Of a stretch of 64,000 nt of DNA, positions 1 through 64,000 are shown piece by piece. Within the stretch, counting starts at the first letter, position 1. Every line of letters begins with the position of its first letter. Source of the stretch: Balneicella halophila (GTDB taxonomy: Bacteria > Bacteroidota > Bacteroidia > Bacteroidales > Balneicellaceae). The stretch covers positions 434,001 to 498,000 of the forward strand of contig NZ_QENZ01000003.1 in assembly GCF_003096835.1 (NCBI RefSeq), given 5' to 3'. The notes below the pieces were generated by a model. It made no database searches and was not told the origin of the DNA. It was given only the letters and a program-made list of their open reading frames with translations. The position numbers and the translations under genes were made by a program.

Positions 1-1040
1 TGTCATTGACTGAGGATCCTGAATGCGAACCACCTGTAGCACAAAAATTAATCGACTTTACAGAGAAAGGCGACCTCTCAGAGAACCTCAAATTAGATTT
101 TGAACCTAGAAAAATCCTAAAAAGAGGCGATTTTAGCAATGCTAATGCTCCTAGGGTGCTAGTTGATGCAAGAGGGAAGAAAAGCTTCTCTACAGAGGAT
201 TTAGGCTATAAACATGGAGAAAAAGGAATTCGTGCCTGCGATTACGTTATCGTAGAAAAGTATAGTGATGACCTGCCAAAGACATTGAAACAAATAATTC
301 CTATTGAGGAGTATGAAGAAGGTAAAGGATTTGCATTATATAATGAGGGAAATTACCAAAAAACTTCAGAAACTGAAGACCTATTCTTTATAGAAGTTGA
401 TGTAGTAGAAAGCCTCGATATGGTCAACAAGCTAAACAATGATGATAGTATTGTGCTTATAGCAAAATTGAATGAGAACAAACCATTTCAAAAAATAGAA
501 AATTTCTTTAAAGTGCTAAATAATCTTAATCTGCAATTACCAGTAGTTGTAAACTTACAGAGTACTGCAGATAGTTTAGAAGACCTACAAATACAGGCTG
601 CAGCTAACTTAGGTAACAGCTTTGTTGATGGTTTAGCATCAGGAATTCTTTTAACAAATAGCAACTTGCCTCTGTCACACGTAAGGGAAACAGCATTTGG
701 GGTGCTTCAAGCCTCACGTGCTCGCACAACTAAGACAGAGTTTATTTCCTGCCCTGGGTGCGGACGTACCTTGTTTAGTCTTCAAGAAGTTACGGCAAAA
801 GTAAAAGCACACTTCAATCATCTGAATCATCTAAAAATCGGGGTGATGGGATGTATTGTGAATGGACCCGGGGAGATGGGTGATGCACACTATGGATACG
901 TGGGAGCAGGACCAGGAAAAATAAATCTCTACAAAGGGACAGAGGTAATGAAACGAAACATCCCTTCAGGGAATGCTATTGAAGCACTAGAGGAATTAAT
1001 TAAAGAACATGGAGATTGGGTAGAGCCAAATGAATCTTAA
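1..1040 (+). CDS. ispG: 4-hydroxy-3-methylbut-2-enyl diphosphate synthase, C-terminal part (5' end outside window)
   Basis: IspG (GcpE) makes HMBDP from the cyclic diphosphate MEcPP in the MEP isoprenoid pathway, using a [4Fe-4S] cluster. The frame is open from the first base, so the gene starts upstream; the TTG at 6-8 is an internal Leu codon, not a start. The last 120 residues carry the Fe-S domain: CPGCGRT (about 751-771) and GCIVNGPGE (about 850-876) supply the three Cys and one Glu ligands known for the family. The preceding 220 residues are not the canonical TIM barrel and match the inserted domain of the long Bacteroidota/plant-type IspG. The last 11 bases overlap the next gene, suggesting co-transcription. 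ispH, the following step of the pathway, is also in this window at 6108-6965 on the other strand. Confidence 0.95.
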   Translation, partial: SLTEDPECEPPVAQKLIDFTEKGDLSENLKLDFEPRKILKRGDFSNANAPRVLVDARGKKSFSTEDLGYKHGEKGIRACDYVIVEKYSDDLPKTLKQIIPIEEYEEGKGFALYNEGNYQKTSETEDLFFIEVDVVESLDMVNKLNNDDSIVLIAKLNENKPFQKIENFFKVLNNLNLQLPVVVNLQSTADSLEDLQIQAAANLGNSFVDGLASGILLTNSNLPLSHVRETAFGVLQASRARTTKTEFISCPGCGRTLFSLQEVTAKVKAHFNHLNHLKIGVMGCIVNGPGEMGDAHYGYVGAGPGKINLYKGTEVMKRNIPSGNAIEALEELIKEHGDWVEPNES

Positions 1041-1734
1041 ACCGCATCAATATTGGGCTATTAATGTTACATTGTTTTTCCATGTAATTCTATTTTGGTT
1101 TCTTTTTTTTGTAGAAATGAGGAAGTCTGCAGAAAGATTAGAATATGAACTTGAATTGGCTCCAGAACCCAACAAAGAATCAGAGCTTGAAGAAAAAATT
1201 AAAATTGAAGAAAGAGCAGATGCTGAACTTAAAGAAATGATGACAAGTGAAGCATCGAAAAGACTAGTACGAGGAGAGCAAACGCACGAAGAAGTTACGA
1301 CAGAAGTCTTACAAGAAGAATTTGCAGAGCTCAAAAAAGAACAATTAAAAGTCTCGAAAGAGGAGAAACCCCAACTAACGTTTGAGAAAACACAAGATAC
1401 GATAGAGCGTAAAACAGAACAAAAGGAAGAAAGACAAACGATATTCTATGTTGGAAAAAGTCGGGTAGAATATTTTTTAGCAGAACGATATCGGGTCAAA
1501 TTACCTATACCTGTATATCAGTGTGAAGGAGGAGGTACGGTAGAGGTTGCTATTGCTGTAAATAGAAAGGGAGTAGTTGTAGGTGCTGAAGTCGTTAAAC
1601 ATCGTTCTCGTTCAGCATCTGATTGTATGCATGCAGCGGCGTTGCATGCAGCTTTGGCATCAGTATTTAGTGAACGACCAGAAGCTCCAGTATCACAACA
1701 AGGCAGAATTGTTTATAAATTCGCACCTCAATAA
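1030..1734 (+). CDS. TonB-like energy transducer, single N-terminal membrane anchor
   Basis: A 234-residue protein. An N-terminal hydrophobic helix (about residues 9-30) is followed by a long Glu/Lys-rich, probably helical or extended stretch (about 35-140). The last 85 residues resemble a TonB C-terminal domain: a GGTVEVAIAVNRKGVV strand pair, a conserved Cys-containing helix and a final IVYKF strand. TonB-family proteins couple the proton motive force to outer-membrane receptors by spanning the periplasm, and this layout fits, although the usual Pro-rich spacer is replaced by a charged one. The start overlaps the ispG end by 11 bases. No ExbB/ExbD partner or receptor is nearby, so its target is unknown. 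The C-terminal domain assignment rests on pattern only. Confidence 0.7.
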   Translation: MNLKPHQYWAINVTLFFHVILFWFLFFVEMRKSAERLEYELELAPEPNKESELEEKIKIEERADAELKEMMTSEASKRLVRGEQTHEEVTTEVLQEEFAELKKEQLKVSKEEKPQLTFEKTQDTIERKTEQKEERQTIFYVGKSRVEYFLAERYRVKLPIPVYQCEGGGTVEVAIAVNRKGVVVGAEVVKHRSRSASDCMHAAALHAALASVFSERPEAPVSQQGRIVYKFAPQ

Positions 1735-1806
1735 TGTTTTTTATAAATATCTTATAGGCAAGGTTTTTGTTTTACTTATAAAAGTTACATTTAAAAAATT
1801 TCAGAT

Positions 1807-2478
1807 ATGATAAAAAATACTAGATTGTTTGGAATTGCAACTATTGTCTCACTTTTGTTTCTAATTGTTGCATGTACGCCAGAGGAAAAAACAGAAACCT
1901 TTTGGGTAAATAGTTACAAAACGACTGTAGATAATGATGATAATTATCAGTTATTAGTTTCCGAGAGTGATAATTTGGAAGATGCTAACTGGGATAAATT
2001 TGAAAATTCTATTGAAGGATTTACATTTAAACCTGGGTATTTTCAAAAAATTGAAGTGAAAGTTGAGGATGTAGAAGGTCAAGAAACAAAGAAATACACT
2101 CTAAAAGATGTATTGGAAGAAAAATTGGATATGCGTTATCGTTTAAACGATACTTGGGTAGTTGTAGCTATCGATGGCAAAGATGTAGAGAAAAAAGAAG
2201 ATCAAGAACTTCCACAACTTGAAATGAACCTTTCAAAAGGTCAGGTTTCTGGTACTGATGGATGTAACCGCATATTTGGTCAAATTACAGAAATTAAAGA
2301 GAATACAATTAAGTTTGACAAAATGGGTTCTACTCGTATGGCATGTCCTGATATGGAAACTCCAGATGCTTTTATGAGTGCATTTGCAAAAGTAAAACAG
2401 TATAAACTAAATGATTTAGAATTAGTACTTCTTGATGAAAATAATAACGAAGTATTGAAGTTTAAGAAAGTGGACTAA
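1807..2478 (+). CDS. META-domain lipoprotein with DUF4377-like N-terminal region
   Basis: A 223-residue exported lipoprotein. The N-terminal hydrophobic segment ends in a lipobox (FLIVAC, Cys at residue 23), so it should be lipidated and membrane-anchored. Residues about 30-110 (TFWVNSYKTT..., ending before VLEEK) resemble DUF4377. Residues about 113-223 form a META (HslJ-like) domain, recognisable by LNDTWVVVAIDG, the SGTDGCNRIFG core and the MGSTRMACPD segment. META domains occur in bacterial envelope and heat-shock/novobiocin-resistance proteins, but the biochemical activity is unknown. The gene stands alone, 72 bases after the TonB-like gene, and faces priA across a strong hairpin terminator. 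Confidence 0.8.
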   Translation: MIKNTRLFGIATIVSLLFLIVACTPEEKTETFWVNSYKTTVDNDDNYQLLVSESDNLEDANWDKFENSIEGFTFKPGYFQKIEVKVEDVEGQETKKYTLKDVLEEKLDMRYRLNDTWVVVAIDGKDVEKKEDQELPQLEMNLSKGQVSGTDGCNRIFGQITEIKENTIKFDKMGSTRMACPDMETPDAFMSAFAKVKQYKLNDLELVLLDENNNEVLKFKKVD

Positions 2479-2521
2479 ATAAGAGAAAGGTCTTTTAAAA
2501 ACAAAATATTAGATTACAGCA

Positions 2522-2546
2522 AGAGCCGAACAAATCGTTCGGCTCT
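2522..2546. terminator. bidirectional intrinsic terminator
   Basis: A perfect 10-bp inverted repeat (AGAGCCGAAC / GTTCGGCTCT) with a 5-base loop lies between the convergent META lipoprotein and priA genes. T- and A-rich sequence flanks it on both sides, so it can serve both strands. Confidence 0.85.
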
Positions 2547-2552
2547 CTGCTT

Positions 2553-4955
2553 TTAGAAAACATCTACATCTGCACCTATATGGATACTGCTAAAACCCTT
2601 AGTTTGCTTTACGCGACTGATGGCCTCAGATGTTAATTGTTTCGCTTTAGCGTAGGAGCTTTTTCGTTCAATCTTAAGTATTATCTCTTGCAAATAGAAA
2701 TTTTTAACACGAGAGACAAGAGGAGTATGGGCTCCGTAGGTTCTTGCGCCAAAGATGTTTTTCAAATCCTCTCCTAGTAAGTACGCGGCTTCTTCTACTT
2801 TTTGTTTGTTCTTATGTTTGAGCTTAATTTTCATCATATAATAAACCGGCGGATAATGGAAGGCATTTCTTTCTCTTATTTGTTGATTATAGAGAGGGGT
2901 GTAGGCACTTTCTTTCACGAGTTTTAGAACAGGGTGCTTAGGTTTATAAGTCTGAATAAGAACTTTTCCCTGTTTTTTCTTTCTCCCTGCACGCCCACTT
3001 ACTTGTAGTAGCAACTGAAAACTCCGTTCATAAGCTCTAAAATCTGGATAATGCAATAATAAGTCAGCGTTGAGAATAGCAACCAAACCTACATTATCAA
3101 AATCTAATCCTTTAGCAAGCATTTGCGTACCTATTAGAATTTTAGTTTCTCCATTTTTAAATTTTGAAAGAATTTTTTCATAACTATGTTTGCCTGTCGT
3201 AGTATCCCAGTCAATGCGGTCGCTGAGGTAATTTGGGAAAAGCGCTGTTGTTTGCTCTTCTATTTGTTCTGTCCCAATACCAATCGTTGAAAAATCCTCT
3301 CCTTGGCATTCTCCACATTTATGCTTTGCATATGAGATGGAGTAATTGCAGTAATGACAATCTAAGGTGTTCGCGTATTTATGAAGGCTTAAACTCACAT
3401 CACAATTTGGGCAGTGTGGAATGGTGTCACAATTCTCGCATTTCACAAAATAGGAGTAGCCCCTTCTGTTTTGGAAAAGAATGACCTGTTCACCATTCTC
3501 TAAAGTTTCATTCATTGCTTTGATGAGCTCAGGCGTAAATAATCCCTTCATTCGTTTTTTACGACTTGCCTCTGTACTATCAATGAGAATGATTTCCGGT
3601 GGTAGAATATCTTGATACCGTTGGAATAACTCCACTAAGCCATATTTGCCAAGCTGTACATTGAAATAACTTTCTAAAGATGGCGTTGCTGAACCCAAGA
3701 GAACTTTACTGTTTTGTAAATAAGCTAGGTATATAGCTGCATCTCTGCCATGATAACGTGGTGCTGGATCTTGCTGTTTAAAGCTCGGCTCGTGCTCTTC
3801 GTCAACAACTATGAGTCCTAAGTCGTGAAAAGGCAAGAAAATCGCTGAGCGGGCTCCTATGACCACGTAAGGTTTATCTTTAGCTTGTAATTTCCTCCAA
3901 ACTTCAACACGTTCGTTTGTACTGTATTTAGAATGATAGACTAAAAGTTGTTTTCCGAAAAATATGGCTAAGCGCTCTGCAAGTTGTGTTGTCAATGCAA
4001 TTTCTGGTAACAGAAATAAGACAAACCTTCCTTTCTCTAGTTCTTTAGCAATAAGATGTGTATAAATCTCTGTTTTTCCACTTGAGGTAATTCCATGTAG
4101 TAAAACTGTAGAATGTGTTTCGAATTGCTTTTTGATTTCTCCATATTTTTGTTGCTGTATCTCAGAAAGTTCATAAAGAGGTTTTGTTTCTTTTGGATAT
4201 TTAAAACTGTGTCTATAAACTTTTTCTTTTTGACTAATAATGAACTCTTTTTTTATCAATGTCTTTATGGGAGATTCAGTTACACCCTCTTCTTCTAAGA
4301 ATTTTGATTTGCTAACTTTTTCTGTTTTAGATAAATCTATGAGTCTAAGTAAAACATGACTTTGTAGTTCCGAGAGCTTATTAATTTCTTCTGTGGTAAT
4401 ATTCTCTCTTGGGTAAAGAAAAACGACTTCTTTCGGCTTAAATCTTTGATTGTGTTGCGTATGTATTTGTACAACTTCTTTCTCTAATAATGCTTTAAGA
4501 ACCTCTAATTTCCCTCCTAATGATTCATCTAAGGTTTTTAAATCTAATGCACCATGTTGCAAAGCGTCTATTATTAATCTTTCTGTTTCTGAATCAGGGA
4601 TATAGTCCGTTTTTGTAAGATGCACTTTATGTTCACTTTCAATGCGAAAACCTGCAGGGAGAGCTGCTGTCATAACTTCCCCAAGAGCACACATATAGTA
4701 GCTAGCCATCCATTTCCAAAAAGCGATTTGTTCACTGCTTACAATAGGTTTCTTATCCCATATTGAGATGATTGATTTGGTTGGATATGAGGGTTTATCT
4801 TCACTAAGTTTTAAAACAATGCCACCATAAAATTTTCTCCCGAGAGGCACCACAACTTGCTGACCTATCTGTATTTCTTTCTGAAAAGAGACAGGAACTT
4901 CATAGGTATAACATGATTGCTGGGCTATGGGCAAGACTATAATTGCATAGGGCAT
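2553..4955 (-). CDS. priA: primosomal replication restart helicase PriA
   Basis: An 800-residue superfamily 2 DNA helicase that reloads the replisome at collapsed forks. The N-terminal about 100 residues are the 3'-end-binding domain. Walker A is at about 288-295 (GITSSGKT) and the DEEH box at 385-388, followed by helicase motifs (GSATPS, about 421). Eight cysteines form the two zinc sites: residues 506, 509, 515, 518, 533, 536, 547 and 550. The GTQMLAKGLDF and QVSGRAGR motifs complete the C-terminal helicase lobe. Length and motifs are intact. It is monocistronic, convergent with the META lipoprotein gene and separated from pfkA by a terminator. A -7 element match lies about 30 bases upstream of the start. 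Confidence 0.97.
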   Translation of the reverse strand: MPYAIIVLPIAQQSCYTYEVPVSFQKEIQIGQQVVVPLGRKFYGGIVLKLSEDKPSYPTKSIISIWDKKPIVSSEQIAFWKWMASYYMCALGEVMTAALPAGFRIESEHKVHLTKTDYIPDSETERLIIDALQHGALDLKTLDESLGGKLEVLKALLEKEVVQIHTQHNQRFKPKEVVFLYPRENITTEEINKLSELQSHVLLRLIDLSKTEKVSKSKFLEEEGVTESPIKTLIKKEFIISQKEKVYRHSFKYPKETKPLYELSEIQQQKYGEIKKQFETHSTVLLHGITSSGKTEIYTHLIAKELEKGRFVLFLLPEIALTTQLAERLAIFFGKQLLVYHSKYSTNERVEVWRKLQAKDKPYVVIGARSAIFLPFHDLGLIVVDEEHEPSFKQQDPAPRYHGRDAAIYLAYLQNSKVLLGSATPSLESYFNVQLGKYGLVELFQRYQDILPPEIILIDSTEASRKKRMKGLFTPELIKAMNETLENGEQVILFQNRRGYSYFVKCENCDTIPHCPNCDVSLSLHKYANTLDCHYCNYSISYAKHKCGECQGEDFSTIGIGTEQIEEQTTALFPNYLSDRIDWDTTTGKHSYEKILSKFKNGETKILIGTQMLAKGLDFDNVGLVAILNADLLLHYPDFRAYERSFQLLLQVSGRAGRKKKQGKVLIQTYKPKHPVLKLVKESAYTPLYNQQIRERNAFHYPPVYYMMKIKLKHKNKQKVEEAAYLLGEDLKNIFGARTYGAHTPLVSRVKNFYLQEIILKIERKSSYAKAKQLTSEAISRVKQTKGFSSIHIGADVDVF

Positions 4956-4984
4956 ATTTTAGAGATCTTTAGTAAGTGGTTATT

Positions 4985-4992
4985 CAAATGTA
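4985..4992 (-). promoter_or_regulatory. putative priA promoter -7 element
   Basis: On the minus strand this reads TACATTTG, a full match to the Bacteroidota -7 consensus TAnnTTTG, 30 bases before the priA start. No convincing TTTG -33 element is present at the standard spacing, so the call rests on one box. Confidence 0.45.
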
Positions 4993-5066
4993 GAGAAATA
5001 TTTATAAAAAACAGTCTTTCTTACTTGGCAGATTTTAGAGTTTTTGGAAAAGAGAATGCTTGCATA

Positions 5067-5099
5067 AAAAAACCTCTATAGTAACTGTAGAGGTTTTTT
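5067..5099 (-). terminator. intrinsic terminator after pfkA
   Basis: A 12-bp inverted repeat (AAAAAACCTCTA / TAGAGGTTTTTT) with a 9-base loop starts 23 bases past the pfkA stop codon. Reading on the minus strand, the hairpin ends in a run of T, as expected for a Rho-independent terminator of the cmk-ispH-pfkA operon. Confidence 0.85.
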
Positions 5100-5121
5100 C
5101 TAAGAATTTGCAGAGATGTTC

Positions 5122-6099
5122 TTATATTGACAAAATATCGACGATACGTAATAAATTTTTATTTAACGCCTTATCTTCTTTTATAGAGTCGCTCAGGGGA
5201 ACATACACTACTTGATTGTTTCGAATTCCAACCATTTCATTACTTCTGTCAGTCAATAACGCCTCTACAGCAGCTACTCCCAATTGGCTGGCAATAACAC
5301 GGTCGTAAGCTGATGGAGAACCACCACGTTGCAAGTGCCCTAATATACTTAAGCGGACATCGTATTCGGGGTGTTCTTTCGTTATCTCTTTATAAATATC
5401 ATACGCCTTTATCTTTGAACCTTCAGAAACAATAATAATCCCGTTTTGTTTACTTCTCTTATGTTTTTGCTCCAAATACTCCCGAAGTTTGGTCTGATAT
5501 TCTTCAAACTCAGGTAGAAGTATTGATTCTGCACCAGTGGCAATACCTGCACGCAGAGCGATAAATCCCGCATCGCGTCCCATCACCTCTATGAGAAATA
5601 GGCGATTGTGTGCACTTGCAGTATCTCGGATTTTGTCAACAGCTTCAACAATAGTATTCAAAGCTGTATCAAAACCAATCGTAGCATCAGTACCAAATAT
5701 ATCGTTGTCTATGGTTGCAGGAATACCAATAACAGGAATATTGTATTCATCAGAGAAAATGGAAGCACCAGTGAAGGTGCCATCACCACCGATTACCACT
5801 AATCCATCCAGCCCGATTTCTTGTATATAGTCGTATGCTTTCTTCCTGCCTTCTGCTGTCTCAAATTCTTTGCACCTAGCTGAACGTAATAGCGTACCGC
5901 CTCGTTGTATTAAATGTCCTACGGTACGGCTTCCCAATTCGAATGTGTCTTTTTGCAATAGTCCTTGGTATCCTTCATGAATACCAACTACTTTCAATCC
6001 ATTATATATTGCGGTACGCGTTACAGCTCTTACCGCTGCATTCATACCGGGGGCATCACCTCCAGAAGTTAAGACTCCTATTTTTTTTATTTCTTTCAT
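5122..6099 (-). CDS. pfkA: ATP-dependent 6-phosphofructokinase
   Basis: PfkA phosphorylates fructose 6-phosphate to the 1,6-bisphosphate, the committed step of glycolysis. The start at 6099 gives 325 residues, the usual bacterial length; the reading frame extends further upstream but would overlap ispH, and the alignment-like N-terminus KKIGVLTSGGDAPGMNAAVR begins just after this Met. Visible motifs are the ATP-site GGDGTFTGA, the PATIDNDI substrate loop with the catalytic Asp, the IEVMGRDAG segment and HLQRGGSPSA near the C-terminus. GGDGT with a Gly after GGD is typical of ATP-dependent rather than pyrophosphate-dependent enzymes. It lies 8 bases after ispH and is the last gene of the cmk-ispH-pfkA operon. 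Confidence 0.95.
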   Translation of the reverse strand: MKEIKKIGVLTSGGDAPGMNAAVRAVTRTAIYNGLKVVGIHEGYQGLLQKDTFELGSRTVGHLIQRGGTLLRSARCKEFETAEGRKKAYDYIQEIGLDGLVVIGGDGTFTGASIFSDEYNIPVIGIPATIDNDIFGTDATIGFDTALNTIVEAVDKIRDTASAHNRLFLIEVMGRDAGFIALRAGIATGAESILLPEFEEYQTKLREYLEQKHKRSKQNGIIIVSEGSKIKAYDIYKEITKEHPEYDVRLSILGHLQRGGSPSAYDRVIASQLGVAAVEALLTDRSNEMVGIRNNQVVYVPLSDSIKEDKALNKNLLRIVDILSI

Positions 6100-6107
6100 T
6101 CGTTTTG

Positions 6108-6965
6108 TTATTTGGTATTCGTTTCGATATGTTTTGCAACCTCTTCCATTAACCATTGGGGGGTGGATGTTGCTCCACAAATCCCAACACTTTCACAACC
6201 TTGAAACCATGTCATGTCAACTTCATCTGCTTCTGATACGAAATAGCTATGCTCATTGTGTTTTTTGCAAACAGAGTATAGCCATTTACCATTAGAGCTT
6301 TTCTTTCCGCCAACGAAAATAATTACATCGTGTTTCTGAGCAAATTCTGTCAATATAGGCACTCGGTTTGATACTTTTCTACAAATAGTATCATTATCTT
6401 TTATAACGTTATAACCATTTTCTTTTAAGGTGTTAACAAGTTTATGAAAACCATCTATAGTTTTTGTGGTTTGAGAAAAAACGACAACAGGGTAGTCTTT
6501 ATCAATCTTGTAAATGTCGTCACAACTTTCACAAACTATAGCGTTACCCTCTGTTTGTCCAACCAAACCGTTTACTTCTGCATGACCTAATTTCCCATAA
6601 ATCACAATTTGAGTTCCTTGATCTTTACCTTTTTCATAGGCTTTCTTGATGCGTTTTTGTAAATTGAGCACAACAGGACATGAGGCATCCACTAAAGTAA
6701 TATTGTTATTATTTGCCATTTCATAAGTCGATGGTGGCTCACCATGTGCACGCAATAAGACTTTTACGTCTTTCAGTTTGCTAAACTCTTCATGGTCTAT
6801 AGACTTAAGTCCCAGTTTATTTAAACGTTCAACTTCTTTATTATTATGTACAATATCTCCTATAACAAATAAATTATCATCTTCTTTTAATTCCCTCTCA
6901 GCATGCTCAATAGCATATGTAACGCCAAAGCAGTAACCAGAGTTTGGATCAATAGTTATCTTCAT
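6108..6965 (-). CDS. ispH: 4-hydroxy-3-methylbut-2-enyl diphosphate reductase
   Basis: IspH (LytB) reductively dehydroxylates HMBDP to IPP and DMAPP, the last step of the MEP pathway. The 285-residue protein has the three cluster-binding cysteines at C12 (GYCFGV), C96 (DASCPVV) and C195 (DTICRKVSNR), and the catalytic Glu region GHAEVNG near residue 130. Length is normal for the stand-alone enzyme. The gene overlaps cmk by 4 bases (ATGA), so the two are translationally coupled. An ispG fragment opens the window on the other strand, so two MEP-pathway genes sit within 6 kb but not in one operon. Confidence 0.95.
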   Translation of the reverse strand: MKITIDPNSGYCFGVTYAIEHAERELKEDDNLFVIGDIVHNNKEVERLNKLGLKSIDHEEFSKLKDVKVLLRAHGEPPSTYEMANNNNITLVDASCPVVLNLQKRIKKAYEKGKDQGTQIVIYGKLGHAEVNGLVGQTEGNAIVCESCDDIYKIDKDYPVVVFSQTTKTIDGFHKLVNTLKENGYNVIKDNDTICRKVSNRVPILTEFAQKHDVIIFVGGKKSSNGKWLYSVCKKHNEHSYFVSEADEVDMTWFQGCESVGICGATSTPQWLMEEVAKHIETNTK

Positions 6966-7639
6966 AAGTTTGTAGTATTTCTAATTTCGTGGACTTTTTG
7001 TAGTACAACATCTAATTGTTCTTGACGGTTCAGCTGGCTATTATCTAAAACAACTGCATCAGAAGCTTTTCGTAAAGGACTTTCTTTTCTATTTTCATCA
7101 ATATAATCTCGTTCCCTCAAGTTCTCTAAAATCTCCTCCATGCTTACATCTTTCCCCTTAGCACGCATTTCATCATATCGACGTTGCGCTCTGATGCTTT
7201 GGTTAGCTGTCAAGAATATCTTTAGTTCTGCATCGGGAAAAACAACTGTGCCTATATCTCTTCCATCCATCACTATTGACCCGTTTTTTGCATAATTTCG
7301 TTGTTGAGCCACCAAGAAACACCTAACCTCTTTTATCTTAGCATAGTAGCTTACACTTCTAGAAACCTCCATTCCTCTGATTTCTTTTGAAACATCCTCT
7401 CCATTTAACAAAATGATTTGTTTCCCTTCAGCATCTTTATCAAAAGTTATTTTGATATTATCTAGCAAAGGAATAATATCCTCTTCTTTTCCCACAGTAA
7501 CGCCATTTCTAAGACCATACAATGTGACAGCACGATACATGGCTCCGCTATCAATGTAAGTAAAATCGAGAGCCTGAGCCAAGTCCTTTGCCAAGGTGCT
7601 TTTCCCACAAGAGGAATATCCATCTACTGCTATGATCAT
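6962..7639 (-). CDS. cmk: cytidylate kinase
   Basis: Cmk transfers phosphate from ATP to CMP and dCMP in nucleotide recycling. The 225-residue protein starts with the P-loop DGYSSCGKST (residues 6-15), followed by YIDSGAMYRAVTLYGLR, the CMP-binding region and MDGRDIGTVVFPDAELKIFLTA, all hallmark segments of the family. The lid region QRRYDEMRAKGKDVSMEEI is present. It is the first gene of an operon with ispH (4-base overlap) and pfkA. A -7-like element lies about 30 bases upstream. It is divergent from ung. Confidence 0.95.
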   Translation of the reverse strand: MIIAVDGYSSCGKSTLAKDLAQALDFTYIDSGAMYRAVTLYGLRNGVTVGKEEDIIPLLDNIKITFDKDAEGKQIILLNGEDVSKEIRGMEVSRSVSYYAKIKEVRCFLVAQQRNYAKNGSIVMDGRDIGTVVFPDAELKIFLTANQSIRAQRRYDEMRAKGKDVSMEEILENLRERDYIDENRKESPLRKASDAVVLDNSQLNRQEQLDVVLQKVHEIRNTTNL

Positions 7640-7669
7640 TTTTCTAATATTTAAAGTATTCTTTCCTTA

Positions 7670-7677
7670 CAAAAGTA
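7670..7677 (-). promoter_or_regulatory. putative cmk operon promoter -7 element
   Basis: The minus strand reads TACTTTTG, a full TAnnTTTG match, 31 bases upstream of the cmk start. No clear -33 TTTG is seen at 19-21 bases, so confidence is limited. Confidence 0.45.
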
Positions 7678-7745
7678 CAAAAAGACTAACACTTCTTTTA
7701 CTATTTGAATAAATTGTATCTTAGTGCAAGAAAAAACGATTGCCT

Positions 7746-8408
7746 ATGGATGTAAAAATAGCTGAAGGATGGAAAGATTTATTATCTGAGGAATTTGAAA
7801 AAAACTATTTCAAAAACTTAGTTGCTTTTGTTAAGGATGAATATAAACACCATAAAATTTACCCTCCAGGGAAGAAGATATTTGCAGCATTTGACTTTTG
7901 CAGTTTGAAAGATCTAAAGGTTGTTATTATAGGTCAAGATCCTTATCATGGTGAGGGACAAGCTCATGGATTGTGTTTTTCTGTCGCTAATGATGTGCGT
8001 ATTCCTCCATCTCTTCAAAATATCTTTAAAGAATTGAACACGGATGTAGGGAAACCGATTCCAACTACAGGAAATTTGGAATCGTGGGCAAAACAGGGTA
8101 TCCTGATGCTAAATGCAACACTAACTGTTCGCGCTAATTCCCCAAGGTCGCATCAAAATAAAGGCTGGGAACAGTTTACGGATGCTGTTATTGAGAAAAT
8201 CTCAGAAGAGAAAGAAGGTGTCGTTTTTTTGCTTTGGGGAGCTTATGCTCAAAGAAAAGGGGCAGTTATTGATAGGACTAAGCATTTGGTACTTGAATCG
8301 GCACATCCGTCTCCCTTTGCTGCCCACAGGGGATTTTTTGGGAACAGGCATTTCAGCCAAACGAATACCTACCTTAAAAGCAAAGAAAAAACGCCTATCG
8401 TTTGGTAG
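7746..8408 (+). CDS. ung: uracil-DNA glycosylase (family 1)
   Basis: Ung removes uracil from DNA to start base excision repair. With the ATG at 7746 the protein has 220 residues; an in-frame TTG two codons earlier is less likely. The water-activating loop GQDPYHGEGQAHG has catalytic Asp65, the Leu-intercalation/His motif HPSPFAAHRGFFG has His187, and LLWGAYAQRKG carries the usual conserved segment. Length matches family 1 enzymes. It is monocistronic, and its last codons form the left side of a hairpin terminator shared with the convergent lpxA operon. Confidence 0.96.
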   Translation: MDVKIAEGWKDLLSEEFEKNYFKNLVAFVKDEYKHHKIYPPGKKIFAAFDFCSLKDLKVVIIGQDPYHGEGQAHGLCFSVANDVRIPPSLQNIFKELNTDVGKPIPTTGNLESWAKQGILMLNATLTVRANSPRSHQNKGWEQFTDAVIEKISEEKEGVVFLLWGAYAQRKGAVIDRTKHLVLESAHPSPFAAHRGFFGNRHFSQTNTYLKSKEKTPIVW

Positions 8409-8414
8409 GCGTTT
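8389..8414. terminator. bidirectional terminator overlapping the ung stop codon
   Basis: A perfect 9-bp inverted repeat (AAACGCCTA / TAGGCGTTT) with an 8-base loop. The right arm begins with the ung TAG stop codon, so the hairpin is partly coding. A-rich sequence precedes it and ACACATTTTT follows, letting it serve ung and the opposing lpxA operon. Confidence 0.75.
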
Positions 8415-8445
8415 ACACATTTTTAATGATAGAAAGATTTGGATT

Positions 8446-9243
8446 TTACTCTCCGAAATCTTTTGGATTGATATATCCTTTCATGATTCCACGCTTAGAA
8501 TTACGAACAAAAAGAATGATTTCATCACGTTCTCCTGATGCAGTCATCTGCGCTTCAATAGCTTCAGTGGCATCACTATTATTCATTCCTTTTTGATACA
8601 AATAGCGATAGATATCTTGAATCTCGCGTATTTTTTCGTTGTTAAAATTTCTACGACGCAGTCCGATAGAATTCACACCAACATATGAAAGTGGTGAACG
8701 AGCGGCCTTTACATAAGGCGGTACATCTTTACCTACTAAAGATCCTCCGGATATCATGACATGTTTACCAATATTTACAAACTGGTGTACAGCAACCAGA
8801 CCACTTAGAATAGCCCAGTCATCAATTACAACTTCTCCAGCTATCTGTGACGCATTACCAATGATTACGTTATCTCCAACACAACAATCATGGGCAATAT
8901 GTACATAGGCCATAAGCAGACAGTTGCTGCCAACGATGGTTTTGCCTTTGGCAACTGTACCACGGTTGATGGTTACACACTCTCTGATTGTAGTATTATC
9001 ACCAATTTCTACTGTAGTTTTTTCTCCACGAAATTTTAAATCTTGCGGTATTGCTGAGATTACGGCTCCAGGAAAGATTTTACAATTTTTGCCAATTCGA
9101 GCACCTTCTAATATGGTTGCATTAGATCCAATACGTGTACCCTCTTCTATAATTACGTTCTTGTCAATCGTTACGAAAGGATCGATAACGACATTATCTG
9201 CGATTTGCGCCTCGGGGTGTACGTATGCTAGAGGTTGTTTCAT
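8446..9243 (-). CDS. lpxA: acyl-[acyl-carrier-protein]--UDP-N-acetylglucosamine O-acyltransferase
   Basis: LpxA acylates UDP-GlcNAc at the 3-OH, the first step of lipid A synthesis, in the cytoplasm. The 265-residue protein is built of hexapeptide repeats (I-x-D-N-V-V-I type, residues about 10-190) that fold as a left-handed beta-helix. It has the catalytic-His segment MAYVHIAHDCCVGDN and a helical C-terminus (IREIQDIYRYLY). It is the last gene of the minus-strand lpxD-lpxC/fabZ-lpxA block, 30 bases after lpxC/fabZ. The length matches E. coli LpxA. Acyl-chain specificity cannot be read from the sequence. Confidence 0.96.
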   Translation of the reverse strand: MKQPLAYVHPEAQIADNVVIDPFVTIDKNVIIEEGTRIGSNATILEGARIGKNCKIFPGAVISAIPQDLKFRGEKTTVEIGDNTTIRECVTINRGTVAKGKTIVGSNCLLMAYVHIAHDCCVGDNVIIGNASQIAGEVVIDDWAILSGLVAVHQFVNIGKHVMISGGSLVGKDVPPYVKAARSPLSYVGVNSIGLRRRNFNNEKIREIQDIYRYLYQKGMNNSDATEAIEAQMTASGERDEIILFVRNSKRGIMKGYINPKDFGE

Positions 9244-9273
9244 CTGTTGTTTGTTTTTTGGTTCGGAGGTTTT

Positions 9274-10662
9274 TTATTTGTTTCTAATAATCTGAGCCAT
9301 TAGGTCACCTTCTGCAACGAGCTCAGAACCTACATATGCATATCCGTGTATGCATATGATACCTCTTTTTAAGACTTTATTTATATATATATCAAACAAA
9401 ATAGTATCGCCAGGAACTACTTTCTTTCTAAATTTAAAATTATCTATTTTCATAAAATAGGTGGAATGTTTTTGCGGTTCTTCAATCCTGTTCAAAATCA
9501 TCAATCCACCACATTGTGCCATAGACTCTACAATTAAAACACCAGGCATTATTGGTTCATCCGGGAAATGTCCCAAAAACTGCATTTCATTGTAAGTTAT
9601 GTTCTTAATCCCGATTACTCTATCGTTAGAGATTTCCAAAACTTTATCTATCAGTAGGAAAGGATATCGATGTGGGAGTAGTTTTTTTATTTGCTGAGTT
9701 GTAAGTGCGGGTTTCGTATTTGGATCATAAATTGGAGCAGCTTGTCTAGAACTAATACTTAGAATTTTTTTAGCCATCTTTGTATTAATCTTATGACCCG
9801 GACGTGTAGCGATAACACGACCTTTTATGAAACTGCCACAAAGTGCTAAATCTCCTATTACGTCCAGTAATTTATGGCGTGCGGGCTCATTACTATACCG
9901 TAGAGGCTCATTACTGATAGAGCCTAAAGTTGAAACTAATTTTGTTTCCTTCCCAAACAATTCTGCAAGCCGATCAATTTCCGCTTGGGGTACTTCCTTG
10001 TCTAAAATGACAATGGCATTGTCTAAATCACCGCCTTTTACTAAATTGTTTTGTAGTAGGATTTCTAATTCCCTAAAGAAAACAAAGGTGCGACAGTGAG
10101 CTATTTCTTCCGCATAGTCATCGATGTCTCTCAGTTGAGCAAATTGATTAGAAAGGAGTGGTGATCCATCATAAGCTATGTGTGTATCGATTTTAAAGTC
10201 ATTGTCAGGCAAAAGAGTAACTTCTGCACCTGTGTCTTTGTCATATACAGAAATAGGTTCTCTTACTTTAAAGAATTTTCTTGGAGCATCTTGTTCTTCA
10301 ATCCCAACCCTTAGGATTTCATCTACGAATGGTTTTGAACTTCCATCTAAAATAGGTGGCTCTTCACTATCCAATTCAATTCTGCAGTTATCAATTTGGC
10401 AACCGTAAAGTGCGGAGAGTACATGCTCAATAGTCTGTAATTTAGCACCATCTTTTTCAAGAATCGTACTTCTTGCTGTATCTGCAACGAACTTTGCGAG
10501 GGCAGGAATCTCTATGTTCTCGTCGAAATCAGTTCTAACAAACCGGTATCCGTAATTTTCTTTAGCAGGATGGAAACTAATAGTAGCTTCAGCTCCAGTA
10601 TGAAGTCCTCTTCCACATAAGGTAAAGGATTCTTTTAGGGTTTGTTGCTTATTGTTTAACAT
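9274..10662 (-). CDS. lpxC/fabZ: bifunctional UDP-3-O-acyl-N-acetylglucosamine deacetylase / 3-hydroxyacyl-ACP dehydratase
   Basis: A 462-residue fusion. Residues 1 to about 300 are LpxC, the zinc deacetylase that commits the cell to lipid A synthesis, with zinc ligands in TIEHVLSAL and in HKLLDVIGDLAL, and the late CGSFIKGRVIATRPGH motif. Residues about 315-462 are FabZ, the hotdog-fold dehydratase of fatty-acid elongation, with LLPHRYPFLLIDKV and GHFPDEPIMPGVLIVESMAQ. This fusion is a well-known Bacteroidota trait and is the best single clue to the phylum here. The gene lies between lpxD (33-base gap) and lpxA (30-base gap). The fusion places the two enzymes that compete for 3-hydroxyacyl-ACP on one polypeptide. 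Confidence 0.97.
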   Translation of the reverse strand: MLNNKQQTLKESFTLCGRGLHTGAEATISFHPAKENYGYRFVRTDFDENIEIPALAKFVADTARSTILEKDGAKLQTIEHVLSALYGCQIDNCRIELDSEEPPILDGSSKPFVDEILRVGIEEQDAPRKFFKVREPISVYDKDTGAEVTLLPDNDFKIDTHIAYDGSPLLSNQFAQLRDIDDYAEEIAHCRTFVFFRELEILLQNNLVKGGDLDNAIVILDKEVPQAEIDRLAELFGKETKLVSTLGSISNEPLRYSNEPARHKLLDVIGDLALCGSFIKGRVIATRPGHKINTKMAKKILSISSRQAAPIYDPNTKPALTTQQIKKLLPHRYPFLLIDKVLEISNDRVIGIKNITYNEMQFLGHFPDEPIMPGVLIVESMAQCGGLMILNRIEEPQKHSTYFMKIDNFKFRKKVVPGDTILFDIYINKVLKRGIICIHGYAYVGSELVAEGDLMAQIIRNK

Positions 10663-10695
10663 CTTAGATTATATTTAATTAGTTAAAGATGGTAT

Positions 10696-11733
10696 TTATT
10701 TTTCAGATGTTAAATCTTTTAACTTCTGTTTCAGCTCTTTTATTTCTTTGGCTAAATTAGGTAATTTCTTGAAATAGGCATAAGATTTATAATACTTAGA
10801 AACATTCATTGATGGACTCCCCATAACAACACTTCCTTCATCTAAGCTTGAACTTATTCCTGTTTGTGCCACGATCTGCACTTTGTCGGCTATCTTAAGG
10901 TGTCCGGATATTCCAACTTGACCGCCAATCATACAATTTTCACCAATTTCCACACTGCCTGCAATTCCCGTTTGTGCTGCAATCACTGTGTTTTCACCTA
11001 CAGTGCAGTTATGTCCTACTTGAATAAGATTATCCAGTTTTACTCCTTGTTTTATGGTCGTTGCGTTGAGCATTGCACGGTCTATACAGGTATTCGCACC
11101 AATTTCAACATTATCTTCTAAAATAACATGTCCTACTTGGGGTATTTTCTCAAAGGTACCGTCTTTTTGAGGAGCAAATCCAAAACCATCAGCTCCAATC
11201 ACTGCACCTGAATGAATAATGCAGCCTTTACCAATCTTTGTGTGAGGATAAATTTTTACTCCCGCAAATAATTCTGAGTTGTTGTCTATACTTACTTTAT
11301 CCCCGATATAAGTATTCGGGTAAATTTTAACATTATCCCCGATTATAGCATTGTCGCCTATATAAGCAAAGGCACCAATGTAAACATCTTTACCTATCGT
11401 TGCTGATTTACTGACGTAGGAAGGCTCTTCGATACCGATTTTTTTAGGCTTACTTTGCTCATACAATTGTAGCAGATTAGCCATAGCACCATATGGGTCT
11501 TTTACTCGGAGCAAAGTTGTTTTTACAGACTCTTTTGGAGTAAAATTATTGCTAACTAATACAATTGAGGCCTCAGTCGTATAAATATATTTTTCGTATT
11601 TGGGATTAGCCAAAAATGTTAAAGTTTTGGGCTTACCTGCATCTATCTCTGAGACGCCAGAAACTACACAATTTTTATCTCCATCGACGGTGCCTTCTAA
11701 TGCTTCGGCTATTTGTTCAGCTGTAAATTCCAT
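10696..11733 (-). CDS. lpxD: UDP-3-O-(3-hydroxyacyl)glucosamine N-acyltransferase
   Basis: LpxD adds the N-linked 3-hydroxyacyl chain, the third step of lipid A synthesis. Starting at 11733 ([10 protein letters not shown]) gives 345 residues, the normal length; the open frame extends upstream into infB but that part has no LpxD character. The N-terminal uridine-binding domain (to about residue 100) is followed by many hexapeptide repeats, including the catalytic-His region [17 protein letters not shown], and a C-terminal helix. It begins 7 bases after the infB stop, so it is tightly attached to the rimP-nusA-infB operon. Confidence 0.96.
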
Positions 11734-11740
11734 GCATGTA

Positions 11741-14557
11741 TTATAATGTTCTTGAGAATTCTTTATTCTCGTAAGCTTCAATAATATCTCCAACCTTAAT
11801 GTCGTTAAAGTTGGCAATGTTTAATCCACATTCGAAACCTTTTGCAACTTCTTTCACGTCGTCTTTGAAACGCTTAAGCGAACCTAACTCTCCGGTGTAA
11901 ACTACAATACCATCACGGATGACACGCACCTTTGAGTTTCTGTGAATCTTTCCGCTACGCACAATACAACCGGCAATAGTACCTACTTTGCTCACCTTAA
12001 ATGTTTCCATGATCTCTAATGTCGCGGTAACTTCTTCCTTAATCTCAGGAGAAAGCATACCCTCCATAGCTTGTTTCACTTCTTCAATAGCATCGTATAT
12101 GATAGAATATAGACGTATGTCAATTTCTTCTTTTTCAGCTAAGGCTCTTGCTCCTAATGAAGGGCGCACTTGGAAACCGATAATGATGGCTTCAGACGCA
12201 GTGGCAAGCATCACATCAGACTCTGAAATCTGTCCCACAGCTTTATGGATTACATTTAACTGAATTTCCTCCGTAGAGAGTTTCATTAATGAGTCTGATA
12301 AAGCTTCAATAGAACCATCAACGTCACCTTTTACGATAATATTTAATTCTTGGAAATTACCCACAGCAATACGGCGACCAATTTCGTCAAGCGTAATATG
12401 CTTCTGAGTACGTAAAGATTGTTCTCTCTGTAGTTGTTCTCTTTTGTGTGCAATATTTCGAGCCTCTTTATCAGAAGTCATAATATTGAATTTATCACCT
12501 GCTGTAGGGGCTCCATTTAATCCCAGCATGGTCACAGGTTCTGCGGGTCTTACGCTTTCTATGGTAGTACCACGTTCATTGAACATGGCTTTTACATTAC
12601 CTGTATAGCTGCCTGCCAGCATAATGTCTCCTACGTGCAAGGTTCCTGATTCTACTAAAACAGTCGTTACATATCCACGACCTTTGTCTAATGAAGATTC
12701 TATAACTGTACCTGAAGCTCGTTTGTCAGGATTCGCTTTGAGTTCTAACAATTCAGCTTCTAAAAGTATTTTCTCTAATAATTCGTCAACTCCAGTTCCT
12801 TTTTTAGCAGAAATCTCTTGACTTTGGTATTTACCTCCCCAGTCTTCAACAAGGTAGTTCATATTAGCCAATTCACTCTTGATGCGCTCTGGGTCAGCAC
12901 CTTGTGTGTCTATTTTATTTAATGCAAATACAATAGGTACACCTGCTGCCGAAGCGTGACTAATCGCTTCCTTAGTTTGAGGCATCACATTATCATCAGT
13001 TGCAATTATGATGACTGCAATATCTGTAACTTGAGCACCACGAGCACGCATGGCGGTAAACGCCTCGTGACCCGGAGTATCTAAGAATGTGATATGTTTT
13101 CCACTTTCTAAGGTTACGTTGTATGCACCGATATGTTGTGTAATTCCACCGGCTTCACCGGCAATTACATTCGTATTTCTAATATAGTCAAGTAAAGAGG
13201 TCTTACCATGGTCAACATGTCCCATTACCGTTACGATTGGTGGACGTGGGATTAAATCTTCAGGACTATCTTCTTCCTCTTCGTTTATGGCTTCTTGAAT
13301 TTCTGCACTTACAAACTCTACATTGTAATTGAATTCACTGGCAACAAGGGAAATCGTTTCTGCATCAAGACGTTGGTTAAGGTTAACCATAAGTCCTAAT
13401 GACATACATGCAGAGATAACTTCGTTAACAGGAACATCCATCATCGTAGCAACTTCACTTACTGTAACAAACTCAGTAAGTTGAATCGTTTGCTTTTGTT
13501 GCTCCATCTGCTTTGCCTCCTCTTCCTGCTTTTGGCTGGCAAGGTCTCTTTTTTCACGACGGTGTTTTGCTCCTTTCGATTTTCCTTTTGTTAATTTTGC
13601 TAAAGTTTCCCTAATTTGCTTTTGAACATCCTCCTCATTAACCTCTTGTTTTACAATCGGCTTTCTGCCTTTACGTTTGTTCGCAGCATTAGCTCTGCTT
13701 CTATTGGCGTTATTGTTGTTAGTTCTATTACCGGGTTTTTGGTTTTTGGCAACATCCTTAACATCAACTTTAGATTTTTGAATGCGCTTACGTTTCTTTT
13801 TTGCAGGTCTTGTTGGTTGGTCTTTTAGTTCTATCTTCCCAACAACGGTAAGTCCATCTAATTTTTTTACTTTAGTTTCTAAGAAGTCCTCAGAGCTCTT
13901 ATTTTCTTCTTTTTTAGGAGCTTCCTCTGTCTTTTTAGGTTCTTCTTTAGTCTTCTGGGTATCTTTTATTGTCTTAGTTACCTTATCTTCAGCTTTTTTT
14001 ATTGCTTCCTTCTCTGCTCGTGTTTTTTTCGTAGGACGTGTCTTTTGGTTCAGTTCGTCAAGATTTATTTTTCCTACAACTTTTGGTTCGTCACCTTTTT
14101 TAATAGGTTCAGCTACTTCCTTCTCCGATTTTTCTTCAGTTTTTTCAACTTTTTCAGGTTCTTTCTCCTCTTTTAGCTCTTTCTCGGGAGTTTTCTCTTT
14201 TTTAGGTGGATTCAAGTCAATTTCACCAACAATTTTAAGACCTTTTGCTTCTTTCTTGTGAGAAATTTCTTCTTCCTTCTCCTCAGGCAATACTGTCTCT
14301 CCGGTAGTATTCACATCATCTATAGAGACTGCCTCTGCTTTGTTGGGTTTTAGAGCAATTTCCTGTGCTCTTTGTTTTAATTGTACATCAGAACTGTACT
14401 CATTGACTAGTAAACTGTATGCTTTATCATCCAATTTAGTATTTGGATTGGCATCAATTTCTACACCTTTGGTGCGTAAAAATTCTACGATAGTAGAAAT
14501 ACCCACATTAAATTCGCGGGCTGCTTTACTTAGTCTCGTTGTTTTGTTTATTGGCAT
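11741..14557 (-). CDS. infB: translation initiation factor IF-2
   Basis: IF-2 is the GTPase that brings initiator tRNA to the 30S subunit and promotes subunit joining. The 938-residue protein has an N-terminal IF2N helix bundle (residues 1-55), a long Lys/Glu-rich linker (about 90-350), a second IF2N-like domain (about 360-415) and the G domain with GHVDHGKT (446-453), DTPGHE and NKID. The beta-barrel and C-terminal tRNA-binding domains complete it. Three copies of a VVGKI-(N/E)-L...TRP-KK type motif occur in the linker (about residues 107-119, 159-178 and 236-256). Gaps are 38 bases to nusA and 7 bases to lpxD. Confidence 0.97.
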
Positions 14558-14595
14558 ATAACTGAACCTTTATTCTTCTGTCTTTGTTAATATAA

Positions 14596-15855
14596 TTACT
14601 CTTCTTCTTTTTCGTCGTCAAATTCGGAACTTAAGATATCGAGCACTTCTTGTATCGTCTCAACTTCTAAATCCGTTCGGTGTTCTAATTCTTCAGCACT
14701 TAAATCCAATACGTTGCGTGCTGTATCACAGCCGATACGCTTAAGCTCATCGATTATCCATCCGTCAATTTCATCAGAAAACTCTTCCAAGTTTACGTCT
14801 TCCTCAATCTCGTCAGTAGATAGCTCACGGAAAACTTCTATTTCATAACCTGTTAATCGGCTGGCCAATTTGATATTTAATCCTCCCTTACCGATAGCTA
14901 ATGAAACTTCTTCAGGATCTAAGTGTACGGCTACGGTTTTCTCTTCTTCGTTAATATCCATGGAATTAATTCGTGCAGGATTTAAAGCACGAGTAATATA
15001 CAACTGTGTATTGTCTGTATAATTAATAACATCAATATTTTCATTGCGTAATTCTCGTACGATACCGTGAATTCTAGAGCCTTTCATCCCCACGCAAGCT
15101 CCCACAGGATCTATACGTTCATCGTAAGACTGAACGGCTACTTTAGCACGTTGTCCTGGCGTGCGTACAATTTTCTTTATCGTTATTAATCCGTCAAAAA
15201 TCTCTGGAACTTCTAATTCAAAAAGGCGTTCCAAGAATAATGGGGAAGTTCGAGAAATGTAAATAATTGGATTGTTATTTTTCATTTCTACTTTAGAAAC
15301 AATTGCACGAATCGTATCACCTTTACGGAAAAAGTCCGAAGGAATCTGCTCCGTTCGTGGCAGTATCAATTCATTATCATAGTCGTCTAATACTAAAATT
15401 TCACGTTTCCATATCTGGTAAACTTCTCCTGTAATAATCTCACCAACACGGTCTTTGTATCTATTGTAGATACTTCCTTTCTCCATATCCATGATACGTG
15501 AAGCCAAATTTTGACGCAATGATAATATGGCACGACGTCCGAAATCTGCAATTTTTACGGCATCTGTTACTTCCTCGCCAACTTCATAATCACTTTCAAT
15601 CTTTTGGGCATCAGAAAGAGAAATTTGTAAGTTTTCATCTTCAACTTCATCGTCAGGAACGATTTCTCTATTTCTCCATATCTCTAAGTCTCCTTTGTCA
15701 GGATTAATGATGACATCAAAGTTCTCGTCAGTTCCAAAACGCTTTTCTAAAGTATTTCGGAAAACATCTTCGAGTACTCTCATCATTGTTTCTCTATCAA
15801 TGTTTTTCAGTTCCTTAAATTCTGAAAATGATTCTATCAGATTGATGCTATCCAT
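14596..15855 (-). CDS. nusA: transcription termination/antitermination factor NusA
   Basis: NusA binds RNA polymerase and modulates pausing, termination and antitermination. The 419-residue protein has the N-terminal polymerase-binding domain (about 1-130), an S1 domain (about 140-205) and two KH domains, with VGMKGSRIHGIVRELRNE in KH1 and IGKGGLNIKLASRLTGYEI in KH2. The acidic C-terminus ends in DDEKEEE after one helix-hairpin-like segment, shorter than E. coli NusA (495 aa), as is common outside Proteobacteria. It is translationally close to rimP (13-base gap) and precedes infB, the conserved order. Confidence 0.97.
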   Translation of the reverse strand: MDSINLIESFSEFKELKNIDRETMMRVLEDVFRNTLEKRFGTDENFDVIINPDKGDLEIWRNREIVPDDEVEDENLQISLSDAQKIESDYEVGEEVTDAVKIADFGRRAILSLRQNLASRIMDMEKGSIYNRYKDRVGEIITGEVYQIWKREILVLDDYDNELILPRTEQIPSDFFRKGDTIRAIVSKVEMKNNNPIIYISRTSPLFLERLFELEVPEIFDGLITIKKIVRTPGQRAKVAVQSYDERIDPVGACVGMKGSRIHGIVRELRNENIDVINYTDNTQLYITRALNPARINSMDINEEEKTVAVHLDPEEVSLAIGKGGLNIKLASRLTGYEIEVFRELSTDEIEEDVNLEEFSDEIDGWIIDELKRIGCDTARNVLDLSAEELEHRTDLEVETIQEVLDILSSEFDDEKEEE

Positions 15856-15868
15856 TGCAATGCTATGA

Positions 15869-16336
15869 TTAAAATGTAATTACTTCTTTTGTTGTATTTA
15901 TTTCACTTGTTGGAATTTCTTCCAATTCTTGTACTTCTTGTTTCTTCTTTTTTCCTTTGACAACTACCTTCTTGGCGACCTCAAGTGTCAGGGTATTATC
16001 TCCGTATGCTGTAAGTTTACCATGTAGTTTTCTGCCATCTTTTACAGCAACTTCTACTTGTTTTCCAATCGCTTTTTGATATTGCTTTTCTACTTTGAAA
16101 GGATTGCCAATACCTGCCGAAGATACTTGAAGCTCAAAGTCTTCAACCTCTCTATCCAATTGTGACTCTAGCCATCGGCTTGTATTCATGCATTCTTCTA
16201 TAGAGAGTGAAGTTAAACTATCTAAGAAAACTTTGATTCTATTATCTGGTGTCGTTTTCACTTCCACCAAAAATACATCTTGTTTATCAGTTAAGTAACT
16301 GCTTAATAATTCTTCTATCTTTTCTTTTGCAATCAT
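15869..16336 (-). CDS. rimP: ribosome maturation factor RimP
   Basis: RimP helps assemble the 30S subunit. The 155-residue protein has the family features: an N-terminal alpha/beta domain with VEVKTTPDNRIKVFLDS, the segment SIEECMNTSRWLESQLDREVEDFELQVSSAG (here seen as ECMNTSR and QVSSAGIGNPF), and a C-terminal SH3-like domain (GRKLHGKLTAYGDNTLTLEV). It is the first gene of the rimP-nusA-infB-lpxDCA operon. Its leader, about 60 bases long, carries a terminator-like hairpin 18 bases before the ATG. Confidence 0.95.
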   Translation of the reverse strand: MIAKEKIEELLSSYLTDKQDVFLVEVKTTPDNRIKVFLDSLTSLSIEECMNTSRWLESQLDREVEDFELQVSSAGIGNPFKVEKQYQKAIGKQVEVAVKDGRKLHGKLTAYGDNTLTLEVAKKVVVKGKKKKQEVQELEEIPTSEINTTKEVITF

Positions 16337-16343
16337 ATTTGGT

Positions 16344-16374
16344 AATATAAAAATTGGGGACTTCTGTCCCCAAT
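16344..16374 (-). promoter_or_regulatory. terminator-like hairpin in the rimP-nusA leader (candidate attenuator)
   Basis: On the minus strand a 9-bp stem with GGGGAC/GTCCCC core and an AGAA loop is followed by UUUUUAUAUUA. This is a good intrinsic-terminator shape, placed between the operon promoter (16402-16433) and the rimP start (16336). No overlapping antiterminator helix was obvious. NusA-dependent autoregulation through leader terminators is known for the E. coli rimP-nusA-infB operon; its use here is inference. Confidence 0.55.
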
Positions 16375-16401
16375 CCTATCCCTCGCTATTTAAATCCAGT
16401 G

Positions 16402-16433
16402 CAAATATACGTCTTTTATTCTGAAAACTCAAA
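16402..16433 (-). promoter_or_regulatory. promoter of the rimP-nusA-infB-lpx operon
   Basis: The minus strand reads TTTG, 20 bases, TATATTTG: both boxes and the spacing match the Bacteroidota primary sigma consensus TTTG-N19/21-TAnnTTTG. It lies 66 bases upstream of the rimP start. Confidence 0.8.
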
Positions 16434-16553
16434 ATTATTGACATGTAGATAGTTATCTTTAATTATTTTTCACTTAGGGAGGAAGATTTTTAAGTGTAGT
16501 TGTTTATATATAGGATCTAGTTATTTTTAGAGATTATTCTCGATAAAAATCCT

Positions 16554-16561
16554 TATTTTTG
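16554..16561 (+). promoter_or_regulatory. putative tRNA-Arg promoter -7 element
   Basis: TATTTTTG is a full TAnnTTTG match 18 bases upstream of the mature tRNA 5' end. A weak TTAG replaces the -33 TTTG at slightly long spacing (23 bases). Confidence 0.55.
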
Positions 16562-16579
16562 TGGTGAAATAATTGCGAT

Positions 16580-16651
16580 GGCCCCATAGTTCAACGGATA
16601 GAATAGTAGTTTCCTAAACTGTAGATACAGGTTCGATTCCTGTTGGGGCTA
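16580..16651 (+). tRNA. tRNA-Arg (anticodon CCT)
   Basis: The 72-base cloverleaf folds fully: acceptor GGCCCCA / TGGGGCT (one G-U at position 1-72), D stem GTTC / GAAT, anticodon stem GTAGT / ACTGT with loop TTCCTAA and anticodon CCT at 16613-16615, a 4-base variable loop, and T stem ACAGG / CCTGT with loop TTCGATT. The discriminator is A and CCA is not encoded. It decodes AGG. The gene sits 16 bases before mutS and may be on the same transcript. Confidence 0.95.
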
Positions 16652-16667
16652 CTAAAAAACCAAATAC

Positions 16668-19274
16668 GTGGCAAAAAAAGTAGCAGAAACTCCGCTGATG
16701 AAACAATACAATAAGATGAAGGCTCAGCATCCTGATGCCATCTTACTGTTTCGTGTTGGAGATTTTTATGAAACTTTCTCTGATGATGCCATAAAAACTG
16801 CTGATATTCTTGGAATTACTTTAACGAAACGTGCCAACGGTGCAGCTGCATACATCGAGTTGGCAGGATTTCCTCATCATGCTATTGATACGTATTTGCC
16901 GAAATTGGTAAGAGCAGGACAGCGTGTTGCCATTTGTGAACAGTTGGAAGACCCGAAGAAAACCAAAAAGATCGTAAAGCGAGGGATAATAGAACTTGTA
17001 ACGCCGGGAGTTTCTTTCAATGATAATGTTTTAGAACATAAAGAAAATAATTTCCTCGCTGCGGTTTTTTTTGAAAAGCAACAAGCTGGCGTGGCTTTTT
17101 TAGATGTATCGACCGGAGAGTTTTATACTTCACAAGGGAACTTCTCTTATATTGATAAGTTACTTTCTAATTTGCAACCTAAAGAAGTATTATTTGAAAG
17201 AGGTAAGGAGAAGTTGTTCCGAGAAACTTTTGGAAAGTATTATACGTTCCCCATGGAAGATTGGGCTTTTCATTACCAAGGAGCAGAGGATAAGCTATTA
17301 CAGCACTTCCAAACTGCCTCTCTAAAAGGTTTTGGAATCTCTGATTATCCACTTGGAGTTGTTGCCTCCGGAGCTATTCTGCATTATTTAGAGTTGACCA
17401 AGCACGAACAAATACGACATATTACCAGTATTTCTCGGATAGAAGAAGGAGAATATGTTTGGCTAGACCGTTTTACGGTTCGAAATTTAGAGTTGTTTTC
17501 TTCCCTGCACGAAGGAGCAAAAACGCTGGTTCAAGTGTTGGATAAAACAGCTTGCCCAATGGGAGCACGTTTGCTAAAACGCTGGGTTGCATTGCCACTA
17601 AAAGAAGTAAAGAAGATTCAAAGTCGCCAAGCCGTTGTTACAGCATTACTGAACAATCCGTATGTTTCCGAAGAATTGTTTGAGACCATACACCAAGTTG
17701 GAGATATGGAGCGTATTGCTTCAAAAGCTGCTGTGGGAAGAATCAATCCCAGAGAGATTGTACAACTCAAAAATGCACTGCAAGCAATTCAGCATATTAA
17801 AGATTTGTGTACCAGTGATGGTGCTGAAGCATTGACTAACATTTCAGACCAACTCAATCCTTGCAGTAAGCTTTGTGAGAGAATTGGCAGTAGTATTGTG
17901 GATAATCCGCCGGCATTATTAAATAAAGGAAATGTAATAAAAGAAGGAGTTTCGGAAGAATTAGATGAACTTCGCAATATTTCCTTTAAAGGGAAAGATT
18001 ATTTGGTTGATTTACAGCAACGCGAATGTGAGCGTACGGGAATTCCGTCACTGAAAATAGCTTTTAATAATGTTTTTGGGTATTATCTTGAAGTTCGAAA
18101 TACTCATAAAGATAAAGTTCCGGAGGAATGGATTCGCAAACAAACTTTGGTAAGTGCCGAACGCTACATTACAGAAGAATTAAAAGAATACGAGAATAAA
18201 ATATTAGGAGCAGAGGAGAAAATTCAGGTTTTGGAACAGCAACTTTATGAGTCTTTGGTTTTAGAAATTGCTGATTTTCTTCCTTCATTGCAATTAGATG
18301 CTCAGTTAGTGGCTCGTTTAGATTGTTTGCTTTCTTTTGCTCAATGTGCACAGCAAAATAATTATGTGCTTCCTCAAGTAAATGATACAAAAGTTCTCGA
18401 TATCAAAGAGGGCAGGCATCCCGTGATAGAACAACAATTGCCTGTGGGAGAGGAGTATATTGCCAATGATGTATATTTGGACAATGATTCTCAACAAATA
18501 ATTATTATTACAGGACCTAATATGTCGGGTAAGTCAGCATTATTGCGACAAACCGCATTGATTACGTTAATGGCTCAGATAGGAAGTTATGTTCCTGCAA
18601 AAGAGGCGAACATTGGTGTAGTGGATAAAATATTCACTCGTGTAGGAGCTTCCGATAATATTTCTATGGGAGAATCGACTTTTATGGTAGAGATGAATGA
18701 GGCGGCAAGTATTTTGAATAATCTTTCAGATAGAAGTTTGGTGCTTTTTGATGAATTAGGACGAGGAACAAGTACTTATGACGGTATCTCAATCGCTTGG
18801 TCTATTGTAGAATACATTCACGAACAGCCTAAAAATAGAGCCAAAACATTATTTGCGACGCATTATCATGAACTCAACGAAATGCAAGACTCGTTCTCTC
18901 GCGTAAAAAATTATAATGTTTCTGTAAAAGAAGTCAAAGACAAAGTCATTTTTCTTCGAAAGTTAGTGAGGGGAGGCTCCAACCACAGTTTTGGTATTCA
19001 TGTTGCACGTATGGCAGGAATGCCGGCATCAGTAGTGCAACGTGCCAATGTAATTTTGGAACAATTAGAAGGAAAAACTGATAAAAGCAATTTAGGAAAA
19101 CCCGTGAAAGAATTAGCACAAAGTCGTGAAGGCTACCAAATGAGCTTTTTTCAGTTGGATGATCCTGTGCTAACCCAGATAAGAGACCAAATAGCAGGTT
19201 TGGATGTAAATAATCTCACACCAGTTGAAGCGCTCAATATTCTCAATGAAATAAAAAAGTTAACAGGGAAATAG
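16668..19274 (+). CDS. mutS: DNA mismatch repair protein MutS
   Basis: MutS recognises mispaired bases and starts mismatch repair. The 868-residue protein has the mismatch-reading domain I ([16 protein letters not shown], then [12 protein letters not shown] with the Phe-x-Glu mismatch wedge region), connector, lever and clamp domains, and a C-terminal ATPase with TGPNMSGKS (Walker A), [12 protein letters not shown] (Walker B/signature) and FATHYHEL. The start is GTG at 16668, directly before [13 protein letters not shown]; no in-frame ATG lies close upstream after the tRNA. It ends 3 bases from the convergent MATE gene, with no hairpin terminator between them. Confidence 0.97.
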
Positions 19275-19277
19275 TCA

Positions 19278-20642
19278 TTATTCTTCCAACATCTCTTCCT
19301 TTGGAAAATGTTTAACGACTCCTTTTGTTCTCCATTTGCCAGAGAAGAAGTAAAGCGTAGAGAATGTAGCCCCCACAGCCCAGCCAGCTGGTACAGACCA
19401 CCAAACACCAGTTTCTCCCATAAACCCTGCTAAATAATAGGCTACAGGGATACGAACAATCCAAAGAGCAACGATAGTTACAAACATTGGAATCAATGTA
19501 TCACCAGCACCACGCAAAACCCCGTTTGAGTTAAACAATATTACAAATAATGCATAGAATGAGCTTACGATTACTAAGTATTCTTTACCTATTCGGATGA
19601 TTTCAGGATCCTCAGTAAAAATACCCATTAGATTTTCTCCAAAGATGACGATTACGGCAGTCATTATTACACAAATAATCAAGGACTGACTTAAACTCGT
19701 CTTGTATCCAGACATTACTCGTGAAAATTTTCCTGCCCCCATGTTTTGTCCTGTAAAGGATGCCACAGCTTGGCTATATGCCATAGCAGGCATCACGGCA
19801 AGAGAATCAATACGCATCGCAACACTGTAGGCGGCGATAACTTCGGTGCCAAAACCATTGACTAATCGCGAAATAATAACCATTCCCACGGAGACGGCAA
19901 CCATCTGTATTCCACTTGGCAGCCCAATACGGATTGCCTTTTTAAAGATGTCGAAATCAAACTTTAGCGAAGAGAAATTAATGCGTAAATGTACATTTTT
20001 GTGATGCACATATATACTGATTGCAATAAAAGCAATACCTTGAGCGATGATGGTGGCATACGCTACACCTTCTACGCCATAGCCAAGGACATAGACGAAC
20101 AAAAGATCTAAGGAGATATTAAGGAGTGTAGAAAATATCAAGAAATAGAGAGGTGTTTTGGAGTCTCCAAGACCACGAAGTATTGCAGTGGTTGCAGCGT
20201 ATCCAAAAAATAAAATAATACCACTCATGTAAATATTAATGTATCTTGTGGCTAAGTCAAGTAACTCGATAGGTAAATCTAATAGAAGAAATATTTCCTT
20301 GCTAAATATAAGGGCTAATATAGATGCTAAGGCTGAGAAAAAGAAGATAAAGAAATACATCGTAGTTATCGTTGCCTTTACATTATCATATTGTCTGGCA
20401 CCAAAGTATTGAGATACTACAATGGTAAATCCTCCGGCGATACCGGAAATCAACGAAATGATAGCAAAAATCACTGGATAGGATGCACCGACAGCTCCTA
20501 AAGCGTCGTTTCCAATAAGACGTCCCACAACAGCACTATCTACGATGTTATAAAATTGCTGGAAGACATTTCCTAATAAAATAGGGACTGCAAACCAAAA
20601 AAGTTGTCTTGACGGTTTTCCTGTGGTGAAATTATTTGCCAT
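19278..20642 (-). CDS. MATE family multidrug/sodium exporter
   Basis: A 454-residue polytopic membrane protein with about 12 hydrophobic segments in two homologous halves. N-terminal signatures are LFWFAVPILLGNVFQQFYNIVDSAVVGRLIG (seen as NVFQQFYNIVD and VGRLIGNDALGAVG). MATE proteins export cationic drugs or metabolites in exchange for Na+ or H+. The substrate cannot be predicted. It is monocistronic and divergent from the oligopeptidase gene, with a -7 element 16-23 bases upstream of its start. Confidence 0.92.
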   Translation of the reverse strand: MANNFTTGKPSRQLFWFAVPILLGNVFQQFYNIVDSAVVGRLIGNDALGAVGASYPVIFAIISLISGIAGGFTIVVSQYFGARQYDNVKATITTMYFFIFFFSALASILALIFSKEIFLLLDLPIELLDLATRYINIYMSGIILFFGYAATTAILRGLGDSKTPLYFLIFSTLLNISLDLLFVYVLGYGVEGVAYATIIAQGIAFIAISIYVHHKNVHLRINFSSLKFDFDIFKKAIRIGLPSGIQMVAVSVGMVIISRLVNGFGTEVIAAYSVAMRIDSLAVMPAMAYSQAVASFTGQNMGAGKFSRVMSGYKTSLSQSLIICVIMTAVIVIFGENLMGIFTEDPEIIRIGKEYLVIVSSFYALFVILFNSNGVLRGAGDTLIPMFVTIVALWIVRIPVAYYLAGFMGETGVWWSVPAGWAVGATFSTLYFFSGKWRTKGVVKHFPKEEMLEE

Positions 20643-20657
20643 AATCTAAATGTAGTG

Positions 20658-20665
20658 CAAAGCTA
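20658..20665 (-). promoter_or_regulatory. putative MATE gene promoter -7 element
   Basis: The minus strand reads TAGCTTTG, a full TAnnTTTG match, very close (16 bases) to the start codon. The short leader would leave little room for a ribosome site; no -33 TTTG is evident. Confidence 0.35.
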
Positions 20666-20708
20666 CTGTTATTTTACTGAAAACAGGATAAAATCTACAT
20701 TTTTGTCG

Positions 20709-20716
20709 TATTTTTG
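20709..20716 (+). promoter_or_regulatory. putative oligopeptidase promoter -7 element
   Basis: TATTTTTG matches TAnnTTTG and lies 96 bases before the oligopeptidase ATG at 20812. No -33 TTTG is present at normal spacing. Confidence 0.35.
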
Positions 20717-20811
20717 AACACATAAATATCGACTATTTTTTTCAAAATAAATTCAAGAACGTTACTAACGAGCGATAGACTTTTTAGCTATTGCTTCGTA
20801 CTATAAGAGCT

Positions 20812-22878
20812 ATGAAGATAAGAGATGTAAAAGCACAGCCACCTGTGGCAAAAAAAATTAAAAAGAAATTAACAATACACGAAGATACGCGTATCGACAA
20901 CTACTTTTGGTTAAATCAAAGAGAAGATCCTGAGGTAATTGAGCATTTGAAAGCGGAGAATGCATACACTGATGCGATAATGGAGCACACTGAGGAATTT
21001 CAGCAAAATCTGTATGATGAAATGGTTGCTCGTATCAAGAAAGACGATGAATCTGTGCCTTATAAGAAAAACGGTTATTATTACTATACCCGTACTGAGG
21101 GTGAAGCGGAATATCCTTTGTTTTGCAGGAAGAAAGGGAGTCTCGATGCTGAGGAGGAAATCTTATTGAATATCCCGGAGTTGGCTGAGGGGGAAGCGTA
21201 CTATAGTGTAGGAGCTTCTGAGGTAAGCCCAAACAATAAACTATTAGCTTATTCTGTAGATAATGTAAGTCGTAGAAAATATACGATTTATATAAAGAAT
21301 TTAAAAACTGGTGAGATCTATCCTGATAAAATAGAGAATACCTCGGGAAGTATCACTTGGGCTAATGATAATAAAACCATATTCTATACTAAAAAAGATG
21401 AACAAACTTTGTTGCCATACCAAGTCTACACTCACAAAATAGGAAAAGATGTTGCCAAGGATAAACTGGTTTACGAAGAGAAGGACAATACCTTTTATAC
21501 TCATTGCTATAAAACGAAATCGGAAAAATATATTATCATTGGTAATAGTTCCACATTGACTTCTGAGATGAGATATATTGATGCGGATAAACCTGATAGT
21601 GAGTTTCAACTCATTGCACCGCGTGAGCGTGGCGTGGAATACAACGTGGCTCATTATGGAGAAAGTTTTTATATCTATACGAATTGGAATGCACAGAACT
21701 TTTGTTTGATGAAAACTCCGGTTACAGCTACGGATAAAAGACATTGGAAGATGGTTATTGCCCCACGAAAAGATGTGATGCTTACAGGTATTGATATTTT
21801 TAAAGAGTATTTGGTCACCTCAGAGAGAGAAAAAGGATTAAATAATATTCGTATTCAAACTTGGGATGGAGCACAAGATTATTATATCGATTTCAAAGAA
21901 GAAGTCTATGATGCGTGGGTTTCTACCAATGTTGATTTTGATGCCGAGGTATTGCGCTATGGCTATACCTCTTTGACAACACCAACTTCTGTATTTGATA
22001 TAAATATGAGAACCAAGGAACCCCAGTTGCTAAAACAACAAGAAGTTTTAGGAGACTTCAATAAAGATAACTATAAAAGTAAGCGTATTTGGGTAGAAGC
22101 GAGAGATGGAACCCAAGTTCCTGTATCTTTAGTATATAATAAAAACAACGCAAAGTTAGACGGAAAGTCTCCATTGTATATTTATGCCTATGGCTCTTAT
22201 GGTAATAGTATAGATGCTTACTTTAGTTCGGTTCGTTTGAGCATGCTGGATAGAGGAATAATTTATGCCATTGCACATATCCGTGGAGGCGAGGAATTAG
22301 GTCGTCCTTGGTATGAGGATGGTAAATTGTTGAAGAAGAAAAATACATTTACCGACTTTATTGACTGTACCGAATATTTCGTTAAAAATAATTTGGTAGC
22401 TAAGGATAAAGTTTTTGCTTGTGGCGGAAGTGCGGGTGGTTTATTGATGGGAGCTGTTGCGAATATGCGACCTGATTTATATACGGGAATTATTGCCCAA
22501 GTACCCTTTGTAGATGTGGTTACAACGATGTTGGATGAAACCATTCCTTTAACTACCGGCGAGTTCGACGAATGGGGCAATCCTAAAGACAAAACCTATT
22601 ATGACTATATGTTGTCGTATTCTCCTTACGATCAAGTAAAAGCACAAGATTATCCTGCGATGTTGGTAACAACAGGACTGCACGATTCCCAAGTGCAATA
22701 TTGGGAGCCAGCAAAATGGGTAGCTAAACTTCGTGAAATGAAAACGGATAATAATCCAGTATTGTTGAAAATAGAAATGGACTACGGACACGGAGGAGCA
22801 TCCGGTCGTTTTGCCAAACTAAAAGAAGTTGCATTGGAATATGCCTTTATGTTTGACCTTCTTGATATTCATGAATAG
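20812..22878 (+). CDS. ptrB: oligopeptidase B-like S9A serine peptidase
   Basis: A 688-residue prolyl-oligopeptidase family enzyme, cytoplasmic as no signal peptide is present. The beta-propeller domain spans about residues 70-400. The C-terminal alpha/beta-hydrolase domain has the nucleophile in GGSAGGLLMGAVANMRPDLY, the Asp in HDSQVQYWEPAKW and the His in DYGHGGASGR, so the triad is complete. YFWLNQREDPEVIEHLKAEN near the N-terminus is typical of the oligopeptidase B branch, which cuts after Arg/Lys in short peptides. I start at ATG 20812; an in-frame TTG lies seven codons earlier. It is monocistronic and followed by a long hairpin terminator. Confidence 0.9.
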   Translation: MKIRDVKAQPPVAKKIKKKLTIHEDTRIDNYFWLNQREDPEVIEHLKAENAYTDAIMEHTEEFQQNLYDEMVARIKKDDESVPYKKNGYYYYTRTEGEAEYPLFCRKKGSLDAEEEILLNIPELAEGEAYYSVGASEVSPNNKLLAYSVDNVSRRKYTIYIKNLKTGEIYPDKIENTSGSITWANDNKTIFYTKKDEQTLLPYQVYTHKIGKDVAKDKLVYEEKDNTFYTHCYKTKSEKYIIIGNSSTLTSEMRYIDADKPDSEFQLIAPRERGVEYNVAHYGESFYIYTNWNAQNFCLMKTPVTATDKRHWKMVIAPRKDVMLTGIDIFKEYLVTSEREKGLNNIRIQTWDGAQDYYIDFKEEVYDAWVSTNVDFDAEVLRYGYTSLTTPTSVFDINMRTKEPQLLKQQEVLGDFNKDNYKSKRIWVEARDGTQVPVSLVYNKNNAKLDGKSPLYIYAYGSYGNSIDAYFSSVRLSMLDRGIIYAIAHIRGGEELGRPWYEDGKLLKKKNTFTDFIDCTEYFVKNNLVAKDKVFACGGSAGGLLMGAVANMRPDLYTGIIAQVPFVDVVTTMLDETIPLTTGEFDEWGNPKDKTYYDYMLSYSPYDQVKAQDYPAMLVTTGLHDSQVQYWEPAKWVAKLREMKTDNNPVLLKIEMDYGHGGASGRFAKLKEVALEYAFMFDLLDIHE

Positions 22879-22891
22879 TAGGACGAAGAAC

Positions 22892-22941
22892 TTTCAATAA
22901 AAACGCCAATAGACCTCGGTTTAGTGGCGTTTTTATTGAAA
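22892..22941. terminator. long bidirectional hairpin terminator
   Basis: A perfect 17-bp inverted repeat (TTTCAATAAAAACGCCA and its complement) with a 16-base loop lies between the convergent oligopeptidase gene and the efflux operon. The inner GGCG stem is followed by TTTTTATTG on both strands. Confidence 0.85.
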
Positions 22942-22953
22942 AGGGGAGGCTTA

Positions 22954-23415
22954 TTAGTTCAAGTCAATAAATCTTTTTTGTGATTTATAGACTGGTCCTC
23001 CCATGACTTCTTTTACAGTACCGCCGAACATCCAACTCATAGGTTTGATATTCATTGTGGCGATAATGACTTTTTTGTCCTCGGTTTCATAGACTGAAAT
23101 AGTGCAAGGCATCATCACAGAAATATGAGTGCTCTTAGGATCATTTATCATCTTTGAGGCATGTTCCGGATGACATATTTCAATAAGAGCCACTTTCGCT
23201 TTCGCTTCTAAATTAGCCTTCTCTATAGATTCATCTATTCTTTTAATTCCTTGTAAGCCCCAGCCTTCTTTTTCAGCATTTGCTACAATTTTTGCAACAG
23301 TCGTATCAAAGTCATAAAGGCTTTCTTGGGTATTGATCATTTTGCGGGGTACTAACCAATACACTATGAGTAAAGCGATAAAAACACCCAGTAATAGAAA
23401 GAGTAGTTCCGCCAT
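22954..23415 (-). CDS. membrane-anchored DUF302 protein
   Basis: A 153-residue protein with one N-terminal transmembrane helix (residues 3-22) and a DUF302 domain. Family landmarks are ALIEICHPEHASKM, MMPCTISVYE and ATMNIKPMSWMFGG. The two conserved Cys (in EICHP and MMPC) suggest redox or metal chemistry, but DUF302 has no established activity. It is the last gene of the TolC-HlyD-RND-PII-DUF2892-thioredoxin operon; its ATG overlaps the thioredoxin stop (TAATG), so it is translationally coupled to thioredoxin. Confidence 0.8.
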   Translation of the reverse strand: MAELLFLLLGVFIALLIVYWLVPRKMINTQESLYDFDTTVAKIVANAEKEGWGLQGIKRIDESIEKANLEAKAKVALIEICHPEHASKMINDPKSTHISVMMPCTISVYETEDKKVIIATMNIKPMSWMFGGTVKEVMGGPVYKSQKRFIDLN

Positions 23416-23711
23416 TATGAATGTTTTTTGATGATTTCAACAAGATCTTGCTTTTGCAATAAACCGGAATGACTCCATAATTTCTCTCCATTTTTAAAAA
23501 GAATTAATGTAGGAACTCCCATAATTTGGAAATCACGAGCCATTTCTTGGTTTTTATCTACATCTATTTTGATGATGTTGGCACTATCGCCTAACTCATC
23601 TTTTACCTCTTCTAGGATGGGACTCATCATTTTGCAAGGGCCACACCATTCTGCAAAGAAATCTACCAGCGTTGGTTTTGATTGATTGATGATTTCTGAA
23701 AAATTCTTCAT
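23415..23711 (-). CDS. thioredoxin
   Basis: A 98-residue cytoplasmic thioredoxin with the active site WCGPCK in VDFFAEWCGPCKMM, the cis-Pro segment GVPTLILFKNG, and the normal beta-alpha-beta length. No signal peptide is visible, so it acts in the cytosol. It is embedded in the RND efflux operon between a DUF2892 gene and a DUF302 gene and shares a TAATG junction with the latter. This suggests a dedicated reductant rather than the housekeeping TrxA, but sequence alone cannot separate the two. Confidence 0.93.
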   Translation of the reverse strand: MKNFSEIINQSKPTLVDFFAEWCGPCKMMSPILEEVKDELGDSANIIKIDVDKNQEMARDFQIMGVPTLILFKNGEKLWSHSGLLQKQDLVEIIKKHS

Positions 23712-23738
23712 TTCTAAATTTTTTAAAAAGTTATGATT

Positions 23739-23963
23739 TTAATTGTCTTTAATTTTTAACCATCTTAAAATGTCATTCAATAAGCACCATTTTGTAAGTG
23801 ATGATTGTATAAGGTTTAATGCCACGAAGAGTGCCAAGGCTAACCAATAGATATGCACAAAATATCCAAGGAGAACACTCAACAGCACGAAAGTTCCTGC
23901 AATAAATCGCACGATGCGTTCGTGTTTCGTTACTTTGTGACAATATGGTTTATTATTTTCCAT
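23739..23963 (-). CDS. small DUF2892 (YgaP-like) membrane protein
   Basis: A 74-residue protein from the ATG at 23963; the frame continues upstream, but the family-like start is MENNKPYCHKVTKHERIVRF. Two hydrophobic segments (about 22-36 and 38-56) are followed by NLIQSSLTKWCLLNDIL, the DUF2892 signature also found next to rhodanese domains in YgaP. Cys residues at the N-terminus and in KWCLL are conserved in the family and often linked to sulfur chemistry. It sits between the PII-like and thioredoxin genes in the efflux operon. Function unknown. Confidence 0.75.
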   Translation of the reverse strand: MENNKPYCHKVTKHERIVRFIAGTFVLLSVLLGYFVHIYWLALALFVALNLIQSSLTKWCLLNDILRWLKIKDN

Positions 23964-23979
23964 TGTTTTAATATTTTGC

Positions 23980-24285
23980 TTAAATGTATTTATCCACAGG
24001 AACAGTGCCAACTTTTATACAAAAGTTTTTGTTTTCCACGGTGCACTGGTTAAATTCAGTTACGATATTTATTAGATTTTCTGCTTGTTTACTTGTTGTA
24101 AAAGCAAAAAACATATGAGAGTCTATACCTTCTTTGGCACCGGGAAACCAGCTGAAAGAAGAACTTTCTGAATGACTGTAGCCGTCCATCTCTGCACCAC
24201 TGTATGAGTCTATTTTAGCCTTTTTCAAGAGTTTTATAATATCTTCTCGAAAAGATGCTACTGCTGTTATGATTACTAATTTCAT
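23980..24285 (-). CDS. small PII-like regulatory protein
   Basis: A 101-residue soluble protein. The beginning MKLVIITAVASFREDIIKLLKKAKI, a central variable loop (residues 30-55, Ser/Tyr/Gly rich), a second strand-helix unit (SHMFFAFTTSKQAENLINIV) and a final IKVGTVPVDKYI strand follow the ferredoxin-like plan of PII/GlnB proteins. Classical PII features such as the T-loop uridylylation Tyr context and the ATP-binding loop are not recognisable, so it is a divergent member. It lies 23 bases after the RND pump gene. PII-like proteins beside transporters often gate them, which is the inferred role. Confidence 0.6.
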   Translation of the reverse strand: MKLVIITAVASFREDIIKLLKKAKIDSYSGAEMDGYSHSESSSFSWFPGAKEGIDSHMFFAFTTSKQAENLINIVTEFNQCTVENKNFCIKVGTVPVDKYI

Positions 24286-24308
24286 TTTGTTAGGGTTTAA
24301 AGAAATAG

Positions 24309-27300
24309 TTATTTATCTGATTTTTCTCTATCCTCATATTTTTTGCGTTCCATTAGGTAATAAACCAATGGCACGACAAGCAATGTGAGAATGGTAGAAC
24401 CTATCGTTCCACCCATCAGTGAGATTGCCAAACCTTGGAAAATTGGGTCAAAAAGAATGACGAACGCACCGATAACCACCGTACCTGCTGTCAATAGAAT
24501 AGGAGTGGTTCGGATAGCTCCTGCCTCCAATACGGCTTGTTTCAAAGGAATACCTTCTGCCAAACGCAGATTGATAAAGTCAATCAGCAAGACAGAGTTC
24601 CGCACCATAATACCTGCTAGAGCAATCATTCCAATAAAGGATGTGGCAGTAAAGAATGCTCCCAGTATCCAGTGTCCTAAAACAATACCCACTAAGGAAA
24701 GAGGAATGGCAACCATCATCACAAAAGGAACTTTAAAATCTTGGAACCAACCGACTATCAGCATATAAATAATGATGAGTACACCCAAGAATGCAATTCC
24801 CAAATCAAGGAATACCTCGAGGGTTATTTGCCACTCGCCATCCCATTTTACGGTATAGTCATCTTCTAAGGCGGGTTGTTCCATGTAAGTTTCATTGATT
24901 TCGTATCCTGCCGGTAAATCAATAGCTTTTAGTTTATCGGTCATTCCCAGTATTGCATACACAGGACTTTCCAGCTCGCCTGCCATATCGGCTAAAATAT
25001 AAACTACGCGTTTTTGATTTTTTCGATAAATGCTCTTAGGCTTGATATTCTTTTTTACCTCTATAAGGTCGGCAATAGGAACCATATTTCCTTGTTTGCT
25101 TTTTATTTTCAATTGAGCAATATCATTGATAGACGTTTTTTCTTTTTCATCTAATTGAAGAACAATTTCAACTTGATGGTTTGAATTTTCACTGTAAATA
25201 GATGCTACAGCTTTGTTGCTCAATGCCATATTCATCGTATAGACAATTTGTTGAGGAGCGACACCGTAAAGCATCGCTTTTTCTTTGTTTATTTCAAAGT
25301 TAAACTGTTCTTGGTCAGCCTCTACCATCCAGTCGATATCCACGACGTCTTGGGTGTTGTGTAAAATTTGCTGTATGCTGTCTGCAATGGCGATTTGCTG
25401 ATTGTAATCAGGGCCATAAACTTCAGCAACAATTGTAGAAAGCACAGGAGGTCCCGGAGGTACTTCCACTACCTTTACATTAGCACCGTATTTCTTGGCT
25501 ACCGCCTGAATACCCGGGCGATATTTTTTTGCTAAATCATGACTTTGCAGGCTTCGTTTTTTCTTGTCGGTAAGGTTTACTTGAATATCTGCAACATTAC
25601 TGCCATGGCGGATGTCATAGTGGCGTACTAAACCGTTGAAAGTAATCGGGGCTGAAGTACCTATATAGCTTTGGTAATTTACCACCTCATCTTGTTGTCT
25701 GAGGTATTGACCAATTTCTTTCGCTACCACCGCAGTACGTTCCAGTGTTGTGCCCTCCGGCATATCAATAACCACTTGAAATTCGTTCTTATTATCAAAA
25801 GGCAACATTTTTACAGCTACTGTTTTTGTAAAGAACAACGCAACAGACCCTAAGAGCAACAGAAAAGTAACTCCGAGGAAGATGTTTCGCTTCATTTTAT
25901 TTTCAAGAACAGGACGCTCTAATTTTTCATACAATTTATAGATAAATGTTTCTTCTAATTTCTTGGCTTCTTTCTTCTTTTGACCTTTTTTATCCTTTTC
26001 TCTCAAGAAAATAAAACCTAAATAAGGCGTTATCGTCAAGGCAACGAATAGTGAAAGTATCATGGCAATAGATGCACCAATAGGCATTGGAGACATATAA
26101 GGCCCCATCATTCCTGATACAAAAGCCATAGGAAGCACAGAGGCAATTACCGTAAAGGTCGCCAAGATAGTTGGGTTACCAACCTCGTTGATAGCATAAA
26201 GTGCTGCTTGCTTGAAAGGCAGTTTTTTCATTTTAAAATGCCGGTGCATATTCTCCGCAATAATAATAGAGTCATCGACGACAATGCCTGTTACGAACAC
26301 CAATGCAAACAGCGTAATGCGGTTGAGTGTATAGTCAAGCATATAATAGCTCAACAGCGTCAATGCAAAAGTGATGGGAACTGATAGAAACACTACCAAC
26401 CCGCCACGCCAACCCATGGCTAACATAACCACGATGGTTACGGCAATAATCGCTCCGATAAGGTGCATCAATAGTTCAGAGACTTTTTGCGAAGCCGTTT
26501 CTCCGTAGTTACGCGTTACCGATACATGAACATCATCAGGAATAAGTGTTTTGCGTAAATGCTCCACTTTATTCAATATTTTATCGGAAATCTTCATTGC
26601 ATCTGCACCTTTGCGTTTAGCAACAGAGATGGTAACAGCAGGATATTCTGCTTGGTATTCCTTCATTTCATCGCTGGCTACTCCAAATCCCATAGAAACG
26701 TAGTTTTTTGGTAATTCCGGACCATCTTTTATTTCAGCGATTTGTTTTAAATAAACAGCTTGATTCTGATAAACTCCAATGACTAAGTTTTTCACATCAT
26801 CGGAGGTTTCCAAGAAATTGCCTGTTTTGATATTGTATTCTGTATCTCCCTTCTTAAAAGCTCCTGCGACTAATTGATGGTTGTTGGCTTTTAGCATCTC
26901 TGCAACATTCAAAAAGTCTAAATGACTTTCAGCCATTTTTGCTTTGTCAAGAATTACGCTGAGCTCGCGACTGCGCCCGCCAATTATTTTAGTAATAGCT
27001 ACATCATTGACTTTTTCTATTTCAGTAGCCAATTCATTCGCCATTTTCTTTAATTGATAATCATCATAATTAGGGCTCCATAGCGTTAATCCCAGCATGG
27101 GCACATCATCAATGGCACGTGATTTTATTAAAGGCATGGTAACACCTTCCGGCATGGTATCCATGTGCTTATTGATTTCATTGTAGAGTTTTACCAAAGA
27201 GCGTTCTATATCTTCGCCCACGTAAAATTGTACGATAACCATTGCCTGTTCCTCCATAGATGTTGTATATACGTACTCTACACCTTTTATATTGGAGATT

Positions 27301-27524
27301 AATTTTTCAAGAGGTTTTGCTACACGTGATTCTACCTCTTTGGGGCTGGCTCCGGGATAACCGACGAAGATATCTGCCATAGGCACGTCAATTTGTGGCT
27401 CTTCCTCTCGGGGAATCAAAAACGAACTATATACTCCAATGACCATAAATACAATCATCAGCAGTATCGTTAGTTTTGACCCGATAAATAACTTTGCTAT
27501 TTTTCCTGCTAATCCTTCTTTCAT
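24309..27524 (-). CDS. RND family efflux permease
   Basis: A 1071-residue inner-membrane pump with the RND plan of 12 transmembrane helices and two large periplasmic loops. Landmarks are FVGYPGASPKEVESRVAKPLE near the N-terminus, the TM4 proton-relay segment TGIVVDDSIIIAENMHR with two Asp, and the TM10-12 region GIMVRNSVLLIDFINLR. The KVVEVPPGPPVLSTIVAEVYGP stretch (PPGPPVLSTIVAE) is typical of an AcrB-like subgroup distinct from the CusA copper pumps. Substrate is not predictable. It is cotranscribed with TolC and HlyD partners upstream and with PII-like, DUF2892, thioredoxin and DUF302 genes downstream. Confidence 0.93.
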   Translation of the reverse strand: MKEGLAGKIAKLFIGSKLTILLMIVFMVIGVYSSFLIPREEEPQIDVPMADIFVGYPGASPKEVESRVAKPLEKLISNIKGVEYVYTTSMEEQAMVIVQFYVGEDIERSLVKLYNEINKHMDTMPEGVTMPLIKSRAIDDVPMLGLTLWSPNYDDYQLKKMANELATEIEKVNDVAITKIIGGRSRELSVILDKAKMAESHLDFLNVAEMLKANNHQLVAGAFKKGDTEYNIKTGNFLETSDDVKNLVIGVYQNQAVYLKQIAEIKDGPELPKNYVSMGFGVASDEMKEYQAEYPAVTISVAKRKGADAMKISDKILNKVEHLRKTLIPDDVHVSVTRNYGETASQKVSELLMHLIGAIIAVTIVVMLAMGWRGGLVVFLSVPITFALTLLSYYMLDYTLNRITLFALVFVTGIVVDDSIIIAENMHRHFKMKKLPFKQAALYAINEVGNPTILATFTVIASVLPMAFVSGMMGPYMSPMPIGASIAMILSLFVALTITPYLGFIFLREKDKKGQKKKEAKKLEETFIYKLYEKLERPVLENKMKRNIFLGVTFLLLLGSVALFFTKTVAVKMLPFDNKNEFQVVIDMPEGTTLERTAVVAKEIGQYLRQQDEVVNYQSYIGTSAPITFNGLVRHYDIRHGSNVADIQVNLTDKKKRSLQSHDLAKKYRPGIQAVAKKYGANVKVVEVPPGPPVLSTIVAEVYGPDYNQQIAIADSIQQILHNTQDVVDIDWMVEADQEQFNFEINKEKAMLYGVAPQQIVYTMNMALSNKAVASIYSENSNHQVEIVLQLDEKEKTSINDIAQLKIKSKQGNMVPIADLIEVKKNIKPKSIYRKNQKRVVYILADMAGELESPVYAILGMTDKLKAIDLPAGYEINETYMEQPALEDDYTVKWDGEWQITLEVFLDLGIAFLGVLIIIYMLIVGWFQDFKVPFVMMVAIPLSLVGIVLGHWILGAFFTATSFIGMIALAGIMVRNSVLLIDFINLRLAEGIPLKQAVLEAGAIRTTPILLTAGTVVIGAFVILFDPIFQGLAISLMGGTIGSTILTLLVVPLVYYLMERKKYEDREKSDK

Positions 27525-27548
27525 TTTTTTTCTTTTACTTGATTGTAA

Positions 27549-28622
27549 TTACTGTATCGGATTTACTTTTACACCGTTGTATAACTTTCCTTCTGCAGAA
27601 ATAATGTAGCTTTCATCTGCTGATAGACCGGAAAGTACTTCTACGTTATCACCTAACTGTTGCCCTAAGCGTAACCATCTTAAAATAGCGGTATTGCTTT
27701 GGCTTACGGTATAGATTCCTGTAAGTTCTCCTTGTTTCACCAAGGCTGATGTAGGAACTGCAATCATTTGAGTAGTTGCTCCACTTTTAATGGGGAAATA
27801 AATTGTTGCATACATTCCTGAACGTAAAGCTTCAGGCTTTTCTTTCAAAGCTACTTTCACAAGATATTGTCCACCGGTATTTTGTGCAGAACTGCTCACT
27901 ACGGATACCTTTCCTTTAGTTTTTTGATTAATTGATTTTATCAAGATTTCGACCTCTTGGTCTTTTTTTACCTTAGCCACTTCACTTTCCGGAATCATCG
28001 CAATAATCTCAAACTTTGAAGGGTTTTCCATTGTAATCAAGGGCATTCCCGGATTGGCTAAATCACCGGCATTTACATTTTTTTGTGTAATAACACCGCT
28101 GAAAGGTGCACGTATATTACTGTAAGAAAATTGAGCGTTTACCCCTTCTTTCATTTGTTGTGCCGCATATAGTCGTGCTTTAGCCATATTATATTGTGCC
28201 GTTACATCATCAAGTTCTTTCTGTGATGCACTTTTGTTTTCAAATAAATTTTTAAAACGCTTATAGTCTTTTTCAGCATTTTGAAATGCGGCTTTTGCTT
28301 CAGAGATACCTGCTTCGGCTTGGGCTTTTTGTGCATTTAGGTCCGCATTATTTATACTTAATAAGAGTTTTCCTTTTGCAACTCTTTCGCCGACTTTTAC
28401 ATATACTTTCTGCACGTGTCCCATGCTTCGTGTACTAAGTGTTGCATACTCTACGGGCATTACTTTTCCACTTACTGATAAAAGGTTATTTTTAGCCTCA
28501 TTGCTTACTTTTTGGATTTTCACTACAACCGCATTATTTTGGTCTGTAGCTTTTTCTTTTTTATCTGAACAGCTTGTGATAAATAGTCCCAGAAAACTGA
28601 TGATTAAAATAAGATGCTTCAT
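27549..28622 (-). CDS. RND efflux periplasmic adaptor lipoprotein (HlyD/MFP family)
   Basis: The membrane-fusion partner of the RND pump. Starting at ATG 28622 (MKHLILIISFLGLFITSC) it has 357 residues and a lipobox ending in Cys18, so it is anchored in the inner membrane facing the periplasm. A nine-codon-longer start at 28649 exists but would push the signal peptide inward. The barrel-sandwich motif GHVQKVYVKVGERVAKGKLL, a helical hairpin (about 90-150), FSGVITQKNVNAGDLANPG and a beta-barrel follow. It lies between tolC and the pump gene. Confidence 0.92.
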   Translation of the reverse strand: MKHLILIISFLGLFITSCSDKKEKATDQNNAVVVKIQKVSNEAKNNLLSVSGKVMPVEYATLSTRSMGHVQKVYVKVGERVAKGKLLLSINNADLNAQKAQAEAGISEAKAAFQNAEKDYKRFKNLFENKSASQKELDDVTAQYNMAKARLYAAQQMKEGVNAQFSYSNIRAPFSGVITQKNVNAGDLANPGMPLITMENPSKFEIIAMIPESEVAKVKKDQEVEILIKSINQKTKGKVSVVSSSAQNTGGQYLVKVALKEKPEALRSGMYATIYFPIKSGATTQMIAVPTSALVKQGELTGIYTVSQSNTAILRWLRLGQQLGDNVEVLSGLSADESYIISAEGKLYNGVKVNPIQ

Positions 28623-28650
28623 ATTATTTAGATTAAATGTTTTTTTCAAT

Positions 28651-29970
28651 TTATTTCGTTGAGGTTAAAAATTCGATGTAATACACAGCTACTTTTAGCT
28701 GAAATAATTCTTGTAAATAGTTGAGGTGTTTTTCTTCAACTGCACTATCGTCTTTGAGTAGGTCTGTGGTTTTCTCCAGACCTTCTTCAAACCTGTTTTT
28801 ACGGATTCTATAACTTTCTTTTGCTTGATTCAATGCTTTTTCAGCTAATGCAATCTTTGCCAATGCGTTTTCAACATCACGATGAGCTTTGTTTAGTTCA
28901 GCTTGACTTTTCGTAAGGTAATCCTCATAAGCAACCTCTGCTTTTTCTAAGGCAACCTTGTTTTTTTGTATATCTTTAATGTTTTGTGTTCCGTTGAAAA
29001 GATTCCAAGATAATCGCATACCTACCATGTAGTTGTCTGCATCACCTTGAAACAATTTGTGATTGTTGATTTCATATTGTCCAAAAGCATTTACACGAGG
29101 TGAAAATTTTGAGCGACTTGCTTTTAGCATATTCTTCTGTGCATCAATACCTGCTCGATAAGCCAGCAAATCATCTCTTTCTGTTTCCAAATTACTTTGA
29201 GGAAGTAAACCTACAGTAGAAGGAATTTCTTTAATTTCAGTCGTCGGCTTTAAGGTTTCTTTCGCATCTTGTCCCATGATATAATACAGCTGGTCAGAGA
29301 GATTTTGAATATTGATTTTATTATTCAATATTTTATTTTCCATATCCGTTAAGCGTACGTTGACTTCCAATTCGTCAGAGGGTTTGGTATAGCCTTGCTT
29401 ACTTAGGTTTTCTACCAAATTTACATTTGCTTCTACCGTTTTTTTGGCTTTCTCCAATACATCATTTGCCGCATAGAGTAGTTGTAATTGAGCAAAAAGT
29501 TGCTTCACCTGAAAAGTTAAATACTCTTTGCCGTATGCCAGTTGATGCTTTGATGCTAAGGCTTTTGCTCTTGCTGCACTTCGCATGTAAATACCATCCA
29601 AATTAAAGATAGGTTGCTCGACTTTTACCAAAGCATTATAAGAGTTCATCCCGTCAGGATTGTTCAGTAAATCCGGAGCAAAGTCTGCTTGCTGAATAAT
29701 CTTTTGCTTTAATTTTGTCCCGAATACGTTAAGCGGGTCGTTGGTTCGACCAAAAGAATAACTTGCATTTACGCGGGGAAGAAATACAGCATTACTCTTC
29801 TCTGCATCTAACTGTTCAATATCGGCTTGCAAAGCTTGTTGTTGCAGTCCCATATTGTTTGCCAATGCTTTACTCAACAATTCCTCTAAGCTGATGGTTT
29901 GTTGTGCTTGACTGAGCGACAAAAAGCCACAAAGGAGGATTAGGCTAATAAAAAGTCTTTTTGAAAACAT
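28651..29970 (-). CDS. TolC family outer-membrane efflux protein
   Basis: The outer-membrane channel of the tripartite pump. The 439-residue protein has a signal peptide (cut near SQAQ-QTISL) and the TolC/OEP repeat structure of long amphipathic helices, with the typical N-terminal ISLEELLSKALANNMGLQQQ and repeated heptads in the second half (ALAKIALAEKALNQAKESYRIRKNRFEEG region). It is the first gene of the efflux operon. Its promoter region has a TAnnTTTG box and a perfect palindrome resembling a Crp/Fnr site. Confidence 0.92.
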   Translation of the reverse strand: MFSKRLFISLILLCGFLSLSQAQQTISLEELLSKALANNMGLQQQALQADIEQLDAEKSNAVFLPRVNASYSFGRTNDPLNVFGTKLKQKIIQQADFAPDLLNNPDGMNSYNALVKVEQPIFNLDGIYMRSAARAKALASKHQLAYGKEYLTFQVKQLFAQLQLLYAANDVLEKAKKTVEANVNLVENLSKQGYTKPSDELEVNVRLTDMENKILNNKINIQNLSDQLYYIMGQDAKETLKPTTEIKEIPSTVGLLPQSNLETERDDLLAYRAGIDAQKNMLKASRSKFSPRVNAFGQYEINNHKLFQGDADNYMVGMRLSWNLFNGTQNIKDIQKNKVALEKAEVAYEDYLTKSQAELNKAHRDVENALAKIALAEKALNQAKESYRIRKNRFEEGLEKTTDLLKDDSAVEEKHLNYLQELFQLKVAVYYIEFLTSTK

Positions 29971-29999
29971 ACTTTCATCTTTTATTTAGGATTCCAAGA

Positions 30000-30044
30000 C
30001 AAAAGTAGTTGTCGGCAAAACCACTTACAGTGACTAAAGTCACA
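30000..30044 (-). promoter_or_regulatory. efflux operon promoter with Crp/Fnr-type operator
   Basis: On the minus strand the sequence contains TGTGACTTTAGTCACT (30029-30044), a perfect 6-2-6 palindrome GTGACT-TT-AGTCAC that fits TGTGA-N6-TCACA with one mismatch. Its centre is about 30 bases upstream of a TACTTTTG -7 box (30000-30007), so near -40 from the expected start. There is no good -33 TTTG; the operator covers that place. This is the layout of a class II activated promoter. The adjacent Crp/Fnr gene is the obvious candidate regulator. Confidence 0.7.
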
Positions 30045-30054
30045 TAACGAAAAA

Positions 30055-30681
30055 TTAAAGCATTTTAATAGAATTTCGACCTAACTGAACCAGGCCTTTG
30101 CTTTCTAAAGCTTTGAGTAATCGTGAAATAACTTCTCGGGAAGTGTTGAGATCTCGGGCTATCTCGTGATGTGTTATTTGAATTTGAGAATCATTTGACA
30201 TTTCCTCCTTCTTTTTCAGGTAAGAAAGCAATCGTTCATCAACTTTTTGGAATGCAATACTATCAAGAGCTTCCAATAGTTGATTGAATTTTTCTTTGAA
30301 GGAAAGCATCACGAATTCTTTCCAACTTTTGTATTTCGAAGACCAGCTGTTTACATTTAATATACTTACAAGAATAACTTCTGTTTCTTCTTCTGCAATG
30401 GCATTTATTTGGCTTTTTTTGTTGGTATAGCAACACTGCAGGGTGTCGGCACAAGTATCTCCTTGTTTTAGATAATAGAGAAAGACTTCCTTGCCGTCCT
30501 CATTGATACGTGAAACTCTAATATTTCCGGATAGTACTAAAGGAGCAAAAGTAATATAGTCCCCAACGTTTATAATATTATCACCTTCCGAAAAAACACG
30601 ATATATTCCTTCTTTAGCAATTTCATCAAGTAATGCTATTTCTGTGATTCCGGGTAATGCTTTCCGAATTTTTGTCTTCAT
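30055..30681 (-). CDS. Crp/Fnr family transcription regulator with cysteine-bearing sensor domain
   Basis: A 208-residue regulator. Residues about 20-120 form the cyclic-nucleotide-binding-like beta roll, and 150-205 the winged helix (HHEIARDLNTSREVISRLLKALESKG recognition region). The phosphate-binding cassette of true cAMP receptors is not preserved: where Gly-Glu and Arg are expected the protein has GDTCADTLQCCYTN, with Cys77, Cys83 and Cys84. This points to thiol/redox or another ligand rather than cAMP, which is inference. No FNR-type N-terminal Cys cluster is present. It lies 84 bases upstream of tolC, with a Crp-type palindrome between, and 38 bases after the Feo operon. Confidence 0.88.
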   Translation of the reverse strand: MKTKIRKALPGITEIALLDEIAKEGIYRVFSEGDNIINVGDYITFAPLVLSGNIRVSRINEDGKEVFLYYLKQGDTCADTLQCCYTNKKSQINAIAEEETEVILVSILNVNSWSSKYKSWKEFVMLSFKEKFNQLLEALDSIAFQKVDERLLSYLKKKEEMSNDSQIQITHHEIARDLNTSREVISRLLKALESKGLVQLGRNSIKML

Positions 30682-30719
30682 TTTCAGTAATAAATATATT
30701 CACAATATTACAAAAAAAA

Positions 30720-32135
30720 TCACAGTCTCCAGAAAAAAGCGACTAAGAAACATACCACAATACCCATGATGATAGGAAGAATTGCTGCTACAGTGGTCCA
30801 TTTTACACTATTTGTTTCTTTATATATGGTATATATCGTTGTACTGCAAGGGTTATGAAGCAAACTAAATAGCATTAAGTTGACTGCAGTGAGTAGTGTC
30901 CATCCTCCTGCCTCTAATATCGTTGAAATTTGAGCTTCAGAACCTTCAAACATAACTCCTGCACCTTCACCCATATTTAAATCTTTTGTGACTAGCACTG
31001 TGAGCATTAAGATAGTAGGTATTACAATTTCATTGGCAGGAATCGCTAAAATATAAGCAAGAAGAATCACACCGTTTAGTCCGATAGCCACTCCAAACGG
31101 ATCCAGCCAATCAATAGTCCAAAATGCTAGACTTTCACCGCCTACGTTTATATTTGAAATGAGCCAAATAGCTGCTCCTGCTGGTGCCGCAAACATTACC
31201 GCTCTCCACAAAACGATAAGCGTACGGTCTATCAATGACGTATATAAAGTTTTCCAAAACTGTGGCGGTCGGTAGGGAGGAAGTTCTAGGGTAAATGAAG
31301 ATACTTCACCCTTTAGCATTACTCTAGAGAGAAACCAATTGGTTCCGAACATAAAAGCAATACCAATAAGTGCTATCAGGATAACCGAACCCGTAGCAAC
31401 AAAACTTGTAAATTCATTAGGAACAACCGCTCCTAGAAAGATAGTGGCGAGTAATATCTGGGTAGGCCATCGTCCGTTACATAGCGAAAAGTTATTCGTA
31501 ATTATAGCTATTAAGCGCTCACGCGGGCTATCAATTATACGTGTTGCCACAACACCCGCAGCATTACATCCAAATCCCATAGTCATGGTTAAAGCTTGCT
31601 TTCCATGTGCACCGGTTTTTTGGAATATTTTATCGAGATTAAATGCGACTCTAGGCAGATAACCAAAATCCTCTAACAGTGTAAATAATGGAAAAAATAT
31701 GGCCATCGGGGGCAGCATCACAGCAATCACCCAGGCTACAGCCAAATAAACACCATCTACAAGAAATCCACTCAACCACCATGGAAAGTTTAGTGCATTA
31801 GCTCCATCTTTCAGCAGCGGGTAGAGCCAGCCCATGAGAAGATCCGAAAGCATTTGCGAAGGGTAGTTGGCTCCTATAATAGTAATCCATAAAACTACAG
31901 CTAATATCAGAAGCATAATAGGGAATCCCCATTTTTTGCTTGTAACTATTTGGTCAAGTTTCTGTTCAAAATTGAAAACACTTTCTTTACCTTTTTGCTG
32001 TACCGTTTTTCTAGTTATGGCAGCTGCATCTGTATAAATACTTTCTGTCAGGTAATCATGATAGTTATCACCAAGTTCCCAGCGTAGCTTGTCAGCTTTG
32101 TTCAGGATGTTATCTATATTTGTCTGTTTGCTCAT
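30720..32135 (-). CDS. feoB: FeoB-type iron transporter, permease half
   Basis: A 471-residue membrane protein that corresponds to the C-terminal transport domain of FeoB without a GTPase domain. A soluble helical leader (residues 1-55) is followed by about 9-10 transmembrane segments. The two gate motifs are visible: [23 protein letters not shown] and [14 protein letters not shown] (seen as GFGCNAAG and SLCNGRWP), plus the late [14 protein letters not shown] segment. The gene starts inside the stop of the GTPase gene (ATGA), so the two halves are translationally coupled. FeoB members can carry Fe2+ or Mn2+; the metal is not decided by sequence. Confidence 0.9.
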
Positions 32136-32914
32136 TTCTTTATCTCCAAATCTCCTAAAGTTCCTTGTTTTACTGCGTCAATAATACTTCTATCTCCTTC
32201 AAGTAGACGTAGAGCTATCCATCGGCTATTAGGCAACTGTGGATATTGTTCCTCAATTTCTTTACTTAATTCTGCCACTGCTGTTTCAATTTTTGGTGGG
32301 ATACTGCTAATTTTATGAGGTTTTGTATTTATGTTCCCAGTAGCCATATCATCAATCGTTTTTAATAACAGTGGCAAGCCCTTTCCATAGCGTGCACTTG
32401 TTGGCACTACTGGAATTCCTAATTCTCTTGCCAAAGAACGCTCATCTACCTTAATTCCATGTCTTTCAGCTTCATCAATTAGATTAAGACAGAGAATAGT
32501 GTTAGGTGTTATTTCTAATATTTGTAGGATAAGATTTAGGTTACGTTCTAACCTTGCAGAATCTGCAACAACAACGGTAACATTGGGCTTTCCAAATAGG
32601 ATGAAATTGCGAGCAATCTCTTCATCTTCCGATGTGGAAAGCAACGAATAGGTTCCTGGTAAATCTACCAATTTAAATTTTTTGTCATTGTAGCTGAAAG
32701 CTCCTTCAGCACGCACTACCGTTTTGCCCGGCCAGTTTCCTGTGTGCTGTCGTAGTCCTGTGAGTGCATTAAACACTGTGCTTTTCCCAGTATTTGGATT
32801 TCCTGCCAAAGCTACTACATAGTCACTTTTAGTAGCATCAACACCTAATTTTTTCAGTGCGGCATGGTTATAAAGATCACAATTCTCACAAGCAGCATTC
32901 TTTTTATCACTCAT
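32132..32914 (-). CDS. feoB: FeoB-type iron transporter, GTPase half
   Basis: A 260-residue protein equal to the cytosolic G domain plus the guanine-dissociation-inhibitor-like helical part of FeoB. Motifs are G1 [10 protein letters not shown]3 DLPGTYS, G4 NLID and G5-like TSARYGKG. An N-terminal extension carries CENC, a possible metal or redox site not seen in classic FeoB. The start overlaps the DtxR-FeoA gene by 8 bases and follows a purine-rich AAGGAGGG, a strong Shine-Dalgarno sequence that is unusual in this phylum. It overlaps the permease gene by 4 bases. Confidence 0.92.
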
Positions 32915-33929
32915 CGTTTCCCTCCTTTTGAATTAGAATATATTGAGCTTGATCTTCTCGTAAAGCTATAAGTGTTTCTCTTACTTGGTAGGCAATAGGG
33001 TCACCCAAAGGACTGATATTAGAAATTTTAATCTCTGTGCCATTAACGAAGCCTAAGTCTAGCAATCTACGTCTATTCTCACCTCTGCATTCTCTTGAAA
33101 TACCTTTAACAACTGCTTTTTCTTTCTTTTTTAATTGTGAAAGTCTGCTGATATTCTCAGTGATTTCTTCTTTTTCTAAAGGGATAATAGTAAGGGCATC
33201 GGCTACTATTGGTTGTAAATCATGCAATCTGCCTTCTGAAGAAAAACGAACCATTTCCGGAGTTATTTTCAAAATTTTTACTTGAGAACCAATGTGTATA
33301 TTCTCAGCTAAGATTTGCTGATAAATGGATTCTGGTTCATCTTGAATGTGTACAATTCTGCCAATGGTTCCTTCCGGGAAAGATGCTAAAACTTTTCCTG
33401 AGATTTCAGGCATTTCTCCTTCTCCATAGGGAATAGGATCTCCGTGAGGATCGAAAAGTGGTCTTCTTAATTCTTTTGATAGTTCCTCAAGATGCTCGTC
33501 AGTGAGTCTATGTTCTGCTTTTTCAGCTAATTTATGCCAATCTTTTTTATCATATCCTGTCTTTTCAGCAAGAAACTGCTCCCAAAGTCTATGAGCGCGT
33601 ACAATTCGCAGTGCATAGGTTTCTCCTTTAGGACTCAAACGGACTTTATTTTCTAGTACTTGAACCAAGTCCTTTTTTTCCATTTCACTCAATATCTTAA
33701 GTGTTTGTTGTTCTCTAAATGGAAGCTTTTTTACAAGCGATTTAATATTTGGTGTTATTTTTTCTAGTTGAGACTGGTATAGTGTTTTTAGGATATCCTC
33801 CAAAATAATTCTATCTCGCGATACCTTGGTTTCCTTAAGTCGATACCACCATCCATCCTGTGGTTTGAAGAACAGAATGAGCAAGATTATAGCTATTATG
33901 CCAAATATAATATTGAAAATAAGAGTCAT
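32907..33929 (-). CDS. membrane-anchored DtxR-type regulator fused to FeoA domains
   Basis: A 340-residue fusion. Residues 3-22 form a transmembrane helix. Residues about 35-180 resemble a DtxR/MntR metalloregulator: a winged-helix part ([24 protein letters not shown]), then [17 protein letters not shown] and PHGDPIP, which hold the His and Glu metal ligands. Residues about 190-255 and 265-338 each look like an SH3-type FeoA domain (the second with [30 protein letters not shown], here [12 protein letters not shown]). It is the first gene of the Feo operon and overlaps the GTPase gene. A metal sensor bound to the membrane next to FeoB could gate transport, regulate genes, or both. Confidence 0.82.
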
Positions 33930-33956
33930 CTAACTTATTTGGTATTTATTGTCTTA

Positions 33957-33964
33957 CAAAGATA
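33957..33964 (-). promoter_or_regulatory. putative Feo operon promoter -7 element
   Basis: The minus strand reads TATCTTTG, a full TAnnTTTG match, 28 bases upstream of the DtxR-FeoA start. The -33 region lacks TTTG, which could mean control by a regulator. Confidence 0.45.
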
Positions 33965-34032
33965 GGTTTTTTCAATAAACTTCTGATGAATTTGATTAAA
34001 ATATCTTAGTGCTCTTATTAAAAAAATCAATA

Positions 34033-34064
34033 TTTGCAGCAAGAATATAATTTCAGTATTTTTA
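34033..34064 (+). promoter_or_regulatory. hutH promoter
   Basis: TTTG, 20 bases, TATTTTTA: exact -33 and spacing, with one mismatch in the -7 box (final G replaced by A). It is 31 bases upstream of the hutH ATG. Confidence 0.6.
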
Positions 34065-34094
34065 CATCAAATAAATTTTTTAAAAAAATATACT

Positions 34095-35603
34095 ATGTTT
34101 CATTTTGGGAAAGATAAACTGACAGTTGACATAGCGATTGCTATGATAAATAAAAAAGAACAAGGTGTTTTGTCTGATGAGATAAAACAACAGATTACTA
34201 AAAGTCAAAAAAATGTTGAGGAAATTGTAGCTAGCGATAGGACAGTGTATGGAGTCAATACAGGTTTTGGTCCGTTATGCACAGTTAAAATTTCAGCAGA
34301 AGAGACCCGAAAGTTGCAGGAAAACATTTTGCAAAGTCATGCGGTAGGCGTTGGAGAGCCAATAGAAGATGATTTAGTACGGTTGATGCTTTTGACAAAA
34401 CTACATGCTTTAGCACAAGGTTTCTCAGGTATCAAATTAGATACTTACGAGCGCATTCTTTATTTTTTCGAAAATGATATTCTTCCTTTGGTTCCGGAGC
34501 AGGGCTCTGTTGGTGCTTCTGGTGATTTAGCTCCTCTTTCACATTTGTTTTTACCATTAATTGGAATGGGACAGGTTAAATATAATGAAAAAATCTACGA
34601 AACAGCGGATTTGTATAAGGAGTTGAACTTAGAGCCTGTACAATTAGGAGCGAAAGAGGGATTAGCATTGATTAACGGAACACAATTTATATTAGCACAC
34701 GCAACCATGGCAGTGTACCGTATGCAAAAAGCCTTACGACACGCTGACATTATTGGTGCTGTCACATTAGATGCTCTAAAAGGTTCAATCCGTCCGTTTA
34801 AGAAAGAATTACATGAGATACGTCCTTATGAAGGGACACAACGTGTTGCAGAAAATCTTCGCAATATGTTAGATGGATCAGAAATACCTGCTTCTCATGC
34901 TGATTGTGATAGAGTACAGGATCCATATTCACTTCGTTGTATGCCACAAGTACATGGAGCTTCACGTAATGCGTGGAAACATTTGAATGAATTGGTAGAA
35001 ATAGAGCTGAATTCTGTGACTGACAATCCTATTGTTTTAGGAGATGGTGATGCAATAAGTGGAGGTAATTTCCACGGTCAACCTTTAGCTATGGTAATAG
35101 ATTACGCAACATTAGCATGTGCTGAATTAGGCAATATTGCAGACAGACGAGTATATTTGAGCTTAGAAGGAGAGAAATTTAGTTTACCTAAATTATTATT
35201 GAAAGAAACGGGCTTGAATTCCGGTTTTATGATTCTTCAGTACACAACTGCAGCATTGGTTACAGAAAACAAGACACAGTGTTTCCCCGCTTCAGCTGAT
35301 AGCGTGCCTACATCGATGGGACAAGAAGATCATGTGAGTATGGGCTCTATCAGTGGAAGAAAATGCTTGAGAGTCATTAATAATTTAGAAAAGATACAAG
35401 CGATTGAGTTGCTTTGTGCTACACAAGCCTTAGAATTTGCGCGTCCATTGAAGAGTTCTAAAACTATTGAAGCAATACAAGAATATGTGCGTAAAGAAAT
35501 TCCTCATTTCGAGAAAGATGAAATATTCTCTACAGCTATTAATAAATCTATCGACATTATAAAAAGCGGAGATTTGTTAGATATTGCTAGTCAGGTAAAA
35601 TAA
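34095..35603 (+). CDS. hutH: histidine ammonia-lyase
   Basis: HutH deaminates L-histidine to urocanate. The 502-residue protein has the MIO-forming triad Ala-Ser-Gly in GSVGASGDLAPLSHL, the catalytic Tyr loop VYGVNTGFGPL near residue 55 and the NGTQFILAH and QDPYSLRCMPQVHG segments of the aromatic ammonia-lyase family. The context next to imidazolonepropionase supports histidine over other aromatic substrates. It is the first gene of a hutH-hutI pair with a 21-base gap. Confidence 0.95.
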   Translation: MFHFGKDKLTVDIAIAMINKKEQGVLSDEIKQQITKSQKNVEEIVASDRTVYGVNTGFGPLCTVKISAEETRKLQENILQSHAVGVGEPIEDDLVRLMLLTKLHALAQGFSGIKLDTYERILYFFENDILPLVPEQGSVGASGDLAPLSHLFLPLIGMGQVKYNEKIYETADLYKELNLEPVQLGAKEGLALINGTQFILAHATMAVYRMQKALRHADIIGAVTLDALKGSIRPFKKELHEIRPYEGTQRVAENLRNMLDGSEIPASHADCDRVQDPYSLRCMPQVHGASRNAWKHLNELVEIELNSVTDNPIVLGDGDAISGGNFHGQPLAMVIDYATLACAELGNIADRRVYLSLEGEKFSLPKLLLKETGLNSGFMILQYTTAALVTENKTQCFPASADSVPTSMGQEDHVSMGSISGRKCLRVINNLEKIQAIELLCATQALEFARPLKSSKTIEAIQEYVRKEIPHFEKDEIFSTAINKSIDIIKSGDLLDIASQVK

Positions 35604-35624
35604 GACAATAAAATATTCAGACTC

Positions 35625-36857
35625 ATGCAAAAAATAATAGGGCCATTTTATCAATTATTGACCATGGCAAATCTTCCAGAAAGAGGAGCTTTGCAAGACG
35701 AACAATTAGAAATAATTGCCAATGCGGGAATAGTTGTTGAAGGAGGTAAAATAAAAGATTTAGGTAGTTGGGAGTCACTTAAGACTGCTTATCCTGATGC
35801 AGAACGTGAAGAAATTGACGAACCGATGGTGTTATTACCCGGTTTTGTGGATACCCATACACATATTTGTTCTGCCGGAAATAGAGCAACTGACTACGCT
35901 ATGCGGTTAGCAGGTAAAAGCTATTTAGAAATAGCTGAAGCTGGCGGCGGTATTTGGCATACAGTTACTGCAACACGGAGTGCCAGTTTGGAAGAGCTTA
36001 CAGAAGCTACGATAGAGCGGGCTAAGGTACAACTTTCAGAAGGAGTCACAACTTGCGAAGTGAAAAGCGGATATGGACTTACAGTTGAAAGCGAACTGAA
36101 AATGCTTCGTGCCATTCAAAATGCGAATAAAGCACTTCCGATAGACTTAGTCGGTACTTGTTTAGCGGCTCATATGAAACCGAAAGATTTTGAAGGAACC
36201 GCGTCTGAATATCTGCAACTGATGGCGGATGAATTACTTCCTAAGGTGTGGAAAGAAGGATTAGCATGTCGTGTTGACGCTTTTGTGGAGCAATCTGCAT
36301 TTTCTGTAGAGGAAACTTTACCTTATTTGCAAAAAGCAAAAGAATTAGGTTTTGATATCACCGTTCACGGCGACCAATTTACACCGGGTGGAAGTCAATT
36401 AGCTATTGATTTAGAAGCCATCAGCACAGACCATTTGGAAGCTAGTACCGACAAAGAAGTTGAAGCTCTTGCGAAGAGTAATGTAACTGCTGTTGCATTG
36501 CCTGGAGCAACTATTGGTTTAGGAGATCGTTTTACTCCTGCACGTGCTATCCTAGACAAAGGTGGTAAATTAGCCATAGCAACCGACTGGAATCCAGGTT
36601 CAGCACCTATGGGTAAATTATTACTTCCGGCTTCAATTTTAGGAGCTTTTGAACACTTGACGATGGCAGAAACCTTAGCTGGATTAACAATACGTGCAGC
36701 AGCGGCTCTAAATGTGAGTAGCAGGGTAGGTTCCCTTGAAGAAGGAAAATTAGCAGATTTCATTGCATTTCCATTTAAAGATTTTAGAAATATCATCTAT
36801 AGGCAAGGAGCTGTACTGCCTAAAAAAGTATGGAAACGAGGAGAAATGGTGTTATAA
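35625..36857 (+). CDS. hutI: imidazolonepropionase
   Basis: HutI opens the imidazolone ring to give N-formimino-L-glutamate, the third step of histidine breakdown. The 410-residue amidohydrolase has the metal-binding VDTHTHI motif, AGKSYLEIAEAGGGI, the His of DITVHGDQF, the region EAISTDHLE and the catalytic-Asp segment ATDWNPGSAPMG. It follows hutH by 21 bases. hutU (urocanase), which acts between HutH and HutI, is not in this window, nor is a formiminoglutamate-processing gene, so the pathway is split across the genome or incomplete. Confidence 0.95.
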   Translation: MQKIIGPFYQLLTMANLPERGALQDEQLEIIANAGIVVEGGKIKDLGSWESLKTAYPDAEREEIDEPMVLLPGFVDTHTHICSAGNRATDYAMRLAGKSYLEIAEAGGGIWHTVTATRSASLEELTEATIERAKVQLSEGVTTCEVKSGYGLTVESELKMLRAIQNANKALPIDLVGTCLAAHMKPKDFEGTASEYLQLMADELLPKVWKEGLACRVDAFVEQSAFSVEETLPYLQKAKELGFDITVHGDQFTPGGSQLAIDLEAISTDHLEASTDKEVEALAKSNVTAVALPGATIGLGDRFTPARAILDKGGKLAIATDWNPGSAPMGKLLLPASILGAFEHLTMAETLAGLTIRAAAALNVSSRVGSLEEGKLADFIAFPFKDFRNIIYRQGAVLPKKVWKRGEMVL

Positions 36858-36924
36858 CCTTACATAGAGAATAAATAGTTATTTAGAATGATTCTGTTTT
36901 AAGTTTTAAGTTTTAGGTGTAAGT

Positions 36925-36981
36925 GTCTGATAATAAGAGGTTTAAATAGCGATTGTGCTTTAAAGCAAGAACCTATCAGAC
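36925..36981. other. structured intergenic inverted repeats between hutI and acnA
   Basis: GTCTGAT (36925-36931) pairs with ATCAGAC (36975-36981), then AGGTT (36938-36942) with AACCT (36970-36974), leaving a 6-base bulge on the left. The apex holds a perfect 12-base palindrome TGCTTTAAAGCA (36956-36967). A smaller ACTTTG / CAAAGT hairpin follows at 37002-37018, just before the acnA start. No T-run follows the large structure, so it is not a clear terminator. It could be a leader structure or a protein-binding region. Confidence 0.5.
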
Positions 36982-37036
36982 TTTTAAATATTTATCTTTA
37001 CACTTTGAAACACAAAGTCCTTAAAAACAAAAAATT

Positions 37037-39307
37037 ATGATGTTTGATTTAGATTTAATTCAACGAGTTTATAAACAAATGCCAGAGCGTATTGCAAAGG
37101 CAAGAGAACTTAAAGGCGGACCACTTACTTTGAGTGAAAAAATCTTGTATTCTCACCTTTCTCAAGGCATGCCTACAGAAGCCTATTCTGGAGGAGAAGA
37201 TTATGTAGATTTTGCTCCTGACCGTATTGCCTGTCAAGATGCTACCGCGCAGATGGCTCTTTTGCAGTTTATGCAAGCCGGAAAGCCAAAAGTGGCTGTA
37301 CCAACTACAGTGCATTGTGACCACTTAATCCAAGCTAAAGAGGGGTATGAAAAAGACCTCCCTCGAGCTAAGGATACAAACAATGAAGTGTATGATTTCT
37401 TGGCTTCTGTGTCTAATAAATATGGTATTGGATTCTGGAAACCCGGAGCAGGTATCATTCACCAAGTTGTTTTGGAGAATTATGCATTCCCAGGTGGTAT
37501 GATGATTGGTACTGACTCTCATACTGTGAATGCCGGTGGACTCGGAATGGTTGCTATTGGTGTTGGTGGTGCTGATGCTGTAGATGTGATGGCAGGGATG
37601 CCTTGGGAGCTGAAGTTTCCTAAGTTGATTGGTGTAAAATTAACAGGAAACCTGAATGGTTGGACTGCAGCTAAAGATGTTATTTTGAAAGTAGCGGGTG
37701 TATTGACTGTAAAAGGTGGTACTGGATGCATCATAGAATACTTTGGAGAAGGTGCTAAAAACCTTTCTTGTACCGGTAAAGGAAGTATCTGTAATATGGG
37801 TGCTGAGGTAGGTGCTACTACTTCTACGTTCGGTTATGACGAGAGTATGGAGCGTTACTTGAGAGCCACAGGACGTGCTGAGGTTGCTGATGCTGCAAAT
37901 GAGATAAAAGAACATTTAACCGGAGATAAAGAGGTTTACGAAAATCCGGAAAAATATTTTGATCAAGTTATTGAAATTAATCTAGATACATTAGAGCCAC
38001 ACTTGAACGGTCCATTTACTCCTGATAAAGCGACTCCCATCTCTGAGATGAAGGAAGAAGCTAAAAAGAATGATTGGCCAGTAGAAGTAGAGTGGGGATT
38101 GATTGGTTCTTGTACGAACTCTTCTTATGAAGATATTTCAGGAGCTGTTTCTATTGCTCAACAAGCATTAGATAATAATATTAAGCCAAAAGCAGAATTT
38201 GGTATTAACCCAGGTTCAGAGCAGGTACGTTATACGATGGAGCGTGATGGCTTAATCGAAGTATTTGAAGAAGTAGGAGCTAAGGTTTTTGCAAATGCTT
38301 GTGGTCCTTGTATTGGACAGTGGGCACGCTACAGCGATCCTAAAAATGCACCAAAGAACTCAATTGTACATTCATTCAACCGAAACTTTGCTAAACGTGC
38401 TGATGGTAACCCAAACACTCACGCTTTTGTAGGTTCGCCTGATATGGTGGCAGCTATCGCTATAGCAGGACGTCTCGATTTTAACCCACTGACGGATACA
38501 TTGACTAACGAAGATGGCGAAGAAATCAAATTAGCTCCACCAACACGTTACGAACTTCCTGTCAAAGGATTTGAGGTAGAAGATCCAGGATATGAAGCAC
38601 CAGCTAAGGATGGCTCTAACGTAACAGTAGATGTTGCTGAGGATTCAGAAAGATTGCAATTATTAACACCTTTTGAACCTTGGGATGGTGAAAATATCGA
38701 AGGTGCTAAGTTATTGATAAAAGCTTACGGAAAATGTACCACTGACCATATCTCTATGGCAGGACCGTGGTTGCGCTACAGAGGACACCTAGATAATATC
38801 TCTAATAACTGCTTGATTGGTGCCGTTAATGCTTTCAATAAGGAAACCAATAAGGTGAAGAATCAAATCACAGGAGAATATGGCGAAGTGCCTGACGTAC
38901 AACGTGAGTACAAAGCTAAGGACATTCCAACGGTTGTAGTCGGCGATCATAACTACGGTGAGGGGTCATCACGTGAGCATGCAGCTATGGAGCCACGTCA
39001 TCTCGGAGTAAGAGCGGTATTGGTGAAGTCATTTGCTCGCATCCATGAGACAAACCTTAAAAAGCAAGGGATGTTAGCGGTTACGTTCGATAACGAAGCT
39101 GATTATGATCTCATTCAAGAAGATGATACATTCAACTTCATCGATTTGAAAGATTTTGCTCCAGGAAAACAGCTTGCAGTTGAGATTGTACACGCAGATG
39201 GAAGTAAAGATACTATCAAAGTAAATCATACTTATAATTTGAGTCAAATCAATTGGTTCCGTGAAGGAAGTGCATTGAATATGATTAAAAAGCAAAATAA
39301 GGCTTAG
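37037..39307 (+). CDS. acnA: aconitate hydratase (mitochondrial-type AcnA)
   Basis: Aconitase interconverts citrate and isocitrate with a [4Fe-4S] cluster. The 756-residue length and sequence follow the mitochondrial-type group, not the longer bacterial AcnA or AcnB. Visible segments are [32 protein letters not shown], the ligand cysteines in [11 protein letters not shown] and [11 protein letters not shown], and the C-terminal swivel domain with [11 protein letters not shown] and [13 protein letters not shown]. Two ATG codons open the frame; either may be used. A clean terminator follows. Citrate synthase and isocitrate dehydrogenase are not adjacent. Confidence 0.95.
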
Positions 39308-39332
39308 ATACTTACAAAAACTATGAAATAAG

Positions 39333-39358
39333 AAAGGGAAGACTTAGGTCTTCCCTTT
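39333..39358 (+). terminator. intrinsic terminator after acnA
   Basis: A perfect 11-bp stem (AAAGGGAAGAC / GTCTTCCCTTT) with a TTAG loop, followed by further T, starts 26 bases after the acnA stop. Confidence 0.9.
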
Positions 39359-39483
39359 TTGTTATTTGTTTAAAATGCTAGTTGTCGATGTAGTCAGTGG
39401 AAATAATTGTGTTACTCATCACACTTTTGTACTGCTTTCAAAAGAAAATTTGGTATTTCTCCTCTACAAAAAAGGAATAATCG

Positions 39484-40353
39484 TTAAACAACTTTTTCTT
39501 TTTTCCAATTTTTTATAATGAAATAGGCTCCCACAAGAATAAATGGAATGCTTAGCCACTGTCCCATGTTTAGAGTCATGCTTTCTTCAAAGGCCTCTTG
39601 ATTTTCTTTTACAAATTCGATAAAGAAGCGTGCGGTGAATATCATCACTAAGAAAACTCCAAATAATAAACCTAACTTATCTTTAGCTTCTGTTTTCCAG
39701 TACATATACATCAATGCAATAAATGTAGCTAAATAGCATAGCGCTTCATAGATTTGTGAAGGATGTCTCGGGATTTCAGGGTTTTCAATACTAGCTAAGT
39801 GAAAACGAAATCCCCAAGGTAAATCAGTTGGGGCACCTATAATTTCAGAATTCATTAAATTTCCTGTGCGGATAAATACTGCTACCAGTGCTGTAGGAAC
39901 AACAATTCTGTCTAAAATCCAAAGCATTGGTTTTTTACTTACCTTTTTTGAGAATATCCAAAGTGCGATTAAAATACCGATAGCCCCACCATGAGAGGCT
40001 AAGCCTGCATAACCAATCAACTTCCAGCCTTTAATGAGCCCGAAGAACATAGAAGCTCCTTCTTGTTCTCTAATAGGTAAGAGTATTTCTAATAAATGAT
40101 TTTGGAAATATGCCCAATCATAAAAAAAAACATGTCCTAAACGAGCACCAAGCAGAGTGGCTATAATCATATACATAAAGAGCGGATCTAACCATTCTTT
40201 ATTTATATTCTCATTGGCAAACATTTTCTCCATAATTTTAAGACCAATGAGAAATCCACCTACGAACAGTAAACCATACCAGCGGATAGAAATTCCAAAT
40301 ATATTAAAGATCTCAGGATCCGGACTCCAATCGATATAGTTGAATAGGTGCAT
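39484..40353 (-). CDS. lgt: prolipoprotein diacylglyceryl transferase
   Basis: Lgt adds diacylglycerol to the lipobox Cys of prolipoproteins in the inner membrane. The 289-residue protein has seven likely transmembrane segments, ISIRWYGLLFVGGFLIG near the N-terminus, the essential AGLASHGGAIG region with the conserved His, the signature RTGNLMNSEIIG with the catalytic-region Arg, and HPSQIYEA. It lies 24 bases downstream of secA on the same strand, so lipoprotein export and modification genes are likely co-transcribed. Several lipoprotein substrates occur in this window (META protein, HlyD). Confidence 0.95.
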   Translation of the reverse strand: MHLFNYIDWSPDPEIFNIFGISIRWYGLLFVGGFLIGLKIMEKMFANENINKEWLDPLFMYMIIATLLGARLGHVFFYDWAYFQNHLLEILLPIREQEGASMFFGLIKGWKLIGYAGLASHGGAIGILIALWIFSKKVSKKPMLWILDRIVVPTALVAVFIRTGNLMNSEIIGAPTDLPWGFRFHLASIENPEIPRHPSQIYEALCYLATFIALMYMYWKTEAKDKLGLLFGVFLVMIFTARFFIEFVKENQEAFEESMTLNMGQWLSIPFILVGAYFIIKNWKKEKVV

Positions 40354-40377
40354 AGTTATTTTTTATTTATAAATATC

Positions 40378-43300
40378 TTAATTTTTACCGTGACAATGTT
40401 TGTATTTTTTACCGCTACCACATGGGCATGGCTCATTACGACCAATCTTTTCTGCTACACGTACTGGTTGTAACTTTTGCTCTTCCTTCTCTGGAGAACC
40501 TCCATCACCATCAGCACTTTCTTTTTGAGTTTGTGTCTTGCTATAGTCCGTATGCTTTTGTTCTGCACGTTTCACCTCATCTGGAGTATTTAAGTATATC
40601 TGACCTTTCATTAGCGTATTGATAATGTCAGAATTTACTTTATTCATCATCGATTTGAAAAGGTTAAACGATTCAAACTTATAAATCACTAAAGGGTCTT
40701 TTTGTTCGTAGCTGGCATTTTGTACCGATTGTTTCAAATCGTCCAAATCACGAAGGTGTGTTTTCCATGCATCATCGATATGTGCTAAAACGACTGATTT
40801 CTCATAAGAACGCATCAATTCTTCACCCTTCGATTCATAAGCTTTTTCTAAGTTAGTGATGATGTTATAGACCTTTTGGCCATCAGTAATAGGCACTGCA
40901 ATATTTTGGTAGGTTTCCTTTTTGTGCTCGTAAACGTGATTGATTACAGGTTGTGCCTGTTCTTTAATCTTTTCAACTTTTCGCTCATAAGCGTCACGAA
41001 CTGCATCATAGAGTTTATCAGAAAGTTGACTTACATTTAATGATTTGTATTCATCTTCAGTAATAGTACACTCTATGGCTAGGTCACTGAGTACATCCAT
41101 ACTAAAGCTCTCATAACTGTTGGTATTATGGTACTTCTCTACCAAGTCTGCACAGACATCGTACATCGTATTGGCTACATCTACTTGTAAACGTTCACCA
41201 TATAATGCATGACGGCGTTTTTTATAAATAGCCTCACGTTGTGTGTTCATGACATCGTCAAACTCCAAAAGACGCTTACGAACTCCGAAGTGATTCTCCT
41301 CAACCTTACGCTGTGCTTTTTCGATTTGTTTGGTCATCATTCCGGCTTGAATATCCTCACCTTCTTTCAATCCGGCACGGTCTAGCCATTTTATCATTCT
41401 ATCAGAACCAAAAAGACGCATTAGGTTATCTTCTAGCGAAACAAAGAATACAGAAGATCCAGGGTCACCTTGACGACCCGCACGTCCACGCAACTGCCTG
41501 TCAACACGGCGAGATTCGTGACGTTCTGTACCTACAATTGCTAAACCGCCTGCTGCTTTTACTTCATCAGAGAGTTTAATGTCGGTACCACGACCTGCCA
41601 TATTGGTCGCTATGGTCACCTGTGCTTTTCTACCTGCATCAGCTACAATATCTGCCTCTTTCTGGTGCAGTTTTGCATTCAGGACGTTGTGTTCGATTCC
41701 CTTCATCTTCAGCATTCTGCTCAATAATTCAGAAATTTCAACAGAGGTTGTACCTACCAATACGGGACGACCTGCATTGACTAACTCTTCGATTTTATCA
41801 ATAATAGCAGTGTATTTTTCACGCTTCGTTTTATAGATAATATCATTTTGGTCATCACGTGCAATAGGTCGGTTTGTTGGAATAACAACGACATCAAGCT
41901 TATAGATGTCCCAAAGTTCTTTAGCTTCAGTCTCCGCAGTACCCGTCATACCAGCCAGCTTATTATACATACGGAAATAATTCTGTAAAGTTACCGTAGC
42001 ATAAGTTTGTGTAGCTGCCTCTATCTTTACATTTTCTTTTGCCTCTATAGCTTGGTGCAATCCGTCAGAATAACGGCGACCATCCATGATACGACCTGTT
42101 TGCTCATCAACAATCATTACTTTGTTGTCCATAACCACATATTCCACATCACGTTCAAATAATGAGTATGCTTTGAGTAATTGATTTACAGTATGAACAC
42201 GTTCAGCTTTGGTTGAGTAATCTTGTAAAATAGCATCTTTAGCCTCTACTTTTTCTTGAGTGCTCATCTCGCTATTCTTCTCGATACTATCTAAATCGGT
42301 ACTAATGTCTGGTAAGATGAAGAAATTTTCATCATCGTCATCTTTAGAAATAAGGTCGAGACCTTTATCAGTCAGTTCTATCGTATTTTGCTTCTCATCT
42401 ATAACGTAAAACAACTCGTCGGTTGCGATGTGCATATTCCGATTGTTATCGGCCATATAGAAGTTTTCCGTCTTTAAAAGTTGGGCTTTATTTCCTTGCT
42501 CACTCAAGTATTTAATTAGAGGTTTGTATTTTGGAGCCCCTTTAAACACTCTGAATATTAGTAATTCTCCTTCTTCTCTTTCCTTTTTGTTATCACTTGC
42601 AACAAGTTTTTTCCCCTTAGTGAATAACTCTCTAATCAAAGTGTTTTGAGCACGAACGATGCGTTCCACTCGAGGTTTCATCTCATCAAACTCTTGATTT
42701 TCACCTTTAGGAGTTGGTCCTGAAATAATCAGAGGTGTACGTGCATCATCAATCAATACGGAGTCAACCTCATCAATGATGGCGTAGTTGTGTTTGCGTT
42801 GCACCATATCCTCAGGATTGATTGCCATGTTATCACGCAAGTAGTCGAAACCAAATTCATTATTGGTACCATAGGTCACATCTGAATTGTAAGCTTTGCG
42901 ACGTTCTTCTGAGTTCGGGCGGTGCTTATCAATACAGTCCACTGAAAGTCCATGGAATTGGAAAATAGGGCCGTTCCATTCAGCATCACGTTTTGCTAAA
43001 TAATCATTGACAGTAACCACATGCACGCCTCTGCCGGTTAGTGCATTTAGGAATATTGGTAGAGTAGATGAAAGAGTTTTACCTTCACCCGTTGCCATCT
43101 CTGCAATCTTACCTTTATGCAATACGGTACCTCCAATAAGCTGTACATCATAAGGAATCATATTCCATTCTATTTCCGTACCTCCGGCTTGCCAGCGATT
43201 TGCATAAATAGCTTGGTCTCCCTCTATGGTTACAAAATCTTTTGTAGCGGCAAGGTCTTTATCAAAATCATTAGCGGTTACCCGTAATTCTTTATTTTCT

Positions 43301-43665
43301 GAAAGACGACGTTCCGTTTCTTTAACGATAGCAAATACCTCTGCATGGATGTTATTAAGTTCTTTTTCAAGCTTTTCAGTAATATCCTCTTCTATCTTAT
43401 CTATTTCGTTGTAGATATCTTCACGCTCATCTATAGGAGAATTTTCCGCTTTTGTCTTTAAGTCAGCGATTTGCTTGTATTCATCCAGAACAGCTTTCTG
43501 TAATTGCTTCTTATGCTGTACTACTTTTTCACGGAGCTCATCATCAGATAAACTTTGTAGTGTGCTATAATGCTTGTTGATGGTTTTTACGTAGGGAGAC
43601 AATTCTTTCATGTCTCTATCTTCTTTACTGCCGAATAATGTCTTCAGTATTTTATCAAATGCCAT
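40378..43665 (-). CDS. secA: preprotein translocase ATPase SecA
   Basis: SecA drives proteins through SecYEG. The 1095-residue protein is longer than E. coli SecA (901 aa), as usual in Bacteroidota, because of insertions in the first nucleotide-binding domain (about residues 320-480). Walker A is MATGEGKTL, the DEAD-like box is [15 protein letters not shown], and later motifs [10 protein letters not shown] and [13 protein letters not shown] are intact. The C-terminus ends with the SEC-C zinc motif [18 protein letters not shown]. It is first in a two-gene unit with lgt. Confidence 0.97.
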
Positions 43666-43694
43666 AATTTTTGCTTAAATTATATATAACCTTG

Positions 43695-43702
43695 CAAAGA
43701 TA
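43695..43702 (-). promoter_or_regulatory. putative secA promoter -7 element
   Basis: The minus strand reads TATCTTTG, a full TAnnTTTG match, 30 bases upstream of the secA start. The -33 position reads TTAT at 20-base spacing, a half match. Confidence 0.5.
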
Positions 43703-43823
43703 ACGCTTTTGTATGATTTTAGATAATAGAAACAGAAACGTAAACTTCTTTTAATGAGAAATTACGTAATACTAAATTATTAATACTTGAGTTATCTCTA
43801 TTAGTCTATATGTTTAAAACTTA

Positions 43824-44351
43824 TTATTTAGATCTTTCACCTACAAAATGGTCTTCTTTTTCCTTGAATAATACGTTGAAAGTAGTAAGACTACCATAAA
43901 TTCGAGTGATATATTGCTGTAAGTCTATTTTTTCTTGATCATCCAAATTTTTACTAGCGTTTATTTTTTGCTCCATCACTCTGATGCGATCACGTACCAT
44001 GACGATTTTGTGAAAGAAAGTGTCGATAGGAATTTCTTTATTAGATAGCGTTTCGTCTTTCGGTTGCAAAATAATATTTCCCCCTCTCCATTTGTCAGCG
44101 ATACGAACTACCTCAGAAACATCGCTCCATTTCTTTAATAATTTACGAAGACTGCTTTCCACTTCAAAGAAACTTACAACATCTAGCTCATCTCTTATAA
44201 TTTCAATAATTTCGAAATCACTATTTATATCTATCGTTTCCAGTCCGCTATCTTGAAAGACAACCCAGTATTGCTTGCTGTCTGAATTGGTAACTACTCC
44301 AAACCCTAATTCTGGATGATTAATTCTTGAGCCTATTCCTAATAATTCCAT
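43824..44351 (-). CDS. hypothetical protein with N-terminal SH3/Tudor-like segment
   Basis: A 175-residue soluble protein I do not recognise. Residues 1-50 (GIGSRINHPELGFGVVTN, then WVVFQDSGLETIDI) look like the small SH3/Tudor-like folds found in CarD and UvrD C-terminal tails, which often bind RNA polymerase or other proteins. The rest is predicted helical and charged, ending in a possible coiled coil (HKIVMVRDRIRVMEQKINAS). Codon use is like its neighbours. It is single-gene, downstream of no clear partner, and divergent from the DUF805 gene. Confidence 0.6.
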   Translation of the reverse strand: MELLGIGSRINHPELGFGVVTNSDSKQYWVVFQDSGLETIDINSDFEIIEIIRDELDVVSFFEVESSLRKLLKKWSDVSEVVRIADKWRGGNIILQPKDETLSNKEIPIDTFFHKIVMVRDRIRVMEQKINASKNLDDQEKIDLQQYITRIYGSLTTFNVLFKEKEDHFVGERSK

Positions 44352-44405
44352 TCTCTTTGCTTTTAAAGTTATAAAAATAATGATTTTAGTGTAGTAACAA
44401 AAAAT

Positions 44406-44447
44406 TAATACGTATATTTAGAGGAGACCGAGAAGTTTTACGTATTA
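44406..44447. promoter_or_regulatory. inverted repeat in a divergent intergenic region (candidate operator)
   Basis: Perfect 9-bp arms TAATACGTA and TACGTATTA are separated by 24 bases. The site lies between the divergent hypothetical gene (start 44351) and the DUF805 gene (start 44478). A TATATTTA box, one mismatch from the -7 consensus, overlaps the left arm. It may be an operator or a leader hairpin. Confidence 0.4.
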
Positions 44448-44477
44448 TTGTATAATTTTAAAAAAAATAAAAATATT

Positions 44478-44864
44478 ATGAATTTAGATTGGTTTTTACC
44501 TGTTATTAAAAATCATTACATTGATTTTTCAGGACGAACAAGCAAAAAAAGCTTTTGGATGTATATGTTATATTACATTGTTATAGCTATTGTACTTGGA
44601 ATTATTGATAGAATCTTGGGATTAGGTTATGGTTTTCAAGGTCTGTTTGGATTGGCATTATTACTTCCTACTTTAGGAATTCAAGTAAGAAGGTTACAAG
44701 ATACTGGACGGGATTGGTATTGGATTTTAATAGGATTAATTCCGTTGATTGGAATAATCGTATTGATTGTATTTTGGGTGCAAGATGGAGATGCAGGAGC
44801 TAACAAATTTGGACCTTCGCCAGTCGATGTTGTTGTAAATGATAACGAGATAAATCAAGCTTAA
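44478..44864 (+). CDS. DUF805 membrane protein
   Basis: A 128-residue inner-membrane protein from the ATG at 44478 (MNLDWFLPVIKNHYIDFSGR); a start 10 codons upstream is possible but gives a poly-Lys/Asn leader. The DUF805 pattern is clear: an N-terminal FSGRTSKKSFWMY segment, three to four hydrophobic stretches, the RRLQDTGRDWYWIL motif between them, and a C-terminal GDAGANKFGPSP tail. DUF805 proteins are widespread and functionally undefined. It is followed by its own terminator. Confidence 0.85.
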   Translation: MNLDWFLPVIKNHYIDFSGRTSKKSFWMYMLYYIVIAIVLGIIDRILGLGYGFQGLFGLALLLPTLGIQVRRLQDTGRDWYWILIGLIPLIGIIVLIVFWVQDGDAGANKFGPSPVDVVVNDNEINQA

Positions 44865-44886
44865 TTTAATTTAAGTATTTCTTGTA

Positions 44887-44917
44887 AAAGCTACTCAATT
44901 TATATCTGGGTGGCTTT
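44887..44917 (+). terminator. intrinsic terminator after the DUF805 gene
   Basis: AAAGCTACTC pairs with GGGTGGCTTT (two G-U pairs) around an 11-base loop and runs into a T-tract. It begins 23 bases past the stop codon. Confidence 0.75.
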
Positions 44918-44972
44918 TTTTGTGCATATCTGCAAATGTTGTGTTATTTTGTATCGCAAAAATTGAAGAGTT

Positions 44973-46088
44973 ATGAATATTGAAGTTGAAAATGCGGGGC
45001 AATTTGTTACGATAGCCAAAGAACATAATCCTATAAAAGGTTTAGCCTTTCAAGCTATAGATTTAAGAGATTATGAAGATATCATATTCAATAAAGAATT
45101 TAAAAATTGTGTCTTCCTTGGCTGTGATTTGTCAACGAAAGCACAAAATAAATTGATACAATCAGGGAATATGTTCTTCCCGAAGATGGATTTACCTTTT
45201 CAAGTGTATCGCAATAAATTATATAATCATAGTGATTTATATAATGGATTTTCTTTTACTAAACCAGAGTCATACGCTAGTACCAATGACTTTTTGATTT
45301 ATAAGTACTACGAATCAAAAGGGAAAGGAGAACCGGAAAATATTCAGGATTCTTTGGCACAGCGCCTACACGACCATGCGATTACAGATGCTTTATATGA
45401 TTATCTTTCGTTGTGGGATAGCCGTCGTATTGTTGCGATAATGGGGGGGCATAGTTTGCCCCGTGATGCTGAGGACTATCGTAAAATTGTGCTTATTTCT
45501 AAAGCACTGGCAGAAAAAGGTCACTTAATGATTTCCGGTGGCGGACCAGGAGGGATGGAAGCTACTCACCTAGGTGCTTGGATGGCATATAAAGATGAAA
45601 AGGCAGTGGATGAAGCTATCGAAATCTTATCAAAAGCACCTCTGTACAATGATAAATTATGGTTAAGTGCAGCATTTGAAGTGATGCAAGCATATCCAAT
45701 GCAGACTATCGTAGAAAGTGTCGGTATTCCGACATGGTTTTACGGTCATGAACCACCAACGCCTTTTGCTACACATATTGCTAAGTATTTTGCCAATAGC
45801 GTACGAGAAGAAGGTCTTTTAGCCATTGCTAAAGGGGGAGTGATATTTGCTCCGGGTAGTGCAGGTACTGTTCAAGAGATATTCCAAGAAGCAGCCCAAA
45901 ACCACTATGAGACGTTTGGCAACGTTAGTCCAATGGTATTTTTGAATAAAAAGTATTGGGAAGAGGAGAAACCCGTTTATCCTTTGGTGAAAAAATTGGC
46001 TGACGGCTATAAATATAGTGAGCTCCTAGGAATAGCAGATAAACCTTCTGAGATTGTAAAAACTATCTGTAACTTTACAGGAAAATAA
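44973..46088 (+). CDS. LOG family (Rossmann-fold nucleotide-binding) protein
   Basis: A 371-residue protein. Residues about 150-360 form a LOG/lysine-decarboxylase-like Rossmann domain, with MGGHSLPRDAEDYR, SGGGPGGMEATHLGAW and the catalytic-type PGSAGTVQEIFQEAAQ, close to the PGGxGTxxE motif of nucleoside 5'-monophosphate phosphoribohydrolases. The first 140 residues are an extra domain (FKNCVFLGCDLSTKAQNKL, pentapeptide-like in places) not found in short LOG proteins. Hydrolysis of a purine or cytokinin-like nucleotide is possible. The flippase gene starts 3 bases after its stop, indicating one operon. Confidence 0.75.
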   Translation: MNIEVENAGQFVTIAKEHNPIKGLAFQAIDLRDYEDIIFNKEFKNCVFLGCDLSTKAQNKLIQSGNMFFPKMDLPFQVYRNKLYNHSDLYNGFSFTKPESYASTNDFLIYKYYESKGKGEPENIQDSLAQRLHDHAITDALYDYLSLWDSRRIVAIMGGHSLPRDAEDYRKIVLISKALAEKGHLMISGGGPGGMEATHLGAWMAYKDEKAVDEAIEILSKAPLYNDKLWLSAAFEVMQAYPMQTIVESVGIPTWFYGHEPPTPFATHIAKYFANSVREEGLLAIAKGGVIFAPGSAGTVQEIFQEAAQNHYETFGNVSPMVFLNKKYWEEEKPVYPLVKKLADGYKYSELLGIADKPSEIVKTICNFTGK

Positions 46089-46091
46089 AAC

Positions 46092-47579
46092 GTGGCAACA
46101 CTTCGAAAATTAGCGGGCGATACCGTATTGTACGGAATCAGTAGCATCCTAGGACGTTTTGTAAACTGGATGCTAGTGCCGTTGTACACAATGGTTTTCC
46201 AAGAACCTAATTATCCCAAAGCAGAATACGGCATACAAACACAAATCATGGCGTATGTTGCGGTAGTGATGGTTTTGCTGACTTATGGAATGGAAACCAG
46301 TTTTTTTAGATTTGCTTCTGACCCAAAGAATGATAAAAATCGGGTCTATTCTACTACGCAAACTTCACTAGCTATTACTTCACTGTTTTTTGTCGCTTTA
46401 GTGGTTGTCTTTTTGCCAAATTTAGCAAGTACTTTGAGTGTTGAAGAAAGGAGTTATATCATTCTTCTGTTGGCATTTACTGTTGCAATAGATGCCTACA
46501 GCAGTATCCCATTTGCAAAACTGCGATTAGATAATCGACCAATACGTTTTGTAACCATTAAATTGATAAATATTGGTGTTAATGTAGTTTCTAATCTTTT
46601 CTTTTATTTGTTCTGTCCGTATTGGTTGAGTAAATATCCTGATTCTTGGCTGCAAAATATTTACCATCATGATATTGGTGTGGGATATGTCTTTATTTCC
46701 TACTTTCTTGCCGCCCTTGTTACTTTGATTTTATTGTTCCCGACTCAAAAGGGAGTACGCTTTACCATTCAAAAGCCTTTATTCAAGAAGATGTTAAAGT
46801 ATGCATTGCCTGTTATGCTGGTGGGAATTGCGAGTATGCTCAATCTTAATTTTGATAAGATGGCAATGGAGCGTTTACTTCCAGATCCTGATGCTTTAGG
46901 CAAGTTGGGAGAGTATGGTGCCGCTTTTAAACTGGGAGTTCTAATGACGATATTTACGCAAGCGTACCGATATGCATTTGAACCTTTTTTCTTTTCCAAT
47001 AAAACACAAAAGAATGCAAAAGAAATCTATGCTGATGCTTTGAAATTCTTCACTGTTGTTGGTTTGGTTGGTTTTTTAGGTGTAACTTTTTATATTGATA
47101 TTATTGGAGTAATTATAGGGAAAAGCTACCACGATGCTTTTATTGTAGTTCCATACATTCTATTGGCGAACTTATTTCTCGGAATGTATTATTCGTTATC
47201 ACTTTGGTACAAATTGACGGACAAGACACATTACGGCGCGTATATGGCATTTGGAGGCGTAGCCATTACGATTGTGCTAAATATCATTCTCGTGCCTAGG
47301 GTTGGCTATATCGGTGCGGCTTATGCTTTTTTAGCCTCTGCATTTGCGATGTTTTTGGTTTCGTTTCTTTGGGGGCAGAAGTATTATCCTATTCCGTATG
47401 ATGTAAAGAAAATATTCATGTATTTCGGTTTAGCAATTGTTTTATTCTTCACGTCAATTTGGCTTACGATTCCAAACGAGTGGTTAAATTATGGCTTTAG
47501 AACATTGCTCTTAGTTATTTTTGTGGGTGTCGTTTGGTGGCAAGAACCTCAGTTGAGGAAAGTTTTGAAAAGGGAGTAA
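46092..47579 (+). CDS. polysaccharide/oligosaccharide flippase (Wzx-like, MOP superfamily)
   Basis: A 495-residue membrane protein with about 14 hydrophobic segments, opening with LAGDTVLYGISSILGRFVNWMLVPLYT, the usual N-terminus of polysaccharide-biosynthesis (PST) flippases. Such proteins move lipid-linked sugar units across the inner membrane. No glycosyltransferase cluster is nearby, so the substrate is unknown; in several Bacteroidota a comparable lone flippase sits outside capsule loci. The start is GTG at 46092. The gene is cotranscribed with the LOG gene and convergent with the DUF3223/HNH-like gene. Confidence 0.85.
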   Translation: MATLRKLAGDTVLYGISSILGRFVNWMLVPLYTMVFQEPNYPKAEYGIQTQIMAYVAVVMVLLTYGMETSFFRFASDPKNDKNRVYSTTQTSLAITSLFFVALVVVFLPNLASTLSVEERSYIILLLAFTVAIDAYSSIPFAKLRLDNRPIRFVTIKLINIGVNVVSNLFFYLFCPYWLSKYPDSWLQNIYHHDIGVGYVFISYFLAALVTLILLFPTQKGVRFTIQKPLFKKMLKYALPVMLVGIASMLNLNFDKMAMERLLPDPDALGKLGEYGAAFKLGVLMTIFTQAYRYAFEPFFFSNKTQKNAKEIYADALKFFTVVGLVGFLGVTFYIDIIGVIIGKSYHDAFIVVPYILLANLFLGMYYSLSLWYKLTDKTHYGAYMAFGGVAITIVLNIILVPRVGYIGAAYAFLASAFAMFLVSFLWGQKYYPIPYDVKKIFMYFGLAIVLFFTSIWLTIPNEWLNYGFRTLLLVIFVGVVWWQEPQLRKVLKRE

Positions 47580-47636
47580 TGTAAGAGAAGTTATTACGTT
47601 TAATCTAAAAATGATAAGTTCAGATAACTTAAACGT

Positions 47637-48389
47637 CTATTTAATTTTTAAGTCCTTTTTTTGTTTTTTTATTCGACCTTGATGTGCACGGCTAGAATTA
47701 CACTCCTTTCGTACAATTCGAAGTAATGCTTTTTCTTTATGATAATTTCTAAAATTCTCTGTTAATTCATCATATTTGAATATATAGAGATTATTCTCAT
47801 CTATTTTATATTCTACCGATTCTAGGTCTATCTTGAATAATTCTACAAATCTATCTACAATTACAGAAAATGTATTTGGTTGTCTATGATCGACAACTAA
47901 TTCTGTCCATTTAGATTGGACTCCTGTTTCTTGACATGGCACAAAACCTTTTTTAGAAAATTTATCAAAATAGTCTTGTTTAACATTTAAAATATCCTCA
48001 TAAACAATGTTTCTAGCTGTTTTTCTAAAGATGTTTAATACATTTTCTTTTGGTTGAGTAATTCTAAGCCGATAAGAAATAATGTCTGTTTCTCCATTTC
48101 GATACATTAATTCAAAACATTTTGTGTTGAATTGAACTTTACCAATCCTAATATCTTTAATTATATAATTATCACTTTCTGTATTCTCTATTTTAGATTG
48201 TTTTTCTTGAAGTTCAGGGATATTATCCGTATATGAAGTATCATAATTTAATAAGTCAATGATGTCATTGTAATGTTCATCAGATAAGATTTCACCAAAA
48301 TCATAAGAGTTAAGAATATTTTTATAATAATTAAGAGCATCCTTCTTGAATTTAAATTCTTTATCTCCAATTTTAATTAACTTTCTCAT
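47637..48389 (-). CDS. DUF3223 (DCL-like) protein with HNH-nuclease-like C-terminal half
   Basis: A 250-residue protein from ATG 48389 (MRKLIKIGDKEFKFKKDALNYY). Residues about 5-110 resemble DUF3223, the DCL homology region, with KEFKFKKDALNYYKNIL and LSDEHYNDIIDLLNY. Residues about 145-240 show a possible HNH-type metal/nuclease pattern: CQETGVQSKWTELVVDHRQP (CQETG ... VDHRQP), FRNYHKEKALLRIV and CNSSR. The order Cys, Asp-His, Tyr-His, Cys-Asn fits an HNH-like active site. It is very AT-rich and Lys/Asn-rich relative to neighbours. It stands alone, possibly acquired. Nuclease activity is inference. Confidence 0.6.
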   Translation of the reverse strand: MRKLIKIGDKEFKFKKDALNYYKNILNSYDFGEILSDEHYNDIIDLLNYDTSYTDNIPELQEKQSKIENTESDNYIIKDIRIGKVQFNTKCFELMYRNGETDIISYRLRITQPKENVLNIFRKTARNIVYEDILNVKQDYFDKFSKKGFVPCQETGVQSKWTELVVDHRQPNTFSVIVDRFVELFKIDLESVEYKIDENNLYIFKYDELTENFRNYHKEKALLRIVRKECNSSRAHQGRIKKQKKDLKIK

Positions 48390-48522
48390 GATTGTGCTAT
48401 TCTTTGTGTAGATATTCCATAATGAACAAATATACATAACTCAGATTTAGTGCAAAAACTTCATAAATAGAACTTTCTGAATATCTATAACATCACAATA
48501 AAAATAGAAATTTTTTATTTTG

Positions 48523-48544
48523 TACATTTGGTTTATCGTAAACC
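48523..48544 (+). promoter_or_regulatory. -7 element and small hairpin before the alpha/beta hydrolase gene
   Basis: TACATTTG (48523-48530) matches TAnnTTTG. It runs into GGTTTA-TCG-TAAACC (48530-48544), a 6-bp inverted repeat at the expected transcription start. This could be an operator or a 5' stabilising hairpin. Confidence 0.4.
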
Positions 48545-48568
48545 ATACATTTTCCAAATTTCTATATT

Positions 48569-49504
48569 ATGAAAAGCAAAACTATGCAAATCAAAGCCAA
48601 TGATGGCTTACCCTTATACGCCTATAAATGGATGCCAGATAATGATGCTGAGTTAAAGGGAATTTTATTGTTGATACACGGTTCGGTAGAACACGCAAAA
48701 AGATATGAGCGATTTGGCGAATTTCTAACTACAAACGGTATTGGTGTTTATACGTTTGATATGCGAGGACATGGGGAAACAACCGATTTGAATAGTCCTG
48801 AGTTTGCCCATATCGCCTACAAAACGGGCTGGGAACAACTTTTAGATGATGTTCTTGTAGTACATAATCAGTTGAAAAAGGACTATCCTCAGCAACCAAG
48901 GTTTCTATTTGGTCACAGCATGGGTTCGTTTTTAGTTAGGGATTATATAGCAAACCGCTCTGCAGATTTTAATGGTTTGATATTGAATGGAACAACTATT
49001 GGTGAAGCTGGACCTATTAAATTACTATTGAAGATCACAAAATTTATGACGTTATTTCATAAACCTACGTATAAGAGTAAATTTATTCATAACCAAGTTT
49101 ACGGTAATTTGACCAAGTCGGTTGAGAATCCGGAAACCCCCGTTGATTTTATCTCTACAGATAAAAAGGAAGTACAAAAATATATGGATGATGAATTGTC
49201 AGGAGCACGAATATCTATCGGATATGCCCATGAAATGGGAAAAGGACTTTTAAGGACTCGAAAAGATGAAACGATTAATAAAATTCCTAAAGAGCTCCCG
49301 GTATTGATTGCTTCTGGTAAGAAAGATCCATTAGGAGGAAAAGATGGAGAACAAGTAAAAGCTCTATATGATAAATACATAGACGCTGGAATTAATAATG
49401 TTACTTTTAAACTATATGAAGGAGCTCGTCATGAAATATTAAACGAGGTAAACCGAGATGAAGTAATGGATGATATTCTATTTTGGATGAATAAAAATAG
49501 CTAA
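48569..49504 (+). CDS. alpha/beta hydrolase, monoacylglycerol lipase-like
   Basis: A 311-residue cytoplasmic serine hydrolase of the lysophospholipase/monoglyceride lipase group (Hydrolase_4). The oxyanion segment is LLLIHGSVEHAKRYERF, the nucleophile elbow GHSMGSF, the acid segment ASGKKDPLGG and the catalytic His in GARHEILNE. TFDMRGHGETTD is the typical second strand motif. No signal peptide is seen. Substrate is probably a lysolipid or monoglyceride. It is monocistronic and faces the pirin gene across a hairpin. Confidence 0.85.
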   Translation: MKSKTMQIKANDGLPLYAYKWMPDNDAELKGILLLIHGSVEHAKRYERFGEFLTTNGIGVYTFDMRGHGETTDLNSPEFAHIAYKTGWEQLLDDVLVVHNQLKKDYPQQPRFLFGHSMGSFLVRDYIANRSADFNGLILNGTTIGEAGPIKLLLKITKFMTLFHKPTYKSKFIHNQVYGNLTKSVENPETPVDFISTDKKEVQKYMDDELSGARISIGYAHEMGKGLLRTRKDETINKIPKELPVLIASGKKDPLGGKDGEQVKALYDKYIDAGINNVTFKLYEGARHEILNEVNRDEVMDDILFWMNKNS

Positions 49505-49524
49505 GAAAAGCTACAGGTCATTAA

Positions 49525-49556
49525 AAACCCCATATTACATTTAAAATATGAGGTTT
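49525..49556. terminator. terminator between convergent hydrolase and pirin genes
   Basis: AAACCCCATATT pairs with AATATGAGGTTT apart from one mismatch, around an 8-base loop, between the two convergent genes. Confidence 0.6.
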
Positions 49557-49590
49557 GACGTTTTACAATATGTGTTTGTAAAATCAATTA

Positions 49591-50430
49591 TTAATAATCT
49601 ACCCTTTCTTTGATGAAAGTTCCGTTATCAAGCTCATCAAAAGTATCTTGTAATTCCTTTCTGGTGTTCATAACGATAGGTCCTGCCCACGCGATAGGTT
49701 CATTTAATGCTCTAGATTTTATGTAAAGAACTTGTGCTTTATTACCCTTGTTTTTTATAGAAATGCTGTCACCATTGGTCAATTTTACGGCAGTTTTTTC
49801 TTCAATCAATTCATCTCCGACATAAACATCACCTAGAAGAGTAAACAGCATTAACGAATCGTCCTCTTCCATATTTAAAGTAATTTCAGATCCGGACTTA
49901 AGATGTATATCGTAATAATCAAGTGGTAAGAAGTCTCCTTTATAGCCTTGAGTATCTTTATAAGATCCAGCTAAGACTCTTATTTTTCCACCATCGATAG
50001 GTACTTCTTTAATATCTTCTTTTTTAATACTGTTATAGGTTGGAGTACTCATTTTATCCTTTGTAGGAAGATTTAACCAGAGTTGCACTCCTAGCAATCG
50101 ATCAGCGGCTGGAACTAATTCTTCGTGCAGAATTCCTGAGCCTGAGTTCATCCACTGTACTTCTCCGTCAGTAATACCATCTTCATTTCCAAGGCTGTCT
50201 CTATGAACCATCTTTCCTCGAGAGAGGTAGCTTATCGTCTCAATTCCCCTGTGGGGATGCATTGGAAAACCTGCAGTATAATCTTCAGGATTGAGGCTGT
50301 CAAAAGAGTCAAGCATTAAAATAGGATCAAACTCTTTTGTTGTTTCGCCACCTAAGACCCGTATTAAGTTTACTCCTGCACCGTCTACTGTTTTGTAACC
50401 TTTAGCCTTTGTCTTTATTCTTCTTTTCAT
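49591..50430 (-). CDS. pirin family protein
   Basis: A 279-residue bicupin. The N-terminal cupin has the metal-site region FPMHPHRGIETISYLSRGKMVHRDS, with the HPHRG histidines, and MNSGSGILHEE, both hallmarks of pirins. The C-terminal half (residues about 150-275) is the second cupin. Some bacterial pirins act as quercetinases and others bind metabolic enzymes; this one cannot be assigned. A strong Shine-Dalgarno AGAAGGAG sits 11 bases before the start, uncommon in this window. It is divergent from the lactate sensor kinase gene. Confidence 0.9.
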   Translation of the reverse strand: MKRRIKTKAKGYKTVDGAGVNLIRVLGGETTKEFDPILMLDSFDSLNPEDYTAGFPMHPHRGIETISYLSRGKMVHRDSLGNEDGITDGEVQWMNSGSGILHEELVPAADRLLGVQLWLNLPTKDKMSTPTYNSIKKEDIKEVPIDGGKIRVLAGSYKDTQGYKGDFLPLDYYDIHLKSGSEITLNMEEDDSLMLFTLLGDVYVGDELIEEKTAVKLTNGDSISIKNKGNKAQVLYIKSRALNEPIAWAGPIVMNTRKELQDTFDELDNGTFIKERVDY

Positions 50431-50647
50431 AATAAATTAACTCCTTCTAATAAGTTAGATTAAATATAATATGACAAAAAGTATGCTAGACTTTTATGAT
50501 AGAAATTTTATGTCAAAATGTCTTATAAATGTATTTTATTATAAATTGGCAAGCTGTTATTGCAACTGTTTAATCTGGTTTATTCATATTTCTCTCTCAA
50601 ATGTGTATTTTCGTAAAAAAAAGATTTATTTCTCGTTAATAAATTTT

Positions 50648-53092
50648 ATGAAAAGAAAACTTGCTAAATATGTGATACTCACTTTTCCCCTATTCCTTTT
50701 GAATTGGGTGTTATTGTATGGAGAGGATTTCTCCTTAAAAAAGAACGTGAAAAGTATATTAGTTCTCCATTCTTATCATCAGGGGATGCAATGGACTGAT
50801 AGTATTACTAAGGGTATACAGCAGGTGATAAAATCGCAGCCTGAAGAAATTGATGTTTTTTTTGAATATCTAGATAGTAAACGCTATTTAGATGTAAACC
50901 ATGCAGGACAAGGACAGATTTTTAATCAAAAGTATAAAGATCGGAATCCATTTGACGTAATTATAAGTGTTGACGACGATGCTTTAAATTTTTTAGCTCA
51001 AAATAGGAATTCGCTTTTTGCTAATACACCGATTGTGTTTTGCGGTGTTAATCAGCCTCTTATTGAGAAGGTTCTCAGAGATACTCTGATTACAGGAGTT
51101 CAAGAGATTCCTGATATCAAAGAAACATTCAGTCTGATAAGAAAATTACATCCAAACGCCAATAAGATTCATATTGTTAACGATATTTACTCGGAAACAG
51201 CAAAAACCAATAGAAAAGTCACTGATAGTTTGAAAAATCAATATCCAAAGGAAATTGCATATCTTGATACTTTGTCTTCAGAAGAATTGAAAGAAAAAGT
51301 GTCAATGATTCCTGAAGATGACGTCATTCTTCTATTAACCTTTAATCAAGATAGGAATAAGAACTTCATCTCGTACAAAGACGAGCGTCGTATCGTGTTG
51401 AGTAATGCAAGTGCCCCAGTATATGCCGTTTGGGATTTTTTTTTAGGTAAGGGAGTTGTCGGAGGTAAAATTATTAAAGGGAAAGAACAAGGGATTTTAG
51501 CTGCAAAGATGAGTTTGCGTGTCTTAGAAGGCATACAGCCAAGTAAAATACCAATTGTCTCACATTCTCAGTCTTCATTTATATTTGATTATAGGCAGCT
51601 AAAAAAGTTTGGAATTGCTAATACTGCATTGCCGACAGGATCAATTGTTCTTGAAAAACCTAATTCAGGATATGAATTTAATGAAAGAGAATTGTTTTGG
51701 GTGATTTTTATTTTTGCATTGCTATTAACCTTGGTTATAATCTTAATTCAATTAGTTAATAAGAACAAAGAGGCCAGGGAGGCTTTACTTATTAAACAAG
51801 ATTATTTAGAGATTACATTAGGACAAAATATTTTAATTTCAAAAATCGTAACATTTCTAAATTCTACTAATGATTTATCGGAAGTCGTCAATGATGTACT
51901 AAACACAATAACGGGGAGTGGACATGCAGACAAAGCTTTTGTGTTCTCGCTTCGAGAAGAAAATAAGATTGATAAAGCTATCGGTTTACGCTACTCTGAA
52001 AATGGTGAAATTGTAACTGATAAGGAAAAAGAATATTGGAATTTTAATATCCATAGGCAACTTCGTTTGATTTTTAACAAAAAAAATGTTGTTAGTAGTA
52101 ATTTACATGAATTCTCACATAATGAACAAAAGTTTTTTCAGGCTAATGGGATTAAATCTATAATGTTATTACCGATTGAGGTAAGAAGCAAAGTTAATGG
52201 GGTTGTTGGATTTGCATTTGCTTCGGAACACAATTGGACTCCAGCTGAAATGCGTATTTTTTCAACGCTAACAAGAGTAATGGCAAATGCTTGGGAGCGG
52301 AACTTTCAGATGAACCAATATCTTAGCATTGAGAAACAACATGGAGTTGCATTACGCCTTATGGAACGTACCTCTCGGTTAGCTTCTATTGGGGTTATAA
52401 CTGGAGGCATTTCTCATGAAATTAATCAGCCCCTCAATGCAATTAAAATAAATACAAGCTTATTGCTAAGGCAGCTTAAAGGAGAAAAAAATCCCTTACT
52501 CAAAAAGTTGAAATCAATTGATAAAGGAATAAATAGAATAGACCAGATAATCCTTCAGATGAGAGACTATTGGGTAAAACCCGGATTAGTTGAGGAAGAC
52601 CAAGTATGGGTGGATTTGAATAAAGCATTACAACGAAGTTGTTCTCTAGTTGAGCGAAATTTAAAAAAGGAAAATGTTAGGTTACATACTCAATTAGCTG
52701 GAACACATTTATTAATTGAGGGGAATAAGATACAAGTTGAGCAAATCATTATTAACTTGCTGATGAATGCAATACAAGCAGTGAAACGAACAGATAAAAA
52801 GGATAAAATAATACTTGTGAAAACATTTAAACAGTATAAATCAGCTCTATTAATTATTGAAGATAATGGTCCTGGAATCCCCAAAGAAATAGGAGAATAT
52901 CTGTTCGATCCATTCTTTACAACAAAAGAGAAAGAAGAAGGTACAGGGTTGGGGCTTGCTATTGTAAAAGCATTTGTCGTTCGGATGAAAGGACATATTC
53001 GCTATGAGAATATAAATGGTGGAGGCGTGAGGTTTGTCGTGGATTTTAATGCTCTAGAAGATGAGAAAGTGAGCATAACACCTAATTTTTAA
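50648..53092 (+). CDS. membrane sensor histidine kinase with periplasmic ABC-substrate-binding-like domain
   Basis: The ATG at 50648 begins a normal signal/anchor helix (MKRKLAKYVILTFPLFLLNW) and gives 814 residues; the frame runs 59 codons further upstream without coding character. Residues about 30-330 resemble the ABC substrate-binding-like sensor fold (ILVLHSYHQGMQWTD), a transmembrane helix follows (about 345-370), then a GAF domain (about 380-560), a HisKA box with ISHEINQPLN (His590), and the ATPase domain with NAIQAV, DNGPGIP and GTGLGLAIVKAF. It overlooks a sigma-54 regulator 14 bases downstream and a lactate operon, so it probably senses lactate or a related acid. Confidence 0.85.
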   Translation: MKRKLAKYVILTFPLFLLNWVLLYGEDFSLKKNVKSILVLHSYHQGMQWTDSITKGIQQVIKSQPEEIDVFFEYLDSKRYLDVNHAGQGQIFNQKYKDRNPFDVIISVDDDALNFLAQNRNSLFANTPIVFCGVNQPLIEKVLRDTLITGVQEIPDIKETFSLIRKLHPNANKIHIVNDIYSETAKTNRKVTDSLKNQYPKEIAYLDTLSSEELKEKVSMIPEDDVILLLTFNQDRNKNFISYKDERRIVLSNASAPVYAVWDFFLGKGVVGGKIIKGKEQGILAAKMSLRVLEGIQPSKIPIVSHSQSSFIFDYRQLKKFGIANTALPTGSIVLEKPNSGYEFNERELFWVIFIFALLLTLVIILIQLVNKNKEAREALLIKQDYLEITLGQNILISKIVTFLNSTNDLSEVVNDVLNTITGSGHADKAFVFSLREENKIDKAIGLRYSENGEIVTDKEKEYWNFNIHRQLRLIFNKKNVVSSNLHEFSHNEQKFFQANGIKSIMLLPIEVRSKVNGVVGFAFASEHNWTPAEMRIFSTLTRVMANAWERNFQMNQYLSIEKQHGVALRLMERTSRLASIGVITGGISHEINQPLNAIKINTSLLLRQLKGEKNPLLKKLKSIDKGINRIDQIILQMRDYWVKPGLVEEDQVWVDLNKALQRSCSLVERNLKKENVRLHTQLAGTHLLIEGNKIQVEQIIINLLMNAIQAVKRTDKKDKIILVKTFKQYKSALLIIEDNGPGIPKEIGEYLFDPFFTTKEKEEGTGLGLAIVKAFVVRMKGHIRYENINGGGVRFVVDFNALEDEKVSITPNF

Positions 53093-53106
53093 AAAAATAA
53101 AGATAA

Positions 53107-54558
53107 ATGAGAGTATTGGTTGTAGAAGATAACAAGTTGAGCAGAGAAGCCATTATTAGTTTCTTAACAGAAGAATTAGAAGTGCAAGTTGCTGAGGCAG
53201 AGGATGGATATGAAGCAATGGCTATTTTAACAGAAAAATCTTTCGATTTAGTAATTTCAGATATCAGGATGCCTAAAATCGGAGGCTTGGAACTTCTAAA
53301 AAATATAAAAAAGCTCTACCCACAAACAGAAGTTATCTTAATAACAGGTTTTGCAGAGATTGAAGATTCTATTACTGCATTGCGATGTGGTGCCTTAGAT
53401 TATTTGATGAAGCCTATCAGTATTGAGGAGCTTGGTATTATTATTCAGAACCTTCAGGAACGCAATAATCTGCGTTCTGAGAATCGGAATCTTCGAGCTT
53501 CAGTACGAGCTATAAATGATGATGTAACGGAAGCAAAGAAAAGAATACAGGGATTGCAACAGAAGATACAGGAAGTTCAGTTCTCTGAAAACATGGCTAT
53601 TTTTTCCACTCATATGAAGAAGGTTGTTAATCTCGCTTTGGAATTTCATAAAAGCAGAGATATTCCTGTTTTAATAGAAGGAGAGACAGGAACAGGAAAA
53701 GAAATGGTTGCTCGCTTAGTTCATTCAGGAAAGGATGGAGTCACTGCTCCATTTATTGCAGTGAATTGCGCTGCAATATCTTCACAATTATTTGAAAGTG
53801 AACTCTTTGGTTATGAAAAAGGAGCATTTACGGGAGCTAACCAAACCGGAAATATAGGAAAATTAGAGTTAGCTCAAGGAGGAACTATTTTTTTAGATGA
53901 AATAAGTGAATTGCCTCTTGATCTGCAGACAAAGTTATTAAGAGTAATTCAGCAGAGGGAGTTTTTCCGTGTCGGTGGTACGTCATTAATCAAATTGAAT
54001 GTGCGTTTTATTTTTGCTACCAACAAAAGATTACAAGATTTAGTTACTCAGAATTTATTCCGGGCTGACTTATTTTATCGAATAGATATAGGTAAAATTG
54101 AAATAAAGCCTTTGAGAGAACGGAAGGAGGAAATACTACCCTTGACACAATATTTCTTAGAAATATTTTCTAGAAAAAGGAATAAGAATTTCAAACAGAT
54201 AGGTCAAGATGCTCGTTATATAATAGAAAATCATGAATGGAAAGGCAATATTAGAGAGTTGCAAAATGCAATTGAAAGGATAGTGTTGTTGTATGATGAA
54301 GAAATTCTTGAAGGTTGGCATCTAAGTCACATTACGACCGAAAATGTAAAAATGAAGAAAAAATTAGGAAGTCTAATTGTGCCTGGACAACTTCTCTTGC
54401 CAGATACTCCATTTTCAATAGAAGATTTGGAGATAGAGATTGTTGCGAAAGCTTTAGAGCGTTTTGACGGGAATAAGAGTAAAACTGCAGACTATCTTAA
54501 TCTTACACGTTCTTCTCTTCGTAGTAGAATTAGAAAAATAAAAGAGAGAGGTTCTTGA
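53107..54558 (+). CDS. NtrC family sigma-54-dependent response regulator
   Basis: A 483-residue activator. The receiver domain (1-120) has the phospho-acceptor Asp52 in VISDIRMPKIGG. A coiled-coil linker (about 125-158) leads to the AAA+ domain with Walker A GETGTGKE (192-199) and the sigma-54-contact loop GAFTGA (239-244). A Fis-type HTH ends the protein (ALERFDGNKSKTADYLNLTR, about 450-470). The gene is 14 bases after the sensor kinase and just upstream of the lactate permease operon, whose promoter region has repeats and a weak sigma-54 element. The pair resembles DctB/DctD-type carboxylate control systems. Confidence 0.92.
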   Translation: MRVLVVEDNKLSREAIISFLTEELEVQVAEAEDGYEAMAILTEKSFDLVISDIRMPKIGGLELLKNIKKLYPQTEVILITGFAEIEDSITALRCGALDYLMKPISIEELGIIIQNLQERNNLRSENRNLRASVRAINDDVTEAKKRIQGLQQKIQEVQFSENMAIFSTHMKKVVNLALEFHKSRDIPVLIEGETGTGKEMVARLVHSGKDGVTAPFIAVNCAAISSQLFESELFGYEKGAFTGANQTGNIGKLELAQGGTIFLDEISELPLDLQTKLLRVIQQREFFRVGGTSLIKLNVRFIFATNKRLQDLVTQNLFRADLFYRIDIGKIEIKPLRERKEEILPLTQYFLEIFSRKRNKNFKQIGQDARYIIENHEWKGNIRELQNAIERIVLLYDEEILEGWHLSHITTENVKMKKKLGSLIVPGQLLLPDTPFSIEDLEIEIVAKALERFDGNKSKTADYLNLTRSSLRSRIRKIKERGS

Positions 54559-54565
54559 ATTAAGC

Positions 54566-54630
54566 TGTTCATAATCGCACTGTTGTTCATAATCGCACAC
54601 TTCGTTTTGTGTTATTGGGCATCATTGCAC
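54566..54630. promoter_or_regulatory. direct repeats upstream of the lactate permease (candidate activator sites)
   Basis: TGTTCATAATCGCAC occurs exactly twice, at 54566-54580 and 54584-54598, with an 18-base period. A weaker third copy, GCATCATTGCAC (9 of 12 matching), is at 54619-54630. They lie 110-175 bases upstream of the weak sigma-54-like element, a usual distance for enhancer sites of NtrC-type activators. Confidence 0.6.
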
Positions 54631-54676
54631 TATCCCGGTATTTAGATTCAAAAAAAACAGTGTGCGTGCTGTTGTT

Positions 54677-54701
54677 TAAAGCACTGATAATTAGTGCTTT
54701 A
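54677..54701. promoter_or_regulatory. inverted repeat between the response regulator and lactate permease
   Basis: TAAAGCACT and AGTGCTTTA form perfect 9-bp arms around GATAATT, followed by TTTTT. It could be the terminator of the kinase-regulator operon or a further activator site; the position fits both. Confidence 0.5.
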
Positions 54702-54739
54702 TTTTTACTGCAATCGTTTTAGTGTTGTTTGGTGTTTTA

Positions 54740-54755
54740 TGGCATTCGTATTGAT
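54740..54755 (+). promoter_or_regulatory. weak sigma-54-like promoter element
   Basis: TGGCATTCGTATTGAT has GG and a following TTG at exactly the -24/-12 spacing of TGGCAC-N5-TTGC, but the -12 GC is GA. It is 39 bases before the permease ATG. The sigma-54 regulator just upstream raises its likelihood. Confidence 0.4.
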
Positions 54756-54793
54756 AAATATGGAGCTGGTAACGTTAACTAAAAAATAAAACT

Positions 54794-56449
54794 ATGAGTG
54801 CTTTACTAGCTTTTTTACCCATTCTCGTAACAATTATTTTAATGGCAGGTTTCAATTGGCCTGCTAAAAAGGCCTTACCTCTTTCATGGATTTTAGCTGT
54901 AGCTGTTGCTTTGTTCTATTGGAAGATGGATTTTCTAAATGTAATAGGGGATTCTCTTTTTGGAGCATTAAAGGCTTTTGATATACTTATTATCATCTTT
55001 GGTGCAATTCTCATTCTAAACACATTGAAAATATCAGGAGCTATGGCGACTATAAACAATGGATTTAACGGAATTACACAAGATAGACGAATTCAAGCTA
55101 TCATTATTGGCTTTATGTTTGGTGCGTTTATTGAAGGAGCTGCAGGTTTTGGTACTCCAGCGGCTTTAGCAGGTCCATTGCTTGTTGGTCTAGGTTTTCC
55201 TCCATTGGCTGCTGCTATGGTGGCATTAATTTTTAACTCTGTGCCGGTTCCTTATGGAGCTGTTGGAACTCCAATCCTGGGAGGAGCAATGAAGACGTTA
55301 GAGGGTAATTTAAGCGGTGTCGTAGCTCCCGAGAGATTTATGATGTCTTTAACAGAATGGGTTGCAATTCCAAATGCTTTGGTTGGTATTTTTGTGCCTC
55401 TTTTAGGTATTTGTATAATGACTAAATTTTTTGGTAAAGAACGTTCAATAAAACCAGGATTAGCAGTAGCTCCCTTTGCTATCTTTGCTGGTTTGTCTTT
55501 TACAATACCTTATGTGTTAATAGCGTCTATACTGGGGCCAGAGCTTCCATCATTATTAGGTGCATTTATTGGCTTAGGCATTGTCGTGTTTGCGGCGAAA
55601 AAAGGGTTCTTGGTTCCTAAAAAAATATGGTCTTTCCCTCCAAGAGAAGATTGGGAGTCAAGTTGGAAATCAAAAGATTATACTGGGGATACAGGGGAGG
55701 CAAAAATGAGCCTATTAAAGGCTTGGACTCCTTACGCTCTTATCGCTATTATTCTGGTAGTTACTCGTATACCCTCATTAGGATTAAAACAAATATTAGC
55801 ATCACAAACAATGAGTTTGCCTGATATTTTTGGAATTAAAGGTTTGGGATATGTTTTACAATGGGCATACTTACCAGGAACAATCCCATTTATTTTAGTT
55901 GCGATTATTACCAATTTCATGTATCGAATGAAGAAAAAAGATGTTGTAAAAACATGGAAAATGACTTTTAAACAGATAACAGGTGCTGCAATTGCTTTAG
56001 TTGCTGGTGTGGCAATGGTGCAGTTGATGTTAAAATCAAATATAAATGAAGCTGGTTTTGACTCAATGTTAACTGTAATGGCAACATCAATAGCAGACTT
56101 ATCAGGTAATTCTTATCCTGTTATTTCTCCACTTATAGGAGTTCTCGGATCCTTTATGAGTGGATCTGCAACAGTTTCTAATTTATTGTTTTCATCTCTG
56201 CAGTTTGAAACAGCTACCATTTTAGACCTTCCAGAAATATTAATAGTTTCACTTCAAGCTACAGGAGCCGCTTTTGGAAATATGATTTGTGTTAATAATG
56301 TTGTGGCTGTTTGTGCTACCGTTGGTTGTATTGGAACAGAAGGGACTATAATAAGAAGAAATGCTATACCTGCTTTCATTTATTATATAGCAGTGACATT
56401 GATTGTTGGGTTAATCCTATTATCTGGATATGATCCTTTACCCCTTTAG
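54794..56449 (+). CDS. lldP: L-lactate permease (LctP/LldP family)
   Basis: A 551-residue proton-coupled lactate/glycolate importer with about 13 transmembrane segments. Family features include an early [17 protein letters not shown] helix, the [25 protein letters not shown] motif ([13 protein letters not shown]) and [14 protein letters not shown], and the C-terminal [15 protein letters not shown]. It heads the lldP-porin-lutABC gene set. The leader is AT-rich with no Shine-Dalgarno. Whether it prefers L- or D-lactate cannot be read from the sequence. Confidence 0.93.
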
Positions 56450-56518
56450 TCTTAAATAAGATATTAAGGATAAGAATTAGAATAAATCAGATTATAAATC
56501 CAAAAAGGAATTAAAAAA

Positions 56519-57754
56519 ATGATAAAAAAAACAATAATATTATCCGTATGTATACTTTGTGCAAGTATTTTATTTGCTCAACAAGAAGAAAAAGTTAAAC
56601 TGAAAATTAGTGGATTTGTTTCTGCTGAAGCAGTGTTTGATACACGAAAAGTAGTTGCTGCTCGTGATGGAGATGTGTTATTATATCCTGCTCCTGAAGT
56701 ATTAGATGACAATGGGAAAGATATAAATGAAGATGGAGGGTTCAGCTTTTTCAGTATTCATAGTCGCCTTCGTGCAAGAACGACTCCATATAAATTATGG
56801 GGAGGGTTACTTACAGCATTAGTTGAGGTTGATTTTGTAGGGACAACTGATGATAAGATAAGTATGGTTAGAATGCGTCATGCTATGATGCAATATAAGA
56901 AGGGTAAAAATTCCATTATTGCAGGACAATATTGGCATCCAATGTTTGTTACCAGTTGTTTTCCTGAAATTTCATCATGGGGAGCCGCGGTTCCAGTAAG
57001 CATTCTTTCTAGAAATCCTCAGATTCGTTTTACACGTGAATTTACTAAATATTTTAGAGGAAGTATTACAGCACTATCTCAGGTAGATTTTAAATCAAAC
57101 GGACCTAAAGGTGCTAGTTCTGATTATCTCAGAAATACAAGTATTCCAGAATTTGATGTACACTTAGAGTATGGAAATCCCAATGATTTTGTTTTCGGTG
57201 TTGTTGCTGGTTCAAAAGAACTAAAGCCAAGAGAACTCAATGAGAAGGGAAACAAGGTTGAGGAATCTATCCGGACATATCATGCATTAGCTTATGCAAG
57301 CCTTAAAACTTCAAAAATGCAATATAAACTACAAGGTATTTATGCAGAGGATGGTTATAATATGTTGCTTTTAGGAGGCTATGGTGTGAGTGATGTAGAT
57401 GCAAAAATCAATGAATATTCATACGAATCTATAGCTTCATCCACAATTTGGGGAGAAGTTGTGTCTCATTATGATTCTCCGGTTAATTTTGGTCTCTTTG
57501 CGGGATATGCCAAAAATATGGGAGCTGATAAAGAGATTTTGACAGATAAAGGTATTTATGCAAGAGGTGCAAATATTGATAATGTTTTAAGGATAGCACC
57601 TAGAATTATTTGGGGATATAATAACTTTAAGATAATGGCGGAGGTAAACCAAACCTTTGCCAGTTATGGGACGCCCAATAGCAAAATGGAGGTGCAAGAT
57701 ACAAAACGAGTAGGAAACACAAGATTACAATTACATTTTAAATATTCTTTTTAG
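56519..57754 (+). CDS. outer-membrane beta-barrel protein (porin-like) in the lactate operon
   Basis: A 411-residue exported protein with a signal peptide (cut near FAQ-QEEKVK) and a barrel-like pattern of alternating strands, including IHSRLRARTTPYKLWGGLLTALVEVDF and a Phe-terminated last strand (LQLHFKYSF), which is the usual sorting signal of outer-membrane barrels. I do not recognise a specific porin family. Its place between the lactate permease (69-base gap) and lutA (3-base gap) suggests it admits lactate or other small carboxylates across the outer membrane, an inference from context. Confidence 0.7.
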   Translation: MIKKTIILSVCILCASILFAQQEEKVKLKISGFVSAEAVFDTRKVVAARDGDVLLYPAPEVLDDNGKDINEDGGFSFFSIHSRLRARTTPYKLWGGLLTALVEVDFVGTTDDKISMVRMRHAMMQYKKGKNSIIAGQYWHPMFVTSCFPEISSWGAAVPVSILSRNPQIRFTREFTKYFRGSITALSQVDFKSNGPKGASSDYLRNTSIPEFDVHLEYGNPNDFVFGVVAGSKELKPRELNEKGNKVEESIRTYHALAYASLKTSKMQYKLQGIYAEDGYNMLLLGGYGVSDVDAKINEYSYESIASSTIWGEVVSHYDSPVNFGLFAGYAKNMGADKEILTDKGIYARGANIDNVLRIAPRIIWGYNNFKIMAEVNQTFASYGTPNSKMEVQDTKRVGNTRLQLHFKYSF

Positions 57755-57757
57755 ATT

Positions 57758-58516
57758 ATGATGAAAGATTTAAAGAACATGAAAATAGGGCTATTTATTC
57801 CCTGTTATATTAATGCAGTATATCCAAATGTAGGTGTCGCAAGTTATAAGTTGCTAACCTCAGTTGGATTGGATGTGGATTATCCTTTGGATCAAACTTG
57901 TTGTGGGCAACCTATGGCAAATGGAGGATTTGAAAAAGATTCAACAAAACTTGCCCATAGGATGGATGATTTATTTGAGAAATATGATTATGTGGTAGGA
58001 CCATCTGCAAGTTGTGTTTGTTTCGTAAAAGAAACATACCCACGATTATTAGAAAAAGAAGAACATGAGTGCTTAAGTAGCAAGATTTACGAAATCTGTG
58101 AGTTTTTACATGATATTGTTAAGGTTAATCATATAGATTCATATTTCCCTCATAAAGTAAGTATTCATAATAGTTGCCATGGAGTACGATTAATGAAATT
58201 ATCTTCTCCAAGCGAACTTAATATTCCAAAATATTCTAAACTGCATAATTTATTATCCCTAGTAAAAGGAATAGAAATATATGAACCTAAACGAGTTGAT
58301 GAATGTTGTGGTTTTGGAGGTTTATTCTCAATAGAAGAGCCTGAAACATCTACTTGCATGGGAGAAGATAAAATTTCAGATCACATGGCAACAACTGCAG
58401 AATACATTACTGGAGCAGATAGTTCTTGCTTAATGCATATGGAGGGAGTAATTAAGAGAAAAAAATTACCAATAAAGACAAAACACATTGTAGAAATTTT
58501 AAGTGCATCATTATGA
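57758..58516 (+). CDS. lutA: lactate utilization protein LutA (CCG-domain Fe-S protein)
   Basis: LutA is one of three proteins that oxidise L-lactate to pyruvate (LutABC/LldEFG). The 252-residue protein consists of two CCG domains with clusters near DQTCCGQPMANGGF and DECCGFGGLFS, which bind an Fe-S cluster, and HNSCHGVRLMKL between them. An alternative ATG seven codons in (MKIGLFIPCY) gives a start nearer the family's usual one. It overlaps lutB by 4 bases (ATGA). Confidence 0.94.
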   Translation: MMKDLKNMKIGLFIPCYINAVYPNVGVASYKLLTSVGLDVDYPLDQTCCGQPMANGGFEKDSTKLAHRMDDLFEKYDYVVGPSASCVCFVKETYPRLLEKEEHECLSSKIYEICEFLHDIVKVNHIDSYFPHKVSIHNSCHGVRLMKLSSPSELNIPKYSKLHNLLSLVKGIEIYEPKRVDECCGFGGLFSIEEPETSTCMGEDKISDHMATTAEYITGADSSCLMHMEGVIKRKKLPIKTKHIVEILSASL

Positions 58517-59901
58517 GTTCACACGCAAAAGCAGCAGCACAATTTATAAAAAATACTGAGCGTACAGCTTGGCATGATCAAGCATTATTTTTCGTACGTC
58601 AAAAGCGAGATAATGTAGCAAAAAATATTGATGAGTGGGAAGTTCTAAGAACTAAAGCAAGTCAAATAAAAGAACATACTGTTAGTAATTTGGAGCACTA
58701 TCTGACGACTTTTGAAAAGAATGCCAAAGCTAACGGGATTCAGGTTCATTGGGCAAGTGATGCCGATGAACATAATAAAATAGTAGCTGAGATTATTGAA
58801 AATCATAAAGCTAAAAAATTGGTAAAAAGTAAGTCTATGCTTACTGAAGAATGTGAGTTGAATCATTTTTTGGAGGAGAATGGAACAGAGGTAGTTGAGA
58901 CTGACTTAGGAGAAAGGATTATGCAGTTTTTAAAATTGCCTCCAAGTCATATTGTATTGCCAGCTATTCATGTTAAAAGACAAGAAGTTGCAGAAATCTT
59001 TAATAAAGAGATTCATACAGATGCTAATAATAGTGATCCCGCATATTTGACACAAGCAGCACGAATGCATTTACGCGAAAAGTTTATCGAAGCTGATATT
59101 TCAATGACGGGAGTTAATTTTGCTGTGGCAGAAGAAGGTGCATTTGTGGTTTGTACTAATGAAGGAAATGCAGATATGGGAACATCATTTGCAAACGTGC
59201 ATATTGCAAGTATGGGAATAGAAAAACTAGTTCCTAACTATGAATCTTTAGGAATATTTACTCGTTTATTAGCACGTTCAGCTACGGGACAGCCTATTAC
59301 TACCTATACGGCACATTACAAAAAACCGGCAAAAGGGAAAGAGATTCATATTATTCTGGTTGATAATAATCGTACTGAAATCTTAAAAGATAAAGACCAT
59401 AGTAATATGCTAAAATGTATACGTTGTGGTGCTTGTATGAATACCTGTCCGGTATATAGACGTACGGGAGGTTATTCATATTCATATTTTATCCCAGGAC
59501 CATTAGGTATTAACCTAAGTATGTTGAAGGAACCTAAAAAACATTCAGGTAATGTGTCTGCTTGTTCTCTTTGTTATTCTTGCTCTAATGTTTGTCCTGC
59601 TAAAATTGATTTAGCAGAACAAATTTATAAATGGAGACAAGACCTTGATAAATATGGAGAAGCAGACCCGATGAAAAAGATGGTTGTAAAAGGTATGAAA
59701 AAAGTTATGGGTAGTCCTGGATTATTCTATGCAGCTATAAAGTCAGGCAGATTAATCAATCATATGCCACGTTTTATGGTTTACAATGGCTTGAATGACT
59801 GGGGAAAAGGCAGGGAGATGCCAGTAATAGCACTTAAAACATTTAATGAAATGTGGAAGAAAGGTGAGGTTCGTTCAAATGAATCATCAAAAAATAAGTA
59901 G
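58513..59901 (+). CDS. lutB: lactate utilization iron-sulfur protein LutB
   Basis: The 462-residue electron-transfer subunit of the L-lactate oxidation complex. The N-terminal about 290 residues form a LUD domain (INFAVAEEGAFVVCTNEGNADM region), and two [4Fe-4S] motifs follow: CIRCGACMNTCPVY (about 301-314) and CSLCYSCSNVCPAKID (about 352-367). The C-terminal part is the usual extension. It overlaps lutA by 4 bases and precedes lutC by 5 bases, so the three are translationally coupled. Confidence 0.95.
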   Translation: MSSHAKAAAQFIKNTERTAWHDQALFFVRQKRDNVAKNIDEWEVLRTKASQIKEHTVSNLEHYLTTFEKNAKANGIQVHWASDADEHNKIVAEIIENHKAKKLVKSKSMLTEECELNHFLEENGTEVVETDLGERIMQFLKLPPSHIVLPAIHVKRQEVAEIFNKEIHTDANNSDPAYLTQAARMHLREKFIEADISMTGVNFAVAEEGAFVVCTNEGNADMGTSFANVHIASMGIEKLVPNYESLGIFTRLLARSATGQPITTYTAHYKKPAKGKEIHIILVDNNRTEILKDKDHSNMLKCIRCGACMNTCPVYRRTGGYSYSYFIPGPLGINLSMLKEPKKHSGNVSACSLCYSCSNVCPAKIDLAEQIYKWRQDLDKYGEADPMKKMVVKGMKKVMGSPGLFYAAIKSGRLINHMPRFMVYNGLNDWGKGREMPVIALKTFNEMWKKGEVRSNESSKNK

Positions 59902-59906
59902 AAGTA

Positions 59907-60488
59907 ATGAATAGTAGAGAGAAAATATTGAAGAAAATAAAGTCTTTTCCTATAGAGAAGACACCGATGCCGAAATTTGATGTAAAAGCTATAGCTTCTG
60001 AAGATAGAATAGAAGCTTTCAAACAATCAGTTAAAGTTGTCGGAGGACAAGCTGTAATGTTGAAAGATTACGGAACAATTGATAATTTAGTAACAGTGTT
60101 ATTTCCTGATGTTAAAAGAATAGCAACTAATCTAGAGGGAATAAATTGTGCTACTGAAAATCCTGATAATTTCAGTATGGCATCAATGCTTAATGGGGTT
60201 GATGTCGGAATTGTAGAGGGACACTTTGGAGTAGTTGAGAACGGAGCAGTTTGGGTTACACAAGCCATGAAACATAAAGCACTCTATTTTATTTCAGAAG
60301 CACTTATTGTTATACTTGACGCTGACCAACTAGTGGAAACCATGCATGAAGCATACAAACGAGAAGAAGTCTACGGCGATTATGAATATGGATGTTTTAT
60401 TTCAGGACCATCTAAAACAGCTGATATAGAACAAGCCCTGGTTATTGGAGCCCATGGAGCAAAAGCTGTGACTATTGTCTTGACATAA
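59907..60488 (+). CDS. lutC: lactate utilization protein LutC (LUD domain)
   Basis: The 193-residue third component of the LutABC complex: a single LUD domain with VEGHFGVVENGAVWVTQ and the C-terminal GCFISGPSKTADIEQALVIGAHGAK, typical of the family. It follows lutB by 5 bases. A weak inverted repeat downstream may end the operon. The D-lactate dehydrogenase relic begins 108 bases later. Confidence 0.94.
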   Translation: MNSREKILKKIKSFPIEKTPMPKFDVKAIASEDRIEAFKQSVKVVGGQAVMLKDYGTIDNLVTVLFPDVKRIATNLEGINCATENPDNFSMASMLNGVDVGIVEGHFGVVENGAVWVTQAMKHKALYFISEALIVILDADQLVETMHEAYKREEVYGDYEYGCFISGPSKTADIEQALVIGAHGAKAVTIVLT

Positions 60489-60526
60489 CTATTATAATAA
60501 AGAATAAAATTTACTAAATAGTGAAG

Positions 60527-60566
60527 AAAGATTGCTAAAATAAAATTGATTTTTATCACAATCTTT
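60527..60566 (+). terminator. possible terminator after lutC
   Basis: AAAGATTG and CAATCTTT form 8-bp arms around a 24-base AT-rich loop, followed by TGTATTTTA. The stem is AT-rich and lacks a strong T-run, so this is tentative. Confidence 0.35.
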
Positions 60567-60596
60567 TGTATTTTAACGAATCAAACATTTGCAACT

Positions 60597-63417
60597 ATGC
60601 TTACACCTATCTAACAGAATTTATATGAAACATTAAGTAGAATTATTTCAAAAGATAGGATTTTTCACGATCCTCTCCATACGCTAGCTTATGGTACTGA
60701 TGCTAGTTTCTACAGACTTATTCCTTAGATTGTTATTTTTGCTAAAGATGTAAATGAAGTTTCTTTTATCATGCAAGAAGCACAGAAACAAAAATTACCT
60801 GTTACTTTTCGTGTAGCTGGAACTAGTCTGGCAGGACAGGCTGTTTCGGATTCTTTATTAGTTATTACTGGTGATCATTGGAAAGCTTATGAAATTCTAG
60901 ATGATGCAAAAAAGATAAGATTACAACCTGGAGTTATTGGAGGTAGAGCCAATATCTATTTAGCTCCGTATCATAAAAAATAGGACCAGATCCTGCCTCT
61001 ATCAACTCTGCTATGATTGGAGGTATTGCTGCAAATAATGCCAGCGGAATGTGCTGTGGCGTGAGTGATAACTCATATAAAACGGTGGAGAGTATGAAGA
61101 TTGTTTTTGCAGATGGTGCATTTCTTGATACCGGTGATGAAGAAAGCAAAAGGGCTTTTCGAAATTCTCATTCTGAGTTGCTAAATGAAATCGAAAAACT
61201 TGCCAAGGAAACAAAGAACAATGAAGTGTTGGCAGAACGTATCCGCCACAAGTTTAAGATGAAAAATACTACCGGTTATAGTCTTAATGCTTTCGTTGAT
61301 TATTCCGATCCTTTCGATATTATTAATCACATCATGATTGGTTCGGAAGGAACTTTGGGCTTTATTGCAGAGATAACTTACCGAACGGTAGAGGATTTGC
61401 CGAACAAGGCGAGTGCATTAATGATATTTCCAACAATTGAAGATGCTAGTAATGCAGTAACCATATTAAAAAACCAAGATGTTTCAGCTGTAGAATTGAT
61501 AGATAGAGCAGGCTTGCGTTCAGCAGAAGATGAAAAAGGAATGCCTCTATATCTTAAAGACTTATCTGACACGGCAACGGCGATTCTTGTAGAAACTCGA
61601 GCAGATAATCCAGAAACTTTGAATAAGAATATCGATCATATTTTAGAAGCAATCAAAGATATTACTCCAGAGATACCTATAGAGTTTACGGATAAACCCT
61701 CAGAGTATGCAGTTTATTGGAAAATAAGAAAAGGTCTGTATCCATCTGTTGGAGCAGTAAGAAAGTTGGGAACCACTGTAATTATAGAAGATGTAGCTTT
61801 TCCTGTATCAAGATTGGCTGAAGCTACGTTAGACTTACAAGCTCTATTCAAAAAACATGATTATACAGAAGCAGTGATCTTTGGTCATGCCCTTGATGGA
61901 AATTTACATTTCGTATTTACCCAAAATTTTGACGAACAGGATCAAGTTAATCGATATGAGCGTTTTATTAATGATCTTGTTAATCTTGTAGTAGAGAAAT
62001 ATGATGGTGCTCTGAAAGCAGAACATGGAACAGGTCGTAACATGGCTCCTTTTGTGCAGAAAGAATGGGGAAAGGCTGTATATGTAATGATGCAAAAGAT
62101 TAAAAAAATATTTGATCCGAATAATCTCCTGAACCCTGGAGTGATTATCAATGATGATAAGCAAGCCCATCTTAAAAATTTAAAACCGCTGCCTGTTGCT
62201 AATGAATTAATTGATAAATGTATTTAGTGTGGTTTTTGTGAATCAAATTGCGTTTCACATGGACTTACCTTATCACCTCGTCAACGAATTGTTGCTTATC
62301 GCCACATATCGGCTTTACGAAACAGTGGCAGTAAAAAAGAGGAGTTAGGAACAATGTTATCCTCTTACCAATATCAGGGTAAAGATACCTGTGCTGCTGA
62401 TGGACTTTGTGCTTTAGCTTGTCCTGTTAAAATTGATACAGGTAAATTTATTAAGGAATTACGATTTGTAGATATTTCTGAAAAGGATAATAAAATAGCT
62501 TCTTGGATTGCAAATCATATGGGATTTGTGACTGCGACTATGCGGGTCATGTTAACGATTGTTGGTTTCTTTCATGATATTTTAGGAGATAAATTGATGC
62601 ATAAAATAGCTATAGGTCTTAGGTGGATTTCCGGAAATAGAATTCCTTTGTGGAATAAATATATGCCAAGAGGTGCTAAGAGGTTGAAAATCATTCCGAT
62701 AAGCGAAGCTAATCCTAAGAAGGTTGTGTATTTCCCATCATGGATTAATAGGTCTATGGGAGTTTCTAAGAAGGATAAGGAAAAACAACAACTTACACAG
62801 GTTATGCAAAATTTATTGAAAAAAGCAGGCTACGAAATTGTTTATCCTGAAGGACTCAATAGTTTATGCTGTGGAATGCCTTTTTAAGCAAAGGATTTAA
62901 GGAGCAGGGTAAACAAAAATCAGATGAGCTTGAAGTTACTTTGCTTAAAGCTAGTAAAAATAATAAATATCCTGTTCTTTGTGATATGAGCCCATGTCTT
63001 TATACTATGAAAGAAAATATGCAAGATTCACTGCATGTCTACGAACCCGCAGAATTCATTCTGGAATATCTGAAAGATGAACTAAAATTTACTCCTATTC
63101 AGGAAACGGTATCTATATTCCCAGTATGCAGTTCTAAGAAAATGGAAGTTGATACACTACTTGTCGAGTTAGGAGAGCTCTGTGCAAAAGACGTAATAGT
63201 TCCGGAAACTAATTGTTGTGGATTTGCAGGAGACCGAGGGTTTACACATCCTGAGTTAAATGCTCATGGACTGCGAAACTTGAAAGAGCAAATATTTGAC
63301 AATACACAAAGAGCTTATGCAACTTCCAGAACATGCGAGATAGGTCTGTCAAAACATAGTGAAATAAACCATGAATCCATAGTTTATTTAGTTGACGAAG
63401 TTACAGAGCCTAAGTAA
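60597..63417 (+). pseudogene. broken FAD/Fe-S D-lactate dehydrogenase (GlcD/Dld-GlpC fusion)
   Basis: The conceptual protein of about 940 residues is an FAD-linked oxidase fused to a C-terminal Fe-S/CCG region. Recognisable pieces are VAGTSLAGQAVSDS, PGVIGGRANIYLAPY, IGPDPASINSAMIGGIAANNASG, AEHGTGRNMAPF, CGFCESNCVSH, ADGLCALACPVKID, a CCGMPF motif and a NCCGFAGDRGF motif. Five lesions interrupt it: TAA at 60612-60614, TAG at 60726-60728, a -1 frameshift in an A-run near 60980, TAG at 62225-62227 and a -1 frameshift in a T-run near 62884. Sequence between lesions is well conserved, so inactivation looks recent. It follows lutABC and would have oxidised D-lactate or a similar 2-hydroxyacid. 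Confidence 0.88.
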
Positions 63418-63427
63418 TGACGAATTA

Positions 63428-64000
63428 TTAATCAAATATCTTTAAGAAATCTTTATGAGATTTCCAATAAATGTGAGTATAGCCAGCAATAACGTTCTTA
63501 TATCGAAAGAGTTTCGTAGGAACCGGTTTATTTTTAGCACTGTAGAGTTGTGCAATGCTCGGTTCGTGATTCTCTGTAAGTGATGAATAGTGGAATTCAT
63601 GACCTTTCAGAGGTATGCCATTGTGTTCAAATTGACGATAGCCAAGCTTTAGCTTCATTTCCTCTAGAGTTCCTTGGAGGTTTAAGATATTCGCAAGAGG
63701 ATAAGTATTTCCGCTTTCATCACTCATCTGTTGGCAGAGGTAGAGCATGCCACCACATTCTGCCCAGATGTATCCACCTCGTTCGGCAAACTCCTTTATA
63801 GCAGTTTTCATAGAGGTATTTTGACTTAATTCTTCCAGAAAAAATTCAGGATAGCCGCCCGGCAAATAAATATGTGTAAGTTTTTCAGGCAATGCTTGGT
63901 CTCTGATTGGACTAAAAAATGAAACTTCTCCTAAAGAGGCTAATTTTCGAACGTTTTCTGGGTACATAAAGTTGAAAGCTTCGTCTTTTGCAATGCCAAT
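63428..64000 (-). CDS. cobB: cobyrinate a,c-diamide synthase, C-terminal part (5' end outside window)
   Basis: CobB/CbiA amidates two side chains of the corrin ring in cobalamin synthesis, using glutamine and ATP. Only the C-terminal 190 residues are in the window; the frame stays open to base 64000 (IGIAKDEAFNFMYPENV, the start of the amidotransferase region). The class I glutamine amidotransferase signature is visible: LPGGYPE, the nucleophile Cys in WAECGGMLYLC and the His in AGYTHIYW. It is convergent with the D-lactate dehydrogenase relic, with only 10 bases between and no clear terminator. Confidence 0.92.
   Translation of the reverse strand: MGIAKDEAFNFMYPENVRKLASLGEVSFFSPIRDQALPEKLTHIYLPGGYPEFFLEELSQNTSMKTAIKEFAERGGYIWAECGGMLYLCQQMSDESGNTYPLANILNLQGTLEEMKLKLGYRQFEHNGIPLKGHEFHYSSLTENHEPSIAQLYSAKNKPVPTKLFRYKNVIAGYTHIYWKSHKDFLKIFD

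Follow-up and report, generated by a model that had tools for sequence, protein, structure and literature searches.

At the class II promoters of Escherichia coli CRP, the activator occupies a position centred at -41.5. FisR, SqrR/BigR and CstR, with NtrC-, ArsR- and CsoR-type folds, respond to persulfide and have genes for persulfide dioxygenase, rhodanese or TauE/SafE-type proteins under their control. In Bacteroides thetaiotaomicron, BT4338/Cur is an activator whose palindrome lies upstream of the putative -7 sequence of a Bacteroidota promoter, an arrangement like the one described here; in the available part of the source its consensus is wwwTATGTTnTAnAACATAwww and its signal carbon limitation, and both differ from what we report for the present operator (PMC6989115). 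HcpR and HcpR2 also belong to the Crp/Fnr family and have hcp as target, according to the accessible sections of PMC1274295. The literature searched, most subscription journals lying outside it, yielded no description of a Crp/Fnr sulfur regulon in Bacteroidota, nor of an RND pump within a sulfur-stress regulon; the parts available of PMC8510549 and PMC12040651, which were among the texts searched, held no description of the regulon either.

In this study, we explored a palindrome between a crp-like gene and a tolC-like gene in a 64-kb stretch of the Balneicella halophila genome, the whole of which is hereafter called the window. Our findings support a model, to which we assign a probability of roughly 75%, where the Crp/Fnr regulator encoded immediately upstream uses the palindrome as its operator in class II activation of tolC-MFP-RND-p101-ygaP, with sulfane sulfur or thiol stress as the presumed signal. 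Sequence comparison gives good support to the operator, the promoter geometry and the regulator assignment; from the geometry we infer activation by the regulator, and we likewise infer that the regulator binds, that the genes share one transcript, that the signal is sulfur and what the pump carries.

The efflux locus and its predicted promoter

On the minus strand, the gene order is a DtxR/FeoA fusion, FeoB (two genes), crp, tolC, adaptor, RND permease, p101 and a YgaP-like gene. The features are as follows.

30055..30681, minus strand: Crp/Fnr-family regulator of 208 aa, with C77/C83/C84 and recognition helix SREVISR (domain matches, alignment, model)
30029..30044, minus strand: predicted Crp/Fnr operator TGTGACTTTAGTCACT (sequence; spacing constant in relatives)
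30000..30007, minus strand: -7 box TACTTTTG, TAnnTTTG, starting after 21 nt beyond the operator (sequence)
28651..29970, minus strand: TolC-family outer membrane efflux protein, whose gene opens the presumed operon (domain search)
27549..28649, minus strand: RND periplasmic adaptor (MFP), above the NCBIfam RND_mfp cut-off (profile search)
24309..27524, minus strand: RND permease (ACR_tran) (domain search)
23980..24285, minus strand: 101-aa protein (p101) with no Pfam match (Pfam search; gene order of relatives)
23739..24011, minus strand: YgaP-like transmembrane protein (DUF2892), listed from TTG (domain search)

The adaptor is also listed from a TTG, but its translation may really begin with the ATG at 28622. 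FeoB is split into two overlapping genes, for the GTPase (32132-32914) and the permease (30720-32135), and is preceded by the DtxR/FeoA fusion (32907-33929).

Operator and box both fall inside the 84-nt gap between the end of crp (30055) and the start of tolC (29970), on the same strand, the operator beginning 11 nt past the crp stop. The sequence-only reading had described a perfect palindrome; this stands for 14 nt, GTGACT-TT-AGTCAC at 30030-30043 (minus strand), but not for the 16-mer TGTGACTTTAGTCACT, whose outermost T...T pair is non-complementary and which is one base off TGTGA-N6-TCACA. TAnnTTTG is the type of -7 box to which we take TACTTTTG to belong. The gap separating it from the operator is exactly 21 nt, and the distance from operator centre to the first T of TAnnTTTG is 29 nt, in accordance with the earlier estimate of about 30 bases. 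With that T counted by convention as -12, the predicted position becomes -41.5, close to the -40 first proposed, and inspection of the sequence revealed no TTG at the -33 place of the tolC promoter, where the sequence-only reading had the palindrome replace the -33 element. The layout resembles E. coli class II promoters in its TGTGA-N6-TCAC palindrome, its R-E-x3-R helix and a centre 29 nt before the box that would start at -12, yet it carries TAnnTTTG, not TATAAT, its regulator is not a CRP orthologue, and there is one composite site in this genome, not a global regulon.

Symmetry alone proves nothing, since about 16 perfect pairs of 6-bp arms with a fixed 2-nt gap are expected per 64 kb (64000/4^6, by arithmetic). 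In the window, TGTGACTTTAGTCACT is the sole match at three or fewer mismatches against 0.80 expected, and 55 of 100 shuffles held at least one such match; a match that loose is unremarkable. The genome search suggested by the sequence-only reading was run with the 14-mer GTGACTNNAGTCAC and gave one exact and one one-mismatch place in 2.09 Mb, but the reversed-pattern control was equally frequent (2 and 2 per strand), which puts the count at chance level. A looser half-site pattern gave 134/133 matches versus 271/280 in the reversed control, and with fewer matches than the control a genome-wide regulon of loose sites finds no support in this genome. Symmetry being common and the 14-mer count being at control level, the palindrome's form was discarded as a measure of significance and position and conservation were tested instead; it is on these, as judged from sequence comparison, that its significance rests. 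The 2.09-Mb genome holds a single copy of the composite formed by site and TAnnTTTG, at the efflux promoter.

The palindrome might also act in RNA, as a hairpin ending or trimming the crp transcript, and a 5-bp hairpin is indeed predicted (-5.5 kcal/mol, z -2.29; 5 of 200 shuffles fold equally well). Against this, there is no terminator-like match in 29900-30800 and no T-run after the palindrome, many sites of relatives (e.g. TGTAACAAAAGTAGCT) have no perfect stem, and the spacing to TAnnTTTG is constant, a feature that function as RNA would not require. We consider such a role very improbable and rejected it in favour of the operator.

Position and conservation of the site

Relatives of the regulator were collected (464 candidates confirmed, best 80 loci kept), and the resulting alignment holds 99 regulators in 91 loci, namely the best 80 loci with 8 paralogues, to which 10 loci from the order and that of the window were added; a few of the 91 represent the same contig twice (e.g. 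L004 and L086). We searched these loci for GTNAC-N4-GTNAC followed by TAnnTTTG, allowing one mismatch overall and spacings of 10-32. A spacing of 21 nt accounts for 70 of the 102 matches, any other for 0-6 each, and all 70 sites at 21 nt lie on the strand of the regulator. Because the 91 loci had been picked for the regulator, the search was repeated class-wide, with exact matches and spacings of 11-31, in 90 genomes chosen independently of it: 38 of 61 matches fall at 21 nt and 13 at 22, with 0-2 at each of the others. The reversed control has about 61 matches in total (table summed), equal to the real total, and therefore the signal consists of the pile-up at 21 and 22 only. At fixed spacing, the composite was found in 109 of 395 class genomes, against 9 of 395 for the reversed control (read off the table). 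The 29 nt from operator centre to the T of TAnnTTTG, which would correspond to the roughly -41.5 of a class II Crp-dependent promoter, is a conserved distance.

Many sites lie close to the end of the regulator gene: 34 of the 67 assigned to Glu or Val regulators (see below) start -8 to +27 nt from its end, and in 22 of the 67 assigned sites its stop codon (TAA/TGA) is embedded in the half-site TGT(A/G)AC. For 47 of the 99 aligned regulators, no qualifying site was found within 3.5 kb. At -34 to -32, immediately past the operator core, relatives share an extra conserved TGT (T in 40, G in 48 and T in 47 of 66); the window has CTGTAAG there.

A close tolC (E <= 1e-60) is present in 9 of the 198 genomes of the order, own included. 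The arrangement crp-site-tolC-MFP-RND-p101 is kept in three of the other genomes, G022 and G136 from one family and G073 from another; in G092, from a third family, crp is divergent and the palindrome is altered to TGGAACAATTGTTCCT, with spacing unchanged. Four of the eight other genomes with a close tolC (L117, L118, L120, L121) have no site in the 1.5-kb flank, nor, by eye, a crp ORF there. Relatives of p101 follow the RND gene in G022, G136, G073 and G092, four other genomes of three families, and p101 looks like a regular partner of the TolC-RND pump.

The regulator and its recognition helix

The neighbouring gene does encode a Crp/Fnr protein, as first read: matches above cut-off to PF00027 (37.4 bits) and PF13545 (38.4 bits), a cNMP_binding-like domain and, after it, a Crp-type HTH, place it in the superfamily. 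Its AlphaFold2 model (pLDDT 90.6, pTM 0.65) has the Crp folds 4ev0 and 3dv8 as top structure matches. It is not a CRP orthologue, scoring 54.9 bits against the cut-off of 266 of NCBIfam PRK11753 (cAMP receptor equivalog). The 4Fe-4S regulator FNR has an N-terminal cysteine cluster plus one further Cys; C77, C83 and C84 being the only cysteines here, the protein does not have the FNR pattern. C77, R182 and R187 are identical in 99 of 99 aligned regulators. A sensor formed by C77 with C83 or C84 finds no support for the family as a whole, because a cysteine occupies position 83 in just 41 and position 84 in just 42 of the 99.

The genome encodes three Crp/Fnr proteins, a fourth HTH match being below cut-off. 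Of the other two, one lies beside a Dps-like gene and one, HcpR-like, beside an Hcp-like gene; these neighbours were assigned by eye, the latter also from likeness to the Prismane matches of the class-wide loci. The existence of these proteins, together with the presence of the composite before hcp in two of 29 class-wide loci, which indicates a geometry common to other regulators, would allow the site to be an operator for one of them. Their recognition helices, however, are MTPSNAIR and ITRPALTK, so that R-E-x3-R is found only in the regulator next to tolC, and sites recur beside genes of this tolC-adjacent subfamily. The hcp-like promoter of this genome, moreover, has a different palindrome, TGTAATCCAAATTACA, 21 nt before CATCTTTG (L153:1885-1929, between the HcpR-like and hcp-like genes), with the same spacing as TGTGACTTTAGTCACT but another half-site. 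Assignment to either of the other proteins is therefore improbable, and the 30055-30681 protein is the likely binder of TGTGACTTTAGTCACT. Conserved spacing, retention of crp-site-tolC in three other genomes and this exclusive helix lend comparative backing to the regulator-operator-operon hypothesis from which we started.

Helix residue 183 and the half-site appear to vary together. A GTGAC half is present in 16 of 18 sites of Glu183 regulators versus 6 of 49 of Val183 regulators (counted by regulator, 16/17 versus 5/34), two sites of a Thr regulator being excluded from the comparison. Fisher's test gives p = 8e-9 over 67 sites and 2e-7 over 51 unique 16-mers, values inflated by relatedness, the tree having only two switches; an independent-pairs test cannot reach significance with two, and the association was not taken as significant. 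With so few switches, the independent evidence for the rule is small. In the accessible part of the HcpR study, the change of E181 to Pro in HcpR2 accompanies GTAAC, a trend in the same direction as ours, and the HcpR2 motif GTAACnnnnGTTAC resembles the Val-type sites (PMC1274295). HcpR and HcpR2 differ from the present system in their hcp target as given there, and B. halophila has a separate HcpR-like protein and that other palindrome before its hcp-like gene. Overall, a testable regulator-operator rule for Bacteroidota can be proposed, TGTRAC-N4-GTNAC, 21 nt, TAnnTTTG, in which the identity of one helix residue, Glu or Val, correlates with whether the half-site has G or A.

Sulfur genes and the presumed signal

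Which genes follow these sites in relatives? The 70 sites yielded 66 first downstream ORFs, ten of which were hand-picked for a domain scan: two combine MBL with rhodanese, two are Pyr_redox with rhodanese, and TauE/SafE, rhodanese, thioredoxin, sulfate permease, YgaP-like and DUF302 occur once each. MBL plus rhodanese is the domain make-up of persulfide dioxygenases. The class-wide loci (29, or 30 returned minus our own), not picked by regulator, gave first ORFs with MBL+rhodanese (6), rhodanese (4), TauE (3), Pyr_redox_2 (3), YgaP-like (2) and Prismane, that is Hcp (2), one each of Cons_hypoth698, AhpC-TSA, HMA, DUF302 and DUF2492, and four with no family match. A relative of the regulator lies within the fetched stretch in 13 of these 29, and the regulator-picked and class-wide sets overlap, with at least L125/L067 and L127/L103 sharing a site. 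FisR, SqrR/BigR and CstR have targets similar to those of relatives' sites; the regulator here has the Crp/Fnr fold instead.

Since genes of the persulfide-dioxygenase-like, rhodanese, TauE/SafE, CoA-disulfide-reductase-like and YgaP-like kinds lie downstream of relatives' sites, and since C77 is invariant, sulfane sulfur or a related thiol stress is the most likely signal, a proposal that goes beyond the sequence-only reading. A dimer of the 30055-30681 protein would bind the palindrome centred at about -41.5 and recruit RNA polymerase in the manner of E. coli CRP at class II promoters, standing in for the -33 element that a Bacteroidota-type promoter would have. Sulfane sulfur or related thiol stress would be sensed through the invariant Cys77, and tolC-MFP-RND-p101-ygaP would be switched on as one transcript. 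The pump might then export toxic sulfur species or a product of sulfur or thiol stress, which is the least certain step.

The sulfane-sulfur genes are seen as a regulon in relatives; in this genome only the YgaP-like gene, within the operon, represents them. It is conceivable that the adjacent protein binds the site but responds to another cue, such as redox, NO, haem or iron, and that divergent regulons account for the sulfur genes seen in relatives. Haem ligation, or reaction with other electrophiles, would be open to a single invariant Cys, crp follows the feoA/feoB genes, the composite occurs in this genome nowhere but at the efflux operon, and for the genome's own persulfide-dioxygenase-like gene (C5:86173-87453, 32% identity) no comparable site was found. 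Yet the targets of relatives are repeatedly sulfane-sulfur genes, the YgaP-like family (DUF2892) in the window's operon is itself a repeated first target, and G073 carries, 0.76 kb beyond p101 and in the same orientation, a CoA-disulfide-reductase-like gene that includes a rhodanese domain. We regard another signal as rather unlikely and retain sulfane sulfur.

More broadly, these results point to a possible sulfur-stress regulon in Bacteroidota with an RND pump as member. It is tentatively hypothesized, with more doubt than confidence, that in a Bacteroidota-wide Crp/Fnr subfamily one invariant Cys of the cNMP-like domain senses sulfane sulfur and activates persulfide-detoxification genes from -41.5, and that here, as in two further families of this order, the subfamily drives a TolC-RND pump exporting reactive sulfur; if true, TolC-RND would be an export route for such species. 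Beside two of the close tolC relatives that stand without crp or site nearby, thioredoxin-like ORFs were noted by eye in L118 (2919-3308) and L121 (1-983), the latter with a rhodanese-like ORF as well, neighbours that, judged by eye, again suggest a link to sulfur.
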